Shown piece after piece: positions 1 through 64,000 of a stretch of 64,000 bases of DNA. The position numbers were made by a program, and so were the translations under genes. This DNA comes from Nocardiopsis coralli (GTDB lineage: Bacteria > Actinomycetota > Actinomycetes > Streptosporangiales > Streptosporangiaceae), in contig NZ_JADBGI010000010.1 in NCBI RefSeq assembly GCF_014892575.1, positions 62,001-126,000 of the forward strand, written 5' to 3'. The notes under the pieces were generated by a model. It did no database searches, was not told the DNA's origin, and saw only the letters and a program-made list of their open reading frames with translations. Position 1 is the first letter of the stretch. The number at the start of each line of letters is the position of its first letter.

Positions 1-638
1 CGGTCCCCCAGTTCGCGCACCTCGCCGTGCAGCCGCTCCATGGTCTCGTCCAGCCGGTGGGCGGTGTCGGCGGCCGTGCGCAGCTCCTCCAGGAGCTCCT
101 CGGGCACCGCCTTGGCGTACTTGTAGTAGATCTTGTGCTCGAGGCTGGCCCAGAAGTCCATGGCGATGGTGCGGATCTGGAACTCGACCGGCACCTCCAC
201 GATGCGGTCCGACATCCGTACCGGGGTGCTCACCAGCAGGTGCAGGCTCCGGTAGCCGTTGGGTTTGGGGGAGCTGATGTAGTCCTTCTCCTCCGTCACC
301 CTGATGTCCTCGTGCCCCGTCAGGAGGTCGCGGATCGTGTAGGTGTCGGAGAGGAAACTGCAGGAGATCCGGATCCCCGCGATGTCGAGGATGTGTTCGG
401 AGATGCTGTCCAGGTCGAGCGGGATCCCGCGGCGGCGGGCCTTCTCCAGGATGCTCGAGGGGGACTTGAGCCGGGAGCTGGCGTGCTCGATCGGGTTGTG
501 GTCGTGGGTGTAGCGGAACTCCTCGCTGAGGATGTTCACCTTCGTCATGAGGGTGTCGATGGCGAACTTGTACGACATGAGGAATCGGGCGACGTCCTCA
601 CGCGCCTCGAGCAACGCTTCGGACACGTCCTCCACCAC
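1..638 (-). CDS. RelA/SpoT-domain small alarmone synthetase, partial
   Basis: The gene reads leftward and leaves the window, so its C-terminus is missing; about 212 codons are visible. The translation carries synthetase-domain motifs: DIAGIRI near residue 85, KPNGYRSLH near 125, and EFQIRT followed by WASLEHKIYYK near 152-172. These match the (p)ppGpp synthetase fold of RelQ/YjbM-type proteins. No HD hydrolase domain precedes them, so this is a small synthetase-only enzyme, expected to transfer pyrophosphate from ATP to GTP or GDP. The start is set at a GTG behind a GGGGG stretch; a second GTG follows immediately. An in-frame TGA lies about 36 bases upstream, so a long N-terminal extension is excluded. 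Confidence 0.85.
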   Translation of the reverse strand, partial: MVEDVSEALLEAREDVARFLMSYKFAIDTLMTKVNILSEEFRYTHDHNPIEHASSRLKSPSSILEKARRRGIPLDLDSISEHILDIAGIRISCSFLSDTYTIRDLLTGHEDIRVTEEKDYISSPKPNGYRSLHLLVSTPVRMSDRIVEVPVEFQIRTIAMDFWASLEHKIYYKYAKAVPEELLEELRTAADTAHRLDETMERLHGEVRELGD

Positions 639-690
639 GGCACCCCCAGCACCCCGCACACAGTGTCACGTGACCGCATGTTACCCACCT

Positions 691-711
691 CCGCGGGGCA
701 TGCCCCCGCGG
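691..711 (-). terminator. GC-rich hairpin after the carboxylesterase gene
   Basis: An 8-bp perfect stem (CCGCGGGG at 691-698 with CCCCGCGG at 704-711) encloses a 5-base loop. It lies between the esterase stop and the alarmone synthetase start, both read leftward. No T-run follows, as is common for actinobacterial hairpin terminators. Confidence 0.5.
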
Positions 712-738
712 GTGCCCTCCGGGAAGCGGTTCCGGCCC

Positions 739-2235
739 CTACTTCGGGCCCATGGGCAGGCCGCGCCAGATGTGCCGCACCGGCGAGGGGTCGTGTGCGT
801 AGAGTTCGTCGACCTCGTCCCAGACCTTGACCGGGGTGGCCCCGGCACTGACGGGCGACCACCCTGCGTCACCGCCGGTCGCGAAGTCGCGCCAGGCCCC
901 CATGATGCGCCGTGACAGGGCGCGGTGGGCATCGGTGGGGGCCCCGTCGAACAGGAAAGCCCCGAGGTCGGATTCGAGGGTGCCGAAGGCCAGAGGGAGG
1001 TCCAGGGCGTGGCAGGCGCCCAGGCGTCCGCCCAGGGCCGGGCTCTCCAGGGCCAGGCGGAACACGTGCGCGCGCCCGCCGGCGGCGGCGTGGGTCTCGG
1101 CCAGGCGGAGGGTGAACTCGCCGAACATGGCGTCGCCCATGACGGACACGTACAGGTCGCGCGGGGACAGGGCCGGGTGGACCTCCCGGTAGGCGGCCAC
1201 CTCGCCGGCTCCGAGGCCGATCCGGGCGGCCTTGCGCAGGAGGGCCTCCTCGTCGTTCACCCGCACGTCCTGGCCGAGCTCGCTGAAGAGCCGGTACTCG
1301 TGGAGGTTGTGGCCGGTGAGCAGGTCGATGTCGGAGACGTCCCCGCGGGCGATGACGTCCAGGGGCGCCTCGGGCAGTTCCGGTCCGCCGACCACGGGGG
1401 CGAAGCAGGTCAGGGAGCGACTGCGCCGGCCCTGGCTGTCGGTCCGGGTGAGCACCTCTTCGGTGGCGGCGACGATCTTCTCCGGGGGCAGGGCGGCCAG
1501 CGCCTCGGCCTCCAGGGGCACGCCGAGGACCTCGGCGAAGCGTTCGGAGACCAGGCGCGCGGTCTCGGTGCGCATCATGTCCCCGGGCGGGCTGTGTGCG
1601 ATGGCGCGGTGGAAGAGGCCGCGCGCGTCGGGCATGGCCATGAGCGCCGCCACCGATCCGGCCCCGGCGGACTCCCCCGCGACGGTGACGTTGCCGGGGT
1701 CGCCGCCGAAGGAGGCGATGTTCTCGCGCACCCAGCGCAGGGCGGCGATCTGGTCGAGCAGGCCCCGGTTGTCGGGGCGGCCGGGCACGTGCCCGAAACC
1801 CTCGAAGCCGACCCGGTAGTTGATGCCCACCACGACCAGCCCGGTCTCGGCGAGGCGGGTGCCGTCGTAGGTGGGTTCGGAGGCCGATCCGACCAGGTAG
1901 GCACCGCCGTGGATCCACACCAGGACGGGGGCGTTCTCACCTGCGCGGACGCTGCTCCACACGTTGAGGATCAGGCACTCGCGCGGGGTGTCGGGGGTCC
2001 AGCCGGCCGCGCCGATGAGCAGCTCGCCCTGGGGCGCCGGGGGTCCGGGGGCCGTGCAGTCGCGCACGCCGTCGAAGGGGACCGGGGGCGCGGGCGCGGC
2101 GAAGCGGTGCTCGCCGAAGGGGGCCTGCGCGTAGGGGATGCCCCGGTGGACGACGACCGTGCCGTTGCGCGCGTGGGGCGAGGGGGTGCCCCGCAGGCGG
2201 CCGCTGGGGGTCTCCACGGTGAGTTCGGCGTCCAC
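739..2235 (-). CDS. type B carboxylesterase (para-nitrobenzyl esterase family)
   Basis: This is a 498-residue alpha/beta-hydrolase of the carboxylesterase type B family, normal in length for bacterial members. The nucleophile elbow GESAG is near residue 188, the oxyanion-hole segment WIHGGAYLVGS lies before it, and RGIPYAQAPFG is the usual N-terminal family motif. The enzyme should hydrolyse carboxylic esters; the natural substrate cannot be read from the sequence. No signal peptide is seen, so it is probably cytoplasmic. The start is the GTG preceded by GGGAGGA at 5-base spacing; the open frame runs further upstream but lacks a better ribosome site. A pair of palindromes lies just upstream of this start. 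Confidence 0.9.
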   Translation of the reverse strand: MDAELTVETPSGRLRGTPSPHARNGTVVVHRGIPYAQAPFGEHRFAAPAPPVPFDGVRDCTAPGPPAPQGELLIGAAGWTPDTPRECLILNVWSSVRAGENAPVLVWIHGGAYLVGSASEPTYDGTRLAETGLVVVGINYRVGFEGFGHVPGRPDNRGLLDQIAALRWVRENIASFGGDPGNVTVAGESAGAGSVAALMAMPDARGLFHRAIAHSPPGDMMRTETARLVSERFAEVLGVPLEAEALAALPPEKIVAATEEVLTRTDSQGRRSRSLTCFAPVVGGPELPEAPLDVIARGDVSDIDLLTGHNLHEYRLFSELGQDVRVNDEEALLRKAARIGLGAGEVAAYREVHPALSPRDLYVSVMGDAMFGEFTLRLAETHAAAGGRAHVFRLALESPALGGRLGACHALDLPLAFGTLESDLGAFLFDGAPTDAHRALSRRIMGAWRDFATGGDAGWSPVSAGATPVKVWDEVDELYAHDPSPVRHIWRGLPMGPK

Positions 2236-2252
2236 GTGTGTCCTCCCGTCAT

Positions 2253-2284
2253 GGTGTGGGCCACACCACCTAACAACGTTAGGT
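2253..2284. promoter_or_regulatory. two abutting palindromes upstream of the esterase gene
   Basis: Two perfect 7-bp-arm inverted repeats touch each other: GGTGTGG-G-CCACACC at 2253-2267 and ACCTAAC-AAC-GTTAGGT at 2268-2284. They sit 18-49 bases upstream of the esterase start and within the divergent region shared with the scramblase-like gene. This is the expected place for a dimeric repressor to act, but no regulator gene is adjacent, so the cognate protein is unknown. Confidence 0.45.
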
Positions 2285-2452
2285 ACGAGGCCGCAAGACC
2301 CTGCGGGCCACGACGTGCCACGAGGAACCGCGAACCGGACCGGGTGCACGGGCGTCCGACCGGCAGAGCGGCCCCTACGCTTGGGCCCGGCCCGCCCCGG
2401 GCCTCCCCCGACCGACGACACCGCGCCGACGGCGCGCCCCCGAAAGGCCCCC

Positions 2453-3946
2453 ATGCACGCTCCCCTGTTCACCGCCCCCGTCCTGCTGGTCGAGCAGCCG
2501 CACCGGCTCCACCGCAGCGAGGGCCACTACGAGGTGGTCGACGAACGCGGCCACCCGCTCGCCCACGTCAACGAGCACATGAGCTCCTGGCGGGGGCTGC
2601 GCGGACAGCACCGTCCGCACACCTTCACCATCTACGACACCCGGGGACGCCCGCTCATCACGCTGCACAAACCGTGGGAACGGGGCCGCCCGCACATCCA
2701 CGTCAGCGGGCCGCGCGGGGAGCGTTACGGCACCATCGTTCAGGACCGTTCCTTCACCGGTTCGCGCTTCCGGATCGACGACCCGCGCGGGCGCCGGGTG
2801 GGCGAGCTGCGGGGTGACCGCAAGGGGTGGCGGTACTCGGTACTCGACCACGCGGGTGTGGAGGTGGCCCGGCTCGGCAAGGAGCACCCGGGCCTGCGCG
2901 GGCAGTTCTTCACCACCGAGGACCGCTACGCGCTGGAGTTCGCCTACGACCTGCCCTGGCCGCTGCGGCGCATGGTGCTGGCGGCGGCGCTGACCGTGGA
3001 CGTGCTCCTGCACGAGCAGGAGGCGGAGTTCTACCACTCCCACTACGCCGACTTCCGGCGCTACCCCGAGTACGGGTACCAGCCGCGCCACCACTGGCAC
3101 CATCCGCGCCGGGGTTACCTGGTGGACCGGCGCCGGAGGGCTCCGCTGGCGCCGCGGTCGTCGTTCCGGGCACCGCACTCCGGTGGGGCGTACGTGCCGC
3201 TGCGGGAGAGCGCGCCGCCCCAGGCCGGGTACGCGCCCTACTCCGGCCCGGTGCACGCGGCGCACTCGGCGCCGGGGGTGCAACGTTCGGCGCCGGTCTC
3301 TCGGAACACCGCGGGGCCGCGGCGGACCACCCCCGGCGGCGGGGGCGGCGCCTCCAGCGGCGCGGGTGCCAGGCGCGCCCGCAGTGAGATGCAGCAGCGT
3401 TCGGCGCCGGCACGGCGGACCTCGGGCTCGGCTTCCTCGGCCTCCCGGTCGGGACCGGCGGTCGTGGGCTCCTCGCGTGCGGGCGGCTCGCGTGCGGGCG
3501 GTTCCGGTGCGTCGTTCGGCGGATCCGGCGGGGGCGGTTTCTCCGGCGGCGGTGGTTCCCGGGGTTCTGGGGCCTCCTCCGGGGGCGGGTCCCGGCGCAG
3601 CGGCGGGTCCTCGGGCGGCTCCCGCGGAGGCTTCGGCGGGGGCGGCTCGGGCGCGTCCTTCGGCGGCGGGCGTTCGTCCGGTGGCGGTGGCGGTTCCTCG
3701 TCCGGCGGGTCCCGCGGAGGCGGCGGCTCCAAGGGCGTCGGCGGCGGTTACCGCAGGTCGGGCGGGGCCGGCGGCTCCTCCCGCAGCGGGGGCGCCAAGA
3801 GTATGGGCGGTTCGCGGGGCGGGGGCTCCAAGGGCCGCGGCGGCTCGGCCCGCGGAGGCGGCGGTTCCCGGCGTTCGGGTGGCGGCGGCTCCCGGCGTTC
3901 GGGCGGCGGGGGTTCCCGCCGTTCCGGTGGCGGCCGCCGCAGGTGA
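2453..3946 (+). CDS. LURP-one/scramblase-like protein with Gly/Ser/Arg-rich tail
   Basis: The protein is 497 residues long in two parts. Residues 1-185 match the LURP-one-related/phospholipid-scramblase-like beta-barrel fold (start MHAPLFTAPVLLVEQ, repeated strands such as FRIDDPRGRRVGELRGD, and a final hydrophobic helix RRMVLAAALTVDVLLHEQEA). Residues 190-250 are rich in His, Arg, Tyr and Pro. The remainder is low complexity: many GGGS, GGSRGG and finally repeated GGGGSRRS units. The basic, flexible tail could bind nucleic acid, membrane phosphate or cell wall; that is inference. The start is an ATG at 2453 behind GAAAGG. The tail is absent from typical bacterial family members. Confidence 0.75.
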   Translation: MHAPLFTAPVLLVEQPHRLHRSEGHYEVVDERGHPLAHVNEHMSSWRGLRGQHRPHTFTIYDTRGRPLITLHKPWERGRPHIHVSGPRGERYGTIVQDRSFTGSRFRIDDPRGRRVGELRGDRKGWRYSVLDHAGVEVARLGKEHPGLRGQFFTTEDRYALEFAYDLPWPLRRMVLAAALTVDVLLHEQEAEFYHSHYADFRRYPEYGYQPRHHWHHPRRGYLVDRRRRAPLAPRSSFRAPHSGGAYVPLRESAPPQAGYAPYSGPVHAAHSAPGVQRSAPVSRNTAGPRRTTPGGGGGASSGAGARRARSEMQQRSAPARRTSGSASSASRSGPAVVGSSRAGGSRAGGSGASFGGSGGGGFSGGGGSRGSGASSGGGSRRSGGSSGGSRGGFGGGGSGASFGGGRSSGGGGGSSSGGSRGGGGSKGVGGGYRRSGGAGGSSRSGGAKSMGGSRGGGSKGRGGSARGGGGSRRSGGGGSRRSGGGGSRRSGGGRRR

Positions 3947-3952
3947 GCCGTT

Positions 3953-3985
3953 CCGCCCCGGGGAGCGCACCGTTCCCCGGGGCGG
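3953..3985. terminator. bidirectional terminator between convergent genes
   Basis: A 12-bp perfect stem (3953-3964 with 3974-3985; core GCCCCGGGGA/TCCCCGGGGC) closes a 9-base loop. It lies between the scramblase-like gene and the LLM oxidoreductase gene, which converge, so it can serve both. Confidence 0.7.
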
Positions 3986-3993
3986 GGCACCGC

Positions 3994-4899
3994 TCAGGCG
4001 CGTTCGTCGGCGACCATCGAGCGCACGGCGGGGGCGACCTCGGCGGCGAAACGCTCCACCTGCTCCACCGAACCGTCCGAGGGGCCGAAGACGAACGTGT
4101 CCATCCCGTACTCCAGCACCAGCTCGGTCAGCTGGTCCACCCACTGGTCGGCGGGGCCGTCCAGGAACCCGGACGAGGCACCGCCGGTAATGGTGCCCCA
4201 CACGTTGTAGACCCGGCGGATCGAGGCGGGGTCGCGCCCCGCCTCGGCCGCGCCCTCGTCGATGAGCGCGTGTTTGCCGGCGAGCTCGTCGGGACCGATG
4301 AACCCGGTGGAGGGCACCCACCCGTCCGCGGCGCGCCCGAGCGCCCTCAGCAGGCGGGGGCCGGCCACACCCAGCCAGATCCCCATGTCGTGCACGGGAA
4401 GCGGCCCGGGCTTGACCCCGGAGAGCGTGTAGTGCTCGCCGGAGAACCGCACCGACCGCTCCCCCGACCACATGAGCCGGATGATCTCGACCGCCTCCAC
4501 CAGGGCGCCGGCCGCTTCGCGCGGGGTGCGCCGGGGCCCGCCCATCGCGCCGATGGCCTCCCAGAACCCGCCGGCGCCCAGTCCGAGCTCGAACCGGCCC
4601 CCGGAGAGCACGTCGAGGCTGGCGGCGGAGGTGGCCATGACCGCGGGCGGGCGCAGCGGCAGGTTGGCCACGTCGGGGAAGACCCGCACGCGCTCGGTGT
4701 GTGCGAGCACCGTGGCCATGAGCATCCAGGTGTCCAGGTGGCGCCGCTGGTAGGGGTGGTCCTGGATCCCCACGAGGTCGAGCCCGCCGCGGTCGGCCGC
4801 CGCGACCTGGGCCCACAGGGTCTCCAGGGACCGGGGGTCGGCCTCGGGAGAGGGGAACAACCCGAAGGCCACGTCGCGTCCGTAGTCACCCGTCGTCAT
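3994..4899 (-). CDS. LLM-class (F420-type) flavin-dependent oxidoreductase
   Basis: This 301-residue protein has the luciferase-like monooxygenase TIM barrel. Diagnostic segments are GIQDHPYQRRHLDTW near 44-58, LDVLSGGRFELGLGAG near 94-109, and the C-terminal FVFGPSDGSVEQVERFA. In actinomycetes most members of this type use coenzyme F420, although FMN use cannot be excluded. The substrate is not predictable. The gene starts 25 bases after the stop of the acetyltransferase gene on the same strand, so the two probably form one transcript. The ATG follows GGGCGGGAGCG. Confidence 0.85.
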   Translation of the reverse strand: MTTGDYGRDVAFGLFPSPEADPRSLETLWAQVAAADRGGLDLVGIQDHPYQRRHLDTWMLMATVLAHTERVRVFPDVANLPLRPPAVMATSAASLDVLSGGRFELGLGAGGFWEAIGAMGGPRRTPREAAGALVEAVEIIRLMWSGERSVRFSGEHYTLSGVKPGPLPVHDMGIWLGVAGPRLLRALGRAADGWVPSTGFIGPDELAGKHALIDEGAAEAGRDPASIRRVYNVWGTITGGASSGFLDGPADQWVDQLTELVLEYGMDTFVFGPSDGSVEQVERFAAEVAPAVRSMVADERA

Positions 4900-4923
4900 C
4901 GCTCGCTCCCGCCCGGGGCCGGT

Positions 4924-5217
4924 TCACTCCTTCGGTGAGCGGTAGACCAGGTCGACGTAGTCGGGGTGGCGTTCGATCCACCCCTTGACGAACGGGCACA
5001 GCGGCAGCACCGCCAGGCCGCGCCCGCGGACGTCGTCGAGGGCCTCGCGCACCAGCGTTCCTCCCAGACCCTTCCCCTCGAACGCCGGGTCGATCTCGGT
5101 GTGGGTGAACGTGATGAGGTCGTTGGTGAGGATGTACTCGGCGTACCCGGCGACCTCCCCGTCGCTGATGATCTCGTACCGGCGCTCGTCCGGGCGGTTC
5201 ACGACCTCGGTCGCCAT
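4924..5217 (-). CDS. small GNAT-type N-acetyltransferase (YidJ/COG2388-like)
   Basis: The product is 97 residues, the usual size of the minimal GNAT domain in this family. IDPAFEGKGLGGTLVREAL contains the acetyl-CoA pyrophosphate-binding loop (G-K-G-L-G-G), and LPLCPFVKGWIERHPDY is the conserved C-terminal segment. The substrate of the family is poorly defined. The ATG at 5217 follows a GGGGG ribosome site; the open frame extends upstream in shadow only. It is the first gene of a likely two-gene unit with the LLM oxidoreductase. Confidence 0.85.
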   Translation of the reverse strand: MATEVVNRPDERRYEIISDGEVAGYAEYILTNDLITFTHTEIDPAFEGKGLGGTLVREALDDVRGRGLAVLPLCPFVKGWIERHPDYVDLVYRSPKE

Positions 5218-5299
5218 GCGTGGCCCCCACTCGTCTCGTCCAGGCGGGGCCGAGCGCCCCACCCGCCCCATTGTGGCGCCGCCGCGGAGTGCCCACCCC

Positions 5300-5356
5300 T
5301 TGCGGCGCGCACCCCGCCGGACATAGAGTCGCCCTGACATACCGACCAGTCGGTCT
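5300..5356 (+). promoter_or_regulatory. promoter and TetR-type operator of the SDR/kinase/ACAD operon
   Basis: TTGCGG (5300-5305) and TAGAGT (5324-5329) with 18-base spacing form a plausible promoter. The palindrome ACCGACCAGTCGGT follows at 5341-5354, near the expected transcription start. Its first nine bases with flank, ATACCGACC, recur at 18236 before the tetR gene. AAGGAGAG follows the operator as ribosome site for the SDR gene. Confidence 0.6.
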
Positions 5357-5368
5357 AAGGAGAGCTCC

Positions 5369-6124
5369 ATGACTTCCCGGTTCGCCGGACGGACGGCCGT
5401 CATCACCGGCGCCAGCCGAGGCATCGGCCTGGCCATCGCCCAGCGGCTCGTGGACGAGGGCGCCCGTGTGTGCATCACCGCGCGCAAACCCGAACCGCTC
5501 AAGGAAGCGGTCGAGGCCCTCGGCGGCCCCGAGCACGCCATCGCCGTTCCGGGCAAGGCCGACGACCCCCAGCACCAGGACGAGGCGATCGCCGCGACCA
5601 TCGAGGCCTTCGGCAGCCTCGACATGTTCGTCAACAACACCGGCATCAACCCGGTCTTCGGGCCCATGATCGAGCTCGACCTGGACGCCGCCCGCAAGAT
5701 GGTCGACGTCAACGCGCTCTCGGCCATCTCCTGGGTGCAGAAGTCGTACAAGGCCTGGATGGGCGAGCACGGCGGATCCGTCGTCAACGTCTCCTCCGTC
5801 GCCGGACTCAAGCCCGCCCCCGGCATCGGCTTCTACGGCTCCACCAAGGCCATGGTCAAGCACATCACCGAGGAACTGGCGGTGGAGCTCGCCCCCGGGA
5901 TCCGCGTCAACGGCGTCGCACCCGCCGTGGTCAAGACCCGCTTCGCCGAGGCGCTCTACGAGGGCCGCGAGGGCGAGGTCTCGGCCCAGTACCCCATGCA
6001 GCGCCTGGGCGTGCCCGAGGACGTCTCCGGTGCCGTGGCGTTCCTGCTCTCCGACGACGCCGCCTGGGTCACCGGCCGCACCCTCGTCGTCGACGGCGGC
6101 TCGACCCTGACCGGGGGGCTGTGA
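5369..6124 (+). CDS. SDR-family oxidoreductase (first gene of catabolic operon)
   Basis: A classical short-chain dehydrogenase of 251 residues. The NAD(P)-binding TGASRGIG is near residues 14-21, NNTGIN near 89-94, the catalytic Ser in VNVSSVAG near 142, and the YGSTK catalytic Tyr-Lys pair near 154-158. The C-terminal LVVDGGSTLTGG is typical. The gene opens a tight operon with a second SDR, an APH-type kinase and an acyl-CoA dehydrogenase, so a 3-hydroxyacyl-CoA or related hydroxy-acid dehydrogenase role is likely. The ATG has a good AAGGAGAG ribosome site at proper spacing. Confidence 0.9.
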   Translation: MTSRFAGRTAVITGASRGIGLAIAQRLVDEGARVCITARKPEPLKEAVEALGGPEHAIAVPGKADDPQHQDEAIAATIEAFGSLDMFVNNTGINPVFGPMIELDLDAARKMVDVNALSAISWVQKSYKAWMGEHGGSVVNVSSVAGLKPAPGIGFYGSTKAMVKHITEELAVELAPGIRVNGVAPAVVKTRFAEALYEGREGEVSAQYPMQRLGVPEDVSGAVAFLLSDDAAWVTGRTLVVDGGSTLTGGL

Positions 6125-6125
6125 C

Positions 6126-6902
6126 ATGGACCTGACCGGAACCGGCGCGGTCGTGACCGGCGCGGGCAACGGCATCGGCGCGGCCCTGGCCCGCCGCCTG
6201 TCCGCAGCCGGCGCGGACGTGGTCGTCAACGACCTGGACGCCGCTGCCGCCGAGGCCGTGGCCACCGAGATCGGCGGCCTGGCCGTACCGGGCGACGCGG
6301 CCTCCGAGGACGGCGTGACCGCGCTCGTGGCCGAGGCCGGGGCACACCTGGACGGCATCGACCTCTACGTCGCCAACGCAGGCGTGGGCGTGGGCGGCGG
6401 ACCCGAGGCGCCCGACACCGACTGGGACTTCGCCTGGCAGGTCAACGTCATGGCCCACGTGCGGGCCGCCCGCGCCCTGGTGCCGGGGTGGGTCGAGCGC
6501 GGCCGCGGCCACTTCATCAGCACGGTCTCCGCGGCGGGGCTGCTCACCATGCTCGGCAGCGCCCCCTACTCGGTGACCAAACACGCGGCCCTGTCGTTCG
6601 GCGAATGGCTCTCGGCCACCTACGGCGACCGCGGCGTGGCCGTGCAGTGCGTGTGCCCCCTGGGCGTGCGCACCTCCCTACTGGAGGACAGCGGCGACGT
6701 CGGCCAGGCGATCCTGAGCGCGGACGCCATCACCCCGGAGGAGGTCGCCGACGCCGTCATCGAGGGGATGGCCGACGAGCGGTTCCTGATCCTGCCCCAC
6801 CCGAAGGTCGCCGACTTCTACGCGGCCCGGGCCACCGACACCGACCGCTGGCTCAAGGGCATGCGCCGCCTGCAGGCCAAGGTCGACGGCGCGGCCGGCT
6901 GA
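6126..6902 (+). CDS. SDR-family oxidoreductase (second)
   Basis: A 258-residue short-chain dehydrogenase beginning one base after the stop of the preceding SDR, which indicates translational coupling. TGAGNGIG near residues 11-18 binds the cofactor and NDLDAAAAE follows beta-2, where an acidic residue favours NAD over NADP. STVSAAG carries the catalytic Ser near 141 and YSVTK the Tyr-Lys pair near 152-156. The C-terminus lacks the usual VDGG segment and ends in a helix-rich extension, as in SDRs that act on larger substrates. Its substrate is presumably a pathway intermediate of the same operon. Confidence 0.88.
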   Translation: MDLTGTGAVVTGAGNGIGAALARRLSAAGADVVVNDLDAAAAEAVATEIGGLAVPGDAASEDGVTALVAEAGAHLDGIDLYVANAGVGVGGGPEAPDTDWDFAWQVNVMAHVRAARALVPGWVERGRGHFISTVSAAGLLTMLGSAPYSVTKHAALSFGEWLSATYGDRGVAVQCVCPLGVRTSLLEDSGDVGQAILSADAITPEEVADAVIEGMADERFLILPHPKVADFYAARATDTDRWLKGMRRLQAKVDGAAG

Positions 6903-6951
6903 CCCGCGCCCACAACGAGACAGTCCAGAAAGGAGCGGGCGGCCCCGCGGG

Positions 6952-7980
6952 GTGCCCGAGACGACGATGACAGAGGAACTGCCCGGACTGGACCTGGACC
7001 GGTTGCGCGCGTACCTGGACCGCGAGGCCCCCGGGATGATCTCGGGTCCGCTCAGCGGCGAGGTGATCACCGGCGGCAAGTCCAACCTCACCTACACCGT
7101 CACCGACGGTTCCGGCCGCTGGGTGGTGCGCCGTCCTCCCCTGGGCCACGTGCTGGCCACCGCGCACGACATGTCCCGCGAGTACCGGGTGATGACCGGA
7201 CTGCGCGAGACCGACGTGCCGGTGCCCCGCACCCACCTGCTGTGCGAGGACACCGAGGTGCTCGGCGCCCCCTTCTACGTGATGGAGCACGTGGAGGGTG
7301 TCCCGCTGCGCACCCGCGAGGAGATCGCGCCGTTCGGGGTCGAGGGCACCCGGGAGATCGGCCGCGACCTCATCACCACGCTGGGGAACCTGCACGCCGT
7401 CGACCCCGAGTCGGTGGGCCTGGGCGACTTCGGCCGCCCGGCCGGGTTCCTGGAGCGCCAGGTGCGGCGCTGGCGCAAACAGCTCGACGCCTCACGCAGC
7501 CGCGACATCCCCGGGATCGACGACCTGCACGAGCGCCTGGCGCAGACCCTGCCCGAACAGGGCGCGCCCGCGATCGTGCACGGCGACTACCGGCTCGACA
7601 ACGTGCTCGTCACCGACGACGGCCGCCTGACGGCGGTCCTGGACTGGGAGATGGCCACCCTCGGCGACCCCCTGGTGGACCTGGGCCTGATGCTGGTCTA
7701 CAAGGAGCACTCGGTCACCGGCGGCCTCTCCCCCGCCACCTCCGCGGAGGGTTTCCCCAGCGCATCGGAGCTGGTGAAGACCTACGCGGCCGCGACCGGG
7801 CGCGACGTGTCCCGCCTGAACTGGTACGTGGCCTTCGGCTGCTTCAAGCTCGCGGTGATCGCGGAGGGCATCCACTACCGGCACAGCCAGGGTCTGACCG
7901 TGGGGGCCGGTTTCGACACCATCGGCGAGGTGGTCCCGCTCCTGGTCGAGCGCGCCCACGCCACACTGCAGGAGGACTGA
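6952..7980 (+). CDS. APH-type phosphotransferase (ACAD10/11 N-domain-like, LvaA-like)
   Basis: The 342-residue product has an aminoglycoside-phosphotransferase/kinase fold. GGKSNLTYTV near 45-54 is the nucleotide loop, HGDYRLDNVL near 209-218 the Brenner catalytic motif, and LDWEMATLGDPLVDLG near 227-242 the metal-binding motif. This subfamily (with ...WEMATLGDP...) corresponds to the kinase half of mammalian ACAD10/ACAD11 and to LvaA of Pseudomonas, which phosphorylates 4-hydroxyacyl-CoA. It is therefore unlikely to be a resistance enzyme. A GTG start is given at 6952; ATG at 6967 is an alternative. The stop is immediately followed by the ATG of the acyl-CoA dehydrogenase gene. Confidence 0.85.
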   Translation: MPETTMTEELPGLDLDRLRAYLDREAPGMISGPLSGEVITGGKSNLTYTVTDGSGRWVVRRPPLGHVLATAHDMSREYRVMTGLRETDVPVPRTHLLCEDTEVLGAPFYVMEHVEGVPLRTREEIAPFGVEGTREIGRDLITTLGNLHAVDPESVGLGDFGRPAGFLERQVRRWRKQLDASRSRDIPGIDDLHERLAQTLPEQGAPAIVHGDYRLDNVLVTDDGRLTAVLDWEMATLGDPLVDLGLMLVYKEHSVTGGLSPATSAEGFPSASELVKTYAAATGRDVSRLNWYVAFGCFKLAVIAEGIHYRHSQGLTVGAGFDTIGEVVPLLVERAHATLQED

Positions 7981-9192
7981 ATGGACTTCGCACACGACCC
8001 CGCGACCGAGGAACTGCGTACCAAGCTGCTGGCCTTCATGGACGAGCACGTCCACCCGGCCGAGGAGGTCTTCGCCCGGCAGATGGCCGAGCGCGAGGAC
8101 CACTGGTCGGTGCCGCCCGTGGTGGCCGAGCTGCAGGCCGAGGCGCGCCGGCGGGGCCTGTGGAACCTGTTCCTGGCCGGCCACCCCGAGCACGGGGGGC
8201 TGTCCAACCTGAGCTACGCGCCGCTGGCCGAGATCACCGGCCGGAGCCCGGGGCTGGGGCCGAACGCGCTCAACTGCGCCGCACCCGACACCGGGAACAT
8301 GGAGGTGCTGACGATGTTCGGCACCGAGGAGCAGAAGAAGCGCTGGCTGGAGCCGCTGCTGGACGCCCGGATCCGTTCGGCGTTCGCGATGACCGAGCCG
8401 GAGGTGGCCTCCTCCGACGCCACGAACATCACGACGAGCATCGTGCGTGAGGGCGACGAGTACGTCATCAACGGCCGCAAGTTCTACATCACCGGTGCGC
8501 TCAACCCGGCGTGCGAGATCTTCATCGTGATGGGCAAGACCGACCCGGACGCCCAGCGCCACAAGCAGCAGTCCATGGTGCTGGTGCCGCGCGACACCCC
8601 GGGCCTGCGGGTCGAGCGCGGGATGCACGTGTACGGCTACGACGACAGCGACCACGGCGGGCACGCCGAGGTGGTCTTCGACGACGTGCGGGTGCCGGCG
8701 GAGAACCTGATCGGCGGCGAGGGCGAGGGCTTCGCCATCGCGCAGGCCCGCCTGGGCCCGGGCCGGATCCACCACTGCATGCGTGCGATCGGGATGGCCG
8801 AGCGGGCGCTGGAGCTGACGTGCCGCCGGGTCCTGGACCGGACCGCGTTCGGGCGCCCGCTGGCCGACCAGGGTGTGGTGCGCCAGTGGATCGCCGAGGC
8901 GCGGGTGGCCATCGAGCAGCTGCGGCTGCTGGTGCTCAAGACCGCCTACCTGATGGACACGGTGGGCAACAAGGGTGCCCACTCCGAGATCCAGGCGATC
9001 AAGATCGCGACGCCGCGCACGGTGGAGTGGATCCTGGACAAGGCGGTGCAGGCACACGGCGCCGCAGGGGTGAGCCAGGACTTCCCCCTGGCCCGCTGGC
9101 AGGCGAGCGTGCGCACGCTGCGCCTGGCCGACGGCCCCGACGAGGTGCACCTGCGCTCCCTCGGCCGGGCCGAGCTGCGCAAGTACCGGTAA
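7981..9192 (+). CDS. acyl-CoA dehydrogenase, ACAD10/11 (LvaC-like) subfamily
   Basis: A 403-residue FAD-dependent acyl-CoA dehydrogenase. SAFAMTEPEVASSDATNI near 132-149 is the flavin/substrate motif and ITGALNPACEIFIVMGKTDP near 171-190 is characteristic of the ACAD10/11 branch, where a simple dehydrogenation is replaced by dephosphorylation and isomerisation of a 4-phospho-acyl-CoA. The C-terminal AHGAAGVSQDFPLARW contains the family signature. The ATG directly abuts the kinase stop codon (TGA-ATG), a strong sign that kinase and dehydrogenase act in sequence, as they do when fused in mammals. Confidence 0.9.
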   Translation: MDFAHDPATEELRTKLLAFMDEHVHPAEEVFARQMAEREDHWSVPPVVAELQAEARRRGLWNLFLAGHPEHGGLSNLSYAPLAEITGRSPGLGPNALNCAAPDTGNMEVLTMFGTEEQKKRWLEPLLDARIRSAFAMTEPEVASSDATNITTSIVREGDEYVINGRKFYITGALNPACEIFIVMGKTDPDAQRHKQQSMVLVPRDTPGLRVERGMHVYGYDDSDHGGHAEVVFDDVRVPAENLIGGEGEGFAIAQARLGPGRIHHCMRAIGMAERALELTCRRVLDRTAFGRPLADQGVVRQWIAEARVAIEQLRLLVLKTAYLMDTVGNKGAHSEIQAIKIATPRTVEWILDKAVQAHGAAGVSQDFPLARWQASVRTLRLADGPDEVHLRSLGRAELRKYR

Positions 9193-9209
9193 CCGCCGGC
9201 CCTGCTCTC

Positions 9210-9243
9210 CCGCGCCCGCCCCGGCCGCCCGGGACGGGCGCGG
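9210..9243 (+). terminator. hairpin after the acyl-CoA dehydrogenase operon
   Basis: A 9-bp stem (CCGCGCCCG at 9210-9218 with CGGGCGCGG at 9235-9243) lies 18 bases after the acyl-CoA dehydrogenase stop. It probably ends the four-gene operon. Confidence 0.55.
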
Positions 9244-9350
9244 TGTTCGTGCCACCTCCGATGCCCGGTGGAGCGCTTCGGAAGGCTGGTCGAGCACGGC
9301 CGGAGCCCTCTCGGTAAGCTTCCGCTCGGAACCGACCGGAGGAGGCGCCG

Positions 9351-10010
9351 ATGCCCCGGACCTTGATCGACCTCAGCCACGAGATCGACCACGGGATGAG
9401 CACGTATCCGGGGCTGCCCGGGCCCGAGATCTCCGACCACCTCAGCCGGGACACCTCCCGGGAGCACTACGACGCAGGGACCGAGTTCCACATCGGCCGC
9501 ATCTCGATGGTCGCCAACACCGGCACCTATCTGGACACACCCGCGCACCGCTACCCCGACGGCCACGATCTGGCGGCGTTGCCCCTGCACGCCGTGACCG
9601 ACCTCCCGGCGGCGGTCGTGGCGACGCGGGACCGCGCGATCGGCCCCGAGACCCTGGACGGTGTCGAGGTCGAGGGCGCGGCCGTGCTGTTCGCGACCGG
9701 GTGGGACCGCCACTGGGGCACCGAGGGCTACGGCGCGTCCGAGCACCCCTTCGTCACCGGGGAGACCGCCGAGCTCCTGGCCGAGCGCGGTGCGGCGCTG
9801 GTCGGGATCGACTCGGTCAACATCGACGACACCACTGGCGGCACGCGGCCCGCGCACTCCGCGCTGCTGGCCGCGGAGATCCCGATCGTGGAGCACCTGA
9901 CCGGGCTCGAGCAGCTGGTGGGCCGTTCGGCACGGTTCTCCGCGGTGCCGCCGAAGATCCGCGGGATGGGCACCTTCACGGTCCGTGCGTTCGCCGTCGT
10001 CGACGCCTGA
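9351..10010 (+). CDS. cyclase-family (kynurenine-formamidase-like) hydrolase, variant metal motif
   Basis: The 219-residue protein begins LIDLSHEIDHGMSTYPG, the typical opening of the cyclase/kynurenine formamidase family of metal-dependent amidohydrolases. The family's metal motif HxGTHxDxPxH is altered to NTGTYLDTPAH near residues 59-69: two of the three His ligands are replaced, while Asp and the last His stay. A subgroup with this spelling may bind metal differently. The C-terminal GMGTFTVRAFA is conserved. GGAGGAGG precedes the ATG. The substrate is unknown. It is separated from the preceding operon by a hairpin and has its own transcript. Confidence 0.8.
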   Translation: MPRTLIDLSHEIDHGMSTYPGLPGPEISDHLSRDTSREHYDAGTEFHIGRISMVANTGTYLDTPAHRYPDGHDLAALPLHAVTDLPAAVVATRDRAIGPETLDGVEVEGAAVLFATGWDRHWGTEGYGASEHPFVTGETAELLAERGAALVGIDSVNIDDTTGGTRPAHSALLAAEIPIVEHLTGLEQLVGRSARFSAVPPKIRGMGTFTVRAFAVVDA

Positions 10011-10025
10011 GCACGGCCGTACGGG

Positions 10026-11036
10026 TCAGCCGGCGGTGATGGTCTGGTCCCCGTCGGAGATCCAGCCGATCCGCCGCAACAGGACCGCGAAGACCCAGGC
10101 CAGCAGCGCGGGGACCACGAAGAAGAACGCCGCGATCAGACCGAGCACGTAGGGCGAGGTCCCCATCGTGTTGAGCGTCATGATCGGCCCCACCAACCCG
10201 GACGTGCCCATCCCCGCACCCGCGGCGTTGTTCTCCAGCGCGAACCCGACCGTCGCGATCGGGGCGGTGACCGCGCCGGCCAGCGTCGGCGGGATCAGGA
10301 TCCGGGGGTTGCGGAAGACGTTGGGGATCTGCAGCATCGACGTCCCCAGCCCCTGCGAGACCAGACCGCCCCACCCGTTGTCCCGGTAACCGGCGACGGC
10401 GAACCCGACCATCTGCGCGGCGCACCCCACGGCCGCGGCGCCCGCGGCCAGGCCGCTCAGGTCGAGCATGACCGCGATGGCCGCCGACGAGACGGGCAGG
10501 GTCAGCGCCAGGCCCATGAGCACCGCGACGAGCACGCTCATGAGCAGGGGCTGCTGCTCGGTCGCCCAGGAGATGAGCCCGCCGAAGCGGCGCAACCCCG
10601 CGTCGATGACCGGCCCCGCGACCCAGGACACGGCGAAGCCGGCCCCCACGGTGGTCAGCGGGGTGAGCACGATGTCGACCTTGGTCCGGCTCGACACGAG
10701 CTTTCCGGCCTCGGCCGCCACCAGCGCCGCCAGGAACGCCCCGGCCGGGCCGCCCAGTTCGGCGCCGGCCGCCCCGGTCGCCACCGAGGAGAACAGCACC
10801 AGGGGCGGCGCACCCAGGGAGTGGGCGACCGCCACACCGATCGCCGGGCCCATCATCGCCATCGCCAGCTCGCCGACCTCGACCAGGACGCCGACGCCGG
10901 TCTGCTCTCCGGCGGTCTGCAGGATCAACCCGATGATGAGCGACGAGAACAGGCCCAGCGCCATGGCGGACATGGAGGTGATGAAGTAGGTGTGCAGCGA
11001 CGGCCGTACGCCGCTGGATGCGAGAAACGCCTTCAC
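10026..11036 (-). CDS. PTS EIIC-like membrane protein
   Basis: The 336-residue protein is almost entirely hydrophobic, with about eight to ten membrane segments. Its N-terminus (YFITSMSAMALGLFSSLIIG near 18-37) and the segment PRILIPPTLAGAVTAPIATV match the PTS EIIC-type family found as stand-alone genes in Gram-positive bacteria. No EIIA, EIIB or HPr gene is present nearby and no phosphorylation site is fused to it. It may transport by a mechanism not tied to PEP, or use remote partners. It converges with the cyclase gene (15 bases between stops). A copy of the tetR 3' end lies upstream of it. Confidence 0.7.
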   Translation of the reverse strand: MKAFLASSGVRPSLHTYFITSMSAMALGLFSSLIIGLILQTAGEQTGVGVLVEVGELAMAMMGPAIGVAVAHSLGAPPLVLFSSVATGAAGAELGGPAGAFLAALVAAEAGKLVSSRTKVDIVLTPLTTVGAGFAVSWVAGPVIDAGLRRFGGLISWATEQQPLLMSVLVAVLMGLALTLPVSSAAIAVMLDLSGLAAGAAAVGCAAQMVGFAVAGYRDNGWGGLVSQGLGTSMLQIPNVFRNPRILIPPTLAGAVTAPIATVGFALENNAAGAGMGTSGLVGPIMTLNTMGTSPYVLGLIAAFFFVVPALLAWVFAVLLRRIGWISDGDQTITAG

Positions 11037-11126
11037 GAGGATCCCTTGGGTGGTCTGCGCTGCGTCGCAGCCGGGTACAGCCCGCCCATCTTGCCACCTG
11101 CGGCCGGCCCCCGCGTCCCCCGGGTC

Positions 11127-11197
11127 AGCCGGTGTGCGTCAGCGAGGAGAGCAGGTCGGCGAAGTGCCGTCCCACGTCCGCGCCGGTCAGGGGCCCG
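11127..11197 (-). pseudogene. displaced 3'-end fragment of the tetR gene (direct repeat, left copy)
   Basis: These 71 bases are identical to 17563-17636, the 3' end of the tetR gene, except that three bases (one Ile codon) are missing. Read leftward they encode GPLTGADVGRHFADLL then SSLTHTG and a TGA stop in place of the TAG of the intact gene. There is no 5' portion here. The fragment overlaps the last codons of the aconitase gene, whose stop lies inside it. It is best explained as the old end of tetR left behind when the 6.4-kb island entered. Confidence 0.85.
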
Positions 11198-13829
11198 CGG
11201 AGGGTGCTCCTCCCTCGGGCTCGAGGCGCTCCATCAGGGACGGAACGACCCCGCCCTTGGCCAGGATCTCCCTCTCCGACGCGGTCTCCACCGCCAGGGA
11301 GACTGATACGTCCTCCTGTCCCCCCGAGACGGTCACGACCCTCACGCGCATGTCCGCGTCCGGCCCGGCCATGATCTCGGCGACCGGTACCTCGACCCGG
11401 TCCCCGGACGCGACCCGGTCCAGGCCGTCCGACGCCGGTCCCGTGCGGACCAGCGGCAGAATACCCATACCGATGAGGTTGGTCCGGTGGATCCGTTCGA
11501 AACTGCGGGCGATGACGGCACGGACCCCCAACAGCTTCTGCGCCTTCGCGGCCCAGTCGCGTGAGGAACCGGTTCCGAACCTCTCGCCCGCGATGATCAC
11601 CACCGGTGTTCCCTCGGCCGAGTAACGCTGTGCGGCTTCCCAGACAGTCACCGTCTCCCCGCTCGGCGCGTGGACCGTGTGGGCGGTCGGGGCTTCCGGC
11701 GCCAGCCGGTTGGTCAGTGCATGGTTGTAGAAGGCACCGCGGACCATGACTTCCCAGTTGCCCCGGCGCGAGGCGAACACGTTGAGGTCGTCCCGGTCCT
11801 CACCACGCTCGACCAGGAAGTCCGCTACGAAGCTCTCCCGGGGGATCGCGCTCGCGGGTGAGATGTGGTCGGTGGTGACGTCGTCGCCCAACACGAGGAG
11901 GGGGTGGGCAGCGAAGGTGCCGGACGGAGCGCCTACCCGGTCCTCCGCGAACGGTGGCGGCCGAAGTACCGTCGAGCGCGGATCCCACGGGAACCGGGCG
12001 CCCGGCGGGGCATCGACGGCCTCCCAAGCCCGGTTCCGCGCGGCTGATCGGAACTCACGGCCGAAATCCTGTGCGTCGAGCGCGACCGAGAGCAACTCGT
12101 CGATCTCCTCGTGACTCGGCCACAGGTCGGCGAGTCCGATCTCCCGACCGTTCCGAACCGTGATCGGTTCGCGGGTCAGGTCCTGGTCGGCGTCCCCGGC
12201 CAGTGCATAAGCCACGACCATGGGCGGGCTCATGAGGAACCCCGTGTCCAGGTCGGGATGCACCCTTCCGGGAAAGTTGCGGTTACCCGAAAGGATCGCG
12301 ACCGGGCGCACGCCACCCCGGGCCTGCGCGCGTTCGATCTCCGGGGTCAAGGGACCGGAATTCCCGATGCAGGTCGCGCACCCGAAACCGACGATGTCGA
12401 AGCCCGTCTCGGAGAGGTCCTCGGACAGGCCGGCCCGTTGCAGGTAGGACGCCGCCGCGGGTGATCCCGGGGCCAGGGATGTCTTCACCCACCGCTTCGG
12501 AACCAGACCGTACTCACGCGCCCGCCGGGCGAGGAGCCCGGCCGCGATGAGCATCCGGGGGTCAGTGGTGTTGGTGCAACTGGTGATCGAGGCCAGCGCC
12601 ACCGGGTGGGTGGGGAGGTCGCGCTCGCGATCGGCACCGGGACACGGTGCCGGGTGGTTGGCCAGCGCAGCCGGGATCGCGCTGATCGGCAAGTGGTCCT
12701 GGGGCCTCTGCGGGCCCGCCGCGCTCGTACTGATCGCGTCCATGTCGATCCGTACGGTTCGTGTGTACTCGGGGGTGGCGTCGGGATCACCCCACAGCCC
12801 GGCTTTCCTGCAGTAGGCCTCGACCAGGTCGATGTGCTGGTGACTGCGACCGGTCAGAGTCAGGTATCGCAGCACCTGCTCGTCAACCGGGAAGTAGCCC
12901 GTGGTGGCACCGAACTCCGGAGCCATGTTCGCCACTGCTGCGCGTTCGCCCACGGTGAGTGTCGTGACGCCGGGGCCGTGGAACTCGACGAACGCCCCCG
13001 TCACCCCGAGGGAACGCAGCCGTTCGGTGACCACGAGGGCGAGGTCGGTGGCCATGACGCCCGGACGGAGGCGCCCGTGCAGTTCGACCCCGACGACGTC
13101 GGGGATCTGCAGGGACGTGGGCATCCCGAACATGACGGTCTCGGCCTCCAGGCCTCCAATGCCCCACCCCAGCACGCCCAGCCCGTTGATCATCGGCGTG
13201 TGGCTGTCCGTTCCCAGCATCATGTCCGGGTGGACCGTTCGGTGCCCGCTGCCCCCTCGGGTCTCGACCACTGTGGCCAACTGCTCCAGATTGATGGTGT
13301 GCATGATCCCGGTTCCCGGGGGGTTGATGTGCACGTTGCCCATCTCGCGGGCGGCCCATTTGAGGAACCGGTAGCGCTCTCGGTTGCGCCTCACCTCTTC
13401 GCGGACGTTGAGGCCCGCCGCGTCCTTGCGGCCGTAGACCTCCACCGCCAGGGAGTGGTCGACGGAGATCTCGACCGGCAGGGACGGACTCATCGAGGCC
13501 GGATCTCTCCCGCCCCGGGCCAGGCGGTCGCGCATCGCGGCCATGTCGACCAGGGCGGGCGTGCTGGTGGTGTCGTGCATCAGGAGCCGCCCCGGCGTGA
13601 AGCCGATCTCGACGGTGCTGGAGCGGTCGGTGATCCAGTCCCTGATCGCCCCGACCATGCGCCGGCGGTCATGTGCGGACGCGCACCTGCTGACGTTCTC
13701 GGCGAGCAACCGGAGCACGAACGGCCACCGCTGCCAGCCCGGACCGAGCACGCGCGGGATGTCGACCATCTCCAAGAGATCCCCTGCGTGCTCGAGTGTC
13801 GTGATCGGGCCGTCCTGTGAGCGCGCCAA
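11187..13829 (-). CDS. aconitase-family hydratase (divergent AcnA type)
   Basis: An 880-residue aconitase. The [4Fe-4S] ligands are in SITSCTNTTDP (one Cys) and GFGCATCIGNSGPL (two Cys); GTDSHTPMINGLGVLGWG and GSSRDWAAKAQKLLGVRAV are conserved active-site segments. The N-terminal region has LLMHDTTSTPALVDMAAM where housekeeping enzymes have a QDFTGVPAVVD-type sequence, so it belongs to a separate branch. Together with the divergent CitMHS transporter gene it suggests use of citrate, isocitrate, aconitate or a related tricarboxylate. The start is TTG with GAGG upstream. The final residues (around APSAGP) are encoded partly in the tetR repeat, so the C-terminus was altered at the recombination joint. 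Confidence 0.9.
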   Translation of the reverse strand: MARSQDGPITTLEHAGDLLEMVDIPRVLGPGWQRWPFVLRLLAENVSRCASAHDRRRMVGAIRDWITDRSSTVEIGFTPGRLLMHDTTSTPALVDMAAMRDRLARGGRDPASMSPSLPVEISVDHSLAVEVYGRKDAAGLNVREEVRRNRERYRFLKWAAREMGNVHINPPGTGIMHTINLEQLATVVETRGGSGHRTVHPDMMLGTDSHTPMINGLGVLGWGIGGLEAETVMFGMPTSLQIPDVVGVELHGRLRPGVMATDLALVVTERLRSLGVTGAFVEFHGPGVTTLTVGERAAVANMAPEFGATTGYFPVDEQVLRYLTLTGRSHQHIDLVEAYCRKAGLWGDPDATPEYTRTVRIDMDAISTSAAGPQRPQDHLPISAIPAALANHPAPCPGADRERDLPTHPVALASITSCTNTTDPRMLIAAGLLARRAREYGLVPKRWVKTSLAPGSPAAASYLQRAGLSEDLSETGFDIVGFGCATCIGNSGPLTPEIERAQARGGVRPVAILSGNRNFPGRVHPDLDTGFLMSPPMVVAYALAGDADQDLTREPITVRNGREIGLADLWPSHEEIDELLSVALDAQDFGREFRSAARNRAWEAVDAPPGARFPWDPRSTVLRPPPFAEDRVGAPSGTFAAHPLLVLGDDVTTDHISPASAIPRESFVADFLVERGEDRDDLNVFASRRGNWEVMVRGAFYNHALTNRLAPEAPTAHTVHAPSGETVTVWEAAQRYSAEGTPVVIIAGERFGTGSSRDWAAKAQKLLGVRAVIARSFERIHRTNLIGMGILPLVRTGPASDGLDRVASGDRVEVPVAEIMAGPDADMRVRVVTVSGGQEDVSVSLAVETASEREILAKGGVVPSLMERLEPEGGAPSAGP

Positions 13830-13861
13830 CGTCGACCTCTTCCTGCTCGGGATCAGAAGTA

Positions 13862-13876
13862 TATTTTATAATCTAT
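13862..13876. promoter_or_regulatory. AT-rich operator candidate, copy 1 (before aconitase)
   Basis: TATTTTATAATCTAT lies 33 bases upstream of the aconitase TTG. A copy differing at one base occurs at 13977-13991, and a 12/15 match in inverted orientation lies before gntR at 16791-16805. On the lower strand the region also supplies a TATAAAAT-like -10 element for the aconitase promoter, so protein binding here would block it. The likely ligand is the island's GntR/FCD protein (inference). Confidence 0.6.
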
Positions 13877-13930
13877 ACCTTCCGAGTGCACACTCGGGCA
13901 CTCCGGGCCACCCACCCTCACATCGGCCGA

Positions 13931-13991
13931 TTGACACCGAGCTCACGCCCTCGTGTAGCCTGCCTCACATAATCCATATTTTATATTCTAT
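13931..13991 (+). promoter_or_regulatory. citM-type promoter with AT-rich operator copy 2
   Basis: TTGACA (13931-13936) and TAGCCT (13956-13961), spaced by 19 bases, form a promoter reading toward the CitMHS gene. The motif TATTTTATATTCTAT at 13977-13991 lies just beyond the expected transcription start, a typical repressor position. The 303-base stretch 13830-14132 contains no gene; it is the divergent control region of the island. Confidence 0.6.
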
Positions 13992-14132
13992 GTCCTCGCC
14001 TGTGGCCACCAGCGCAGGGCCAGGTCATCCCTTTGTCCCGCCGACATGCCCCTCGGCCCCCGGACCTTCCCAGGCCCGCCCCCGACCGCGCCCGGCGCCG
14101 GCGATGCCGACGCGAACCAGAAGGAGATCCCC

Positions 14133-15503
14133 GTGGAGGACACATCCGCACTACTGACCACGGTCGGGCTGTGCGTCATCGGATCCACGGTCGCCCTGCT
14201 CATCTGGGGCAGGCTGCACCCCATCGTCCCTCTCGCCCTCACCCCGGCCGTGGGAGCCCTGTTGGCCGGTTTCAGCACAGCTGAGATCGGTGAGTTCTTC
14301 TCCTCCGGCCTGAGTCAGGTGATCGAGGTGGCGATCATGCTGATCTTCGCCATCGTCTTCTTCGGGATCATCATCGACTCGGGCTTGTTCAATCCGCTCA
14401 TCCGGGGACTCATCCTGGCCACCCGGGGCAAGGTGGTGCTCGTGGCGATCGGCACCTCGCTGATGGCGATCGTCGCCCATGTCGACGGGGCCGGCGCCAG
14501 CACGTTCCTGTTGGTGATCCCGGCGCTACTGCCTCTGTACAAGGCACTGAACATGAGCCGTTACCTGCTTCTACTGCTCGTGGTCATGAGCGCCAGTGTG
14601 TTCAACATGATCCCTTGGGGAGGCCCGCTGGGACGCGCGGCGAGCGCCGTCGACGAGGACGTCATCGAGCTCTACCAACCGTTGCTCGCGGTCCAAGCGA
14701 TCTCGGTCCTCCTCATCGTGCTCTTCGCCGCCTACCTGGGCACCAGGGAGAAACGCCGGATCGCCGCGGCCGTCTCGGCCGGGGACCTCCCAGCACAGGA
14801 GGGCGTTTCCGTCCGGCGCATCGCGGACGACTTCTCGGCCGAGCGCGAGAAGGAGGCACAGCAGCTCGGGGGCGACGTGCGCAGGAACCGCACCGTACTG
14901 ACCATGAACGCCGTCCTACTGTTGACCGTGGTGACCGTGATGATGGCCGGCCTCGTTCCGCCGGCCCTTGCCTTCATCCTGGGGGTCGCCGCCGCTCTCC
15001 CCTTGAACGTCCGCACGGCCCAGGGACAGATGGAACGGGTCAGGGCCCACGCGCCCGCCGCGCTGATGACGACATCGATCCTCTTCGCAGCGAGCATCTT
15101 CCTCGGGGTCCTCAACGAGAGCGGCATGCTCGCCTCCATCGCGACTTCCGCGCTCCTGGTCGTCCCGGAGGGCGTGGGGCCGCAACTGCACCTCGTCGTC
15201 GGGTTCTTCGGGGTGCCTTTGGATCTGCTGACCAGCACCGATGCCTACTACTTCTCCCTACTCCCGCTGGTGGACGCCACCGCCGGGGAGTTCGGAGTGG
15301 ACACGACCTCCACGCTGTACGCCATGCTGATCGGCAACGTGACCGGTACTTTCATGAGCCCGTTCACCGCCGGTACCTGGCTCGCGGTCGGGCTGGTCGG
15401 CGGCCAGATCGGCAAGCACATCCGTTATTCTTTCCTGCCGCTGTGGTTCATGAGCATCCTGCTGATCCTCGTCGCAGTCGCCCCCGGAGTGATCGGACTG
15501 TGA
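14133..15503 (+). CDS. CitMHS-family citrate-metal symporter
   Basis: A 456-residue transporter with about twelve predicted membrane segments. Family-typical segments include GRLHPIVPLALTPAVGALLAG near the N-terminus, VDGAGASTFLLVIPALLPLY near 120-139 and NMIPWGGPLGRAA near 160-172. Characterised members move citrate complexed with Mg2+ or Ca2+ in exchange for protons; the metal preference here is unknown. The GTG start has an ideal ribosome site (AAGGAGATCCCC); longer frames upstream lack one. It diverges from the aconitase gene and is followed 16 bases later by an MFS gene, probably in the same transcript. Confidence 0.88.
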   Translation: MEDTSALLTTVGLCVIGSTVALLIWGRLHPIVPLALTPAVGALLAGFSTAEIGEFFSSGLSQVIEVAIMLIFAIVFFGIIIDSGLFNPLIRGLILATRGKVVLVAIGTSLMAIVAHVDGAGASTFLLVIPALLPLYKALNMSRYLLLLLVVMSASVFNMIPWGGPLGRAASAVDEDVIELYQPLLAVQAISVLLIVLFAAYLGTREKRRIAAAVSAGDLPAQEGVSVRRIADDFSAEREKEAQQLGGDVRRNRTVLTMNAVLLLTVVTVMMAGLVPPALAFILGVAAALPLNVRTAQGQMERVRAHAPAALMTTSILFAASIFLGVLNESGMLASIATSALLVVPEGVGPQLHLVVGFFGVPLDLLTSTDAYYFSLLPLVDATAGEFGVDTTSTLYAMLIGNVTGTFMSPFTAGTWLAVGLVGGQIGKHIRYSFLPLWFMSILLILVAVAPGVIGL

Positions 15504-15519
15504 GAAGAGGGCAGAATTG

Positions 15520-16770
15520 ATGGCTCCGCGTCCTCGGCTGTGGATCGCGCTCCTGTCCGCCATGGCGCTGACCAACCAGCTCTCGGTGAACATCGTCAGG
15601 CCGGCCACCACGTACAAGGTCGACGAACTCGGCGGGGACACCACCGTGGTGGGGCTCATCGCGGCCGCCTATGCGGTGGTGCCGCTGGTCTCGGCGATGT
15701 CCGTCGGCCGGCTCGCGCAACGCCTCCCGGCCCTGAGCGGCCTGATGGCGGGCGGTTTCCTCACCATGCTGGCGGGGGCCGCCGCGATCGCCCTCTCCCC
15801 CGCTGTGTGGGCCATGTTCGCCGGAACGGCCCTGTTGGGGTTCGGGCAGTTGGTGTTCACCATCGGCGGCCAGTCAGCGGTCGGCCGGATCGCGGGCGAG
15901 CGCCGGCTCGACTCCGGTTTCGGCTGGTTCACCGCCGGTGTCTCGGCGGGCCAGATGCTGGGGCCTCCCACAGCCGGTTGGATCATGGTCCGCCCCGATT
16001 CCGCCCCCTTTCCCGGTGGGAGCGACGCGGCCATCGCCTTCGGCGGTCTCGTCGTCCTGCCGGCCCTGGCCGTCCTCGCGGCGTCGGTGCTGCGGTCCCA
16101 CAAGGGCACAGGAACTGCGACGGGCGGGGCGTTCCCGACGAAGGGTGTCCCACACGGTTCCGGCCCCGGTTCCCGGCCCGAACACGTCAGTGCCCGGCAG
16201 ATTCTCCGGCGTCCGGGCGTGGGCTCGCACGTGGTCGCCTCTTCCGGACTCCTCGCCCTGACCGACATCCTGGTCGCGTTCGTCCCCCTTCTCGGGGAGG
16301 AAGCAGGCCTCTCCCCGGTCGTGGTCGGCCTGCTGCTCGCCATGCGAGGGGTGGGGTCGCTGCTCTCGCGTGTACTCCTCGGGACGCTGACCGCCCGTGT
16401 CAGGCGGGAGACGTTACTGACGGCAAGCCTGGTCTGCTCGGCGGCGTCCTTCACCGCCTTCCCGTTCACACTGGGCCATCCGGGGGCCGCGGGCGTGCTG
16501 ATGGTGATCGGAGGGTTCTTCCTGGGGTTGGGACAACCCCTCACCATGTCCCTGGTCGCCCTCGCCGTCCCACCGGGATGGCGTCCGCCCGCCTTGGCGC
16601 TGCGTCTGGTGGGCAACCGGCTCGGTCAGGTCGTCGTCCCGGTCGCGGCAGGAGCGATCGCGGCTCCGGCCGGCCCCGCTGGAGCGGTGTGGCTAGGAAG
16701 CGGTCTCCTCATGGTCTCGGTGGCCGAACGGCGGTTGTCACCGGGCCGCCGGAAGGGCGAGGAGATCTGA
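15520..16770 (+). CDS. MFS transporter
   Basis: A 416-residue protein with twelve predicted membrane helices in two halves separated by a hydrophilic loop near residues 195-225. The N-terminal LTNQLSVNIVRPATTYKVDEL and SAMSVGRLAQRLP near the helix 2-3 loop fit the major facilitator superfamily. The substrate is not evident. It follows the CitMHS gene by 16 bases and precedes gntR, so it may export a product of tricarboxylate metabolism or be a second uptake route. The ATG at 15520 follows GAAGAGGGCAGAATTG. Confidence 0.82.
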   Translation: MAPRPRLWIALLSAMALTNQLSVNIVRPATTYKVDELGGDTTVVGLIAAAYAVVPLVSAMSVGRLAQRLPALSGLMAGGFLTMLAGAAAIALSPAVWAMFAGTALLGFGQLVFTIGGQSAVGRIAGERRLDSGFGWFTAGVSAGQMLGPPTAGWIMVRPDSAPFPGGSDAAIAFGGLVVLPALAVLAASVLRSHKGTGTATGGAFPTKGVPHGSGPGSRPEHVSARQILRRPGVGSHVVASSGLLALTDILVAFVPLLGEEAGLSPVVVGLLLAMRGVGSLLSRVLLGTLTARVRRETLLTASLVCSAASFTAFPFTLGHPGAAGVLMVIGGFFLGLGQPLTMSLVALAVPPGWRPPALALRLVGNRLGQVVVPVAAGAIAAPAGPAGAVWLGSGLLMVSVAERRLSPGRRKGEEI

Positions 16771-16790
16771 ACCGAGCACAGGAAGGTCGT

Positions 16791-16805
16791 ACAGCATATA
16801 AAGTA
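16791..16805. promoter_or_regulatory. AT-rich operator candidate, copy 3 (before gntR)
   Basis: The lower strand reads TACTTTATATGCTGT, matching 12 of 15 positions of the motif at 13977-13991. It lies about 80 bases upstream of the gntR start, consistent with autoregulation of the island regulator. Confidence 0.5.
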
Positions 16806-16883
16806 CAGGTTGTTGAACCTCGGTACCGACCATGCGGACATAAACCCCGTGTACAGCAGCACGGGCGCCCCAGGGAGAAAACC

Positions 16884-17564
16884 ATGCCACCGCCCACCTG
16901 GACCAAAGCCGGTTATGCCTACGAACAGGTCCGTCGGCGCATCATGGCGGGCGCCCTCGAGTCCGGCCAGACACTCCCTCTCGGACAGCTCACGGAGGAG
17001 TTCGGCGTGAGCATGACTCCGATGCGTGAGGCCTTGCGCAGGCTTGACGCAGAGGGACTGGTCGTCATCGACGTGCATCGCAACGCCCGGGTGGCGGCGC
17101 TCTCGGCAGAGGAAGCGGTGCACCTGTTCGAGCTGCGGGAGAAGCTCGATCCGATGGCAGCTTCACTCGCTGCCGAACGCCGTTCCAAAGCGGATTCCGA
17201 GCACATCCGCGCCACGCTCGACCGGATGCAGCCCTTGGAGGACGAACACGACCTCGATGCGTTGGCTGCTCACCGCGACTTCCACCGTGCCGTCTACCGG
17301 GCTTCCCGGAACCCGCTGCTCATCGAAACCCTCGAAGGGCTCTGGGACAAGGCGGACCGGTACCGCCAGCTGGGGATCGCCTCCCTGCGCGACGACGAGG
17401 ACGACCGCGCGCGTGTCCACCGCGAACACACGGCGATCGCGGAGGCCGTCATCGGCGGAGACGCGGAGACCGCAGAGCAGGAAATGCTCGCCCACGTGAG
17501 GGGGAGCCTGGGACGGCGGGCCATCGGCGTGTTGGACCCGGCCACGGAGAGGGACAAGAGCTAG
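16884..17564 (+). CDS. GntR-family regulator, FCD (FadR) subfamily
   Basis: A 226-residue protein with an N-terminal winged helix (QVRRRIMAGALESGQTLPLG, then LTEEFGVSMTPMREALRRLDAEGLV near residues 35-59) and an all-helical FCD ligand domain. Metal-binding FCD residues are visible as D/H positions in AAHRDFHRAVYRAS near 135-148 and HREHTAIAEAV near 179-189. FCD regulators commonly sense organic acids; control of the adjacent tricarboxylate genes is the natural inference. AGGGAGAAAACC precedes the ATG. Its TAG stop overlaps the stop codon of the convergent tetR gene, exactly at the island edge. Confidence 0.9.
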   Translation: MPPPTWTKAGYAYEQVRRRIMAGALESGQTLPLGQLTEEFGVSMTPMREALRRLDAEGLVVIDVHRNARVAALSAEEAVHLFELREKLDPMAASLAAERRSKADSEHIRATLDRMQPLEDEHDLDALAAHRDFHRAVYRASRNPLLIETLEGLWDKADRYRQLGIASLRDDEDDRARVHREHTAIAEAVIGGDAETAEQEMLAHVRGSLGRRAIGVLDPATERDKS

Positions 17565-18175
17565 CCGGTGTGCGTCAGCGAGGAGATGAGCAGGTCGGCG
17601 AAGTGCCGTCCCACGTCCGCGCCGGTCAGGGGCCCGTCCTCGCGGTACCAGGTGCTGAGGTGGTGCACCGAACCGAAGTAGAAGTCCACGACGAGGTCGG
17701 CGGAGACGTCGCTGCGGAAGGTCCCCTCGGCCTGGCCCTGCTCGATCATGGAGCGGAAGTGCTCGTGGTACTTGCGCCGCTCGGCCCGCACCGTGCGCTG
17801 CTTCTCCTCGCCGAGCTGGTGCATCGACCGGAAGAAGATGACGGTGTCGTCCAGGTTGTCGACGCTGGTGACGATCACGTCGACCGCCGCGGCGTGCACC
17901 CGTTCGGTGACGGGTTCGGGCCGGCCGGAGATCTCCACCAGGTGGTCGGTCTGCATGCGCAGCACACGCGCGTAGACCTCGTAGAGCAGGTCGTCCTTGG
18001 AACCGAAGTAGTGGTACATGGCGCCCTTGGTCACGCCGGCGGCCGCCACGATCGCCTGCACGGAGGTGCCCTCGTAACCGCGCTCGGCGAACAGCCGGGT
18101 CGCGGCCCTCAAGAGCCGTTCGGGCACCGGTCCCGTCGCGGTGCCGTTGCCGTCGTCCTCGCGCGCCTGTGCCAT
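17561..18175 (-). CDS. TetR-family transcriptional regulator
   Basis: A 204-residue TetR-type repressor. The N-terminal helix-turn-helix is RLFAERGYEGTSVQAIVAAAGVTKGAMYHYFGSKDDLLYEVY (around residues 25-66), followed by an all-helical ligand domain. The ATG at 18175 has GAGG six bases upstream; the frame is open further but no better start is seen. A site starting ATACCGACC lies 60 bases upstream, and the same sequence is the operator of the SDR/kinase/acyl-CoA dehydrogenase operon at 5339, so this protein may control that operon and itself. Its last 24 codons exist in a second copy at 11127-11197. Confidence 0.9.
   Translation of the reverse strand: MAQAREDDGNGTATGPVPERLLRAATRLFAERGYEGTSVQAIVAAAGVTKGAMYHYFGSKDDLLYEVYARVLRMQTDHLVEISGRPEPVTERVHAAAVDVIVTSVDNLDDTVIFFRSMHQLGEEKQRTVRAERRKYHEHFRSMIEQGQAEGTFRSDVSADLVVDFYFGSVHHLSTWYREDGPLTGADVGRHFADLLISSLTHTG
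17563..17636 (-). repeat. direct repeat, right copy (3' end of intact tetR)
   Basis: These 74 bases form the C-terminal codons of the intact tetR gene and match 11127-11197 base for base apart from a 3-base indel. The two copies have the same orientation and bracket the aconitase/CitMHS island, as expected when an insertion regenerates the end of its target gene. Confidence 0.85.
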
Positions 18176-18235
18176 CTCTTGCCTCACCTCGTGTCCCCGC
18201 CCCGTCGCGGGTCCTCGTGTGCCAACCGTGCCAGC

Positions 18236-18253
18236 ATACCGACCGGCTGGTAC
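18236..18253. promoter_or_regulatory. TetR-type operator candidate before tetR
   Basis: ATACCGACCGGCTGGTAC is an imperfect palindrome (TACCGACCGGCTGGTA, 6 of 8 pairs) 60 bases upstream of the tetR start. Its first nine bases equal those of the operator at 5339-5356. Autoregulation is likely. Confidence 0.55.
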
Positions 18254-18306
18254 CCGAGGTACCCGCTGCACGGGAGCGTCGGAACACACCGGGTTGCCGA
18301 CCGCGG

Positions 18307-18341
18307 CCGCCGGGCCCTCCCTTCGTGGGAAGGCCCGGCGG
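18307..18341 (-). terminator. terminator of the alpha-glucoside operon
   Basis: A long hairpin: CCGCCGGGCC (18307-18316) pairs with GGCCCGGCGG (18332-18341), with an inner 4-bp stem TCCC/GGGA and a short loop TTCGT. It lies just after the GH13 stop on the lower strand and also separates that operon from tetR. Confidence 0.65.
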
Positions 18342-18352
18342 TACCGGCGGGC

Positions 18353-19987
18353 TCAACGCGGGGCGGTGTCCACCCACACGGCCCGGTCGGGTCCGAGTTC
18401 CCCCGTGTGTGCGGGGTCGCTGTGCAGCAGGGGTTCACCCTCGGGCAGCGGCAGGGGCTGCGTTCCGAGGTTGACCGCGCACATCAGGCTGCCACGGGTG
18501 AACCGCAGCAGGTCGGGGTGCTCCGGATCGCCGTGCCACTCCAGGTCCCCGGCGCCCACCCAGTGTGCGCGGCGCAGGGCGATGGCGCTGCGGTAGAGCG
18601 TGAGCACCGAACCCTCGCCGTTCTGCTCGGAGGCGGCCAGCTCACCCCACAGGGCGGGCTGGGGCAGCCAGGGTTCGGCCGAACCGAACCCGTACCCGGG
18701 CCGGTCGGCCTCCCAGGGCAGGGGCACCCGGCAGCCGTCGCGGCCCTTGAGCTCGCCGTCGCTGCGGTGGTACATGGGGTCGTCCAGGGCGGCCCCGGGC
18801 AGGTCGGCGACCTCGGGCAGCCCCAGTTCCTCACCCTGGTAGACGTAGGCCGACCCCGGCAGCGCCATGGTCAGCAGCACCGCGGCGCGGGCGCGGCGCA
18901 GCCCCAGTTCGTCGTCCACGGGCGGCTGCGTGCCACCGGAGTGCAGCCACGCGTTCTGGTCCACGTCGCGGGGCAACCCGTAGCGGGTGCGGTGGCGGAT
19001 CTGGTCGTGGTTGGACAGCACCCAGCTGGGCGCGGCCCGCAGCCCTTCGAGCCCGGCCAGGGACCGGTCGATGGTGGTGCGCAGCTCGCGGGCGTCCCAC
19101 GGGCAGCGCAGGTAGAAGAAGTTGAACGCCTGGTGGAGTTCGTCGTCGCGCACGTACAGGGGCAGGCGGTCCAGGCTGACCCCGGCCTCGGCCACGGCCA
19201 TCCGGGGCGGGTCGTAGGAGTCCAGGAGCTTGCGCCACTCCCGGTGGATCTCGTGCACCTCGTCGCGGTCCCAGAACGGGTGGTCGTCGCCGGCCGGGGG
19301 CGACATGAGTGGGGCGGCGTCGTTGCCGTACGTGGGGCGCAGCGGTTCCTCGAGGTCCTTGAACATCCCGTGGGCGACGTCGACGCGGAAGCCGTCCACA
19401 CCCGCGTCGCACCAGAACCTCAGGGTACGCAGGAAGTCGGCGCGCACCTCGTCGTTGTGCCAGTTCAGGTCGGGCTGCTCGCGGGCGAAGATGTGCATGT
19501 ACCACTGGCCGTCGGGCACCTGTTCCCAGGCGGGCCCGCCGAACTTGGACTGCCAGTCCGAGGGGGGCTGCGACCCGTCGGGGCCGATTCCGTCCCGGAA
19601 GACGAACCGGTCGCGCTCGGGCGACCCGGGCGGGGCCGCCAGGGCCTCCTGGAACCAGGGGTGCTGGTCGGAGCAGTGGTTGGGCACGATGTCGATGATG
19701 ATGCGGATCCCGCGTGCGTGGGCGGCCTCCACCAGGGTGCGGAAGTCGTCCATGTCCCCGTACACGGGGTCGACACCGCGGTAGTCGCGCACGTCGTATC
19801 CCCCGTCGGCCAGCGGGGAGGGGAAGAAGGGGGTCAGCCACAGGGCGTCGACCCCGAGGCCCTCGAGGTGGTCCAGGCGTGCGGTGATCCCGGGCAGGTC
19901 ACCGACCCCGTCACCGTCGGAGTCGTGGAAACTGCGCACGTAGATCTGGTAGACCACGGCGTCGCGCCACCAGTCGCGGTCGGGCAC
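18353..19987 (-). CDS. GH13-family alpha-glucosidase
   Basis: A 544-residue glycoside hydrolase family 13 enzyme. DAVVYQIYVRSFHDSDGDGVGDL near 9-31 and GVDALWLTPFFPSPLADGGYDV near 44-65 are N-terminal hallmarks; IIIDIVPNHCSDQHPWF near 98-114, GFRVDVAHGM near 202-211 (nucleophile Asp), VAEAG near 265 (acid/base Glu) and LSNHD near 323 are conserved regions I-IV. QIYVRSF with no signal peptide suggests an intracellular oligosaccharide hydrolase acting on maltose-type or other alpha-glucosides. It is the last gene of the ABC transporter operon. The GTG start follows GGAAAGGATC. Confidence 0.9.
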   Translation of the reverse strand: MPDRDWWRDAVVYQIYVRSFHDSDGDGVGDLPGITARLDHLEGLGVDALWLTPFFPSPLADGGYDVRDYRGVDPVYGDMDDFRTLVEAAHARGIRIIIDIVPNHCSDQHPWFQEALAAPPGSPERDRFVFRDGIGPDGSQPPSDWQSKFGGPAWEQVPDGQWYMHIFAREQPDLNWHNDEVRADFLRTLRFWCDAGVDGFRVDVAHGMFKDLEEPLRPTYGNDAAPLMSPPAGDDHPFWDRDEVHEIHREWRKLLDSYDPPRMAVAEAGVSLDRLPLYVRDDELHQAFNFFYLRCPWDARELRTTIDRSLAGLEGLRAAPSWVLSNHDQIRHRTRYGLPRDVDQNAWLHSGGTQPPVDDELGLRRARAAVLLTMALPGSAYVYQGEELGLPEVADLPGAALDDPMYHRSDGELKGRDGCRVPLPWEADRPGYGFGSAEPWLPQPALWGELAASEQNGEGSVLTLYRSAIALRRAHWVGAGDLEWHGDPEHPDLLRFTRGSLMCAVNLGTQPLPLPEGEPLLHSDPAHTGELGPDRAVWVDTAPR

Positions 19988-20059
19988 GGAGGGATCCTTT
20001 CCTGTGGGGACAACGGTCCTGTGTGGACAACGGCGGGCGGGCCTCGGCCCTCGACGGCT

Positions 20060-20920
20060 TCAGCCCTTGACTGCGCCGGCCGTCATGCCCGCGACGACGG
20101 CCCGGCGGAAGACCAGGGCCAGGACCGCGATCGGCAGCACGGTGGCGACCGAGGCGGCGAAGATGGTGCCGAAGGGGACCTCGAACTCCGACCCGAACAG
20201 CGCGATACCGACGGGCACGGTGCGCATGTCGTCCTCGCTGTTGAAGGTCATCGCCATGAGGAACTCGGTGAGGCAGGCGGTGAACGTGAAGACCCCGACC
20301 GCGAAGAGCCCGGGGCGGACCGTGGGCAGGATGACCGACCAGACCGTGCGGGTGGTCGAGGCCCCGTCGATCTGCGCGGACTCCTCCAGTTCGTAGGGCA
20401 GGTCCTTGAGGTAGTTGCGCATGATCCACACCGCGAACGGCAGGTTGAACGCCACGTACGGCAGGATCAGCCCGACATGGGTGTTGAGCAGCCCGAGGGA
20501 GCGCTCGATCATGTACAGCGGCGTCACCACGGCGATGGTCGGGAACACCGAGATCATCAGCAGGAACACCATGATCGGGCCCTTGCCGCGCACGGGCATG
20601 CGCGCGAGCGCGTACCCGGCGAACAGCGACAGGCCGAGAACGAAGGTGGTGGCCAGGCAGGCCACGAGCAGGCTGTTGAAGACGTAACGCCCGAACGCGT
20701 GCTGCCCGAAGGCCTCCTCGTAGTGGGTGAGGGTGGGCTCGGAGGGCCAGAAGGTGGGCGGCAGGGTGCCCATCTCGCCCGTGGGCGTGATCGAGTTGAC
20801 GAGCAGCCAGTAGATGGGCGCCGCGGTGACCAGGGCGATGACGACGGCGCTGACGTTGACCGTGTTGAACACACGGCGCCGGCCCCGGCGGCGGGGCGGT
20901 TTCACGGCCGTGGTGCTCAT
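20060..20920 (-). CDS. carbohydrate ABC transporter permease (MalG/AglG type)
   Basis: A 286-residue permease with six predicted helices. The cytoplasmic EAA loop ELEESAQIDGASTTRTVWSV lies near 197-216, as in MalG-type subunits, and the C-terminus AGMTAGAVKG is typical of the CUT1 family. The first 20 residues are Arg-rich and cytosolic. Its ATG overlaps the stop of the upstream permease gene (ATGA). No ATPase gene is present in the locus; in actinomycetes such importers usually share a general MsiK-type ATPase encoded elsewhere. Confidence 0.9.
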   Translation of the reverse strand: MSTTAVKPPRRRGRRRVFNTVNVSAVVIALVTAAPIYWLLVNSITPTGEMGTLPPTFWPSEPTLTHYEEAFGQHAFGRYVFNSLLVACLATTFVLGLSLFAGYALARMPVRGKGPIMVFLLMISVFPTIAVVTPLYMIERSLGLLNTHVGLILPYVAFNLPFAVWIMRNYLKDLPYELEESAQIDGASTTRTVWSVILPTVRPGLFAVGVFTFTACLTEFLMAMTFNSEDDMRTVPVGIALFGSEFEVPFGTIFAASVATVLPIAVLALVFRRAVVAGMTAGAVKG

Positions 20921-21882
20921 CGGCGCACCTCCCCGACCTGGGCGCGGAAGACCTTGAGCGCCAACAGACACATGATCAGGACGATCCCTCCGGTGGTCAC
21001 GGCGATGGCGGCGCCCGCGCCGAGGTTCAGGCTCTGGAACATCACCCGCCAGCCGAGCAGTGCCAGGGGTTCGGTGGCGGTGCCGGGCCCGCCGCCGGTC
21101 ATGACGAAGGGCAGGTCGAAGACGCCGAAGGACTGCAGGGTGCGGAACAGGACCGCGATGGCCAGCGTGGAGGTCAGCTGCGGCAGGGTGATCCGCCAGA
21201 AGCTGTGCCAGGCGTTGGCGCCGTCGATGCTCGCGGCCTCGTACTGCTCGCGCGGGATGGTGACCAGCCCGGCCAGGACGATGATGGCCACGAACGGGGT
21301 GGTCTTCCAGATGTCGGCGATCATCACCGCGGCGATGGCGGGTGCTGGTTCGCCCAGGATCACGACCTCCAGGCCGACCAGGTCGAAGAACCAGGAGATG
21401 ACGCCGTAGGAGGAGTTGAGCATGAACGCCCACAGCTGGGCGGAGACCACGGTGATCATCGCCCACGGCACCAGGAGCAGGGCCATGAGCCAGCCGCGCC
21501 CGGCGGTGAGGCGTTCGAGCACGAGGGCGATGAGGGTGCCCAGCGCCAGCTCCACGGCGACGGTCACGACGGTGTAGAAGAGCGTGAACGCCAGGGCGCT
21601 GTACCAGCGTGCGCTGGTGAGCAGGGCGACGTAGTTGTCGAGGGTGGGCCCCTCGAGCTCGAAGCCCGAGTAGGACAGGTCGACGTGCGAGAAGCTCATC
21701 GCCAGGGAGAACAGCACCGGGAAGACGGTGACGGCCCCGACGACGACCAGGGTGGGTGTCAGGTAGGCCCACGCGGTGCGGGTCGCGGCGCGGTGGGCCC
21801 GGCCGGCGCGGGGTGCGGGCCGGGGCGTGCGGGCGCGCTCGGGTGCGGTGTCCCGGGCCGGGTCCTGGGTGTGGGCGGTCAC
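20917..21882 (-). CDS. carbohydrate ABC transporter permease (MalF/AglF type)
   Basis: A 321-residue permease. After a Pro/Arg-rich N-terminus come six predicted helices, beginning TAWAYLTPTLVVVGAVTVFPVLFSL near 37-61, and the EAA loop EQYEAASIDGANAWHSFWRI near 215-234. It pairs with the downstream MalG-type permease, whose start overlaps its stop. The GTG start lies two bases after the stop of the solute-binding protein gene, so translation is probably coupled. Confidence 0.9.
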   Translation of the reverse strand: MTAHTQDPARDTAPERARTPRPAPRAGRAHRAATRTAWAYLTPTLVVVGAVTVFPVLFSLAMSFSHVDLSYSGFELEGPTLDNYVALLTSARWYSALAFTLFYTVVTVAVELALGTLIALVLERLTAGRGWLMALLLVPWAMITVVSAQLWAFMLNSSYGVISWFFDLVGLEVVILGEPAPAIAAVMIADIWKTTPFVAIIVLAGLVTIPREQYEAASIDGANAWHSFWRITLPQLTSTLAIAVLFRTLQSFGVFDLPFVMTGGGPGTATEPLALLGWRVMFQSLNLGAGAAIAVTTGGIVLIMCLLALKVFRAQVGEVRR

Positions 21883-21883
21883 C

Positions 21884-23224
21884 TCACAGGCTCCTTCCGT
21901 CGAGCGCCGACTGCACGGCGCCGCGGGCCTCGCCGAGCGCGTCCCCGGTCTCCTCGGTCCCGGACAGCACGGCGTTGACGTTGCTGAACACGGCCTGGGA
22001 GACCTGCGTGTAGTGCGGTGTGGAGGTGGGGCGGGAGACGAGGTCGTTGTCGGGGGCGGCGGCGATGACCGGGGACAGGGCGCGGATCTCCTCGGACTCG
22101 CGGACGGAGTCCAGGGTGGGCACCGTCGAGGAGCGTTCGGCCATCTCCGCCTGGATCTCGGGGCTGGTGATCCAGGTGAGGAAGGCCAGCGAAGCGCCGA
22201 GGTTCTCGGTGTGGGGGTTCATGTACACGTTCCACCCGCCGACGCTGGAGGCGCGGGTGTCCTGTCCTTCGAAGGCGGGCATCGCGGTGACGCCGACGTC
22301 CCCGGCGATCTCGGACATCCCGGGGTCCTCGGCGGTGGCGTGGGCGTAGGCCCAGTTGCGCAGGAACGCGCTCTGGCCGTTGGTGAAGGACTGCAGGGAC
22401 TCGGGCTCCTCGAAGGTGGACACCCCGGCGGGGGCCAGGCCCTCCTCGCCCAGGCCGTGCATGAACTCGACGGCCTCGTGGGCGGGTGCGTCGTCGATCG
22501 CGGGTGACTCGAGGGCGTCGTCGAGGATCCCGCCGCCGGCCGCGGCAACGAACTCGTTGGTCACGGCGGTCAGGCCCTCGTAGGCGGCGCCCTGGTAGGC
22601 GATCCCGTGGTCGACCTCGCCCTCGTCGATGAGCAGGCGGGACTGCTCGGCGACCACTTCCCAGGTGGTGGGCGGCTCGAGGCCGTGCTCCTCGAGCAGG
22701 TCGGTGCGGTAGTAGAGGAAGGCCTGGTCGAGGGTGAGGGGGATGCCGTAGGTGCGGCCCTCGTAGGAGGCGGCCTCGACCACGGCGGGGTCGAACCCGT
22801 CGAAGTAGTCGTCGGGCAGGTACTCGTCGACGGGCAGCGCGAGGCCTGCGTCGGCCATCTGCGCCGACCAGGCGACGTCGCCGTTGTAGATGTCGGGGGT
22901 GGAGGAGCCGCCCATGATCTGCGTGGACAGGCCGGCCCGGTTGGTGTCGACGTTGGTGGGGGCGCTGACGACCTCGACCTCGATCGTGGGGTGGAGGCGT
23001 TCGAACTCCTCCACGAGCCACACGCGGGCGTCGTCGCCGCGGTTGCCGAACGGCGCGGCCTGCCAGGTGATGGTGACGGGTTCGTCGGGCACGTCGGTGC
23101 TCTGGCCGGCGACGGGGTCGTCGTGGTCGGTGGCGCAGCCGGCCAGGACGGTGGTGACCACGAGCGCGAGGGCCGCCTTGGGCAGGCCTGTGCGCGGGGG
23201 TCGGTCGGCGCGTGGGGATCTCAC
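21884..23224 (-). CDS. extracellular sugar-binding lipoprotein of ABC importer
   Basis: The 446-residue product starts with basic residues, a hydrophobic stretch (ALALVVTTVLAG) and the lipobox LAGC near residues 22-25, so it should be a lipid-anchored binding protein. VTITWQAAPFGNRGDDARVWLVEEFERLHP and the later SVGGWNVYMNPHTENLGASLAFL match family 1 solute-binding proteins. With the neighbouring GH13 glucosidase an alpha-glucoside ligand is likely. The GTG at 23224 is chosen because AGGTGA lies seven bases upstream; the frame is open further but lacks a ribosome site. A LacI-type palindrome lies just upstream. Confidence 0.88.
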   Translation of the reverse strand: MRSPRADRPPRTGLPKAALALVVTTVLAGCATDHDDPVAGQSTDVPDEPVTITWQAAPFGNRGDDARVWLVEEFERLHPTIEVEVVSAPTNVDTNRAGLSTQIMGGSSTPDIYNGDVAWSAQMADAGLALPVDEYLPDDYFDGFDPAVVEAASYEGRTYGIPLTLDQAFLYYRTDLLEEHGLEPPTTWEVVAEQSRLLIDEGEVDHGIAYQGAAYEGLTAVTNEFVAAAGGGILDDALESPAIDDAPAHEAVEFMHGLGEEGLAPAGVSTFEEPESLQSFTNGQSAFLRNWAYAHATAEDPGMSEIAGDVGVTAMPAFEGQDTRASSVGGWNVYMNPHTENLGASLAFLTWITSPEIQAEMAERSSTVPTLDSVRESEEIRALSPVIAAAPDNDLVSRPTSTPHYTQVSQAVFSNVNAVLSGTEETGDALGEARGAVQSALDGRSL

Positions 23225-23240
23225 GCCGCTCACCTCGTTT

Positions 23241-23254
23241 CGCAAACGTTTGCG
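23241..23254. promoter_or_regulatory. LacI-type operator before the sugar transport operon
   Basis: CGCAAACGTTTGCG is a perfect 14-bp palindrome with the central CG step typical of LacI/GalR-family operators. It lies 17 bases upstream of the binding-protein start codon, where a bound repressor would block the promoter. Confidence 0.75.
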
Positions 23255-23364
23255 TCTTGGAACCCAGGAGAGCTCGGCGGGGGACACTGCTCTGACCAGG
23301 GTGAAACTCTGTGAAGAGGACGGTAACACGCGAGACATGATGTGACCATATGGGGGAAATCTAG

Positions 23365-23376
23365 GCAAGCGCTTGC
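23365..23376. promoter_or_regulatory. LacI-type operator before lacI-family gene
   Basis: GCAAGCGCTTGC is a perfect 12-bp palindrome 20 bases upstream of the LacI-family gene. It matches the half-site pattern of the 23241 site (CAA-CG/CTT-G), so the regulator probably represses both itself and the divergent operon. Confidence 0.7.
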
Positions 23377-23396
23377 GTAACTGCTACCGTGAGGGC

Positions 23397-24422
23397 GTGA
23401 ACGAGCACTCGCCCCCCGGCGGCCCGGCCACCATGGCCGACGTCGCCGAGGCCGCCGGCGTGGCGGTCTCCACGGTCTCCCGGGCCCTGCGCGGCCGTCC
23501 CGGCGTCTCCAGCGCCCAGCGCGAACAGATCCTGCGCGTGGCCGACGAACTCAGTTACAGCGTCTCTGCCTCGGCCTCACGGCTGGCCGGCGGGCGCACC
23601 GGCGCGGTGGGTGTGCTGGTGCCCCGTATCGACGGCTGGTTCCACTCCACGGCGGTGGCCGGGCTCCAGGAACGCCTGCACGAACACGGCCTGGACCTGG
23701 TGCTCTACCGGCTCCAGGGGCGTGAGGAGCGCACGGGGTTCTTCACCCGGCGGGCGTTCCGGCACCGGGTGGACGCGCTCGTGGTCGTGGGCACCACCCT
23801 CACCCCGGACGAGGAGGAGCTGCTCGCCGAGGCCGGCCTGCCCGTCGTCGGGATCAGCACCCGCCCCTCCGGCCGACCCTTCGCCGACGTGGACGACCGC
23901 GCCGGCGCCGCGGGCGCGACCCGGCACCTGACCAACCTCGGGCACGAGCGCATCGCGATCCTGCGTTCGACCACCCTGCTGGGCACACACGGCGCGGTCT
24001 CCCACGACCGCTACGCCGGGTTCTGCGGCGCCATGGCCGAACGGGGCCTGGACGTGCCCGAGGCGTACGTGGTCTCGGCGCCCTGGGGCCTGGAGGGAGG
24101 GGCGCAGGCGATGGCGGAACTGCTGTCGGCCGCGACCCCGCCCACCGCGGTCTTCGCCGAGTCCGACGAGGTCGCGATCGGGGCGCTGCGCACGTTGCGG
24201 CGTTCCAACGTCGAGGTCGGACGCACGATGTCGGTGATCGGCTTCGACGACCACCAGCTGGCCGAGCTCCTGGACCTGTCGACCGTGGCCCAGCCGGTGC
24301 ACGAACAGGGGCGCACCGGCGGGGACCTGGTCGTGGAGGCCCTGGAACACGGCCGGGTGGCCGAGCCCGAGCGGGTGCTGCCCACCCGGTTGGTGGTGCG
24401 CGGCACCAGCGCCGGGCACTGA
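23397..24422 (+). CDS. LacI-family transcriptional repressor
   Basis: A 341-residue LacI/GalR regulator. The helix-turn-helix ATMADVAEAAGVAVSTVSRAL is near 12-32, with the hinge VSASASRLAGGRTGAVGVLVP near 60-80 and a periplasmic-binding-like sensor domain ending SVIGFDDHQLAELLDLSTV. It diverges from the alpha-glucoside importer operon, and each promoter has a LacI-type palindrome. The inducer is probably an imported sugar. The GTG at 23397 is preceded by GTGAGGGC; an upstream TTG in frame is less likely. Confidence 0.92.
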   Translation: MNEHSPPGGPATMADVAEAAGVAVSTVSRALRGRPGVSSAQREQILRVADELSYSVSASASRLAGGRTGAVGVLVPRIDGWFHSTAVAGLQERLHEHGLDLVLYRLQGREERTGFFTRRAFRHRVDALVVVGTTLTPDEEELLAEAGLPVVGISTRPSGRPFADVDDRAGAAGATRHLTNLGHERIAILRSTTLLGTHGAVSHDRYAGFCGAMAERGLDVPEAYVVSAPWGLEGGAQAMAELLSAATPPTAVFAESDEVAIGALRTLRRSNVEVGRTMSVIGFDDHQLAELLDLSTVAQPVHEQGRTGGDLVVEALEHGRVAEPERVLPTRLVVRGTSAGH

Positions 24423-24477
24423 TCCCTCGCCGCTCCGGATCCATCGCCGCCGGGCGCCCCTCAGGGACGCCGAACGC

Positions 24478-25635
24478 TCAGGGGCGCTGCCCGGTCAGCA
24501 CGTTGCTCACCGCCGACAGGTACCCGCCGAACCAGCGGGTGGCGGTGTTCTCGGGCAGTTCGCGCAGCCCGCGGATGGGCACGCGTGGCAGCCGGATGCG
24601 CTGCATGCCGTTGAGCGAGGACGTGAAGGAGGCGACCGCGGCCGGGCGGCGGCGCACCTCCTCGTAACGGCGCAGCGCCCAGGCGGCGTCGGCCCGGGCC
24701 CCGCTGTCGCTGAGCGCGGTCACCAGCGCCCAGGCGTCCTCCAACGCCTGGTTGGCGCCCTGCGCGGTGGCCGGCGGGAAGGTGTGGGCCGCGTCGCCCA
24801 GCAGCGTCGTGTTGTCCTGCCCCCAGGCGCCCTGCACCCGGGTGTTCAGGTGCGGGGCGAAGGTCATGTCCGAGCTCTCGGCCTGGTCCAGGACACTGCG
24901 CACGTCCGGGTCGGTCCAGGCGGAGAACAGCTCGCGCAGCACGGGCGCGGGGTCGTCGGTCACCGGCAGGTCGCGGCGCCAGCGCACGTCGAACCACCAC
25001 TGCACGAGCCCGTGCCCGGCCGGCATGATGCCGCAGGTGCCCTGGCGCCCCTGGGTCAGGGAGGACACGCGCCCGGCCGCACGCGGGGAGTCGAGGGTGG
25101 TCAGGCCCTGCCAGCTCGCCCACCGGCCCATGGACGGCGGTTCCTGGCCCAGCAGGTGGGTGCGCACCACCGAGTCGGGCCCGTCGGCGCCCACGACGAC
25201 GTCGCCGGTGCTGCGGGTCCCGTCGGAGAAGACGGCGCTGGCGGTGCCGTCGGCGTGCAGGCGCACGCCCGTGCACTCGCGTCCGAAGTGGAGCACGCCG
25301 TCGGGCAGGTCCTGGGAGAGCCGGTCGAGCAGGGCACGCCGGGGCACGGTGCGTGCGGTGAAGCCCAGGTGTTCGGCGATGAGCGCGACGTCGATGCCGA
25401 GGGTGACGCGGCCCTTGGTGTCCCGGGTCTCCAGGACGTCGATGGGCCGGCCCAGGTCGTCAACCTCCACGCCGAGCTCGTTGAGGGCCGCGACGCCGTT
25501 CGGGTACAGCCCGACACCTCCCGCCCCGCTCAACCGCTCGTCCCGTTCGTGCACCTCGACCTGGACACCGCGTTCGACCAGACCCGCGGCGAGCGCAAGA
25601 CCGCCGACCCCGGCACCGATGACCACAACCCGCAT
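24478..25635 (-). CDS. FAD-dependent aromatic-ring-type monooxygenase
   Basis: A 385-residue group A flavin monooxygenase. The GxGxxG motif VVVIGAGVGGLALAAGL opens the protein, GADGPDSVVRTHL near 151-163 is the DG motif, and LLGDAAHTFPPATAQGANQALED near 278-300 is the second FAD-binding motif. The family includes salicylate- and 3-hydroxybenzoate-type hydroxylases and tailoring enzymes, so the substrate is open. The ATG follows AAAGGGGATGGT. It stands alone, convergent with lacI and separated from its other neighbours. Confidence 0.88.
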   Translation of the reverse strand: MRVVVIGAGVGGLALAAGLVERGVQVEVHERDERLSGAGGVGLYPNGVAALNELGVEVDDLGRPIDVLETRDTKGRVTLGIDVALIAEHLGFTARTVPRRALLDRLSQDLPDGVLHFGRECTGVRLHADGTASAVFSDGTRSTGDVVVGADGPDSVVRTHLLGQEPPSMGRWASWQGLTTLDSPRAAGRVSSLTQGRQGTCGIMPAGHGLVQWWFDVRWRRDLPVTDDPAPVLRELFSAWTDPDVRSVLDQAESSDMTFAPHLNTRVQGAWGQDNTTLLGDAAHTFPPATAQGANQALEDAWALVTALSDSGARADAAWALRRYEEVRRRPAAVASFTSSLNGMQRIRLPRVPIRGLRELPENTATRWFGGYLSAVSNVLTGQRP

Positions 25636-25711
25636 ACCATCCCCTTTCTTCGTTCCGAGGCTAGTGCGTCCCGTGTGCGGTCCCCATAAGGGTCCGGCCG
25701 GGGCAGGCCCC

Positions 25712-26929
25712 TCAGACACCGCCGAAGACGGACTCGTCGCCGTGGAACCGGGTGGTGGGGCACCACTGGATGAGCATGATCGTGGCGTCGTCGGTGAAGT
25801 GTCCTTGCTGGTAGTCGCGGATGTCCTGGATCAGGCGGCGCAGGGTCTCGGGGGTGCGTTCGTCCCCTGCGGTGGCTCGGATGATGAACTCCACGAATCG
25901 CTCGAGACCGAACATCTCACCGTGTGAATCACGGGCCTCCACGACCCCGTCGGTGTACATGAGGATCTGGTCGCCGGGTTCGAGCTGGATCTGGTGCAGC
26001 GTGTGGCTGCGCCCCTCCTCCAGGCCGAGACCGAGCGGGGGTTCGGCCGGGCGGTCCAGGGCCCCGCCGACGAGTTCCTGGCGCCGGATGAGCAGGGGCG
26101 CGGGGTGGCCGCAGTTGATCCAGGAGAACACGCCCCCGGCCAGGTCGAGCGTGGAGAAGACCCCGGTGCAGAACTGGTCGGGCAGCCATTCGGACAGGGC
26201 GGCGCCGACGTTGCCTGTGAGCTGGGCCAGGCCCGCTCCACTGCGCCGGGCGTTGCGCGCACCGGCCATGGCCACGGCGGCGGTCAGCCCGGAGGCGAGG
26301 TCGTGGCCCATGGCGTCGAGGATCGTGGCGTGCAGGACGTCGCGGGTGATGGAGTGGTCGTAGGCGTCGCCGCCCACCCCGTAGGCCGGTTCCAGGACCG
26401 CGGTGGAGACCCCGCGTTCTGTGCCGACCGAGCGCGGGGGCAGGAAGGCGCGCAGCATTTCGGTGCGCAGGTCGACGTTGCGTTTGCGGATCCGGCGCAG
26501 ATAGGTGTCGCTGTGGGCGCGCTGCGAGTTGATGATCAGGGAGAGCAGGGCCGCCAGGGTCCGGCACCGGTGGAGGGTGGGACGGTCGAGGGCGCCGGCG
26601 ACCACGTGCAGCACGCCCATGCGGTCGGACCCGTTCATCAGCGGCAGCCACAGGTTCAGCCCGCTCTCGCCCTCGGCCAGGCGCATGGACTCGAAACGGT
26701 AGGCCTCGCCGGCCAGGGTGCTGTCCACGTCCAGTTCGGGCCCGGTGACCAGGGGGACGAGGACCCTCTGTTGCAGGTCGACGAGGTGCACGTTGACCCG
26801 GGTCAGGCCGAGCGCGCGGGCGTACCGGTCGGCCAGCTCCAGTGCCTCGATCGGGCCGTGGTCGTGTGCGGCCCGCACGAGGTCCTCGAAGACCCGCTCG
26901 CTGTCGCTCAGAGCAGGACTCTCCCCCAT
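25712..26929 (-). CDS. GAF plus SpoIIE-type PP2C serine phosphatase
   Basis: A 405-residue signalling protein. Residues 20-155 form a GAF-like sensor domain (ALELADRYARALGLTRVNVHLV through GVLHVVAGALDRPTL). The rest is a SpoIIE/RsbU-type phosphatase: metal-binding Asp residues are in GVGGDAYDH near 193, ILDAMGHD near 212, MYTDGVVEARD near 333 and FTDDATIMLI near 386. Such proteins dephosphorylate anti-anti-sigma factors. No anti-sigma or anti-anti-sigma gene is adjacent. GGGGGTGATCAG precedes the ATG. Confidence 0.9.
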   Translation of the reverse strand: MGESPALSDSERVFEDLVRAAHDHGPIEALELADRYARALGLTRVNVHLVDLQQRVLVPLVTGPELDVDSTLAGEAYRFESMRLAEGESGLNLWLPLMNGSDRMGVLHVVAGALDRPTLHRCRTLAALLSLIINSQRAHSDTYLRRIRKRNVDLRTEMLRAFLPPRSVGTERGVSTAVLEPAYGVGGDAYDHSITRDVLHATILDAMGHDLASGLTAAVAMAGARNARRSGAGLAQLTGNVGAALSEWLPDQFCTGVFSTLDLAGGVFSWINCGHPAPLLIRRQELVGGALDRPAEPPLGLGLEEGRSHTLHQIQLEPGDQILMYTDGVVEARDSHGEMFGLERFVEFIIRATAGDERTPETLRRLIQDIRDYQQGHFTDDATIMLIQWCPTTRFHGDESVFGGV

Positions 26930-27067
26930 CTGATCACCCCCGGTGAAGTCTCACACTGTGCGGCGTGCGGGTGGCCGAGCCGCTGAGGCGTGTCCGTGCC
27001 CGTCCGGATGTGGTGCACTGCGCGGGGCAGGAGTGCCCCTTCGGACGACCGAGAGCGAGGAGCGACC

Positions 27068-27868
27068 ATGTGCCTGAACGGAACCGGTGAGACGGTGCGC
27101 GCGCGTACTGGCGATGCGGCCCCCGACCGGACCGGGGGCCCGGCCCCGGGTGCGTCCGCGTGGCCGTCGCGGCCGGGGCGGGTGGTGGACCTGAGCCACG
27201 TGCTGTCGCCGTCGATGGCCACGTTCGACGAGGAGAAGCCGGTACGCGAGACGGTCGACCCGCCGCTGCCCGAGGGCGAGAGCGGGTTCCACCTCAACCG
27301 GTGGAGCTTCCTGGAGCACACCGGGACCCACCTGGACGCGCCGGGCCACGTGGTCGGGGGCGGGCGGCTGGTACCCGACATCGCGCCGGAGGAGCTCGTG
27401 GTCCCGGCGGTGGTCGTGGACGTGCGGGAGCGGGCCTCGCGGGACCCCGACACGGTGCTCACGGTCGAGGACGTGCTCGACCACGAGCGGGTGCACGGAC
27501 CGGTCCCGGAGGGCGCCGCCGTGCTCATGCTGTCGGGGTGGGACGCCCGGTGGGAGCGCGGCGATCCCGCGGTGCGGGGGGTGGCCGAGGACGGGTCGTG
27601 GCACTTCCCGGGGCTGAGCGCCGAGGCCTGTGCCTTCCTGCTGGAGCGGCGCGGTGCGGCCGGGTTCGGGGTGGACACGCTGAGCACCGACCCGGGGGTG
27701 TCCACGGAGTTCCCCGCCCACGAGGTGATCGGGCGGGGCGACCGGTGGGGCCTGGAGTGCCTGACCGGCCTGGAGCGTCTGCCCGCGCGCGGAGCGACGC
27801 TGGTGGTCGGGGTGATGCCGGGCGAGGACGCCTCGGGTGCGCCGAGCCGGGTGCTGGCCCTGGTGTGA
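27068..27868 (+). CDS. cyclase-family metal-dependent hydrolase (canonical motif)
   Basis: A 266-residue member of the cyclase/kynurenine formamidase family. VVDLSHVLSPSMATFDEEKP near 39-58 opens the domain and the metal motif EHTGTHLDAPGHVV near 83-96 is complete, unlike in the paralogue at 9351. FGVDTLSTDPG is the conserved segment before the C-terminus. The first 35 residues are a non-conserved extension. The ATG is preceded by GAGGAGCGACC; the frame is open upstream without a better site. Substrate unknown. Confidence 0.82.
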   Translation: MCLNGTGETVRARTGDAAPDRTGGPAPGASAWPSRPGRVVDLSHVLSPSMATFDEEKPVRETVDPPLPEGESGFHLNRWSFLEHTGTHLDAPGHVVGGGRLVPDIAPEELVVPAVVVDVRERASRDPDTVLTVEDVLDHERVHGPVPEGAAVLMLSGWDARWERGDPAVRGVAEDGSWHFPGLSAEACAFLLERRGAAGFGVDTLSTDPGVSTEFPAHEVIGRGDRWGLECLTGLERLPARGATLVVGVMPGEDASGAPSRVLALV

Positions 27869-27904
27869 GCGACCGAGGTGCCGTTTTCCGGTAGCCGCTG
27901 CCAG

Positions 27905-27930
27905 AATTATTGACAGTGACTACCATAATT
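27905..27930. promoter_or_regulatory. AT-rich inverted repeat before flavodoxin gene
   Basis: AATTAT (27905-27910) and ATAATT (27925-27930) flank 14 bases that contain AGTGACT, itself a short inverted repeat. The element stands out in a GC-rich sequence and lies 58 bases before the flavodoxin ATG. It could be an operator or promoter element; the binding protein is unknown. Confidence 0.4.
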
Positions 27931-27987
27931 TCTAGGGCCCCTGAGAGAGCGGGCGATCCCCGCCCGCTTCCCCAGGGAGGTAAGTCC

Positions 27988-28491
27988 ATGGACGTGCTCA
28001 TCGTGGTGGAGACCGCGTTCGGCAACACCCGGGCCGTGGCGCAACACGCCGCCGAGGCGCTGACCGGCGCCGGACCCGGGGTCCGGGTCGAGGTCGTCAC
28101 CGCCGCCGACGCCCCCGCGCGGCTCCCCGAGAACACCGGGCTGCTGCTGGTCGGCGGCCCCACCCACGACTTCACGATGTCCAAACCGGGCACCCGCAGC
28201 CAGGCCACCGACAAGGGCGCCACCGAGGTCGGGGCCGAGGGCATCCGCGAATGGATCGCCCGGGTCGAGCCGCGTACCGGACTGAGGACGGTCACCTTCG
28301 ACACCGCCTTCGAGCAGAAGCTGAGCGGGTCGGCGGCCAAGGCCGCCGCCAAGGCGCTGCGCAAGCGCGGCTTCGACCGGGCCGAACGCGGGCCGAGCTT
28401 CCACGTGGGTGGGCGCGAGGGCCCGCTGCGCGAGGGCGAGGAGGAACGCACCGCGCAGTGGGCGGCGCAGCTGGTGCACGAGCGGGTCTGA
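27988..28491 (+). CDS. flavodoxin-family protein
   Basis: A 167-residue protein with a flavodoxin-like N-terminus: VLIVVETAFGNTRAVAQHAAEAL near 3-25 is the FMN phosphate-binding loop and LLLVGGPTHDFTMSKPGTR near 52-70 the second flavin loop. The C-terminal half is rich in Lys/Arg/Ala and less conserved. It may transfer electrons or act as an FMN reductase partner. AGGGAGGTAAGTCC gives a strong ribosome site. No clear partner gene is adjacent. Confidence 0.85.
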   Translation: MDVLIVVETAFGNTRAVAQHAAEALTGAGPGVRVEVVTAADAPARLPENTGLLLVGGPTHDFTMSKPGTRSQATDKGATEVGAEGIREWIARVEPRTGLRTVTFDTAFEQKLSGSAAKAAAKALRKRGFDRAERGPSFHVGGREGPLREGEEERTAQWAAQLVHERV

Positions 28492-28600
28492 AGGGGCCGG
28501 TCACCGCCGCGGGGCCGGACGGGGCCCCGGGTAGGATCCTGTGCGCGCCGGGGCCCGCTCCCCCGCCCGACGAACCGCCGATCCCCCACACGGAGTTCCC

Positions 28601-29032
28601 TTGAACGACCTCATCGCGCACCTTCTCGTCCTGCTGGGCGCCGCCGTCCCGTGGTTCGAGCTGTTCGTGGTCCCGCCGGCCATCGCGCTGGGGCTGAACC
28701 CGGTCATCGTGGCCTTTCTGGGCAACACCGCAGTGTCCTTCGCAGCCATCGCCGGCTCGGCCCGGCTGCTCGCGTGGTGGGAACGCCGCCGCGGACGGCC
28801 GATCGGGTCCGGGTCGGCCGGGCAGCGCGGACGCAAGGCCTTCGAACGCTTCGGGGTGCCCGGGCTGGCGTTGCAGGGGCCGTTCCTGTCGGGCATGTAC
28901 TTCGCGGTGCTGTTCTCGGTCCTGCTGGGCGCTCCGCGCAGGTCGGTGGCGCTGTGGACGGTGGCCAGCAACGCGCTGTGGACCGTCGCGCTCGCCGTCG
29001 GCACCGTCGCGGGCGTGGGCGTTCTGACCTGA
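28601..29032 (+). CDS. small multidrug-export-like membrane protein
   Basis: A 143-residue hydrophobic protein with three to four predicted membrane segments, matching the small multidrug export (Sm_multidrug_ex) family: LVLLGAAVPWFELFVVPPAIALG at the N-terminus and LQGPFLSGMYFAVLFSVLLGAPR near 96-118. The family name rests on limited data, so transport function is uncertain. A TTG start at 28601 is chosen because GGAG lies five bases upstream and the hydrophobic domain begins directly after it; earlier in-frame starts would add a Pro/Arg-rich leader. Confidence 0.72.
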   Translation: MNDLIAHLLVLLGAAVPWFELFVVPPAIALGLNPVIVAFLGNTAVSFAAIAGSARLLAWWERRRGRPIGSGSAGQRGRKAFERFGVPGLALQGPFLSGMYFAVLFSVLLGAPRRSVALWTVASNALWTVALAVGTVAGVGVLT

Positions 29033-29047
29033 CCCCGCGCGGCGCGG

Positions 29048-29632
29048 TCAGCTGTTGGCCGCGTGGGCGGTCCGCATCCACCCGAGCACCTCGTCGTCGA
29101 GGTCTCCAGGCCCCTCGAGCCCGATCTTCACCGTCACCTGGCCACCCAGTCGGCTTCCGGCTCTGCTGATGCGGGGCGATTCGGGGGCGTCGTCCCAGCG
29201 CAGCCCCAGGTCGACGCGGGTGCGGGTGCTGGGAGCAACGACCGCGAACGTGCGTCTGGGTGTGACCAGCGAGACGTAGGTCTTGCGGACCTGGATCTCG
29301 GTCTCGCCGACCTCGGGGAGCACAGCGATCACCGCGTCGAAGACGGGACGCAGGTGCCGGCGGTCGGCGTACTGGGCGTCGACCAGTTCGTCGGAGGACT
29401 TGGTGAAGAAGTCCGGGTAACCGAAACGTTCGTGCACGAGCAGCATCTGGGAGTACCCGGTCACCCCGCGCTCGGCGAGCCAGGCACGGAGCCCGGCCTC
29501 GTCGCCGGGGCCCTCGTCGCGCACCTGGGCGTTCCAGTCCTCCAGTGAGCGGCCGGTACTGCGGCGCAGCAGACCGATCTGCCACTCGCGCATCTCCTGC
29601 CAGGACTTGGCCTGCGGGCCGAGCGTGCTCAT
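29048..29632 (-). CDS. DUF4287 and DUF5655 domain protein
   Basis: A 194-residue protein of two small conserved domains. Residues 10-75 (SWQEMREWQIGLLRRSTGRSLEDW through GYSQMLLVHERFG) match the DUF4287 pattern, and residues 85-190 (RPVFDAVIAVLP through KTYVSLVTPRRTFAVVAP and a final WMRTAH) match DUF5655. The second domain resembles DNA-mimic or transport-related folds in structure surveys, but no function is established. It converges with the small exporter gene, with 15 bases between stops. Confidence 0.8.
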   Translation of the reverse strand: MSTLGPQAKSWQEMREWQIGLLRRSTGRSLEDWNAQVRDEGPGDEAGLRAWLAERGVTGYSQMLLVHERFGYPDFFTKSSDELVDAQYADRRHLRPVFDAVIAVLPEVGETEIQVRKTYVSLVTPRRTFAVVAPSTRTRVDLGLRWDDAPESPRISRAGSRLGGQVTVKIGLEGPGDLDDEVLGWMRTAHAANS

Positions 29633-29677
29633 GTGTCCAGCGTACGCCCGGCCCGCCCGATCGACACCCTCGACCGG

Positions 29678-30475
29678 TCAGCCGCTGTAGTGGATGGCCA
29701 GGTCCGTGCGCCCGGGGTGGATGTCCTCCCGCAGGGCCCGCGTCTCACGTCCGTAGTCGCCGTCCTGCAGCCGGCGGAAGGGGCGGCCACGTTCGTCGGC
29801 CAGGCCCTTGACCCGCTCGACCAGGAGCCCGGCCTGCTGCTCGCGCCCCGCGTCGTCGATGCCGTCCGCGTCGTGGACCACGTGGAGGTCGAGCGTCTCG
29901 ATCCCCACGTACCAGAGGGCGCCGTGAGTCAGCGGGAACAGCAGCGACTCCAGGTCCCCGCTGACGCCGCGCGGCCCCAAGGTGCGCCGGTCGTCTCCGG
30001 CGGTGACGATCACGAGCGCCTTGCGGCCCATCAGGCGTCCGTCCCCGTACCGGCGGGGCAGGCCCGTGTCCTCGTCGAACTCGCCCTGGGCGAAGCCGGT
30101 CTGCAGGACTCGGTCGACCCAGCCCTTCAGCATCGCCGGCGGCCCGTACCACCAGAGCGGGAACTGCAGCACCAGCAGCTCGGCTGCGGCCAGCCGCTCC
30201 TGCTCCCGCCGCACGTCGGGCTCCACCTCGCCCCGGGCGTAGGCGTCGCCCGTCAGTTCGGCGAGGTTGCCGGGGACCGCGGACAGGCTGCCCAGGTCGC
30301 GTTCGCCCAGCGCAGGGTCGAACCCGTCGGCGTAGAGGTCGGAGACGGTCACGTCGTACTGCTCGGACAGGGCGGCGCTCCCGGCACGGAGCAGGTGCCG
30401 GTTGAGCGAATCGCGCCGGGGGTGCGTGTAGACCCAGTGGGCTCGGCCCGGGGTCGGTTCGTGGAAACTGTTCAT
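29678..30475 (-). CDS. NAD(P)H:quinone oxidoreductase (NQO1/MdaB-like)
   Basis: A 265-residue flavodoxin-fold reductase. YTHPRRDSLNRHLLRAG near 16-32 is the flavin-phosphate loop, LLVLQFPLWWYGPPAMLKGWVDRVL near 101-125 the hallmark of the NQO1/modulator-of-drug-activity family, and RKALVIVTAGDD follows. Such enzymes reduce quinones by two electrons. The ATG lies about 100 bases from the start of a divergent AraC-family gene, which probably controls it. Confidence 0.88.
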   Translation of the reverse strand: MNSFHEPTPGRAHWVYTHPRRDSLNRHLLRAGSAALSEQYDVTVSDLYADGFDPALGERDLGSLSAVPGNLAELTGDAYARGEVEPDVRREQERLAAAELLVLQFPLWWYGPPAMLKGWVDRVLQTGFAQGEFDEDTGLPRRYGDGRLMGRKALVIVTAGDDRRTLGPRGVSGDLESLLFPLTHGALWYVGIETLDLHVVHDADGIDDAGREQQAGLLVERVKGLADERGRPFRRLQDGDYGRETRALREDIHPGRTDLAIHYSG

Positions 30476-30576
30476 GCCTCCATGGGACCGCAGCCCCGTG
30501 AGACGGAGAATCGCCGAAGGTCTCACGGGGATCATCGAGCGTCCAGCCGCCGCCGAACAACCCCTAGGCTGGCACG

Positions 30577-31545
30577 GTGGACACTCTGACCGACGTGCTC
30601 AACCACATCCGTTCGTGCGGGGCGCTGCTGGGCCGGACCCTGGCGACCCCGCCGTGGTCCGCGACGTTCGCGGAACGGGCCTCCCTGTCCCTGGTCACGA
30701 TGCTCCGCGGGGAGGCGTGGATCGTGGACGGCGGCGCGTCCCACCGGCTCGGGCCCCGGGACATCGCCGTCGTCGTGGGACCGGAAACCTTCCACGTGAC
30801 CAGTGACCCGGACGCGAGCCCCGCGCCCCTGTACGTCCAGATCGAGAACGGGGTGTGCCTCGACGCCGAAGGCCGTACCGCCGACGGCATCTCGCTGGGA
30901 ACCCGCACCTGCGGAACGGAGTTGGACGCCGAGGACGCTCTCCTGAACGGGTCCTACACCGTCACGGGACGCGTGGCCGACCGGCTGTTGAGCGCCCTGC
31001 CGCGTGTGTTCGTGGTGCCGCGGGACGCCCAGCGCACCGCGGCCCTGGAGCTCCTGGAGGCCGAGGTCCTGCGCGAGGAGCCCGGGCAACAGGCCGTCCT
31101 GGACCGCCTGTTGGACCTGGTGCTGGTCGGCGCACTGCGGGACTGGTTCGCGCTGCCCGAGGTGAAGGCCCCCGGCTGGTACCGGGCGAGCTCGGACCCG
31201 GTGGTGGGCACCGCGCTCGCGGCCATCCACGACGCCCCGCACCGGCCGTGGACCATCGAGCTCCTGGCGCGTGAGGCGCACGTCTCGCGCGCCACACTGG
31301 CGCGGCGCTTCACCGACCTGCTGGGTGAGCCACCGATGTCGTACCTGACCGGATGGCGCCTGTGCATGGCGGCCGATCTGCTCGAACGCGACGACTCCAC
31401 GGTCGAGACCATCGCCCGCGAGGTCGGTTACTCCAGCGCCTACGCCCTGAGCACGGCCTTCCACCGCGAGTACGGGGTCCGCCCCACCCGGTACCGGCGC
31501 ACGGCGGCAGAAACGGACATGCCCCGCGCCGGGGCGGGGGCATGA
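30577..31545 (+). CDS. AraC-family regulator with N-terminal cupin
   Basis: A 322-residue regulator. The N-terminal half is a cupin sensor (LSLVTMLRGEAWIVDGGASHRLGPRDIAVV near 37-66). The C-terminal AraC domain has two helix-turn-helices: WTIELLAREAHVSRATLARRFTDLLGEPP near 226-254 and DSTVETIAREVGYSSAYALSTAF near 272-294. Cupin-AraC proteins of this layout often control a divergent oxidoreductase gene, here the quinone reductase. The GTG start has only a weak GGCACG ribosome site. Confidence 0.88.
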   Translation: MDTLTDVLNHIRSCGALLGRTLATPPWSATFAERASLSLVTMLRGEAWIVDGGASHRLGPRDIAVVVGPETFHVTSDPDASPAPLYVQIENGVCLDAEGRTADGISLGTRTCGTELDAEDALLNGSYTVTGRVADRLLSALPRVFVVPRDAQRTAALELLEAEVLREEPGQQAVLDRLLDLVLVGALRDWFALPEVKAPGWYRASSDPVVGTALAAIHDAPHRPWTIELLAREAHVSRATLARRFTDLLGEPPMSYLTGWRLCMAADLLERDDSTVETIAREVGYSSAYALSTAFHREYGVRPTRYRRTAAETDMPRAGAGA

Positions 31546-31567
31546 CCGGGACTCCTCGTGTGTGAGT

Positions 31568-31640
31568 GGGCGCGAAGGGACTCGAACCCCTGACCTATTG
31601 CTTGTAAGGCAACCGCTCTAGCCGACTGAGCTACGCGCCC
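31568..31640 (-). tRNA. tRNA-Val (anticodon UAC)
   Basis: The lower strand folds as a complete 73-base cloverleaf: acceptor GGGCGCG/CGCGCCC, D stem GCTC/GAGC, anticodon stem GTTGC/GCAAT with loop CTTACAA, and T arm with TTCGAGT. Anticodon positions 34-36 read UAC, decoding GUA valine codons. The CCA end is not encoded. Confidence 0.93.
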
Positions 31641-31759
31641 CGGTGGGTCGACTGGTGATCATACCGGTCTCGCGGCGTGCTGCCGAACCGTTTTGTGCGC
31701 AGGCGCCGGTTGTGGCCCCGGGACCGCCGGGCACCTACCCGTGCGGCCCCGGTTCCGGA

Positions 31760-33220
31760 TCAGAACGGGTAGGTGCGGATGTCGGCCTGCATCGTCACCC
31801 ACTGGGTCTCGGTGAAGGCCTCCAGGTTGGCCGCGGTGCCGCCGAAGCGCGACCCGGTCCCGGAGGCGCCCACACCCCCGAAGGGCGCCACCGCTTCGTC
31901 GTCGACGGTCTGGTCGTTGACGTGCACCAGGCCGGTGGGGATGCGTTCGGCCAGCTCCATGCCGCGCATCGGGTTGCCGGTGAGCACGCCCAGGGAGAGC
32001 CCGTGGTCGGAGGCGGTCGCGATCTCCACGGCCTCGTCCAGGGTGTCGAAGGCGATGACGGGTGCGACCGGCCCGAAGACCTCCTCGGCGTGCGCGGGGG
32101 TGTCGGGGGTGACCCGGTCCAGGACGGTGGGCCGGTACATCAGCCCGTCGTAGGTGCCGCCGGCCCGCACCCGGGCACCGGCCTCCACACTGCGGCTCAC
32201 CAGGCCGTGGACCCGGTCGCGCTGGCCCTCGTCGATGAGCGGGCCCAGCGCGGTGCCCTCCTGCTGCGGGTCGCCGACCGCGAGCGCCTCGGCCTTGGCC
32301 GCCAGCAGCTCGACGTAGGCGTCGGCGATGGAGGAGTGCACCAGGTGGCGCCCGGTGGTCATGCAGATCTGGCCCTGGTGCAGGAAGGATCCCCACGCCC
32401 CGGCGGAGGCGGCGCGTTCGACGTCGGCGTCCTCCAGCACCACGAGCGGGGAGTTGCCGCCCAGTTCCAGGTGGGCGCGCTTGAGGTGGCGCCCTGCGGC
32501 CTCCCCGACCTTGCGCCCGGCCTCGGTGGAGCCGGTGAAGGAGACCACGCGCACCGCGGGCTCCTCCACCAGGCGCGCCCCGGCCTCGGCGCCCCCGGGC
32601 AGTACGTGTAGGAGCCCTTCGGGCAGCCCGGCCTCGCGCAGGATCTGGGCAATGACTGTTCCCCCGGTCACGGCGGTGCGGGGGTCGGGCTTGAGCACCA
32701 CGGCGTTGCCCAGCGCCAGGGCGGGGGCGACCGAGCGCAGGCCCAGGATCAGCGGGAAGTTGAAGGGCGCGATGACCCCGACCACCCCGGCGGGCACCCG
32801 CCGCGACAGGCTCAGCCGGGGCTGTTCGCTGCGCAGCACCTCGCCGTTGGGCTGGGACGCCAGCGCCGCGCTCTCGTGGGCCTCGGTGGCGGCGAGGTGC
32901 ACCTCGAACCCGGCCTTGCCCCGGGCCGAGCCGGTCTCACGCATCGACCACTCGACGATCTCGTCGGCGTACCGCTCGAACAGGTCCCCGGCGCGGCGCA
33001 GCACGGCGGCACGCTCGGTGTAGGGGGCGGCGGCCCACGCGCGCTGGGCGCTGACGGCCGCGCGCACGGAGTCGGTGACGTCGTCGGCGCCGGCCGAACC
33101 GATGCTGCCGATCGCCTGCCCCGTCGTGGGCGAGGTGACGGGGGCGGTGCCGCCGCGTGCGGGGGTCCAGGTTCCGGTGAAGACCCGGTCGGTCCATTCG
33201 TTCGGGTCGAGCAGGGGCAT
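31760..33220 (-). CDS. aldehyde dehydrogenase (benzaldehyde-dehydrogenase type)
   Basis: A 486-residue NAD(P)-dependent aldehyde dehydrogenase. GVIAPFNFPLILGLRSVAPALA near 146-167, FTGSTEAGRKVGEAA near 224-238, LELGGNSPLVVLEDAD near 247-262 (catalytic Glu) and QGQICMTTGRHLV near 278-290 (catalytic Cys) are present; QGQICMTTGR is typical of vanillin/benzaldehyde dehydrogenases. The gene follows a benzoylformate-decarboxylase-like gene on the same strand after 170 bases, so it plausibly oxidises the aldehyde released there. GAGGAGTACCG precedes the ATG. The gap before it may hold a separate promoter. Confidence 0.9.
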   Translation of the reverse strand: MPLLDPNEWTDRVFTGTWTPARGGTAPVTSPTTGQAIGSIGSAGADDVTDSVRAAVSAQRAWAAAPYTERAAVLRRAGDLFERYADEIVEWSMRETGSARGKAGFEVHLAATEAHESAALASQPNGEVLRSEQPRLSLSRRVPAGVVGVIAPFNFPLILGLRSVAPALALGNAVVLKPDPRTAVTGGTVIAQILREAGLPEGLLHVLPGGAEAGARLVEEPAVRVVSFTGSTEAGRKVGEAAGRHLKRAHLELGGNSPLVVLEDADVERAASAGAWGSFLHQGQICMTTGRHLVHSSIADAYVELLAAKAEALAVGDPQQEGTALGPLIDEGQRDRVHGLVSRSVEAGARVRAGGTYDGLMYRPTVLDRVTPDTPAHAEEVFGPVAPVIAFDTLDEAVEIATASDHGLSLGVLTGNPMRGMELAERIPTGLVHVNDQTVDDEAVAPFGGVGASGTGSRFGGTAANLEAFTETQWVTMQADIRTYPF

Positions 33221-33390
33221 CGGTACTCCTCGGGGATCGGGGACGGCGGGGCACGGCGCCCTCGGCCGGGCGGAGGGTGATGGTCGCAGAGCGCCCGTTC
33301 GTGCGTATCACGGACACGTGCTCGGATCGTCAACCTACGCCACCGCCCGCGCCCCGCGCCAGGGGCGGAACCGACCTGCGCACCGCCGGC

Positions 33391-35085
33391 TCAGGGCCGG
33401 AACTCCGGGTCGGGGGCCACGGCGACGTCGAGCAGGACCGGTTCGGTGCGCCCGCGCAGGGTGGGAACGATCTCGTCGAGCGCGGCGGCCAGGTCCTCGT
33501 GCGAGCCCACCTGCCGGGAGGGACAGCCCAGCCCGCCGGCCAGGGCCGACAGCGAGACCTGGTCGAAGGCGGGCCACGGGGGTTTGCCGCCGCGGGCCTC
33601 GGCGAGGCGGTCCATGATCGCGTAGCGCCCGTTGGCCAGGACGAGGAAGAGCACCCCGGTGCCGTAGCGGGCGGCGCTCCACAGGGCCTGGACCTGGTAC
33701 AGCGCAGACCCGTCGCCGACCACGGCCACGACGGGCCGGTCGGGCGCACCCATGCGGATCCCGGCGGCCGCGGGCAGGGCGAACCCGAGGCCGCCCATGG
33801 CCGCGGACACGTACCCGAGCGGACGGCGAGCGGGCAGGATCCGGTGGAGATCCGGGCGGCTGGACGGGGTCTCCTCCACGATCACGGTGTCGGCGTCGAT
33901 GCGCTCGGCCAGCGCCGCCATGACCTCCGCCGGACGCAGAGGACCCCTGGGACCGGGCTCCGGCGTCGACGGGGCCTGCACGGTCTCCGGAGACCCGGCC
34001 GACCGCTCCGTGCTCTCTCCCGGCCCCTCCTGACCGGACCGCGCGGGCAGGTGCCGCACCAGGGCCCGCAGCGCAGGGGCCACCGGCGCCAGGACGGCGA
34101 GCTCGACCGGGCTGCGGTGGGCCTCGGCCGGCCGGTCGGTGATCAGCGCCAGGCGGGTCCCGGGTTCCACGAGCGGCCCGGGGCTGTACTGGTACTGGCG
34201 GAACACCGGCGCACCCGCCGCCAGCACCACGTCGTGCACGGACAGCACCGCACGCAGCCGTTCGCGGTCGGCCGGCAGCACCCCGGCGTAGAGGGGATGG
34301 TCCTGCGGGAACCCGGCCCGGGCCCCGAAGCTCTCCTGGAACACCGGGGCCTGCAGGTGCTCGGCCAACGCCACCAGGGCCGCCCACCCCTGCGCACTGT
34401 CGGTCCCCGCACCGGTCACCAGCGCCGGGCGGCGGGCGCCGGCGACCAGCACGGCCAGGTCGTGCACGTCGCCGTCCTCCACCCCGGAGGCGGAGACCAC
34501 CCGGGCCGCGGCCGCACGTTCGGGCGGCGGCGTGCCGGTGTCCTTCGGGTACGCGGGGGCGGACCAGTCGCCCTGGGGCACCACCACCAGGGCCGGCCCC
34601 TGGCCCCGCACGGCCTCGTGGTGGGCGCGGGCCACGGCCCCGGGCACGTCCTGGGGCACGGCCGGTTCGGCCACGTGCACCGGATAGTCGCCGCCCAGGC
34701 CGTGCAGGTCACCGGTGAGGAAGGGTTCCAGGGCCAGGTGCCTGCGGTCCTGCTGGCCCACGAGCACCACCAGCGGCGCCCGGTTCACACGCGCGGTGGC
34801 CAGGGCCCCGACGGCGTTGCCGAGCCCCGCGGTGGTGTGCAGCTGCACCAGGGCGGGGCGTTCGCGGGCCAGTGCCCACCCGGTGGCCATGCCCACCACC
34901 GAGCCCTCGTGCAGGGCCAGCACGAACGTGAGGCTCTCGGGCAGGTCGGTGAGGAAGGCGACCTCGGTGGAGCCCGGGTTGGCGAACAGCGTGGTCAGGC
35001 CGTACTCGTGCAACACCTCCAGGGTCGCCTCGCGCACGGTCGTCGCTCCTGCGGTCCCCTGCCCCGGATCGGGCTCTGCGTTCAT
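33391..35085 (-). CDS. mdlC: ThDP-dependent decarboxylase, benzoylformate decarboxylase-like
   Basis: A 564-residue thiamine-diphosphate enzyme. LFANPGSTEVAFLTDLPESL near 34-53 (cofactor-activating Glu, active-site Ser) and LALHEGSVVGMATGWA near 57-72 (active-site His) match benzoylformate decarboxylases, as does the ThDP site VVAVVGDGSALYQVQALWSA near 447-466. A Pro/Ser/Glu-rich insert near 350-385 makes it longer than the usual ~528 residues. It would convert benzoylformate or a related 2-oxo acid into an aldehyde and CO2. The ATG follows the ABC ATPase stop after two bases, so it is co-expressed with the importer. Other ThDP decarboxylase substrates remain possible. Confidence 0.8.
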   Translation of the reverse strand: MNAEPDPGQGTAGATTVREATLEVLHEYGLTTLFANPGSTEVAFLTDLPESLTFVLALHEGSVVGMATGWALARERPALVQLHTTAGLGNAVGALATARVNRAPLVVLVGQQDRRHLALEPFLTGDLHGLGGDYPVHVAEPAVPQDVPGAVARAHHEAVRGQGPALVVVPQGDWSAPAYPKDTGTPPPERAAAARVVSASGVEDGDVHDLAVLVAGARRPALVTGAGTDSAQGWAALVALAEHLQAPVFQESFGARAGFPQDHPLYAGVLPADRERLRAVLSVHDVVLAAGAPVFRQYQYSPGPLVEPGTRLALITDRPAEAHRSPVELAVLAPVAPALRALVRHLPARSGQEGPGESTERSAGSPETVQAPSTPEPGPRGPLRPAEVMAALAERIDADTVIVEETPSSRPDLHRILPARRPLGYVSAAMGGLGFALPAAAGIRMGAPDRPVVAVVGDGSALYQVQALWSAARYGTGVLFLVLANGRYAIMDRLAEARGGKPPWPAFDQVSLSALAGGLGCPSRQVGSHEDLAAALDEIVPTLRGRTEPVLLDVAVAPDPEFRP

Positions 35086-35087
35086 GC

Positions 35088-35909
35088 TCACTCCCGCGCG
35101 CTCGCCTGCTTGGCCTGCTGGATCTGCCCGTGCACCCGGGCGCGCAGCTCGGTGAAGCGCTGCGCGGAACGGGTGGTGAGCTGGTCGCGCTGCTCGGGCA
35201 GGTCGATCTCGACGTCGTCCTGGACGACCGTGGGCGCAGACGACAGCACGAGCACACGCTGTCCGAGGTAGACCGCCTCGTCGATGTCGTGGGTGACGAA
35301 CAGGACCGTCATCTCGAAACGCTGCCACAGCCCGCGCACGAGGTCCTCCAGGTCGGCGCGGGTCTGGGCGTCCACCGCGGCGAAGGGCTCGTCCATGAGC
35401 AGCACCCGCGGTTCGTAGGCGATGGCGCGTGCGATGGCCACACGCTGCTGCATGCCGCCGGACAGCTCCCACGGGTGGGAGCGCGCCGACCCGGCCAGCC
35501 CCACGGCCTCCAGCGCCTCCTCCACCAGGGCGGTACGGCGCGCCCGGGGCAGGCGTTTCTCCTTCAGGGGCAGCTCGACGTTGCCGCGCACGGTCAGCCA
35601 GGGGAAGAGGCTGCGCCCGTACTCCTGGAAGACCACCGCCATGTCGGGCGGGGGTTCGTGCACCGGGCGCCCGTCGACGGCCACGGTGCCCCCGGTGGGG
35701 GCCAGCAGCCCGGCCACACACTTGAGCAGCGTGGTCTTGCCGCACCCCGACGGGCCCACCAGGCAGGCCAGTTCCCCCGCGTCGAGGCGGAAGGTGAGGT
35801 CGTGCACGGCTTCGACGCTGCCTCCCGCCGAGCCGTAGGTCTTGCGCAGTCCGTTCACGTCGAGCACGTCCGGGCCTTCCTGGGAGTGCGGGCGGGTGTC
35901 ACGGTTCAT
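35088..35909 (-). CDS. NitT/TauT-type ABC importer ATPase
   Basis: A 273-residue ATPase with Walker A GPSGCGKTTL near 52-61, Q-loop VVFQEYGRSLFPWLTV near 93-108, signature LSGGMQQRVAIARAIA near 150-165 and Walker B VLLMDEPFAAVDA near 170-182. The Q-loop and DEPF-AVDA are typical of nitrate/sulfonate/taurine-type importers. Its ATG overlaps the stop of the upstream permease gene (ATGA). It serves the two permeases and binding protein encoded before it. Confidence 0.92.
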   Translation of the reverse strand: MNRDTRPHSQEGPDVLDVNGLRKTYGSAGGSVEAVHDLTFRLDAGELACLVGPSGCGKTTLLKCVAGLLAPTGGTVAVDGRPVHEPPPDMAVVFQEYGRSLFPWLTVRGNVELPLKEKRLPRARRTALVEEALEAVGLAGSARSHPWELSGGMQQRVAIARAIAYEPRVLLMDEPFAAVDAQTRADLEDLVRGLWQRFEMTVLFVTHDIDEAVYLGQRVLVLSSAPTVVQDDVEIDLPEQRDQLTTRSAQRFTELRARVHGQIQQAKQASARE

Positions 35910-36712
35910 CCCCCTCGTGCGGTGGCGCGCAGGCCCCGGTGCCAGCTCAGGACCCGTTTCTCGACCTGGCCGAAGACCAGCGACAGGGCCACGCCGAGCA
36001 GGCCCAGCAGCACGATCCCGGTCCACATCTCGGGGATCGCGAACCCGCGCTGGAACTGCACGATGGCGAACCCGAGCCCGCTGGAACTGGCGAACATCTC
36101 GCTGATGACCATGAGGATCACCGCGATGGACAGCGCCTGCCGCAACCCGGTCATGATCTGGGGGCTCGCCGAACGCAGCACCAGCGTGGTCAGGCGGCGC
36201 CGTCCGCGGATCCGGTAGACCCTGCAGGTGTCGGAGAGCACCGGGTCGACGGCGCGCACACCCTCGATGGTGTTGAGCAGGACCGGCCACACGCACCCGG
36301 AGACGATGACGGCCGCGCGCATGGTGCTGTCCAGGCCGACCAGGAGCATGAGCAGCGGCACCAGGACCGGGGGCGGCACCGCACGCAGGAACTCCAGCAC
36401 CGGTTCGGTCAGGGCCCGGAGCGTGCGCGACAGCCCCAGAGCCAGCCCCGCGCCCACACCGAGCACCGCGGCCAGGAAGAACCCGGTCAGCAGCAGGCCG
36501 ATGCTGGGCAGCGCGTCGGTGAGGAAACGCTCCGAGACCCACACGTCGACGAAGGTGGTCGCGACGGTGCCGGGGGTGGGCAGGTAGAAGCTCCCCTCCC
36601 CCGACGCCGCCCACCACCACAGCCCCACGAGCAGCGCGGGCAGGAGCAGGAGGCGGGCCAGGAACGACAGCGCACGGGCCGGGGCGCTCGCCGGACCGGG
36701 GGCGGGGCTCAC
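35906..36712 (-). CDS. NitT/TauT-type ABC permease (second)
   Basis: A 268-residue permease with six predicted helices. PTPGTVATTFVDVW near 45-58 and FLRAVPPPVLVPLLMLLVGLDSTMR near 111-135 are family-typical, and the cytoplasmic loop SDTCRVYRIRGRRRL near 165-179 is the ATPase contact. The GTG start overlaps the stop of the preceding permease gene. Sequence differs clearly from the other permease, so the transporter is probably a heterodimer rather than the usual homodimer. Confidence 0.9.
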   Translation of the reverse strand: MSPAPGPASAPARALSFLARLLLLPALLVGLWWWAASGEGSFYLPTPGTVATTFVDVWVSERFLTDALPSIGLLLTGFFLAAVLGVGAGLALGLSRTLRALTEPVLEFLRAVPPPVLVPLLMLLVGLDSTMRAAVIVSGCVWPVLLNTIEGVRAVDPVLSDTCRVYRIRGRRRLTTLVLRSASPQIMTGLRQALSIAVILMVISEMFASSSGLGFAIVQFQRGFAIPEMWTGIVLLGLLGVALSLVFGQVEKRVLSWHRGLRATARGG

Positions 36713-37566
36713 GCGGACACCTCCCCGCGCACCGACGGGTGCCAGTGCAGGGCCCGGCGCTCCACCGCGCGCACCCCGGTGTTGACGAGCACACCGAGCA
36801 CCCCGGTGGCCACGATGAGGGCGTAGACGACGTCGGGGGCGCCGCTGGACTGGGCCACCGCGATCTCCTGTCCGAGGCCGGGACTGCCGATGACGAGCTG
36901 GGCGGTGATGGTCAGGATCAGGGCCACGGCCGCACCCAGCCGCAACCCGGTGAGCAGGTACGGCAGCGCGGTGGGCCAGACCAGGTACCGGATGCGTGCC
37001 AGGCGGCCGAGCCGGTAACTGCGCGCGGTCTCCTCGGCGACGGGGTCGACGTCGGCGACCCCGTGCAGCACCTGCACGTAGATCTGCCAGAACGCGGCGT
37101 AGACGACCAGCAGCAGGGTGGAACGGATGTCGGTGCCGTACAGCAGGATCGCCAGCGGGATCAGCGCGACCGAGGGGATGGGGCGCAGGAACTCCACGGT
37201 CGAGGCGGTGTAGGCGCGCAGCAGCGGGACCGACCCCACGACCAGGCCCAGCACGGTCGCTGCGACCGCGGCGATCGCCAGGCCCGACCCCCACGCCAGG
37301 ACGGTGTCGCCGACCGCGCCCCAGAACTGGGCCGTGGCGGCGCGCTCGGCGAGGGTGGCCAGCACGGTCGAGGCCGGTGGCAGGTACTGGGGGTCGGCGG
37401 CGGGGGTGCGGGGCAGGAGCTCCCAGGCGAGCAGGAACAGCACGATCCCGCACAGGCCGAGGGAGACCGTGCGCACCGAGGCGCTGCCCCGGCCGGGAGG
37501 TTGCGGCCCCGAGGGCGCGGTGGCCGGCGCGTGTCCGGCCCCGGCCCTGGTCGGGGACGTGGTCAC
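36709..37566 (-). CDS. NitT/TauT-type ABC permease (first)
   Basis: A 285-residue permease. After a Pro/Gly-rich cytosolic leader of about 30 residues come six predicted helices; PPASTVLATLAERAATAQFW near 67-86, FLRPIPSVALIPLAILLYGTDIRS near 136-159 and the loop DPVAEETARSYRLGRLARIR near 185-204 match SsuC/TauC-like subunits. ATGA overlaps at both ends join it to the binding-protein and second permease genes. Confidence 0.9.
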   Translation of the reverse strand: MTTSPTRAGAGHAPATAPSGPQPPGRGSASVRTVSLGLCGIVLFLLAWELLPRTPAADPQYLPPASTVLATLAERAATAQFWGAVGDTVLAWGSGLAIAAVAATVLGLVVGSVPLLRAYTASTVEFLRPIPSVALIPLAILLYGTDIRSTLLLVVYAAFWQIYVQVLHGVADVDPVAEETARSYRLGRLARIRYLVWPTALPYLLTGLRLGAAVALILTITAQLVIGSPGLGQEIAVAQSSGAPDVVYALIVATGVLGVLVNTGVRAVERRALHWHPSVRGEVSA

Positions 37567-38516
37567 GGCTGTTCCGAGAAGAGCTCACCGAGGTCGGGGG
37601 TGTCCTCCACGAGCCCGTCCTCCTCCATGAGGTCGGCGACGACCTGGACCGACTCGGTGTGGGGTTCGGGTGGGAACGCGGGCAGGCGCATGGTGTCGAT
37701 GAGGTCGGCGTCGATCTCGGTGTAGTCGCCGATGATGCGGCGGACCTCGTCGGGGTGGTCGTCCGCGTAGGCCAGGGACGCGGCCATGGCGTCGCCGAAG
37801 GCCTGCACGGTCTCGGGGTCCTCCTGCAGGGTCTGCTCGGAGGTGAAGTAGACGGCGATGGTGAGCTCGTCGTGCACGTCGGCGAAGTTGGAGGCCACCT
37901 CGGTGGCTCCGCCGTCCAGGGCCGCGCCGAGGAAGGGTTCGACGACCCAGGCCGCGTCGATCTCGCCCTGGTCGAGGGCGGCGGGCATGTCCGGGAAGTC
38001 GAGCTCGAGGAACTCCACCCCGGACGGGTCGCCGCCCGCCTCGCGGATGGAGTTGCGCACGGAGGTGTCGCCGATGTTCTCGAGGTTGTTGACGGCGATG
38101 GTGGCGTCCCCGAGCTCCGACACGTCGGTGATGTCGCTGCCCTCGGGCACGACGACGGCGCCGAAGTCCTCGCCCTGCTGCCCGGTGGTGGCGACCCCGT
38201 TGGCGACCGAGCGCATCGGCAGGCCCTGGTCGAGGGCGATGATGAGGGAGGTGACGTTGCCGAAGGCGAGGTCGAAGTCGCCCGAGACCACACCGGGCAC
38301 CGCCTGGGCGCCGCCGCTGGTGTTCTGCACGGTCACGTCGAGGCCGTGCTCCTCGAAGAAGCCTTGGTCGATGCCGAGGTGGAGGGGGGCCACGTCGATG
38401 ATGGGGATGGCGCCGACGGTGATCTCGGTGAGACCGTCGTCGGTCTCGCCGTCACCGCACCCGCCGGCCAGGAGCGTCGTCGCGGCGGCGGCCGCGGCGA
38501 GGGATCTGCGACGCAT
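37563..38516 (-). CDS. NitT/TauT-type substrate-binding lipoprotein
   Basis: The 317-residue product has a short signal (MRRRSLAAAAAATTLLAGGC) whose Cys after AGG is a probable lipidation site. ITVGAIPIIDVAPLHLGIDQGFFEEHGLDV and FGNVTSLIIALDQGLPM follow the NMT1/SsuA-like fold used for nitrate, sulfonates, pyrimidines and aromatic acids. Because a benzoylformate-decarboxylase-like enzyme ends this operon, an aromatic 2-oxo or 2-hydroxy acid is a reasonable ligand guess. GAGGAGACTCG precedes the ATG, and the gene heads the operon. Confidence 0.87.
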   Translation of the reverse strand: MRRRSLAAAAAATTLLAGGCGDGETDDGLTEITVGAIPIIDVAPLHLGIDQGFFEEHGLDVTVQNTSGGAQAVPGVVSGDFDLAFGNVTSLIIALDQGLPMRSVANGVATTGQQGEDFGAVVVPEGSDITDVSELGDATIAVNNLENIGDTSVRNSIREAGGDPSGVEFLELDFPDMPAALDQGEIDAAWVVEPFLGAALDGGATEVASNFADVHDELTIAVYFTSEQTLQEDPETVQAFGDAMAASLAYADDHPDEVRRIIGDYTEIDADLIDTMRLPAFPPEPHTESVQVVADLMEEDGLVEDTPDLGELFSEQP

Positions 38517-38601
38517 CGAGTCTCCTCTTGTGTGCGCCTGTCGAACGCGTGTTCCTGCCGCGAACGTAATCCACGCCACACACGGCGTCAACCCCCTCTG
38601 G

Positions 38602-39066
38602 CTAGGCAGTCAGGGCACGGGCACGCTCCAGGGCGCGGGCCATCTCGCGCGGCTCGGAGACGGGGGTGTGGTCGCTCCAGCGCACCACACCGTCGGCGTC
38701 GATCAGGAACGAGCCGCGGCGGGCCACACCGCGTTCGGCGTCGAAGACCCCGTAGGACTCGGCGACGGCGCCGTGGGGCCAGAAGTCCGACAACAGGCGG
38801 AACGGGAAACCCTCCCGGTCCGACCACGTGCGCAGGGCGAAGACGGAGTCGACCGAGACCGCCAGCACCCGGGTTCCGGTCTCGGCGAAACGGGGATGCA
38901 GCTCGGCCAGCTCGGCGAGCTCGCCCGAGCACACGCCGGAGAAGGCCAGCGGGTAGAAGACCACGAGGACGGGGGCGCCGCGCAGGGACGACAAGGAGAC
39001 GGGTCGGCCGTGCTGGTCGTCCAGGGAGAAGTCGGGCGCCTGGGCGCCCTCGGGGGTGCTCGTCAA
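38602..39066 (-). CDS. ahpE: peroxiredoxin, AhpE type
   Basis: A 154-residue thioredoxin-fold peroxidase. The active site VFYPLAFSGVCSGELAEL near 34-51 holds the peroxidatic Cys, and the pattern closely follows mycobacterial AhpE. No second conserved Cys follows at resolving distance, consistent with a 1-Cys mechanism. It reduces peroxides and peroxynitrite using a thiol partner. The TTG at 39066 follows GAGAGCA. DUF3052 lies upstream, a pairing common in actinobacteria. Confidence 0.88.
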   Translation of the reverse strand: MTSTPEGAQAPDFSLDDQHGRPVSLSSLRGAPVLVVFYPLAFSGVCSGELAELAELHPRFAETGTRVLAVSVDSVFALRTWSDREGFPFRLLSDFWPHGAVAESYGVFDAERGVARRGSFLIDADGVVRWSDHTPVSEPREMARALERARALTA

Positions 39067-39164
39067 TGCTCTCGTTCGTGTTCGCTGCGTGCGGGCGCCG
39101 CTCAGCGCCGCGCGCCCGCCCTGTGGGGCGCGCGGCACCGGTGGTTCGGTCGCGTCGAGGCCCG

Positions 39165-39590
39165 TTACCGCTTGGGAACGACCAGTCGGGTGCCCGACCA
39201 GTCCGAGCCGACACTGACCGCGCTGGTCTGGGACAAGCCGGAGGTACTGGCGGCGTCCGCCACGTCGTTGGGTGACACGTGCAGGTCACGCCCGGCCTTC
39301 GGGGTCAGCACCAGGATGGTGCCGCCGTCGGCGATCAGGGTGACCGTGTCCATCAACGCGTCGGTGAGTTCATCCTCCTCGTCGGACCGCCACCACAGCA
39401 GTACCGCGTCGACATCGCCGTCGAAGTCCTCGTCAACCAGTTCCTCACCGGTGAGTTCGACGATGGAAGCGCGCAGGCCCTCGTCAACGTCGTCGTCGAA
39501 GCCGAATTCCTGCACCACCTGACCCGGCTTGAATCCGAGTCGGTCAGCCAAGCCGCGTTCGCTCTGTGCCTGGCCCGCGGTCGCGCTCAC
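39165..39590 (-). CDS. DUF3052-family protein
   Basis: A 141-residue acidic protein of the actinobacterial DUF3052 family: LADRLGFKPGQVVQEFGFDDDVDEGLR near 14-40, VDAVLLWWRSDEEDELTDALMD near 60-81 and a C-terminal GSDWSGTRLVVPK. No biochemical role is established; it is widely conserved and usually next to ahpE and the pyruvate dehydrogenase E1 gene. The GTG start has a strong GGAGGAGAAC ribosome site. Confidence 0.88.
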   Translation of the reverse strand: MSATAGQAQSERGLADRLGFKPGQVVQEFGFDDDVDEGLRASIVELTGEELVDEDFDGDVDAVLLWWRSDEEDELTDALMDTVTLIADGGTILVLTPKAGRDLHVSPNDVADAASTSGLSQTSAVSVGSDWSGTRLVVPKR

Positions 39591-39795
39591 GAAAGTTCTC
39601 CTCCACTGGTTTCTTTGTCAATCTGTTCTGCTCGAGCGGTGGCGCCCGATGCAGTTCGTTCCTCAACGATGCCGGGCGTTCCACCCGCTGTGTGGGTCCG
39701 TCACCATCGCTGATGGCCTAGTTCACACGGTAGTGGCATGTCCCGTCAACGCGCGTGCGAACCCTCCACCCAGGTGCCCCACCGGCACCGAGTGT

Positions 39796-40203
39796 TCACG
39801 CGGACGTCAGGAACGACAGGCGCACCCGGCGCTCGGGGTTGTCCACGTTGAGGTCGACCACCGCGACGGACTGCCACGTGCCCAACTCGAGCGAGCCCCC
39901 GATCACGGGGACCGTGGTCTGGGGCGCGACGTAGGCCGGCATGACGTGCGACCGTCCGTGGCCGCGGGAGCCGTGCTTGTGGCGCCACCGGTCGTCGGCC
40001 GGCAGCAGGTCGTCCAGGGAAGCGAGCAGGTCGTCGTCGGATCCTGCCCCGAGTTCGATGATCGCCACGCCCGCGGTCGCGTGCGGGACGAACACGTTGA
40101 GAAGGCCGTCGCCGGCGCCGGCGACGAAGTCCGCACACCGGGACGTGATGTCGGTGATGCTCTCCGACCCTCCCGTGTGCAGTTCGAGGATCTGTGTCCG
40201 CAT
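39796..40203 (-). CDS. YjbQ/UPF0047-family protein
   Basis: A 135-residue member of the YjbQ family (sometimes annotated secondary thiamine-phosphate synthase). NVFVPHATAGVAIIELG near 41-57 and HKHGSRGHGRSHVMPAYVAPQ near 75-95 hold the conserved metal-binding His residues, and LGTWQSVAVVDLN near 107-119 is the typical C-terminal strand. Homologues show weak thiamine-phosphate synthase activity, but the true role is unsettled. It is a single gene, divergent from the PhoD-like phosphatase gene. Confidence 0.88.
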   Translation of the reverse strand: MRTQILELHTGGSESITDITSRCADFVAGAGDGLLNVFVPHATAGVAIIELGAGSDDDLLASLDDLLPADDRWRHKHGSRGHGRSHVMPAYVAPQTTVPVIGGSLELGTWQSVAVVDLNVDNPERRVRLSFLTSA

Positions 40204-40344
40204 AGCGCCACCATCGCGCAGCCCGGCCCTTCGTGCAACCATCGGGCGTCACCACTGTGGACGGCGGCGGTCCCCGAGCGCTCCCAGCAGCGAGTACCGG
40301 CCCTCTCCTCTGGTATGCGAACCTGGGAAAAAGGAGGGGAAACC

Positions 40345-41997
40345 ATGACTGTCTCTTTGCGTCTGGGACCCCTGTTGCGGCACGTGGGACCCACCACCGC
40401 CACCGTGTGGGTCGAGACCGACGCCCCCTGCAGGGTCCGGGTCCGCGTGGACGGGCACACGACCGCCACCGCGCGGACGTTCGCCGTGCACGGCCACCAT
40501 TACGCCGTGTGCGAGATCGAGGGCCTTCCGCCCGGGTCGGCGCTGCCCTACGAGGTCTTCCTCGAGGACGACCGCGTCTGGCCCGACCCCACCTCCTCCC
40601 TGCCCCCGAGCGTGGTGCGAACGACCGACCCCGACGCCTCCACCCGGCTCCTGTACGGCTCGTGCCACGTGCCCACGGGCGACACCCCCGAAGGGGTGGT
40701 CGACCACGGTCCGGACATGCTGCGCGCCACCGCGCGGCGCATGGCCGAGGACCCGCCCGAGGGGAACCTGCTGCTCCTGCTGATCGGCGACCAGGTCTAC
40801 GCCGACGAGGTGCACGAACCGATGCGCGAACACCTGCGCGCCTCCCGTGAGGAGGGACATTCCTCACCCGAGGGCGAGGTGGTGGACTTCGGCGAGTACG
40901 CGGAGCTCTACCGCCGGGCCTGGAGCGACCCGCAGGTGCGGTGGCTGCTGTCGACGGTGCCCACGCTCATGGTCTTCGACGACCACGACGTGCGCGACGA
41001 CTGGAACACCTCCGCCGCCTGGCGGCGGGCGATGGACGAGCTCCCCTGGTGGCCCGAGCGCGTCACCCACGGCCTGGGCGCGTACTGGGTTTACCAGCAC
41101 CTGGGCAACCTCTCCCCCGAGGCGCGGGAGAAGGATCCCTGGTGGAACCGGGTGCGCGAGTGCACCGGCGACGCAGGGGACACGGTCGACGAGTTCGCGT
41201 GGCGGGCGCACGAGGACCCGGACTCCTACCGCTGGAGCCACCGGGTCGACGTGGGCCCGGTACGGGTGCTCATGGCCGACACCCGCTGCGCACGCGCCCT
41301 GGGCGAGGGCGACCCGTCGGACGGCTCGCGTTCGATCCTGGGACCCCGGGGCCACGAGTGGCTCGACGAGCACCTCACCGGCGGCCCGGACCACGTCGTC
41401 GTGGTCTCCACGGTCCCGGTCCTGCTGCCGCCCGCCGTGCACCACCTGGAGGCCTGGAACGAGGCCGTGTGCGCGGGCGCCTGGGGGGAACGGGTGCGGG
41501 CACCGGCGGAACGCCTGCGCCAGGCCCTCGACCTCGAGCACTGGGGCGCGTTCCAGTACTCCTTCGCCCACCTGGCCGGGGCGGTGCTGGAGGTGGCCCG
41601 CGGCGAACGCGGCCCCGCACCGGCGACCGTGCTGCTGCTCAGCGGGGACGTGCACTTCTCCTACATGGCGCGGGCAGTGCCCAGTGAGGGTGAGGCCCCC
41701 GGGACCCGTGTGACGCAGCTGGTCTCCTCTCCCCTGTGCAACCGACTGCCTTCGCACCTGCGCCGCACGGCGTGGCTGTCGACCACGTGGCCCTTCCGTG
41801 TGGCCGGGCGGGTGATGTCCCGGCTGGCGCGGGTGGCCCCGCCGGCGCTGCGCTGGTCGTTGGAGGGCGCGCCCTACTTCGGCAACACCATCGGCGAGGT
41901 CTGCCTGGAGGGGCGCAGCGCCGAGGCCCGCTGGTACCACTGTCCCAACGGCGGCCCCCACGCCCTGCCGGACGTGCGCTTCCGCTCCTCGCTGTGA
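40345..41997 (+). CDS. PhoD-like metallophosphatase
   Basis: A 550-residue protein with an N-terminal fibronectin-like region (LRLGPLLRHVGPTTATVWVETDAP) and a PhoD-type metallophosphoesterase core: LLLIGDQVYADEVHEPM near 151-167, LMVFDDHDVRDDWNTS near 208-223, LMADTRCAR near 309, and LLSGDVHFSYMAR near 430-442. These supply the Asp, His and Asn metal ligands. No Tat or Sec signal precedes it, so it is probably cytosolic, unlike secreted PhoD. The substrate is unknown. AAGGAGGGGAAACC gives a very strong ribosome site. Confidence 0.88.
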   Translation: MTVSLRLGPLLRHVGPTTATVWVETDAPCRVRVRVDGHTTATARTFAVHGHHYAVCEIEGLPPGSALPYEVFLEDDRVWPDPTSSLPPSVVRTTDPDASTRLLYGSCHVPTGDTPEGVVDHGPDMLRATARRMAEDPPEGNLLLLLIGDQVYADEVHEPMREHLRASREEGHSSPEGEVVDFGEYAELYRRAWSDPQVRWLLSTVPTLMVFDDHDVRDDWNTSAAWRRAMDELPWWPERVTHGLGAYWVYQHLGNLSPEAREKDPWWNRVRECTGDAGDTVDEFAWRAHEDPDSYRWSHRVDVGPVRVLMADTRCARALGEGDPSDGSRSILGPRGHEWLDEHLTGGPDHVVVVSTVPVLLPPAVHHLEAWNEAVCAGAWGERVRAPAERLRQALDLEHWGAFQYSFAHLAGAVLEVARGERGPAPATVLLLSGDVHFSYMARAVPSEGEAPGTRVTQLVSSPLCNRLPSHLRRTAWLSTTWPFRVAGRVMSRLARVAPPALRWSLEGAPYFGNTIGEVCLEGRSAEARWYHCPNGGPHALPDVRFRSSL

Positions 41998-42063
41998 ACC
42001 CGCCGGTCCCGCCCGTGGACCGGCGGCCCGGGCTCGCTCCATGCAGGGCCCTCAGGAATACGA

Positions 42064-42093
42064 ACGCGGCCCGCCGGTTCCGGCGGGCCGCGT
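42064..42093 (+). terminator. terminator hairpin after the PhoD-like gene
   Basis: A 14-bp perfect stem (42064-42077 with 42080-42093; core GCGGCCCGCCGG/CCGGCGGGCCGC) closes a two-base TT loop. The flanking genes converge here, so it can act in both directions. Part of the loop-proximal stem must open to give a normal loop. Confidence 0.65.
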
Positions 42094-42119
42094 CGCGGAT
42101 GTCCTCGGGGCCTGGGTGC

Positions 42120-43133
42120 TCAGGGCTTGTGCGAGTGCGGGCGGCGCGTGGACTGCGCCCCGCGCCGTGTGCGGCGCACCCGCTGGGACAGGGCCCCGCC
42201 CCGCTCCAGCACGGTGCCCGAGGTGCGCTCGGAACCGGTGCCCGTCGTGGCGGCCGGGTTCCCGGCCGCAGGGGTGTCCTCGTCGAGTGCGGGCATCTTG
42301 GCGGTGGGCTCGATCTCGTCGCCGCCCACCCCGGCGCCCTCGCCGTCCCCGGCGGTCTCACCCTGCTCCTGTTGCTCCGACGCCTCGTCGCCGTCCTGGC
42401 CGGCCGACAGCGACGGGATGCGCGCGGTGGTGACCTGGTCCGGGTGCGGCAACACCACCTCGGGGTCGCGGGCCTGGTCGCGCTCGGCCTGCTCCGAACG
42501 GCGCAGCTCCGCCTCGCGGCGCGAGACCGCACGGGCCTTGGCCCGGTCCTCACGCCACTGGCGCCAGATCCGCCGGCCGGAGGTCACCAGGGGCCAGGTG
42601 ACCTTGGACGGGCGCGAGAGCGCGTGCCACAGGTAGGCGGTGGTGCCCCAGGCCTCCATGGCCCGCCGCGCCCTGGTGATGGTGAAGAAGGTCGGCATCG
42701 CCATGAGGATCTGCGGCCACGCGAGCGCCAGCGCCGCGAACAGCGGGTACATGCCCCCGCCGATGAGCGAGGCCGCCGCGCCGATGGCCACGGGGACCAG
42801 CGCCAGGGCGATGCGCAACCCGGTGAACTGGCGGAACCGGTGCAGAGAACGGCGCGCGGACACCTGGGGCGTGAGCCCCTCCGGTAGCGGTGTGGGCTGG
42901 ACGATGACGGCCAGCAGCAGCGTGCCCACACCCACGCTCGCCGCGAGAAGAATGGTCCACCCGGACGCCGAGAGCGCCCCGCCCACCAGCAGGGCGACCA
43001 GCCCCAGGACGGGCAGCGGCGCGGGCAGCCAGAAGAGGACGCGGCGACGCAGTTGGCCCTCCTGCGTCGGCTCCAGCACGTAGTTGATCACGGGCCGCAG
43101 TATCCGGCCCCCTGTCCTCGGTCGTTCGACCAC
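42120..43133 (-). CDS. membrane protein of unknown function with acidic tail
   Basis: A 337-residue protein not recognised by function. Residues 30-170 hold four predicted helices (LPAPLPVLGLVALLVGGALS, TILLAASVGVGTLLLAVIV, IALALVPVAIGAAASLIGGG, MYPLFAALALAWPQILMAMP). Then come a basic cytosolic helix (WRQWREDRAKARAVSRREAE) and a Gln/Glu/Gly-rich disordered tail ending in a very basic stretch RVRRTRRGAQSTRRPHSHKP. The GTG at 43133 follows GGGGGG; GTG at 43091 (product starting INYVLEPTQ) is an alternative. The gap 43134-43388 shows no gene. Confidence 0.7.
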   Translation of the reverse strand: MVERPRTGGRILRPVINYVLEPTQEGQLRRRVLFWLPAPLPVLGLVALLVGGALSASGWTILLAASVGVGTLLLAVIVQPTPLPEGLTPQVSARRSLHRFRQFTGLRIALALVPVAIGAAASLIGGGMYPLFAALALAWPQILMAMPTFFTITRARRAMEAWGTTAYLWHALSRPSKVTWPLVTSGRRIWRQWREDRAKARAVSRREAELRRSEQAERDQARDPEVVLPHPDQVTTARIPSLSAGQDGDEASEQQEQGETAGDGEGAGVGGDEIEPTAKMPALDEDTPAAGNPAATTGTGSERTSGTVLERGGALSQRVRRTRRGAQSTRRPHSHKP

Positions 43134-43388
43134 AGTGTTGACCCCCCAAGAACGTCGTGACGGCAGCGGTGCGGTAGCCCTCGCCCGAGACCCAGATCCG
43201 GTTCACCGCAGTACCGGCGGTGCTCCGCTCGCCACAAAGCTATCCCTTTTCGCGTAGTCCCCGGGCGCGTACGGTCAGTCACATACCTACCCGACGCCGA
43301 TGAAGCCGCGATAAGCGGACAGAAGACTCAGGCAACGATCGCATCACGTCTGCCTTGTACGACGCTTCTGAGGCCGGAGTGGTTGCGG

Positions 43389-44642
43389 TCAACCACGTTC
43401 CGTCGCGTCGAGTCGACCCAGTGCCACCGCTATGCGCAGGACGAAGGATCCTCGACCGTCGGACGGGGTGTGCCCGGTCAGCTCGGCGATCCGGCTGAGC
43501 CGGTAACGGACGGTGTTCGGGTGGACGAACAGCATGCGTGCCGTCGCCTCCAGGGAGGACGCGTGTTCAAGGTACACCGAGAGGGTGTCCAACAAGGGCG
43601 ATCCCGCGCCGAGCAGAGGTTTGTAGACCTCTTCGACGAGTTGGCGGCGCGCCCCCGCCTCCCCCTGCAGCACCCGCTCGGGCAGCAGATCCTCGGCCAG
43701 CACCGGACGCGGGGCGTCCGGCCAGGCCACGGCCGAACGGAGCCCGCTCACGGCGGCACGCGCCGAGGCCCCCGACGCCCTCAGGTCGGGAACGGCCGGG
43801 CCGACCACCACGGGTCCGGGCCCGAACAGCCCGGCCAGGGGTTCGGCCGCCGCCGCGGGCAGTTCCCCCTCGGGGTAGGTGTCGCCCACACCGACCACGA
43901 CCACCACCCGGTCGCCCTGCATCCCCGCGATGACGTCGTGCCCCGCTCTCCGGGCCGCCCCGCGCAGGTCGTCGAGGACCTTGTTGCCGTCCTCCTCGCC
44001 GCTGTCACCGGCGATCGCGATGACCGGGGTCTGGGTCCAGCGCAGCGACGACCCCCACGTCTGCAGGCCGTCCTGGTGGTCACCGTGCAGCAGCGCGTCG
44101 ACGATCAACGCCTCCAGGCGCGCGTCCCAGGCGCCGCGGGCCTCGGCGGCACGGGCGTAGACCTTGGCCGAGCTGAAGGCGACCTCGCGGGTGTAGCGCA
44201 GCACGTCCTCGCGCAGCTGCATGGCGCCCCCGGGGGCGGCGAGCTCGTCGACCTGCCCCTCGACCACGTCGATGACCACACGGATCATGTCGACGGTCTG
44301 CTGCAGCGTCACCGAGCGCGTCAGCTCGCGCGGGGCGGTACCGAAGACCTCCACCGTGATCGCCGGACGCCCGCGCACCGGGTTGCGGAACCAGTCGACG
44401 AAGGCGGCCACGCCGGACTGGGCGACGAGGCCGATCCAGGAGCGGTCCTCCGCGGACATGCGGCGGAACCAGGGCAGGCGCTCCTCCATGCTCGCCACGG
44501 CCGCGGTGCCCAGGCGGCCCATGGACCGTTCCAGGCGGCGTGCGGTCTCGGCCCGCAGCGCGTCGGCGCCGTCCTGCGCGGATGCGGGCCCCGAGGGGTC
44601 GCTGTCCTGGTGGTCCCGGGGTCGGTGGGGTTGCTCGTTCAC
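43389..44642 (-). CDS. fasR: PucR-family regulator, probable FasR
   Basis: A 417-residue regulator. The middle part is the GGDEF-like ligand domain of the CdaR/PucR family, and the C-terminal helix-turn-helix is LSVYLEHASSLEATARMLFVHPNTVRYRLSRIAELTGH near 358-395. In Streptomyces the homologue next to fabD, FasR, activates the fabD-fabH-acpP-fabF operon, so the same role is expected here. It is transcribed divergently from fabD, and a perfect inverted repeat lies between them. The GTG at 44642 has GGAGG only one base away, so the true start may be slightly downstream. Confidence 0.82.
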   Translation of the reverse strand: MNEQPHRPRDHQDSDPSGPASAQDGADALRAETARRLERSMGRLGTAAVASMEERLPWFRRMSAEDRSWIGLVAQSGVAAFVDWFRNPVRGRPAITVEVFGTAPRELTRSVTLQQTVDMIRVVIDVVEGQVDELAAPGGAMQLREDVLRYTREVAFSSAKVYARAAEARGAWDARLEALIVDALLHGDHQDGLQTWGSSLRWTQTPVIAIAGDSGEEDGNKVLDDLRGAARRAGHDVIAGMQGDRVVVVVGVGDTYPEGELPAAAAEPLAGLFGPGPVVVGPAVPDLRASGASARAAVSGLRSAVAWPDAPRPVLAEDLLPERVLQGEAGARRQLVEEVYKPLLGAGSPLLDTLSVYLEHASSLEATARMLFVHPNTVRYRLSRIAELTGHTPSDGRGSFVLRIAVALGRLDATERG

Positions 44643-44813
44643 ACCTCCAGGGTGGCATCCCTGCCGGGCACGGGGTCGGATGCCTTCCGGTGTCCCCCGC
44701 CACTCGGGCCGCCCACGAAAACCCACGGGGGCGGGTCGTCACACCCGCGAGCCGCGTAACGTCGGGGTGTGCGCCCTCCGCGTGACCGCCCCGGGACCTC
44801 GGGGCGGCACAGT

Positions 44814-44832
44814 TTTGTGGAGGGTCCACAAA
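44814..44832. promoter_or_regulatory. perfect inverted repeat upstream of fabD, candidate FasR site
   Basis: TTTGTGGA-GGG-TCCACAAA is a perfect 8-bp-arm inverted repeat, AT-rich for this genome, 69 bases before the fabD start. FasR-type activation of fab promoters is known in Streptomyces, and the site is well placed for it. A GC hairpin (CCGCCCCG/CGGGGCGG, 44786-44807) stands just upstream and may separate the divergent transcripts. Confidence 0.65.
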
Positions 44833-44900
44833 CGGGACGGAGCGAAGTTCGTGTCCGTCCCCATCCGACTGGTGATCTCCTACAGGGCAAGGTGGATGTC

Positions 44901-45884
44901 GTGCTTGTCATCGTTGCTCCCGGCCAAGGCGCCCAGGTACCCGGTTTCCTCTCCCCATGGCTCGAACTGCCCGGCATGGCCCCGCGGTTCGAGGCGTGGT
45001 CGGAGGTGGCCGGGCTGGACCTGGTGCGCTACGGCACCACCGCCGACGCGGACGAGATCCGCGACACGGCCGTCGCTCAACCCCTCCTCGTCAGCGCCGG
45101 ACTGGCCACCGCCACCGCGCTGCTGGGTTCCGTCTCGGGCCCCGAGGCCCCCCTGCCCGTGAGCGGGTCCTTCGCGGACGCCGTCGCCGGCCACAGCGTC
45201 GGCGAGTACACCGCCGCCGCCCTGGCCGGGGTCCTGACCCCCAATGACGCGCTGGCGCTGGTCGCCGAGCGCGGCCGGGGCATGGCCGAGGCGGCTTCCC
45301 GCACCGAGACCGGCATGACCGCGGTCATGGGCGGCAAGCGCGAGGACGTGCTCGCCGCGATCGAGGCCGCGGGACTCACGCCCGCCAACGACAACGGTTC
45401 CGGGCAGATCGTGGCCGCCGGCACCACCGAACAGCTGGCCGCCTTCGCCGAGAACCCGCCCGAGCGGGCCCGGCTGCGTCCCCTCCCGGTCGCCGGCGCC
45501 TTCCACACCGAGCACATGGCCCCGGCCATGGAGCGCGTGCGCACCGCCGCCGCGCACATGGAGACCAACGACCCGTCGGTGCGCCTGCTCTCCAACGCCG
45601 ACGGAGCCGTCGTCGAGCAGGGGTCGGACTACCTCGAGCGGCTCGTCACGCAGATCTCCTCGCCGGTGCGCTGGCAGGCCTGCAGCGAGACCCTCGCCGA
45701 CCTCGGCGTGACCGCCATGATCGAACTCGCACCGGCGGGCACCCTGACCGGGCTGGCCAAGCGCGCGCTGCGCGGTGTCGAGCTCCACGCGGTCAAGACC
45801 CCCGACGACCTGGAGCGGGCCGCCGCCATCGTCAAGGAGCACGCGGGCACCGCTGCCCCCGCGCGCTCCGATCAGGAAGGCTGA
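44901..45884 (+). CDS. fabD: malonyl-CoA:ACP transacylase
   Basis: A 327-residue transacylase that moves malonyl groups from CoA to ACP. IVAPGQGAQVPGFLSPWLEL opens the protein, GHSVGEYTAAALAGVL near 97-112 holds the nucleophilic Ser, and PVAGAFHTEHMAPAM near 199-213 the catalytic His. The GTG at 44901 is preferred since AAGGTGG lies 5 bases upstream and alignment with Streptomyces FabD starts there. It is the first gene of the FAS II cluster; fabH follows after one base. Confidence 0.93.
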   Translation: MLVIVAPGQGAQVPGFLSPWLELPGMAPRFEAWSEVAGLDLVRYGTTADADEIRDTAVAQPLLVSAGLATATALLGSVSGPEAPLPVSGSFADAVAGHSVGEYTAAALAGVLTPNDALALVAERGRGMAEAASRTETGMTAVMGGKREDVLAAIEAAGLTPANDNGSGQIVAAGTTEQLAAFAENPPERARLRPLPVAGAFHTEHMAPAMERVRTAAAHMETNDPSVRLLSNADGAVVEQGSDYLERLVTQISSPVRWQACSETLADLGVTAMIELAPAGTLTGLAKRALRGVELHAVKTPDDLERAAAIVKEHAGTAAPARSDQEG

Positions 45885-45885
45885 C

Positions 45886-46842
45886 ATGTTGAACGCCCCC
45901 AGCGCGCCGGGCGGAGCGGTGATCCGCTCCTTCGGCGAGTACCAGCCCGCCCGCGTGGTCACCAACCACGACCTTGCCCAGCGTGTGGACACCAACGACG
46001 AGTGGATCCGCAGCCGTGTGGGCATCGAGGAACGGCGCGTGGCGGGCCCCGACGACAGCGTGGAGAGCATGGCCGTGGCGGCCGGGGGCAAGGCCCTGGC
46101 CGCGAGCGGGCTCTCCCCCGAGGACATCGACCTGGTGATCGTGGCCACGTGCACCTCGCACGACCAGATCCCCAACTCCGCCGCGACCGTGGCCGCCCGG
46201 CTCGGCATCCCCGCCCCCGGCGCCTTCGACGTCAACGCCGCCTGCGCGGGCTTCTGTTACGCGCTGGGGCTGGCCTCGGACTCCGTGCGCGCCGGGTCCT
46301 CCCGCAACGTCCTGGTCGTGGGCTCGGAGAAGCTCAGCGACTGGGTCGACTGGGAGGACCGCGCCACCTGCGTGATCTTCGCCGACGGCGCGGGCGCCGC
46401 GGTGGTCTCGGCCGACGAGGACCAGGGCATCGGCCCGGTCGTGTGGGGTTCCTCGGGCGAGCGCGCCGACACCATCTACCTGCGCGAGCACAAGTACCTC
46501 TACCAGGAGGGCCAGGCGGTCTTCCGGTGGACCACCACCGAGCTCTACAAGGTCGCCCTGCAGGCCCTGGAGCGCGCCGGGGTCGACCCGAGCGAGATCA
46601 CCGCTTTCGTTCCCCACCAGGCCAACCTGCGCATCGTCGAGTCGATCGCCAGGAAGCTGGGCGCTCCCCAGGCGCTGGTGGCCCGCGATATCGTCACCGC
46701 GGGCAACACCTCGTCCGCGTCCGTCCCGCTCGCGCTCTCGCGCATGATCGGGCGCGGGGAGCTGCGTTCGGGGAGCACTGTACTCACCCTGGGCTTCGGG
46801 GCGGGGCTGGTCTACGCCGCACAGGTGATCCGCATCCCCTGA
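45886..46842 (+). CDS. fabH: 3-oxoacyl-ACP synthase III
   Basis: A 318-residue KAS III that condenses acyl-CoA starters with malonyl-ACP. NAACAGFCYALGLASD near 110-125 holds the active Cys, FVPHQANLRIVESIA near 244-258 the His and AGNTSSASVPLAL near 275-287 the Asn. It would select branched or acetyl starters. The ATG overlaps the end of fabD by spacing of one base, so the two are translationally coupled. Confidence 0.94.
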   Translation: MLNAPSAPGGAVIRSFGEYQPARVVTNHDLAQRVDTNDEWIRSRVGIEERRVAGPDDSVESMAVAAGGKALAASGLSPEDIDLVIVATCTSHDQIPNSAATVAARLGIPAPGAFDVNAACAGFCYALGLASDSVRAGSSRNVLVVGSEKLSDWVDWEDRATCVIFADGAGAAVVSADEDQGIGPVVWGSSGERADTIYLREHKYLYQEGQAVFRWTTTELYKVALQALERAGVDPSEITAFVPHQANLRIVESIARKLGAPQALVARDIVTAGNTSSASVPLALSRMIGRGELRSGSTVLTLGFGAGLVYAAQVIRIP

Positions 46843-46943
46843 CCCCTCAGCCCGAGCGGCACCGCACGGCATCGGGTCCGGACCCGTTCCACCCCCGTGC
46901 GGCGGGGCCGCCGAAAACACCGACACCGAAGAAGGAGATTGAC

Positions 46944-47186
46944 ATGGCCGAGCACAGCGAGCAGGACATTCTGAAGGGCCTCGGCGAGATCGTCGAGGAG
47001 ATCGTCGGCACCGAGCCCTCCGAGGTCACCCCGGAGAAGAGCTTCGTGGACGACCTGGACATCGACTCCCTGTCCATGGTCGAGATCGCCGTCGCCGCGC
47101 AGGACAAGTTCGGCGTGGAGATCCCCGACGACCAGCTCAAGGACCTCAAGACGGTCCAGGACGTCATCAACTACATCCAGAAGTAG
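46944..47186 (+). CDS. acpP: acyl carrier protein
   Basis: An 80-residue acidic ACP. The phosphopantetheine attachment site DLDIDSLSMVEI near 38-49 carries the modified Ser. GAAGGAGATTGAC gives a strong ribosome site, as needed for an abundant protein. It sits between fabH and fabF, the standard order for actinobacterial FAS II. Confidence 0.96.
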   Translation: MAEHSEQDILKGLGEIVEEIVGTEPSEVTPEKSFVDDLDIDSLSMVEIAVAAQDKFGVEIPDDQLKDLKTVQDVINYIQK

Positions 47187-47345
47187 CGTGTCCGTGCGCC
47201 CGGGCGGCCCCCGCCCGGGCGCCGGGAACCAGGGACCCGGCCGGCCGTGACGCGGCCCCGGGCCCGCACCGAACTCCTCGTCGCACACCACCCACCGCCT
47301 CCCGGCCCGCAACCGGGAACGACCCACGAGAAGGGCGATCGGATC

Positions 47346-48584
47346 ATGTCCAAGACCGATGTCGTCGTCACCGGCCTCGGGGCCACCACCCCCCTCGGGG
47401 GTGACGTCGCGACCACATGGTCCGCGCTCCTCGACGGCCGCTCCGGTATCAGCATGCTGCCCGAGGAATGGCACGAGAGCCTCCCGGTGCACTTCGCAGG
47501 CCGGATCGCACAGGAGCCGTCCGAGAAGCTCCCCAGGCCGCGCCTGCGCCGCCTGGACCGGACCCAGCAGTTCTCTCTCATCGCCGCTCAGGAGGCCTGG
47601 GAGGACGCCGGAACCCCCGAGGTCGACCCCGTCCGCCTGGGCGTGGTGGTCTCCAGCGGGATCGGCGGCATCCTGACGATCCTGGAGCAGTACGACACCT
47701 TCCGTGAGAAGGGCTGGAAGCGAGTCTCCCCGTTCACCGTGCCCATGCTCATGCCCAACAGCCCCGCCGCCGCCGTGGCCCTGGAGTACAGCGCCCGCGC
47801 CGGGGCCCACGCGCCCGTCAGCGCCTGTGCGTCCAGCGCCGAGGCCGTGGCCGACGCGGTGGAGATGATCCGCGCGGGCCGCGCGGACGTGGTCATCGCC
47901 GGCGGCACCGAGGCCGCCATCCACCCGCTCAACATCGCCTCGTTCGCGTCCATGCGGGCCCTGTCGACCCGCAACGACGACCCCGAGGGCGCCTCCCGCC
48001 CCTGGGACCAGGCGCGCGACGGCTTCGTCATGGGCGAGGGCGCCGGCATCCTGATCCTGGAGTCGGCCGAGCACGCCGCCAAGCGCGGCGCCCGCGTCTA
48101 CGCCCGCGCCGCGGGTGTGGGCTACACCGACGACGCCTACGACATCGTCCAGCCCGACCCCGAGGGCCGCGGCCAGGCGCGTGCGATCACCGAGGCGCTC
48201 AAGGACGCCGACCTCAAGCCGGACGACGTCAAGCACGTCAACGCGCACGCGACCTCCACCCCGACCGGCGACGTGGGCGAGACCCGCGCGATCCGGACGG
48301 CTCTGGGGGACGCGGCCGCCGACAGCGTGCGGGTGACCTCCACCAAGTCGATGACCGGCCACCTGCTGGGCGGCGCCGGCGCGGTCGAGTCCATCGCCAC
48401 CGTCAAGGCGCTGTACGACGGCGTCATCCCGGCGACCATCAACATCGACGAGCTCGACCCGGAGACGGCCGTGGACATCGTGCGCGGCAAACCCGAGGAG
48501 ATGCCCGCCGGCGACGTGGCGGCCCTCAACGAGTCCTTCGGGTTCGGCGGCCACAACATCGCGCTGGCGTTCAAACGCGCCTGA
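47346..48584 (+). CDS. fabF: 3-oxoacyl-ACP synthase II
   Basis: A 412-residue KAS II elongating enzyme. VSACASSAEAVADAVEMI near 158-175 has the active Cys, HVNAHATSTPTGDVGE near 299-314 and NESFGFGGHNIALAF near 393-407 the two catalytic His residues; the Lys lies in STKSMTGHLLGGAG. AGAAGGGCGATCGG precedes the ATG. It completes the fabD-fabH-acpP-fabF unit. A hairpin follows its stop codon. Confidence 0.95.
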   Translation: MSKTDVVVTGLGATTPLGGDVATTWSALLDGRSGISMLPEEWHESLPVHFAGRIAQEPSEKLPRPRLRRLDRTQQFSLIAAQEAWEDAGTPEVDPVRLGVVVSSGIGGILTILEQYDTFREKGWKRVSPFTVPMLMPNSPAAAVALEYSARAGAHAPVSACASSAEAVADAVEMIRAGRADVVIAGGTEAAIHPLNIASFASMRALSTRNDDPEGASRPWDQARDGFVMGEGAGILILESAEHAAKRGARVYARAAGVGYTDDAYDIVQPDPEGRGQARAITEALKDADLKPDDVKHVNAHATSTPTGDVGETRAIRTALGDAAADSVRVTSTKSMTGHLLGGAGAVESIATVKALYDGVIPATINIDELDPETAVDIVRGKPEEMPAGDVAALNESFGFGGHNIALAFKRA

Positions 48585-48591
48585 CCCTTCG

Positions 48592-48626
48592 AGGGGCGGG
48601 GCCCGCACCAGCGGGTTCCCGCCCCT
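48592..48626 (+). terminator. hairpin with T-rich tail between fabF and the carboxyltransferase gene
   Basis: AGGGGCGGG (48592-48600) pairs with CCCGCCCCT (48618-48626), followed by TCTTCTTTC. It may end or attenuate the fab transcript before the carboxyltransferase gene. Confidence 0.65.
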
Positions 48627-48681
48627 TCTTCTTTCCCGCCCCCGCAGGCACGGTCCCGTACCCGCGAAGGAGCACGACGCA

Positions 48682-50121
48682 GTGACAGTGATCGACAACG
48701 GCGCCCGACCGGCCTCGGAGCAGGCCGGCGACCCCGATCCGCGTCGGCCGAGCGTGCGGCTCTCGCGGTTCTTCGACCGCGGCACGGTCGAGCTGCTGAC
48801 CGAGGAGGGCCCGGGTATCGACGCCGTGGCCGCCACCGGGCTCATCGACGGCCTGCCCGCGGTGGCCTTCGCCAACGACGCCCGGATCCAGGGCGGGGCG
48901 ATGGGCACGGCCGGGTGCGCGGCGATGGAGACCGCCTACGCCCACGCGGTGCGCGACGGTGTCCCGGTGGTGGGTCTGTGGCACTCCTCGGGCGCCCAGC
49001 TCGCGGCCGGGGTGGAGAGCCTGCACGCGGTGGGCCGGGTCTTCGCGGTGATGACCCGCGCCTCCGGTGTGGTCCCGCAGATCTCGGTCGTGCTGGGCCC
49101 GGCGGCCGGCGGCGCGGCCTACGGTCCGGCGCTGACCGACGTGGTGGTCATGTCCGACCGCGGCAAGGTCTTCGTCACCGGCCCCGGGGTCGTGGAGAGC
49201 GTGACCGGCGAGCAGATCACCGCCGAGGAACTGGGCGGCGCCGACGCACACGGGCGCCGCAGCGGCGTGGTGCACGTGACCGCACCCGACGACGGCGCGG
49301 CCATGGCGCGCGGCCGTGACCTGGCCCTGCTGCTAGGGCGGCAGGGCGAGATGGAGCCCGCCGACGTGCACGACGCCGACCTGGGGTACGTGCTGCCCGA
49401 GTCGGCCCGGCGTGCCTACGACGTCAAACCCCTGGTGAACGGGGTGCTCGACACCCCGCTCGGCGACGGGGCCGTGGAACTGCAGGCCAAGTACGCGCCG
49501 AACATGGTCACCGCCCTGGGCCGCCTGGGCGGGCGCACCGTCGGCGTGCTGGCCAACAACCCGCTCCGTCTGGGCGGGTGCCTGGACTCCAGATCGGCGG
49601 AGAAGGCCGCCCGTTTCGTGCGCATGTGCGACGCGTTCGGGGTCCCGCTGGTGGTCCTGGTGGACGTGCCCGGGTACCTGCCCGGGGTGAGCCAGGAGTG
49701 GGACGGGGTGGTGCGCCGCGGAGCCAAGCTCCTGCACGCCTTCGCCGAGGCCACGGTCCCGCGCGTGACCCTGGTGACCCGCAAGTCCTACGGCGGCGCC
49801 TACATCGCGATGAACTCGCGTGCGCTCGGGGCGACCCGGGTGCTGGCCTGGCCCACGGCCGAGGTCGCGGTCATGGGGCCGGTCGCGGCGGTGCGCATCC
49901 TCAAGCGCCGCGAGCTCGCGGCCGTCCCCGAATCCGAACGCCCCGCGCTGGAGGAACGCCTGGCGGCCGAGCAGGAGCGCGAGGCAGGCGGCCTGCCCCG
50001 GGCCCAGGAGCTGGGTGTGGTCGACGAGGTCGTCGAACCCAAGAACACCCGCACCGCCCTGGCCCATGCGATCGACCGTGCCCCGGACGCACGCGGCGCC
50101 CACGGCAACATCCCGCTCTAG
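48682..50121 (+). CDS. accD: acyl-CoA carboxylase carboxyltransferase (beta) subunit
   Basis: A 479-residue carboxyltransferase of the AccD/PccB type, with N- and C-terminal crotonase-like halves. GVVPQISVVLGPAAGGAAYGPAL near 126-148 forms the acyl-CoA site in the N-half, and VTLVTRKSYGGAYIAMNSRALGA near 363-385 the carboxybiotin site in the C-half. Next to the FAS II genes it should supply malonyl-CoA together with a biotin carboxylase encoded elsewhere. Specificity between acetyl- and propionyl-CoA is not fixed by the sequence. GAAGGAGCACGACGCA precedes the GTG. Confidence 0.9.
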   Translation: MTVIDNGARPASEQAGDPDPRRPSVRLSRFFDRGTVELLTEEGPGIDAVAATGLIDGLPAVAFANDARIQGGAMGTAGCAAMETAYAHAVRDGVPVVGLWHSSGAQLAAGVESLHAVGRVFAVMTRASGVVPQISVVLGPAAGGAAYGPALTDVVVMSDRGKVFVTGPGVVESVTGEQITAEELGGADAHGRRSGVVHVTAPDDGAAMARGRDLALLLGRQGEMEPADVHDADLGYVLPESARRAYDVKPLVNGVLDTPLGDGAVELQAKYAPNMVTALGRLGGRTVGVLANNPLRLGGCLDSRSAEKAARFVRMCDAFGVPLVVLVDVPGYLPGVSQEWDGVVRRGAKLLHAFAEATVPRVTLVTRKSYGGAYIAMNSRALGATRVLAWPTAEVAVMGPVAAVRILKRRELAAVPESERPALEERLAAEQEREAGGLPRAQELGVVDEVVEPKNTRTALAHAIDRAPDARGAHGNIPL

Positions 50122-50163
50122 CCCGCGTCGCCCCCGGCGGCCGGAAAGCGGCCGGAAGAACGA

Positions 50164-50199
50164 CGGTGCCCCGCGCTCCCTCGGGAACGCGGGGCACCG
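50164..50199. terminator. bidirectional terminator between accD and SGNH hydrolase genes
   Basis: CGGTGCCCCGCG (50164-50175) pairs with CGCGGGGCACCG (50188-50199), a perfect 12-bp stem; the loop itself can form TCCC/GGGA. The flanking genes converge here. Confidence 0.75.
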
Positions 50200-50211
50200 C
50201 TGTGTCCGGGG

Positions 50212-51171
50212 TCAGTCCCGGGGCTCGGGACCCTTGGTGCCCGACGGGCTGATGGTGGGCGCCTCCTCGGCCTGTGCGGACGCGGAGCCCTGGGCGTCCT
50301 CACCGTTCTGGGCGGCAAGGTCGCGGGCCAGGCGCTCTCGGGTCGCCTCGTCGTAGAGGTGGTCCAGCTGCGGGCGGCGGGCCATCCGGCCGTCCCCGGA
50401 GGAGCGGCCCATGGCGCGGCGGCGCAGCCACGGAACCAGGTGCTGGCGGGCCCAGCGCCGGTTCTCGCGGCGGCGCAGGATGCGCGGCAGCTGCTGCGGA
50501 GGGGTGCTCCAGGGGTCGGTCCAGGCCTCGCGCGGTCCCATCGGGAACCCGATGAGGTCGGCGATGCGGGCCGCGACGACCTGGTGGCCGGTCCCGTTCA
50601 GGTGCAGGCGGTCCTCGCTCCACGCACGCGGGTCGTTGAGGGCGTTGAGCGCCCACAGGTCGACGATCTCGGTGCCGGTGCGTTCGGCGACCGAGCGCAT
50701 GTGCATGCTGTAGATCGCGATCCGGCCCCGGTAGTAGCGCAGCACCGGGATCCAGCCGGTGTCGTGGCCGGAGATGATGACCACGCGCAGGCCGGCGTCG
50801 AGCAGCTGGCGCACGCCCCACTCGAAGTGCTCGGCCAGGGCGTCCAGGTTGCTGCCGGGCCGCAGGACGTCGTTGCCGCCGGCCAGCACGGTGACCAGGT
50901 CCGGCTTCCACTCCAGGGCCTTCTCGAGCTGCTCACCGAAGATGTGGTGCATCCGGCGCCCGCGCACACCCAGGTTCGCGTACCGGAAGTCCGGGGTGAG
51001 GGTCCCCAGGTGTTCGGCGAGACGGTCGGCGAACCCGCGGTACTCACCCCCTGGACCGCTGTTGTCCTCCATCCCCTCGGTGATGCTGTCGCCGAGGGCC
51101 ACGTAGGTCCGGATGGGTTCCGGTCTGCCCACACGCGCCGACGCTGGGGGATTCATGTCAAGGTCTGTCAC
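50212..51171 (-). CDS. SGNH/GDSL-family hydrolase
   Basis: A 319-residue protein. Residues 20-210 form an SGNH hydrolase: ALGDSITEGMEDN near 25-37 (block I, nucleophilic Ser), NLGVRGRRM near 67 (block II Gly), LAGGNDVLRPG near 97 (block III Asn) and LHLNGTGHQVVA (block V Asp/His spacing, D-x-x-H variant seen as DRLHLNGTGH). The C-terminal 100 residues are Arg-rich, then acidic. No signal peptide is visible. The start is uncertain: GTG 51171 or ATG 51156; neither has a clear ribosome site. Confidence 0.82.
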   Translation of the reverse strand: MTDLDMNPPASARVGRPEPIRTYVALGDSITEGMEDNSGPGGEYRGFADRLAEHLGTLTPDFRYANLGVRGRRMHHIFGEQLEKALEWKPDLVTVLAGGNDVLRPGSNLDALAEHFEWGVRQLLDAGLRVVIISGHDTGWIPVLRYYRGRIAIYSMHMRSVAERTGTEIVDLWALNALNDPRAWSEDRLHLNGTGHQVVAARIADLIGFPMGPREAWTDPWSTPPQQLPRILRRRENRRWARQHLVPWLRRRAMGRSSGDGRMARRPQLDHLYDEATRERLARDLAAQNGEDAQGSASAQAEEAPTISPSGTKGPEPRD

Positions 51172-51781
51172 GTCAACCAATCATCCGGCTCGACCGCACC
51201 ACGCGCGCGCAGGACTGAGGGTGCGTGGGCTGCGGCACATCCTTCGTCACCGGCCGCCCTGGGCCGCCGACCCGCGTTCGAACACCGTCGACCCCTGGTC
51301 GGCCCCGATCGGGCCACCCGGCCGAAGGGTGTTCGGTCGAGGACAGTGCCCACCAAGCATACCCGCGGCCTCCCCCGTTTCACGCGTGCGCGTAACCACT
51401 CCGGGGGCACACGGGGCGGCGCCGAACCGCCCCTGACATGTCGATTGCCCGGTATGAGGTAGAGCACAGCAGAATGTACCGCACGCTGCGGGAACTCCCG
51501 CCACTGGGGCCATCACACACCGTGTTCGCCTGCGCGACGGCCCAGCACACGGGATCATGGGGGTACCGATGCGCTTCCCGGGCACGTACGATCTCGGGAA
51601 GTGCTCACGGCACCCCTGTCCCCCGGTCCGCCGTGCCCTGCCCAGGAGCACAGGTGGCGGCCCCTCGTCCTCGCCTGCCACCGACCGGCTCGGGACGCGT
51701 ACTGTGGTGCACCGAACCGAAGGCCCGTGCGGTTCCTCCCGAATTCACGTGCAGACACCAGGAGGTCGAGGTCCCCAGCGG
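51172..51781. other. 610-base intergenic region without a recognised gene
   Basis: The divergent region between the SGNH hydrolase gene and the 748-residue protein gene shows no convincing coding sequence; open frames here lack ribosome sites and family resemblance. It includes a locally AT-rich stretch around 51430-51480. It probably holds two promoters and a long leader for the rightward gene. Confidence 0.5.
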
Positions 51782-54028
51782 ATGAACGCCGTCTCTCCGA
51801 TCTGCCTCGTCGACCTCGCGCCCGCATTGCGCTGGTCGAAGTCGCCGGATGTGGCACCCCTGCTCCACCACGACCGGCTCATCGAGGGTTGGTGGCACTC
51901 CCTGCCCGTCGCCCGCGTCCTGGAGATCGCGGGCCCGCCCTGGCTCGCGCACAGCCTGGCGCGTGTGGCGGTCGAGCAGTGGGGACACGTGCCCCTGTCC
52001 GAGTTCCTGCCCAGCCTGCGAGGGCAATGGGTCGAGGCCGCCGAGCTCGCCGAACCGGTGAGCACCGTGGTCTCCTCCGCCGGCGGCTGGGGCCACCTGG
52101 TCAACGCCTGCCCCCAGGAGATCGGTGGCTGGGCGCTGCGCGACTGCCGACTGCTCGACGTGGTCAGCACGGTCGCCTGGCGCGCCCTGCGCCCCTGCGG
52201 TGAGCTGCCCAGCGGACCGGTGCCCTCGCCCGCGCTCATGCTCGAGGCCGTGCGCACCATCTCCAACTGGCTGCCCGAGTCCGCACCCGATCACGTGCGC
52301 GACGCCCTCGACTACCTGAGCGGGGCCACCAACGCCGGGGACGCACCCCCCGACGCCGACACCGGCGAGTTCGACGGCCCGCCCCAGACCCCGGCCACCC
52401 GCGCCATCCGTACCCTGCGCGCACTCCGGGCCCAGCGCGACCGTGAGGAGGCCGCGGCGGAGGAGGCACCCGTCGGCGGGATGGTCAGTTCCGCGGCCAT
52501 GATCCCCGAGGCGGCGCACGCGGCCCCCGGCGGCAACGCACCGGCACCGGCCGCCGAGGACACCTCCGCCACCGACCTGCGCTCGCAGTTCCGCAGCTCC
52601 CTGCTGGGCCCCGGACGCACCCTGCGCCGCCCCAGCTTCGGCCCGCCCAAGGCGATGCGCGCCGACACCGAGGAGGCCCCCGCGGCCCCCGCGCTGGGTG
52701 AGCACCCGCTGGTCGACCAGGTCGAGCAGATGATCAGGTCCTGGCCCGAACTGGAACGCACCGTCGCGGCCGAGCGCCTGTTCGCCACCGACCCCATCAG
52801 CATCCGGGTGCTCTCCGAACAGATCTCGGTGGACGTGCGCGAGATCCGCTCGGCCCAGCGCAAGGTCGAGGAACGCCTGTTGAACTGGCTGAACTCGGCC
52901 GAGGGCGCGTCCATCACCAAGCACCTGCGCGACCTGTCCGAACAGTTGGGCACCGCCACCACCATCGACCGGCTCATCAGCGCCCACGCCGACCACCCCG
53001 TCGACGTGCCGGCGCTGCAGACCCCGATGTGGCGCGTGATCATCACTCTGTTCACCGACCGCCGTATGTACAACGGCTGGCTCATCGCCGACGACCCCAA
53101 CCACCTGCGCACCCAGACGCGGGAGATGGTCGGGGACGCCCCCAACCTCACCGAGGCCGGCAACCGGCTGGCCCGCCTCGGGATCCGCCAGCCCGAGCTG
53201 CGCGCCTGGCTGCTGAGCACCCCGGGCGTGAACATCCGGGACGGCCACGTGTTCGTCGACCCGGCCGTGCCCATGGAGGGTTCGGCCCGGTCCCCCGAGC
53301 CCCTGGGCGAGGACGGCGCCACCACGCAGAACGGCCTGCCGATCCGCCGCCGCCCCGACGCGCAGGAACAGCCGCCACAGCCCGAGCCCCGACCGGCCCA
53401 GCACAGACCCGAGCCGGCGCCGCACCCCGTGGCCGCGGCGCCGCCGTCACCGCCACCGGCCGCACCCGAGCCCGTCAGGTTCACCGATGCCGCGGACCCC
53501 TCCACCGCGGCACGCTGCTTCCGCGCCCCGGACGGACGCTGGTGGCACCGTGTGGACATCACCGCCGACCACCTCAACGGCGCCCCCGTGGCGGTGCCCA
53601 CGGGGTACGCCACCCACCTGGGGCTGCAGCCCGGACGCCTGCTGTGCCTGACCGCTCCCGGCGCCGACCTGCTGGTCCTGGTCTGGCGCGACCAGCCCGC
53701 CTTCGACTCGCTGCGCCCGCTGCTGCGCCGCCAGGCCGCCCAGCCCGGCGACCGCATGTTCATCACCGTCTCCGGCGACCGCCTGGACGCACGCAAGCTC
53801 CCGGCCATGGACATGAGCGGGTTCTCCCCGGCCGCCCGTGCCCTGCACCTGAGCGGCTACACCGCGCCCGCCTCGACCGAGGAGGCGCTGCAGATCCTGT
53901 CCCGGCGCATCACCGACTCCGATTCGGGCGCACCACCGGACCCGCAGTCGCTGCTGGAGCAGCTCTCGCGGCGCGGTGACGAGGACATCGCCCAGGAGCT
54001 GCACGCGGGCCTGTTCGCCACGCACTGA
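51782..54028 (+). CDS. unrecognised 748-residue protein with sigma-region-4-like helix-turn-helix
   Basis: I do not recognise this family with certainty. Residues 1-190 are a Trp-rich helical region (VDLAPALRWSKSPDVAPLL). Residues 195-310 are low complexity. Residues 315-385 (LVDQVEQMIRSWPELERTVAAERLF, then IRVLSEQISVDVREIRSAQRKVEERLLNWL) resemble sigma-70 region 4 in helix pattern. Residues 390-500 form another helical domain with FTDRRMYNGWLIADD, then a Pro-rich linker. The C-terminal 170 residues (WWHRVDITADHLNGAPVAVP onward) look like a small beta-rich domain. A DNA-binding role is possible. The ATG is at 51782; GAGG is 11 bases upstream. An IS30-type element lies 10 bases after its stop. 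Confidence 0.75.
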   Translation: MNAVSPICLVDLAPALRWSKSPDVAPLLHHDRLIEGWWHSLPVARVLEIAGPPWLAHSLARVAVEQWGHVPLSEFLPSLRGQWVEAAELAEPVSTVVSSAGGWGHLVNACPQEIGGWALRDCRLLDVVSTVAWRALRPCGELPSGPVPSPALMLEAVRTISNWLPESAPDHVRDALDYLSGATNAGDAPPDADTGEFDGPPQTPATRAIRTLRALRAQRDREEAAAEEAPVGGMVSSAAMIPEAAHAAPGGNAPAPAAEDTSATDLRSQFRSSLLGPGRTLRRPSFGPPKAMRADTEEAPAAPALGEHPLVDQVEQMIRSWPELERTVAAERLFATDPISIRVLSEQISVDVREIRSAQRKVEERLLNWLNSAEGASITKHLRDLSEQLGTATTIDRLISAHADHPVDVPALQTPMWRVIITLFTDRRMYNGWLIADDPNHLRTQTREMVGDAPNLTEAGNRLARLGIRQPELRAWLLSTPGVNIRDGHVFVDPAVPMEGSARSPEPLGEDGATTQNGLPIRRRPDAQEQPPQPEPRPAQHRPEPAPHPVAAAPPSPPPAAPEPVRFTDAADPSTAARCFRAPDGRWWHRVDITADHLNGAPVAVPTGYATHLGLQPGRLLCLTAPGADLLVLVWRDQPAFDSLRPLLRRQAAQPGDRMFITVSGDRLDARKLPAMDMSGFSPAARALHLSGYTAPASTEEALQILSRRITDSDSGAPPDPQSLLEQLSRRGDEDIAQELHAGLFATH

Positions 54029-54038
54029 CCCTGACCGA

Positions 54039-54055
54039 CACACGTAGAAGGCCCC
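54039..54055 (+). repeat. IS30-type element, left terminal inverted repeat
   Basis: CACACGTAGAAGGCCCC matches the inverted copy at 55554-55570 over all 17 bases; partial similarity (GAACCGG with a one-base shift) continues inward. Confidence 0.9.
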
Positions 54056-54100
54056 TGGAACCGGGGGCGGATTCAAGGGGTCCTCGCAACACCGAGTGGA

Positions 54101-55489
54101 CTAAACGAGTTGTAGCAGACGCTCGGCTGGAGTTTTCCAGCCGAGCGTTTTGCGTGGACGCCGGTTGAGCTTGCCTGCGACGTGTTCCAGGTCCAGTGGC
54201 CCGTGCACCGACAGATCGGTGCCCTTGGGAAAGTACTGCCGCAGCAGCCCGTTGGTGTTCTCGTTCGACCCGCGCTGCCAAGGGCTGGCCGGGTCGCAGA
54301 AGAACACCGGCACCCCCGTGGCCACCGAGAACGCCTGATGGTGGGCCATCTCCGCCCCCTGGTCCCAGGTCAACGACCCGCGCAGGTGCTCGGGCAGCGT
54401 CTGGACCAGAGCACTCAGCACACCTGCCACCGCCTCGGCGGTGTGCTGCCCGGGCAGGTGCCCCAGCATCACGTACCGGGTCGAACGCTCCACCAGGGTG
54501 ACGATCGCAGACTCGTTGTGCGCCCCCAGGATGAGGTCGCCTTCCCAGTGCCCGGGCACCGCCCGGTCCTCGACCTCGGGCGGGCGTTCACTGATCATCA
54601 CCATCGCATCGCTGAAGCGGCTCCGCCTGCGCTCGGGCGAGCGGCGCGGTGTGCGCCGGATGCGGCCGGTGCGCAGCGCGGCGGCGACCTCGCGCTTGAG
54701 CCCGCCACGGGCCTGGACATACAAGGCCTGGTAGATCGTCTCGTGGCTCACCCGCATCGCCTCGTCGTCGGGGAAGTGCTCGACCAGCGCGTTGCTGATC
54801 TGTTCCGGGGACCACTGTTCCATGAGCCGGCCGGCGACCCAATCGCGCAGCCGGCCCGGCTGGGCGAGCTTGGCGTGTTTGGGGCGCGAGCGCTGTTGGG
54901 TGGCCCGGCGCTGGGCGGTATAGGCGCCGTAGGAGCCGTCGGTGCTGCGGTGGTGGTCGAGCTCGCGTTTGATGGTCGAGGCGGGCCGGTCCAGGTCGCG
55001 GCCGATCGCTCGCAGGCCCCAGCCCGCCCGGTCCAGGTCCGCGATCCGTTCCCTCTCGGCCAGGGTCAAAAAGCGTGGATGCACCGGTTTGTCGAGCGCG
55101 GCCACGGTCGGCTCAGCACTGGTGGTCATGGGCTCCATGGTGGTCTGTCCGGTGGAGTAGTCCACGCGGCGCCCGTCGGGGTAGAGCCTGGTGTTGTTGG
55201 ACTTGCGTACCCCGTGGTCCCAGTCGCGGGCGGTGCGCTCGTTGATGCCGGCCCGCCGGGCGGCCTCGCGGCGGGGCATGCCGCTGCTGCGCAGGCGCTG
55301 GTACTCCTGCCGACCGGGGTGGGGTCGTTGTCGGCGGTGTGAGCGTAGTCCGGCTTTGCGTGCCCACCCGAACGCGGTGTTGCGGTTGATGCCGAGCTCT
55401 CGGGCTGTCTCGGTGACGTTGGCGGACTGGGCCATCAGCTCCAGGAACCGCTCCCTGAGGCGGTCCCGTTCTTCCTTGGACAACGACAC
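54101..55489 (-). CDS. IS30-family transposase
   Basis: A 462-residue transposase with two N-terminal helix-turn-helix regions (TARELGINRNTAFGWARKAG near 28-47 and ERERIADLDRAGWGLRAIGRDLDRP near 145-169). The DDE triad lies in HWEGDLILG near 314, LTWDQGAEMAHH near 374 and SNENTNGLLRQYFPKGTDL near 408-426; the last segment is the IS30 hallmark. It appears intact and could be active. The GTG start follows AGGAGG at 11-base spacing. Confidence 0.95.
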   Translation of the reverse strand: MSLSKEERDRLRERFLELMAQSANVTETARELGINRNTAFGWARKAGLRSHRRQRPHPGRQEYQRLRSSGMPRREAARRAGINERTARDWDHGVRKSNNTRLYPDGRRVDYSTGQTTMEPMTTSAEPTVAALDKPVHPRFLTLAERERIADLDRAGWGLRAIGRDLDRPASTIKRELDHHRSTDGSYGAYTAQRRATQQRSRPKHAKLAQPGRLRDWVAGRLMEQWSPEQISNALVEHFPDDEAMRVSHETIYQALYVQARGGLKREVAAALRTGRIRRTPRRSPERRRSRFSDAMVMISERPPEVEDRAVPGHWEGDLILGAHNESAIVTLVERSTRYVMLGHLPGQHTAEAVAGVLSALVQTLPEHLRGSLTWDQGAEMAHHQAFSVATGVPVFFCDPASPWQRGSNENTNGLLRQYFPKGTDLSVHGPLDLEHVAGKLNRRPRKTLGWKTPAERLLQLV

Positions 55490-55553
55490 GGTGGTCGCAA
55501 CCTCCTGAAAGTCAGGGTGTTGCGACCACCGCTAGAACCCAAGCCGGTTCGCG

Positions 55554-55570
55554 GGGGCCTTCTACGTGTG
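55554..55570 (-). repeat. IS30-type element, right terminal inverted repeat
   Basis: GGGGCCTTCTACGTGTG is the exact reverse complement of the left end at 54039-54055. Confidence 0.9.
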
Positions 55571-55724
55571 CACAGCGATGCCTACCCAGGGCCTGCTTGG
55601 CGGACACCGCCCACACCGTCGCCCGCCACCACCCTCAACGGACGCCTTCGGCGCAGTATTCGTTGAAGCGACGGAAGGCGCCCACCAAACAGACCCTGGG
55701 GCTTCCGATGCGAGCAGAAAGGAT

Positions 55725-55743
55725 ATAGGTTAGCCTTACCTAA
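55725..55743. promoter_or_regulatory. IdeR/DmdR iron box
   Basis: ATAGGTTAGCCTTACCTAA matches the DtxR/IdeR consensus (TTAGGTTAGSCTAACCTAA) at 17 of 19 positions. It ends 10 bases before the GTG of the DUF2470 gene, so iron-loaded regulator should shut that gene off. Confidence 0.85.
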
Positions 55744-55753
55744 GAGAATTGAG

Positions 55754-56503
55754 GTGATCCTGCTGCTTCCGTCCACGAACCTCTCGGTCCCCTCCCCCGC
55801 CGAACGGGCGCGCTCGGTCCTGGCCCGGCCCAACCCGGCCACCGTGACCAGCTCCGACCGGTCGCTGCACCTGACCGGACCCGTCTGCCACACCACACCT
55901 CAGGGCGAGGTCACGCTGCTGGTTCCCGACCGGCACATGGTCCTGGCCGAGATCGGCGCGGGAACCCTCGAGGCCACCCTCGAGTTCACCGACACCGCCC
56001 CGGTCGACCTGCGCGACAGCACCCGTTCCCTGCTGTGGATCAACGGGACCCTGCGCGTCCCCCCGAGGTCCGAGGCCCGCAACCTGGCACTGGCCGTCTC
56101 CGACCAGGACCCCGACGAACGCCTGCTGGACCTGGGCCACGGCCGCACCATGGTGACCCTGGCACCCGACCTGGTCGTGCACTCCGACCACGACGGCTGC
56201 CACCTGATCACCCCCGCGGAGTTCGCCGGCGCCCCCGCCGACCCCTTCGGCCGCTGGGAGGGCCCCTGGCTGCGCCACCTCGAGGACAGCCACCCCGACG
56301 TGCTCTGGGGCCTGGTCGCGCACTGCCCCGAACCGCTCCCCCAGGGCCGTCCGCGCCCGCTGGGCGTGGACCGCCACGGGCTGCGCCTGCGCCTGGAGGG
56401 CCCCGAGGGCGACCACGACGTGCGCATCTGCTTCCGGCGTCCCGCACGCACCCCCGACGACGTCGCCCACGAGGTCCAACAGATGGCCGGCCTCCTGCAC
56501 TGA
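55754..56503 (+). CDS. DUF2470-domain protein under iron control
   Basis: A 249-residue protein resembling actinobacterial DUF2470 proteins, which share the C-terminal part of heme-utilisation HugZ-like enzymes: PSPAERARSVLARPNPATVTSS at the start and the closing LGVDRHGLRLRLEGPEGDHDVRICFRRPARTPDDVAHEV. The DUF2470 signature is the last 85 residues (WGLVAHCPEPLPQ onward). The near-consensus iron box ten bases upstream suggests a role in iron or heme acquisition. A leaderless or very short-leader transcript is likely, given that spacing. The GTG is the only reasonable start. Confidence 0.78.
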   Translation: MILLLPSTNLSVPSPAERARSVLARPNPATVTSSDRSLHLTGPVCHTTPQGEVTLLVPDRHMVLAEIGAGTLEATLEFTDTAPVDLRDSTRSLLWINGTLRVPPRSEARNLALAVSDQDPDERLLDLGHGRTMVTLAPDLVVHSDHDGCHLITPAEFAGAPADPFGRWEGPWLRHLEDSHPDVLWGLVAHCPEPLPQGRPRPLGVDRHGLRLRLEGPEGDHDVRICFRRPARTPDDVAHEVQQMAGLLH

Positions 56504-56523
56504 GCCCCCCGGAACACACACGA

Positions 56524-56553
56524 ACGGGCCGGGACCCGAAGGTCCCGGCCCGT
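56524..56553. terminator. bidirectional terminator between the DUF2470 gene and sufT
   Basis: ACGGGCCGGGACC (56524-56536) pairs with GGTCCCGGCCCGT (56541-56553), a perfect 13-bp stem with a stable CGAA tetraloop. It lies between convergent genes and closes the suf operon. Confidence 0.8.
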
Positions 56554-56570
56554 CGCACGCCGTACTCACC

Positions 56571-56936
56571 TCAGACGTTGAAGCCCAGCATCCTCAGCTG
56601 GTCACGGCCGTCGTCGGTGATCTTGTCCGGACCCCACGGCGGCATCCAGACCCAGTTGATCTTGACCTCGCGCTCGAACTCGTCGAGCGCGCTGTTGGCC
56701 TGGTCCTCGATGACGTCGGTCAGCGGGCAGGCCGCGCTGGTCAGCGTCATGTCCAACGTGATGGCGGCGTCGTCGGCATTGACGCCGTAGAGCAGGCCCA
56801 GGTCGACGATGTTGATCCCCAGCTCGGGGTCGATCACGTCCTTGAGCGCCTCGGCGATCTCCTCGGCGAGCTGCTCCTGCTCGGGGGAGGCCGCCTCCGC
56901 GGGGGCCTCGGTGGTGGTCGTCTCGTTCTCGCTCAT
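56571..56936 (-). CDS. sufT: Fe-S assembly factor SufT (DUF59/MIP18 type)
   Basis: A 121-residue protein of the MIP18/DUF59 family: VIDPELGINIVDLGLLYGV near 37-55 and MTLTSAACPLTDVIEDQ near 65-81, with the conserved Cys. It helps maturation of Fe-S proteins. The first 22 residues are acidic and variable. Its ATG overlaps the sufU stop (TGATG), and it is the last gene of the suf operon. Confidence 0.92.
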   Translation of the reverse strand: MSENETTTTEAPAEAASPEQEQLAEEIAEALKDVIDPELGINIVDLGLLYGVNADDAAITLDMTLTSAACPLTDVIEDQANSALDEFEREVKINWVWMPPWGPDKITDDGRDQLRMLGFNV

Positions 56937-57409
56937 CAGACGCCTTCCTTGTCCAACGACTTCGACACCGCGTCCTTCCAGGCCATCCAGCCCAGGAGCG
57001 CGCACTTGATGCGGGCGGGGTACTGCGAGACCCCGGCGAAGGCCACCGCGTCCTCCAGGACGTCCTCGTCGGGCTCGCCCTGGCCCTTGGACTGCATCAG
57101 CTCGGTGAACGCGTCCAGGGTCTGCATCCCCTCGGCGACCGTCCGGCCGATCAGCAGATCGGTCAGGACCGAGGTGCTCGCCTGGCTGATGGAGCACCCC
57201 ATGCTGTCGTAGGAGACATCGGTGACGGTGGCCTTCTCGTCGAGCTCACCGCCGGGGGCGGGGGTCAACGAGACCCGGAGCGTCACCTCGTCCCCGCACG
57301 TGGGGTTGATGTGGTGCGCCTCGCCGTCGTGCGGATCCCGCAGCCCCTTGTTGTGCGGGTTCCGGTAGTGGTCCAGGATGATCTCCTGGTACATCGCGTC
57401 CAACTGCAT
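56936..57409 (-). CDS. sufU: Fe-S cluster scaffold/sulfur acceptor SufU
   Basis: A 157-residue SufU. The three cluster/zinc Cys residues are in NPTCGDEVTLRV near 36-47, DSMGCSISQAS near 70-80 and ARIKCALLGWMAWKDA near 133-148. In Gram-positive bacteria SufU accepts persulfide from SufS. An ATG at 57409 is used (MQLDAMYQEIILDHYRNP), the family's usual start. It follows sufS by 20 bases and overlaps sufT. Confidence 0.94.
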   Translation of the reverse strand: MQLDAMYQEIILDHYRNPHNKGLRDPHDGEAHHINPTCGDEVTLRVSLTPAPGGELDEKATVTDVSYDSMGCSISQASTSVLTDLLIGRTVAEGMQTLDAFTELMQSKGQGEPDEDVLEDAVAFAGVSQYPARIKCALLGWMAWKDAVSKSLDKEGV

Positions 57410-57429
57410 GGTCAGGCTGAATCCTTGTC

Positions 57430-58716
<1,287 letters not shown>

Positions 58717-59478
58717 TTACGCGCCCGCCTTCACGAAACGCTCGTAGCCCTCGGACTCCAGGGTGTCGGCCAGGTCCGGACCGCCGGACTCGGCGATACG
58801 GCCACCGGCGAAGACGTGCACGAAGTCCGGCTTCACGTGGTTGAGGATCCGGGTGTAGTGGGTGATGAGCATGGTGCCCATCTGGTGGGTCTCCTTGGCG
58901 CGGTTGATGCCCTCGGAGACGATCTTGAGCGCGTCCACGTCCAGACCGGAGTCGGTCTCGTCGAGGATGGCCACCTTCGGCTTGAGCAGCTCCAGCTGAA
59001 GGATCTCGTGGCGCTTCTTCTCACCGCCGGAGAAGCCCTCGTTCACGCCGCGGGCCGCGAAGCCCGAGTCGATCGAGAGGTCCTTCATGGCGCCCTGCAG
59101 CTCCTTGGAGAACTGGCGGAGCTTGGGGGCCTCGCCGCGCACCGCGGTGACCGAGCTGCGCAGGAAGTTGGACATGGACACACCCGGGACCTCGACCGGG
59201 TACTGCATGGCCAGGAACACACCGGCACGGGCGCGCTCGTCGACCTCCATGTCGAGGATGTTCTCGCCGTCGATCAGCACCTCGCCCTCGGTGATCTCGT
59301 AGCGCGGGTGGCCGGCGATGGCGTAGGCCAGGGTGGACTTGCCGGAGCCGTTGGGGCCCATGATGGCGTGCGTCTCGCCGGAGTTGATCGTCAGGTCAAC
59401 GCCCTTGAGGATCTCCTGGCGCTCGTCCTCGCCGATGAGGACGTCGGCGCGCAGGCCGCGGATTTCGAACTTCGTCAT
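58717..59478 (-). CDS. sufC: Fe-S assembly ATPase SufC
   Basis: A 253-residue ABC-type ATPase. Walker A is GPNGSGKSTLAYAIAG near 41-56, the signature FSGGEKKRHEILQLELL near 149-165, and Walker B VAILDETDSGLDVDALK near 169-185. FLAMQYPVEVPGVSMSNFLR is SufC-specific. It drives the SufBD scaffold. The gene follows the Rieske gene by 8 bases. Confidence 0.95.
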   Translation of the reverse strand: MTKFEIRGLRADVLIGEDERQEILKGVDLTINSGETHAIMGPNGSGKSTLAYAIAGHPRYEITEGEVLIDGENILDMEVDERARAGVFLAMQYPVEVPGVSMSNFLRSSVTAVRGEAPKLRQFSKELQGAMKDLSIDSGFAARGVNEGFSGGEKKRHEILQLELLKPKVAILDETDSGLDVDALKIVSEGINRAKETHQMGTMLITHYTRILNHVKPDFVHVFAGGRIAESGGPDLADTLESEGYERFVKAGA

Positions 59479-59486
59479 GTCAAGCC

Positions 59487-59822
59487 TCAGGAATTCTCTT
59501 CGTCGAGGGAGACGAGCACGTCGTCGCCGTCGATCTTCACGTCGTAGGTGGGGACCGGCTGGGTCGCGGGCGGGTTGATCGGGGATCCGGAGCGGAGGTC
59601 GAAGCAGGACCCGTGCAGCCAGCACTCGATGGTGCCGTCCTCGACCTCGCCCTCGGAGAGGGCGACCTCGGCGTGGGAGCACACGTCCCGCACCGCAAAA
59701 ACCTCGCCCTCGGTGCGCACCAGCGCGATCGGGGTCTCGTCGTCGGTCTCGATGCCGAGAGCCCCCTCCTCGGGGATCTCGTCGAGCTCGGCGACCTTGA
59801 CCCAGCGACCGGACTCACTCAT
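59487..59822 (-). CDS. Rieske [2Fe-2S] ferredoxin in the suf operon
   Basis: A 111-residue Rieske protein with CSHAEVAL near 48-55 and CWLHGSCFDLRSG near 67-79, giving the two Cys and two His ligands (CxH...CxxH). It resembles the small NirD/biphenyl-dioxygenase ferredoxins. In actinobacterial suf operons such a gene commonly sits between sufD and sufC; an electron supply for cluster assembly is inferred. Its start overlaps the end of sufD. Confidence 0.93.
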   Translation of the reverse strand: MSESGRWVKVAELDEIPEEGALGIETDDETPIALVRTEGEVFAVRDVCSHAEVALSEGEVEDGTIECWLHGSCFDLRSGSPINPPATQPVPTYDVKIDGDDVLVSLDEENS

Positions 59823-60984
59823 GGGAGGCCAGCTTCTGCTCGACCTTCTCCATGATCTCGTCGCGCAGCTCCTCGATCGGGATGCGGTTGATCAGCTCGA
59901 GGAAGTAACCGCGGATGACCAGACGACGGGCCTCCGCCTCCGGGATCCCGCGCGAACGCAGGTAGAAGAGGTGGATGTCGTCCAGGCGCCCGCTCGCGGA
60001 CGCGTGCCCGGCGCCCTCGACCTCACCGGTGAAGATCTCCAGGTTCGGCACCGAGTCCACGCGGGTGTCGTCGGTGAGCTGGAGGTTGCGGTTGAGCTCG
60101 TAGGAGTCGGTCCCGGTGGTGCCCTCGCCGATGATCACGTCACCGATCCACACCGCGTGGGCGTCCTTGCCGCTGAGCGCGCCCTTGTACTCCACGCGCG
60201 AGCGGGTGTTGGACAGGTTGTGGTCGATGAGCGAACGGTGCTCGTGGTGCTGTCCGTCGCCGGTGAAGTACAGGCCGTGGAGCTCGGCGTTGGCGCCGCG
60301 GTCCTTGTAGGCCACCTTCGGGGACAGGCGCACCAGGTTCCCGCCGAGCGTGACGACGATCGACTTGAACGTGCCGTCCTTCTCGACCTGGGCGTTGTGC
60401 TGGGTGACGTCGACGGCGTCGTGGTCCCAGTCCTGCACGCTGATCAGGGTCAGGCGGGCGCCCTCCCCCACGTGCAGGTCGAGGTTGCCCGCGCGCACAC
60501 CGGTACCGGTCTGTTTGAGGACCACGACGGCCTCGGCCATCGGCTCGAGCTCGATGAGGTACTGGTCGAAGCGCGTGCCGCCCTGGGCCTGGCGGTCGAT
60601 GGTGACCGGACGCTCGAGGGCGGTGCCCTTGGCGACGGTCAGGACCGTGGCCTCCTGGAAGGCGCTGTGGGCCTGGGCGGTCACTCGGTCCGCGGGCAGG
60701 CCGGCGGTGCGCAGGCGCTCGTCGTCACGACCGACCTTCTCGACGGTGACACCCTCGGGGGCGTCCACGTCGAGGCGGTCGACGCCGTCGGCCTCGCCCT
60801 TGAAGTCGTGCAGGCCCTTGAGGCGGCGCAGCGGCGTGAAGCGCCACTCCTCCTCGCGGCCGTTGGGCACGGGGAAGTCGTCCACGTCGAACGACCCGTG
60901 GGTCGCAAGCTTGGAGAACGGGATCTCCCCCAGCCCGTGGCTGTGGGCCTTGGGTTCGGTGCTCGGGCTGGTCAACTTAACCAA
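59815..60984 (-). CDS. sufD: Fe-S scaffold subunit SufD
   Basis: A 389-residue beta-helix protein of the SufB/SufD family: [16 protein letters not shown] near 43-58, [20 protein letters not shown] near 179-198 and the C-terminal [23 protein letters not shown] near 347-369. It forms the scaffold with SufB and SufC. TTG at 60984 is used, with GGAG only three bases upstream; TTG 60975 is an alternative. The start overlaps sufB by 8 bases. Confidence 0.92.
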
Positions 60985-62389
60985 CCGCTCCTTCCATCTG
61001 AAGCTCGATCAGTCGGTTCAGTTCCAGCGCGTACTCCATGGGCAGCTCACGCGCGATGGGCTCGACGAACCCGCGCACGATCATGCCCATGGCCTCTTCC
61101 TCTTCCATCCCGCGGCTCATCAGGTAGAAGAGCTGGTCCTCGCTGACCTTCGAGACGGTCGCCTCGTGCGCGAGCTCGGTGTCGTCCTCGCGCATGTCGT
61201 TGTACGGGTATGTGTCCGAACGGCTGATCGTGTCGATCAGCAGTGCGTCGCACTCCACCGAGGACTTGGCCAGGTGTGCGCCCTCCTGGACCTGGATGAG
61301 TCCCCGGTAGGAGGAGCGGCCACCGCCGCGGGCCACCGACTTGGAGACCACCTTGGAGGAGGTGTTGGGCGCGCAGTGCACCATCTTGGAGCCGGTGTCC
61401 TGGTGCTGGCCCTCACTGGCGAAAGCGATCGACAGGGTCTCGCCCTTGGCGTGCTCGCCCATGAGGTAGACGGCCGGGTACTTCATCGTCACCTGGGAAC
61501 CGATGTTGCCGTCGATCCACTCCATGGTCGCGCCCTCTTCGGCGACGGCGCGCTTGGTGACCAGGTTGAAGACGTTGTTCGACCAGTTCTGGATGGTCGT
61601 GTAACGGCAACGGGCGTTCTTCTTGACGATGATCTCGACGACGGCCGAGTGCAGCGAGTCCGACTTGTAGATCGGCGCGGTGCAGCCCTCGACGTAGTGG
61701 ACGTAGGCGCCCTCGTCGACGATGATCAGGGTCCGCTCGAACTGGCCCATGTTCTCGGTGTTGATCCGGAAGTAGGCCTGCAGCGGGATCTCCACGTGCA
61801 CGTTCTTGGGAACGTAGATGAAGGACCCGCCGCTCCACACTGCGGTGTTGAGCGCGGAGAACTTGTTGTCACCCGGAGGAATGACGGAGCCGAAGTACTC
61901 CTCGAAGATCTCCGGGTGCTCCTTGAGCGCGGTGTCGGTGTCCAGGAAGAGGACGCCCTGCTCCTCCAGGTCCTCGCGGATCTGGTGGTACACGACCTCG
62001 GACTCGTACTGCGCGGCGACACCGGCGACCAGGCGCTGCTTCTCCGCCTCGGGGATCCCCAGCTTGTCGTAGGTGTTCTTGATGTCCTCGGGCAGGTCCT
62101 CCCAGGAGGTGGCCTGCTGCTCCGTGGACCGCACGAAGTACTTGATGTTGTCGAAGTCGATGTTGGACAGGTCCGCGCCCCAGTTGGGCATCGGCTTCTT
62201 GTCGAAGAGCCGGAGGGACTTGAGGCGGAGCTTGGTCATCCACTCCGGCTCGTCCTTCTTGCCGGAGATGTCGCGGACGACCTCTTCGTTCAGACCGCGA
62301 CGGGCCGTGGCACCGGCCTCGTCGGAGTCGGCCCAGCCGTACTCGTAAGTTCCGAGCCCTTCGAGCTCGGGGTGCGCGATAGACGTCAT
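60977..62389 (-). CDS. sufB: Fe-S scaffold subunit SufB
   Basis: A 470-residue SufB, normal in length. [25 protein letters not shown] near 47-71, [25 protein letters not shown] near 225-249 and [24 protein letters not shown] near 358-381 are conserved; the last has the Cys/Glu region linked to cluster building. The ATG follows AGGAGGAGTCCGCGC, a strong ribosome site. It is the first structural gene after sufR. Confidence 0.96.
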
Positions 62390-62408
62390 GCGCGGACTCC
62401 TCCTGGAC

Positions 62409-63188
62409 TCAGACGTCCTTGTGATAGGGCGATCCTCCGTCCGCCGGACGGCGGACGCTGTTGGTCGCGGGGCTGTGGCCCTCCCCGCTCGAGGCGTCAT
62501 CCCGTGGGGTGACGTGCGTGGTGCACACACCGTCGCCGTGGGCGATGGTGGCCAACCTGCGCACCGGGGTGCCCAGGAGCCGCGCGAAGGCCTCGATCTC
62601 GGCCTCGCAGAGCTGCGGGAACTCCGCGGCCACGTGCGCGACTGGGCAATGGTGTTGGCAGAGCTGGTCGCCGCCGCCGGGTGCGGGCGCCCGGCCCGCG
62701 GTGGCGGCGTAACCGTCGTTGGACAGCGCCTGGGCCAGCAGGTGGACCCGCTCCTCGGGCGGGACCGAGTCCAGCATGGGCTCGTAGCGCTTCTCCAGGT
62801 CGGCGACCTGACTGCGGGCGAACTCGCCGACGGCCTCGGGGCCGGCGGTCTGCGCGAGGAAGCGCAGTGCACTGGAGGCGAGGTCGTCGTAGGCATGGAC
62901 GAAGGCGTCGCGTCCGGCCTCGGTGATGGCGAACACGCGCGCGGGTCGTCCCCTGCGGCGGCGGCCGCCGTGGGGCCGGGCGTCGCGGCCCTCGACCATG
63001 CCTTCGCTGGTCAGGTTGTCGAGGTGGCGGCGGATGGCCGCCGGGGTGAGCCCGAGGCGCTCGCCGAGGTCGGCGGCGGTGATCGGGCCCTTCTCCATGA
63101 CGATCCGTGCCACCCGCGCGCGCGTGCCGGTCTCGGCACCGCGCTCGGACCCGCTCAGGGGACCGGGCATACTGGACGCGTCCGGCAT
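62409..63188 (-). CDS. sufR: SufR-type Fe-S-sensing repressor
   Basis: A 259-residue winged-helix regulator. The DeoR/ArsR-like helix-turn-helix [30 protein letters not shown] is near 36-65. The C-terminal part holds Cys residues in [23 protein letters not shown] near 176-198 and a further GVCTTH near 220, the pattern that binds a [4Fe-4S] cluster in SufR. It represses suf when clusters are abundant. The ATG at 63188 follows GGGGGAGCCGT. It is the first gene of the suf operon. Confidence 0.92.
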
Positions 63189-63512
63189 ACGGCTCCCCCT
63201 TCTCACGTCGCACGGCTCGTCGGAGTGTGTGAATTGATTAGACAACATCAGTGTGGCGTAAATCGACCCGGCTAGGCAAACCTGCTCCCATGGGTTTGGT
63301 CACGAAGGGCAGCCTTGCCTAAGTGGGAATTCACGGGGCGAACACACCTGAAGTTGAAAGACCGCACGGCCCCGGAACATTCCCGGCGCTCACATTCTGG
63401 GACACCGGTGCCAGGATCCGGACACCGGGGGCGTACCGCCGGAGCCTCCCCGAAGCTCCCCGACACGGTCCCGGTGATCGCATCCCCCGAGCCGCACGTA
63501 GACTCGGGCCCC
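63189..63512. promoter_or_regulatory. divergent control region of suf operon and ABC exporter gene
   Basis: No gene lies in these 324 bases. On the lower strand 63304-63322 reads TTAGGCAAGGCTGCCCTTC, matching the DtxR/IdeR consensus at 13 of 19 positions. CAAACC (63277-63282) and GGTTTG (63293-63298) form a second inverted repeat, a candidate SufR operator. Both lie upstream of sufR and of the divergent ABC ATPase gene. Confidence 0.45.
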
Positions 63513-64000
63513 ATGGAAACAGCCGCGGTCGAGGTCGTCGACCTGGTCAAGCGCTACGGCGCCACCACAGCAGTCACCGGCCTCACGTTCACCGCGCGGC
63601 GGGGGGCGGTGACCGCACTGCTGGGCCCCAACGGCGCGGGCAAGACCAGCACCATCGAGATCTGTGAGGGGTTCCGCCACTCCGACGGCGGACAGGTACG
63701 CGTCCTGGGCCTGGACCCGCAGGGCGACGCCGGCGCCCTCAAACCCCGCGTCGGCGTCATGCCCCAGTCCGGCGGCGTGCCCACCGGCGCCCGCGCCGGC
63801 GAGTGGCTGCGCCTGATGGCCTCCTTCCACGCCCGCCCCATCGACCCCGACCTGCTCCTGACGCGCCTGGGTCTGACGTCGGTGGCGGGCACCCCCTTCC
63901 GGCGCCTGTCCGGCGGACAGCAGCAGCGCCTGTCCCTGGCCTGCGCCGTCATCGGCCGACCCGAACTGGTCTTCCTCGACGAGCCCACCGCCGGGCTGGA
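63513..64000 (+). CDS. ABC exporter ATPase, partial (3' end outside window)
   Basis: The first 162 codons of an ABC-2-type drug exporter ATPase: VEVVDLVKRYGATTAVTGLTF near 6-26, Walker A LLGPNGAGKTSTIEICEGF near 36-54, Q-loop VGVMPQSGGV near 79-88, signature RLSGGQQQRLSLACAVIG near 129-146 and Walker B ELVFLDEPTAGLD at the edge. Such genes lie divergently from sufR in other actinomycetes. Permease partner genes are expected beyond the window. Confidence 0.9.
   Translation, partial: METAAVEVVDLVKRYGATTAVTGLTFTARRGAVTALLGPNGAGKTSTIEICEGFRHSDGGQVRVLGLDPQGDAGALKPRVGVMPQSGGVPTGARAGEWLRLMASFHARPIDPDLLLTRLGLTSVAGTPFRRLSGGQQQRLSLACAVIGRPELVFLDEPTAGL

Follow-up and report, generated by a model that had tools for sequence, protein, structure and literature searches.

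A four-gene island at the 3' end of a tetR gene in Nocardiopsis coralli, flanked by a probable long target duplication

In the stretch of Nocardiopsis coralli DNA analysed here (64,000 nucleotides, referred to as the window), an island of 6365 bases carrying four genes (11198..17562) lies at the 3' end of a tetR-family regulator gene, between two directly repeated copies of that gene end. This island is absent from the same site in relatives and is low in GC3. We consider it probable that a foreign 6.4-kb segment was inserted at the tetR 3' end by an illegitimate event, with a 74-base duplication of the target. The duplication of target DNA is well supported by the sequence comparisons below, and its mechanism (break repair or template switching) is what we infer from them. 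The proposal builds on an empty site in a relative, an identifiable native copy of the repeat and a codon bias of the cargo that differs from that of its surroundings, all of which were observed, as well as on the absence of integrase and transposase genes, which was observed in part.

The left copy of the repeat (11127..11197, 71 bases) and the right copy (17563..17636, 74 bases) run in the same direction and match fully except for a gap of three bases, which are absent from the left copy and can be placed as TCA, CAT or ATC; dropping three consecutive bases from the right copy yields the left copy letter for letter. The right copy is the 3' end of the intact tetR gene (17561..18178, minus strand), and the left copy appears to be the original tetR 3' end (tetR sense being the minus strand), severed from its gene. 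The stop codons differ, with TGA at the left copy and TAG in tetR. The first-pass annotation had described just this, a 71-base fragment equal to the tetR end apart from one 3-base indel and the TGA for TAG, in the same orientation, and its coordinates proved exact. Two of the three bases of the tetR stop (TAG, 17561-17563) are island DNA, and two bases of the stop of the neighbouring gntR gene on the opposite strand (17562-17564) come from the repeat, the two stops overlapping in a shared CTAG. A search of the organism's own genome with positions 11100-11230 returned, among the matches listed, only the query itself and the second copy, the latter at E = 1.3e-27 (40 of 181 first-look candidates were scored in this repeat search). 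Within the window, the tetR repeat is one of two direct-repeat families detected with a seed of 16 and a minimum length of 40, the other being a low-complexity, 73%-identical family at 3583-3885. A role of the repeat as a terminator or RNA element was rejected: five folds of the repeat strands were no better than those of shuffled sequences (z from -1.03 to 0.67), and two terminator-like matches at 14265 and 16865 lie outside the repeats and are no more than occur in shuffles.

The empty site was found in a sister species, G023, which has the most similar tetR gene among 39 relatives in the genus (96% protein identity) and is without the island. There, tetR runs directly into a PTS EIIC-like gene (PF13303; 10026..11036, minus strand, in the window) and carries a single repeat copy, one stretch to which both window copies align. 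Window positions 9631-11198 and 17563-18500 thus align to adjoining parts of one G023 locus (L004) and share its one copy, and the DNA that follows the stop codon of the left copy is that found downstream in G023. It had been predicted from the window alone that island-free relatives would have tetR joined to the EIIC-like gene through the left-hand version of the sequence; the join and the continuing DNA were as predicted, but G023 keeps the Ile codon that the left copy lacks. Since this codon and the TGA stop are common to G023, G039 and G014, the left copy seems to have lost three bases, and the TAG of tetR seems to have arisen at the island junction. Its native downstream flank and its TGA as in G023 indicate that the left copy is the original tetR end, three bases short in view of the Ile codon in the relatives, the most plausible account of the Ile difference being that this copy later lost 3 bases. 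The alternative that the left copy is a decayed full-length second tetR at 11127, which had been named as a finding that would overturn the insertion reading, was rejected, as the tetR homology there ends after 71 bases and G023 has one copy.

The island was missing from the site in G023 and in all 28 other relatives measured (29 of 29), 10 of the 39 relatives having given no locus. In these 28 genomes only 73-248 bases separate the acd stop from the tetR end (taken as the base equivalent to window position 17585), so no other element occupies the site there. Both N. coralli and G023 have a cyclase gene and the EIIC-like gene between acd and tetR (window 9193-11126). This pair was likely an earlier gain at the same convergent acd-tetR gap, because the two gene ends are so close together in the 28 other relatives. 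Relatives of the EIIC-like gene (70-72%) occur at other places in G014, G039 and G016. A long flanking repeat around the cyclase/EIIC pair was searched for and none was found, and an older duplication around the pair was rejected on this ground.

The insertion is apparently young, judging from the divergence of the sequences. No substitution separates the two copies over 71 aligned bases, whereas 9 of 74 positions differ between the right copy and G023; fourfold sites differ from G023 at 18 of 107 in tetR and at 48 of 224 in the EIIC-like gene. In a simple neutral count, the probability of no change between the copies is 0.09 if the duplication is 0.2 times as old as the G023 split, 0.03 at 0.3 and 0.003 at half, an age bound that gene conversion between the copies would loosen. 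The recent insertion at the tetR 3' end proposed in the first-pass annotation is borne out by these unsubstituted copies together with the empty site.

Pfam and NCBIfam identified the island genes, a tricarboxylate set according to that annotation, as an AcnA-like aconitase (11187..13829, minus strand), a CitMHS citrate:proton symporter-like transporter (14136..15503, plus strand; start uncertain, with 14046 possible), an MFS transporter (15520..16770, plus strand) and a GntR-FCD regulator (16884..17564, plus strand); the start codons of the aconitase and MFS genes are also uncertain. Judging from these families, the set probably serves citrate-like acids, allowing citrate or a related acid to be taken up and degraded. 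Together the four genes occupy the whole island apart from about 435 non-coding bases, if the chosen start codons hold. The Pfam/NCBIfam scan of these four main genes revealed no integrase or transposase, in agreement with the earlier remark that no integrase is present. No terminal inverted repeats were evident in the 120 bases at each island end, where only short, chance-like matches of at most 10 bases occurred at positions that do not match, and there were no flanking IS copies, the tetR tract being the island's only close flanking repeat. The two outer genes, aconitase and gntR, point outward and both end at the joins. Aconitase homology stops at residue 868 of 880, after which unconserved codons lead into the left tetR copy and end at a TGA inside it (11187-11189); homologous GntR proteins have similar lengths and unconserved tails, and the gntR stop TAG spans the junction between island and repeat. 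With these stops supplied (aconitase) or completed (gntR) by tetR DNA, the result is four readable genes plus an intact tetR.

The island genes look foreign by their codon composition. Their GC3 values are 0.860 (aconitase), 0.875 (CitMHS), 0.851 (MFS) and 0.824 (gntR), compared with 0.931-0.968 in 11 flanking genes, so the GC3 and codon-usage comparison suggested earlier came out in favour of a foreign origin; such a bias is a sign of foreignness and not of the route of entry. CitMHS matches (E <= 0.001) were present in 13 of 40 genus genomes including that of N. coralli, and the best one in the 39 genus relatives was 48% identical. The N. coralli genome itself encodes more distant CitMHS paralogues on contigs C12 (38%) and C35 (48%, full length). 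At the DNA level, the best-scoring genus match among those listed was G010, with 65% identity over about 2.2 kb of the aconitase gene, and short pieces among the matches listed reached up to 73% over 265 bases (G023, CitMHS). Distant gntR-aconitase pairs (about 46-51% identity) occur in five genus members (G038, G010, G008, G032 and G036), and parts of the set are therefore not foreign to the genus as families; by their sequences, the island copies are not close relatives of these pairs. Outside the genus, the closest CitMHS among the best 80 of 167 relatives was from Nesterenkonia (60% identity), and none of these 80 loci, some of them broken by contig ends, held all four genes. G305 has an aconitase (63% identical) and a gntR (60%) as divergent neighbours, and gntR-MFS pairs are present in other genera. 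At stricter thresholds, CitMHS was found in the own genome only among 394 class genomes (E <= 1e-135), as was the MFS gene among 345 order genomes (E <= 1e-90). Plasmid records contained distant relatives only, with CitMHS below 60% identity in all 145 matching records.

Under the proposed mechanism, the foreign segment with the aconitase, CitMHS, MFS and GntR genes would have entered at the 3' end of the resident tetR gene, leaving the 74 target bases on each side of it. Two nicks about 74 nt apart might have opened the target for the incoming DNA to be ligated, with filling of the overhangs; alternatively, a repair fork might have departed from the end of tetR, used the incoming DNA as its template and re-entered about 74 bases earlier. 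Three bases would afterwards have been lost from the left copy. All 71 aligned bases are shared by the two copies, but 9 of 74 in the right copy are different in G023; the sequence of both is thus that of the N. coralli lineage, as a duplicated target would explain better than an attP with an evolutionary history of its own. Of 40 genus genomes, 23 encode Ku, including those of N. coralli and G023, and in N. coralli an open reading frame adjoining the Ku gene has weak matches to ATP-dependent ligases, one just over and one under the Pfam cut-off. The presence of Ku makes end joining possible without showing that it acted. Several points weigh against the illegitimate insertion. The joins are not readable for microhomology without the donor sequence; only about a dozen codons at most separate each island end from the functional end of the outer gene beside it, and no surplus DNA lies there, a tidy outcome for random breaks; Ku is found in just 23 of the 40 genus genomes; and the surveyed 31% of the genome holds only one such footprint.

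That survey covered 2,005,558 of 6,398,852 bases for repeat pairs of 28-600 bases with at least 92% identity and a spacing of 0.4-60 kb. It gave 17 pairs, of which eight fall in one repetitive stretch (C5:10465-31591) and nine outside it; the comparison with an empty site in a relative was made for one of the 17, the tetR island pair. The pairs outside the repetitive stretch with a spacing above 2 kb comprise the tetR island, an integrase element and two copies of a short palindromic repeat. The integrase element (C5:91250-101444; loci L249 and L250) has perfect 40-base repeats, an open reading frame for a PF00589 tyrosine integrase (100110-101393) beside one of them and a Prim-Pol/DUF3987 protein, and its detection indicates that the survey was able to see integrase-type islands. 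No second integrase-free footprint was found in the surveyed bases, and no habit of the genome is therefore claimed. The survey also brought up a dispersed 56-base near-palindromic element with the ends GGATCTTGCTAC and GTAGCAAGATCC on contigs C2, C3, C4, C5, C10 and C12 (for example at C4:135770-135825), with 12 full copies and 29 half-site matches in the surveyed bases, which looks like a REP- or MITE-type repeat. On contig C2 (135103-137106), two stretches of about 237 bases are 94% identical and 1.5 kb apart, the first covering the start of a 546-codon open reading frame; they are possibly a partial gene duplication.

The main rival to illegitimate insertion is that a tyrosine integrase, acting in trans or since lost, used the tetR 3' end as its attB, so that the right copy would be element-derived and restore the gene end as in tRNA-gene islands. 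Integrase islands classically lie at a gene end, between repeats of the same orientation and with the gene intact on one side, and all three features are present at the tetR site, in a genome that has the integrase-bearing element on C5. Yet no integrase is among the four genes, about 435 bases are non-coding, and no other element was seen at the site in the 28 measured relatives. Moreover, with copies that match at 71 of 71 positions where the sister species differs at 9 of 74, the attP would need to have originated in the same lineage, together with its silent-site variants. We therefore regard an integrase as an unlikely agent here. The earlier statement that the incoming DNA supplied a new gene end accordingly is not supported in the integrase sense, but the island does give two of the three bases of the TAG; of that interpretation as a whole, the recent insertion, the foreign bias and the empty site held up, and the integrase-style integration with a supplied end did not. 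A transposition with an unusually long target duplication and a transposase in trans would also leave repeats of this appearance, and some IS families do produce long target duplications; however, with no transposase among the four genes and no terminal inverted repeats beyond the short, chance-like matches at the island ends, we give it very little credence.

Homologous recombination offers two further readings. A single crossover of a circle carrying the four genes and a same-lineage tetR 3' fragment would create direct repeats and explain the observed structure as well as the silent-site identity, and an Arabidopsis study (PMC2869330) discusses such circles, in the portions of its text available to us, among the sources of repeats that flank relocated genes. 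Such a circle must already hold the tetR end of this lineage, however, which only shifts the question one step back, and no close relative was found among the 145 plasmid records with a CitMHS match; we consider this origin improbable. Alternatively, the island could be ancestral and have been lost from G023 and others by recombination between the repeats, which would restore the same empty site; PMC2884548, in its available portions, considers that repeat-flanked variable segments of three other species may result from deletion between the repeats. Against such a history, an absence of substitutions between copies as old as the G023 split is very unlikely, barring gene conversion, the island is absent at the site in 29 of 29 relatives examined, and its GC3 is low, so an ancestral island seems highly improbable to us.

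Compared with known systems, the tetR island shares with integrase-borne islands the same-orientation direct repeats, the foreign content and the position at a gene 3' end with the gene intact. It differs from them in having no integrase gene beside either repeat, in contrast to the PF00589 protein of the C5 element, whose repeats are also shorter (40 bases versus 71/74), in copies that are identical at lineage-specific silent sites, and in a site free of other elements in 28 of 28 measured relatives. Unlike transposons and IS composites, it shows neither inverted repeats at its termini nor IS copies beside it. Homology-facilitated illegitimate recombination (de Vries and Wackernagel 2002, as cited in PMC2884548) likewise takes in foreign DNA by way of one or more illegitimate joins, so far as the cited portions describe the process, but a homologous anchor between island and site is not demonstrable here without the donor. 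According to the same portions of PMC2884548, direct repeats, mostly shorter than 30 bases, flank 10-18% of the small variable segments of three other species.

How an integrase-free island entered its genome can often no longer be seen, while the tetR island provides a clean, young footprint with an empty-site reference, from which the target duplication can be read in the sequence, and hence a searchable signature for gene capture without integrase or transposon. If capture at staggered breaks is true, it would be a way of gaining genes without an integrase in which neither the host gene nor the cargo loses its function. As a tentative generalization, Ku-bearing high-GC bacteria may capture metabolic cassettes at staggered breaks in gene ends, with long target duplications supplying stop codons and no integrase involved.

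The closest counterpart is insertion with long target duplication, described from a comparison of two H. pylori strains (Nobusato, Uchiyama, Ohashi and Kobayashi, Gene 2000; known here through passages in PMC1643837, PMC3031569, PMC4978471 and PMC2869330) and, according to these passages, frequently tied to restriction-modification genes and regarded as a sign of gene mobility. In one open collection, titles and abstract openings on "long target duplication" contained no actinomycete metabolic cassette, which is no proof of absence. As in that process, so far as the passages describe it, the island is in one genome and absent at the orthologous G023 site, it is flanked by a direct repeat (71/74 bases) that is single at the empty site, and the scan of its four main genes found no transposase or integrase. 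Duplication length is expected to vary from event to event in this process, of which the survey of 2.0 of 6.4 Mb yielded one. Unlike there, restriction-modification genes, a frequent though not strictly defining feature, are absent and the cargo consists of an aconitase, two transporters and a regulator; the host is high in GC, and what was duplicated is the end of a coding gene, which itself remains intact. The apparently young tetR island is thus a real and well-resolved case of a footprint already known but seldom studied, here with another kind of cargo, which would extend a pattern tied, in the passages cited, to restriction-modification genes to ordinary catabolic genes.
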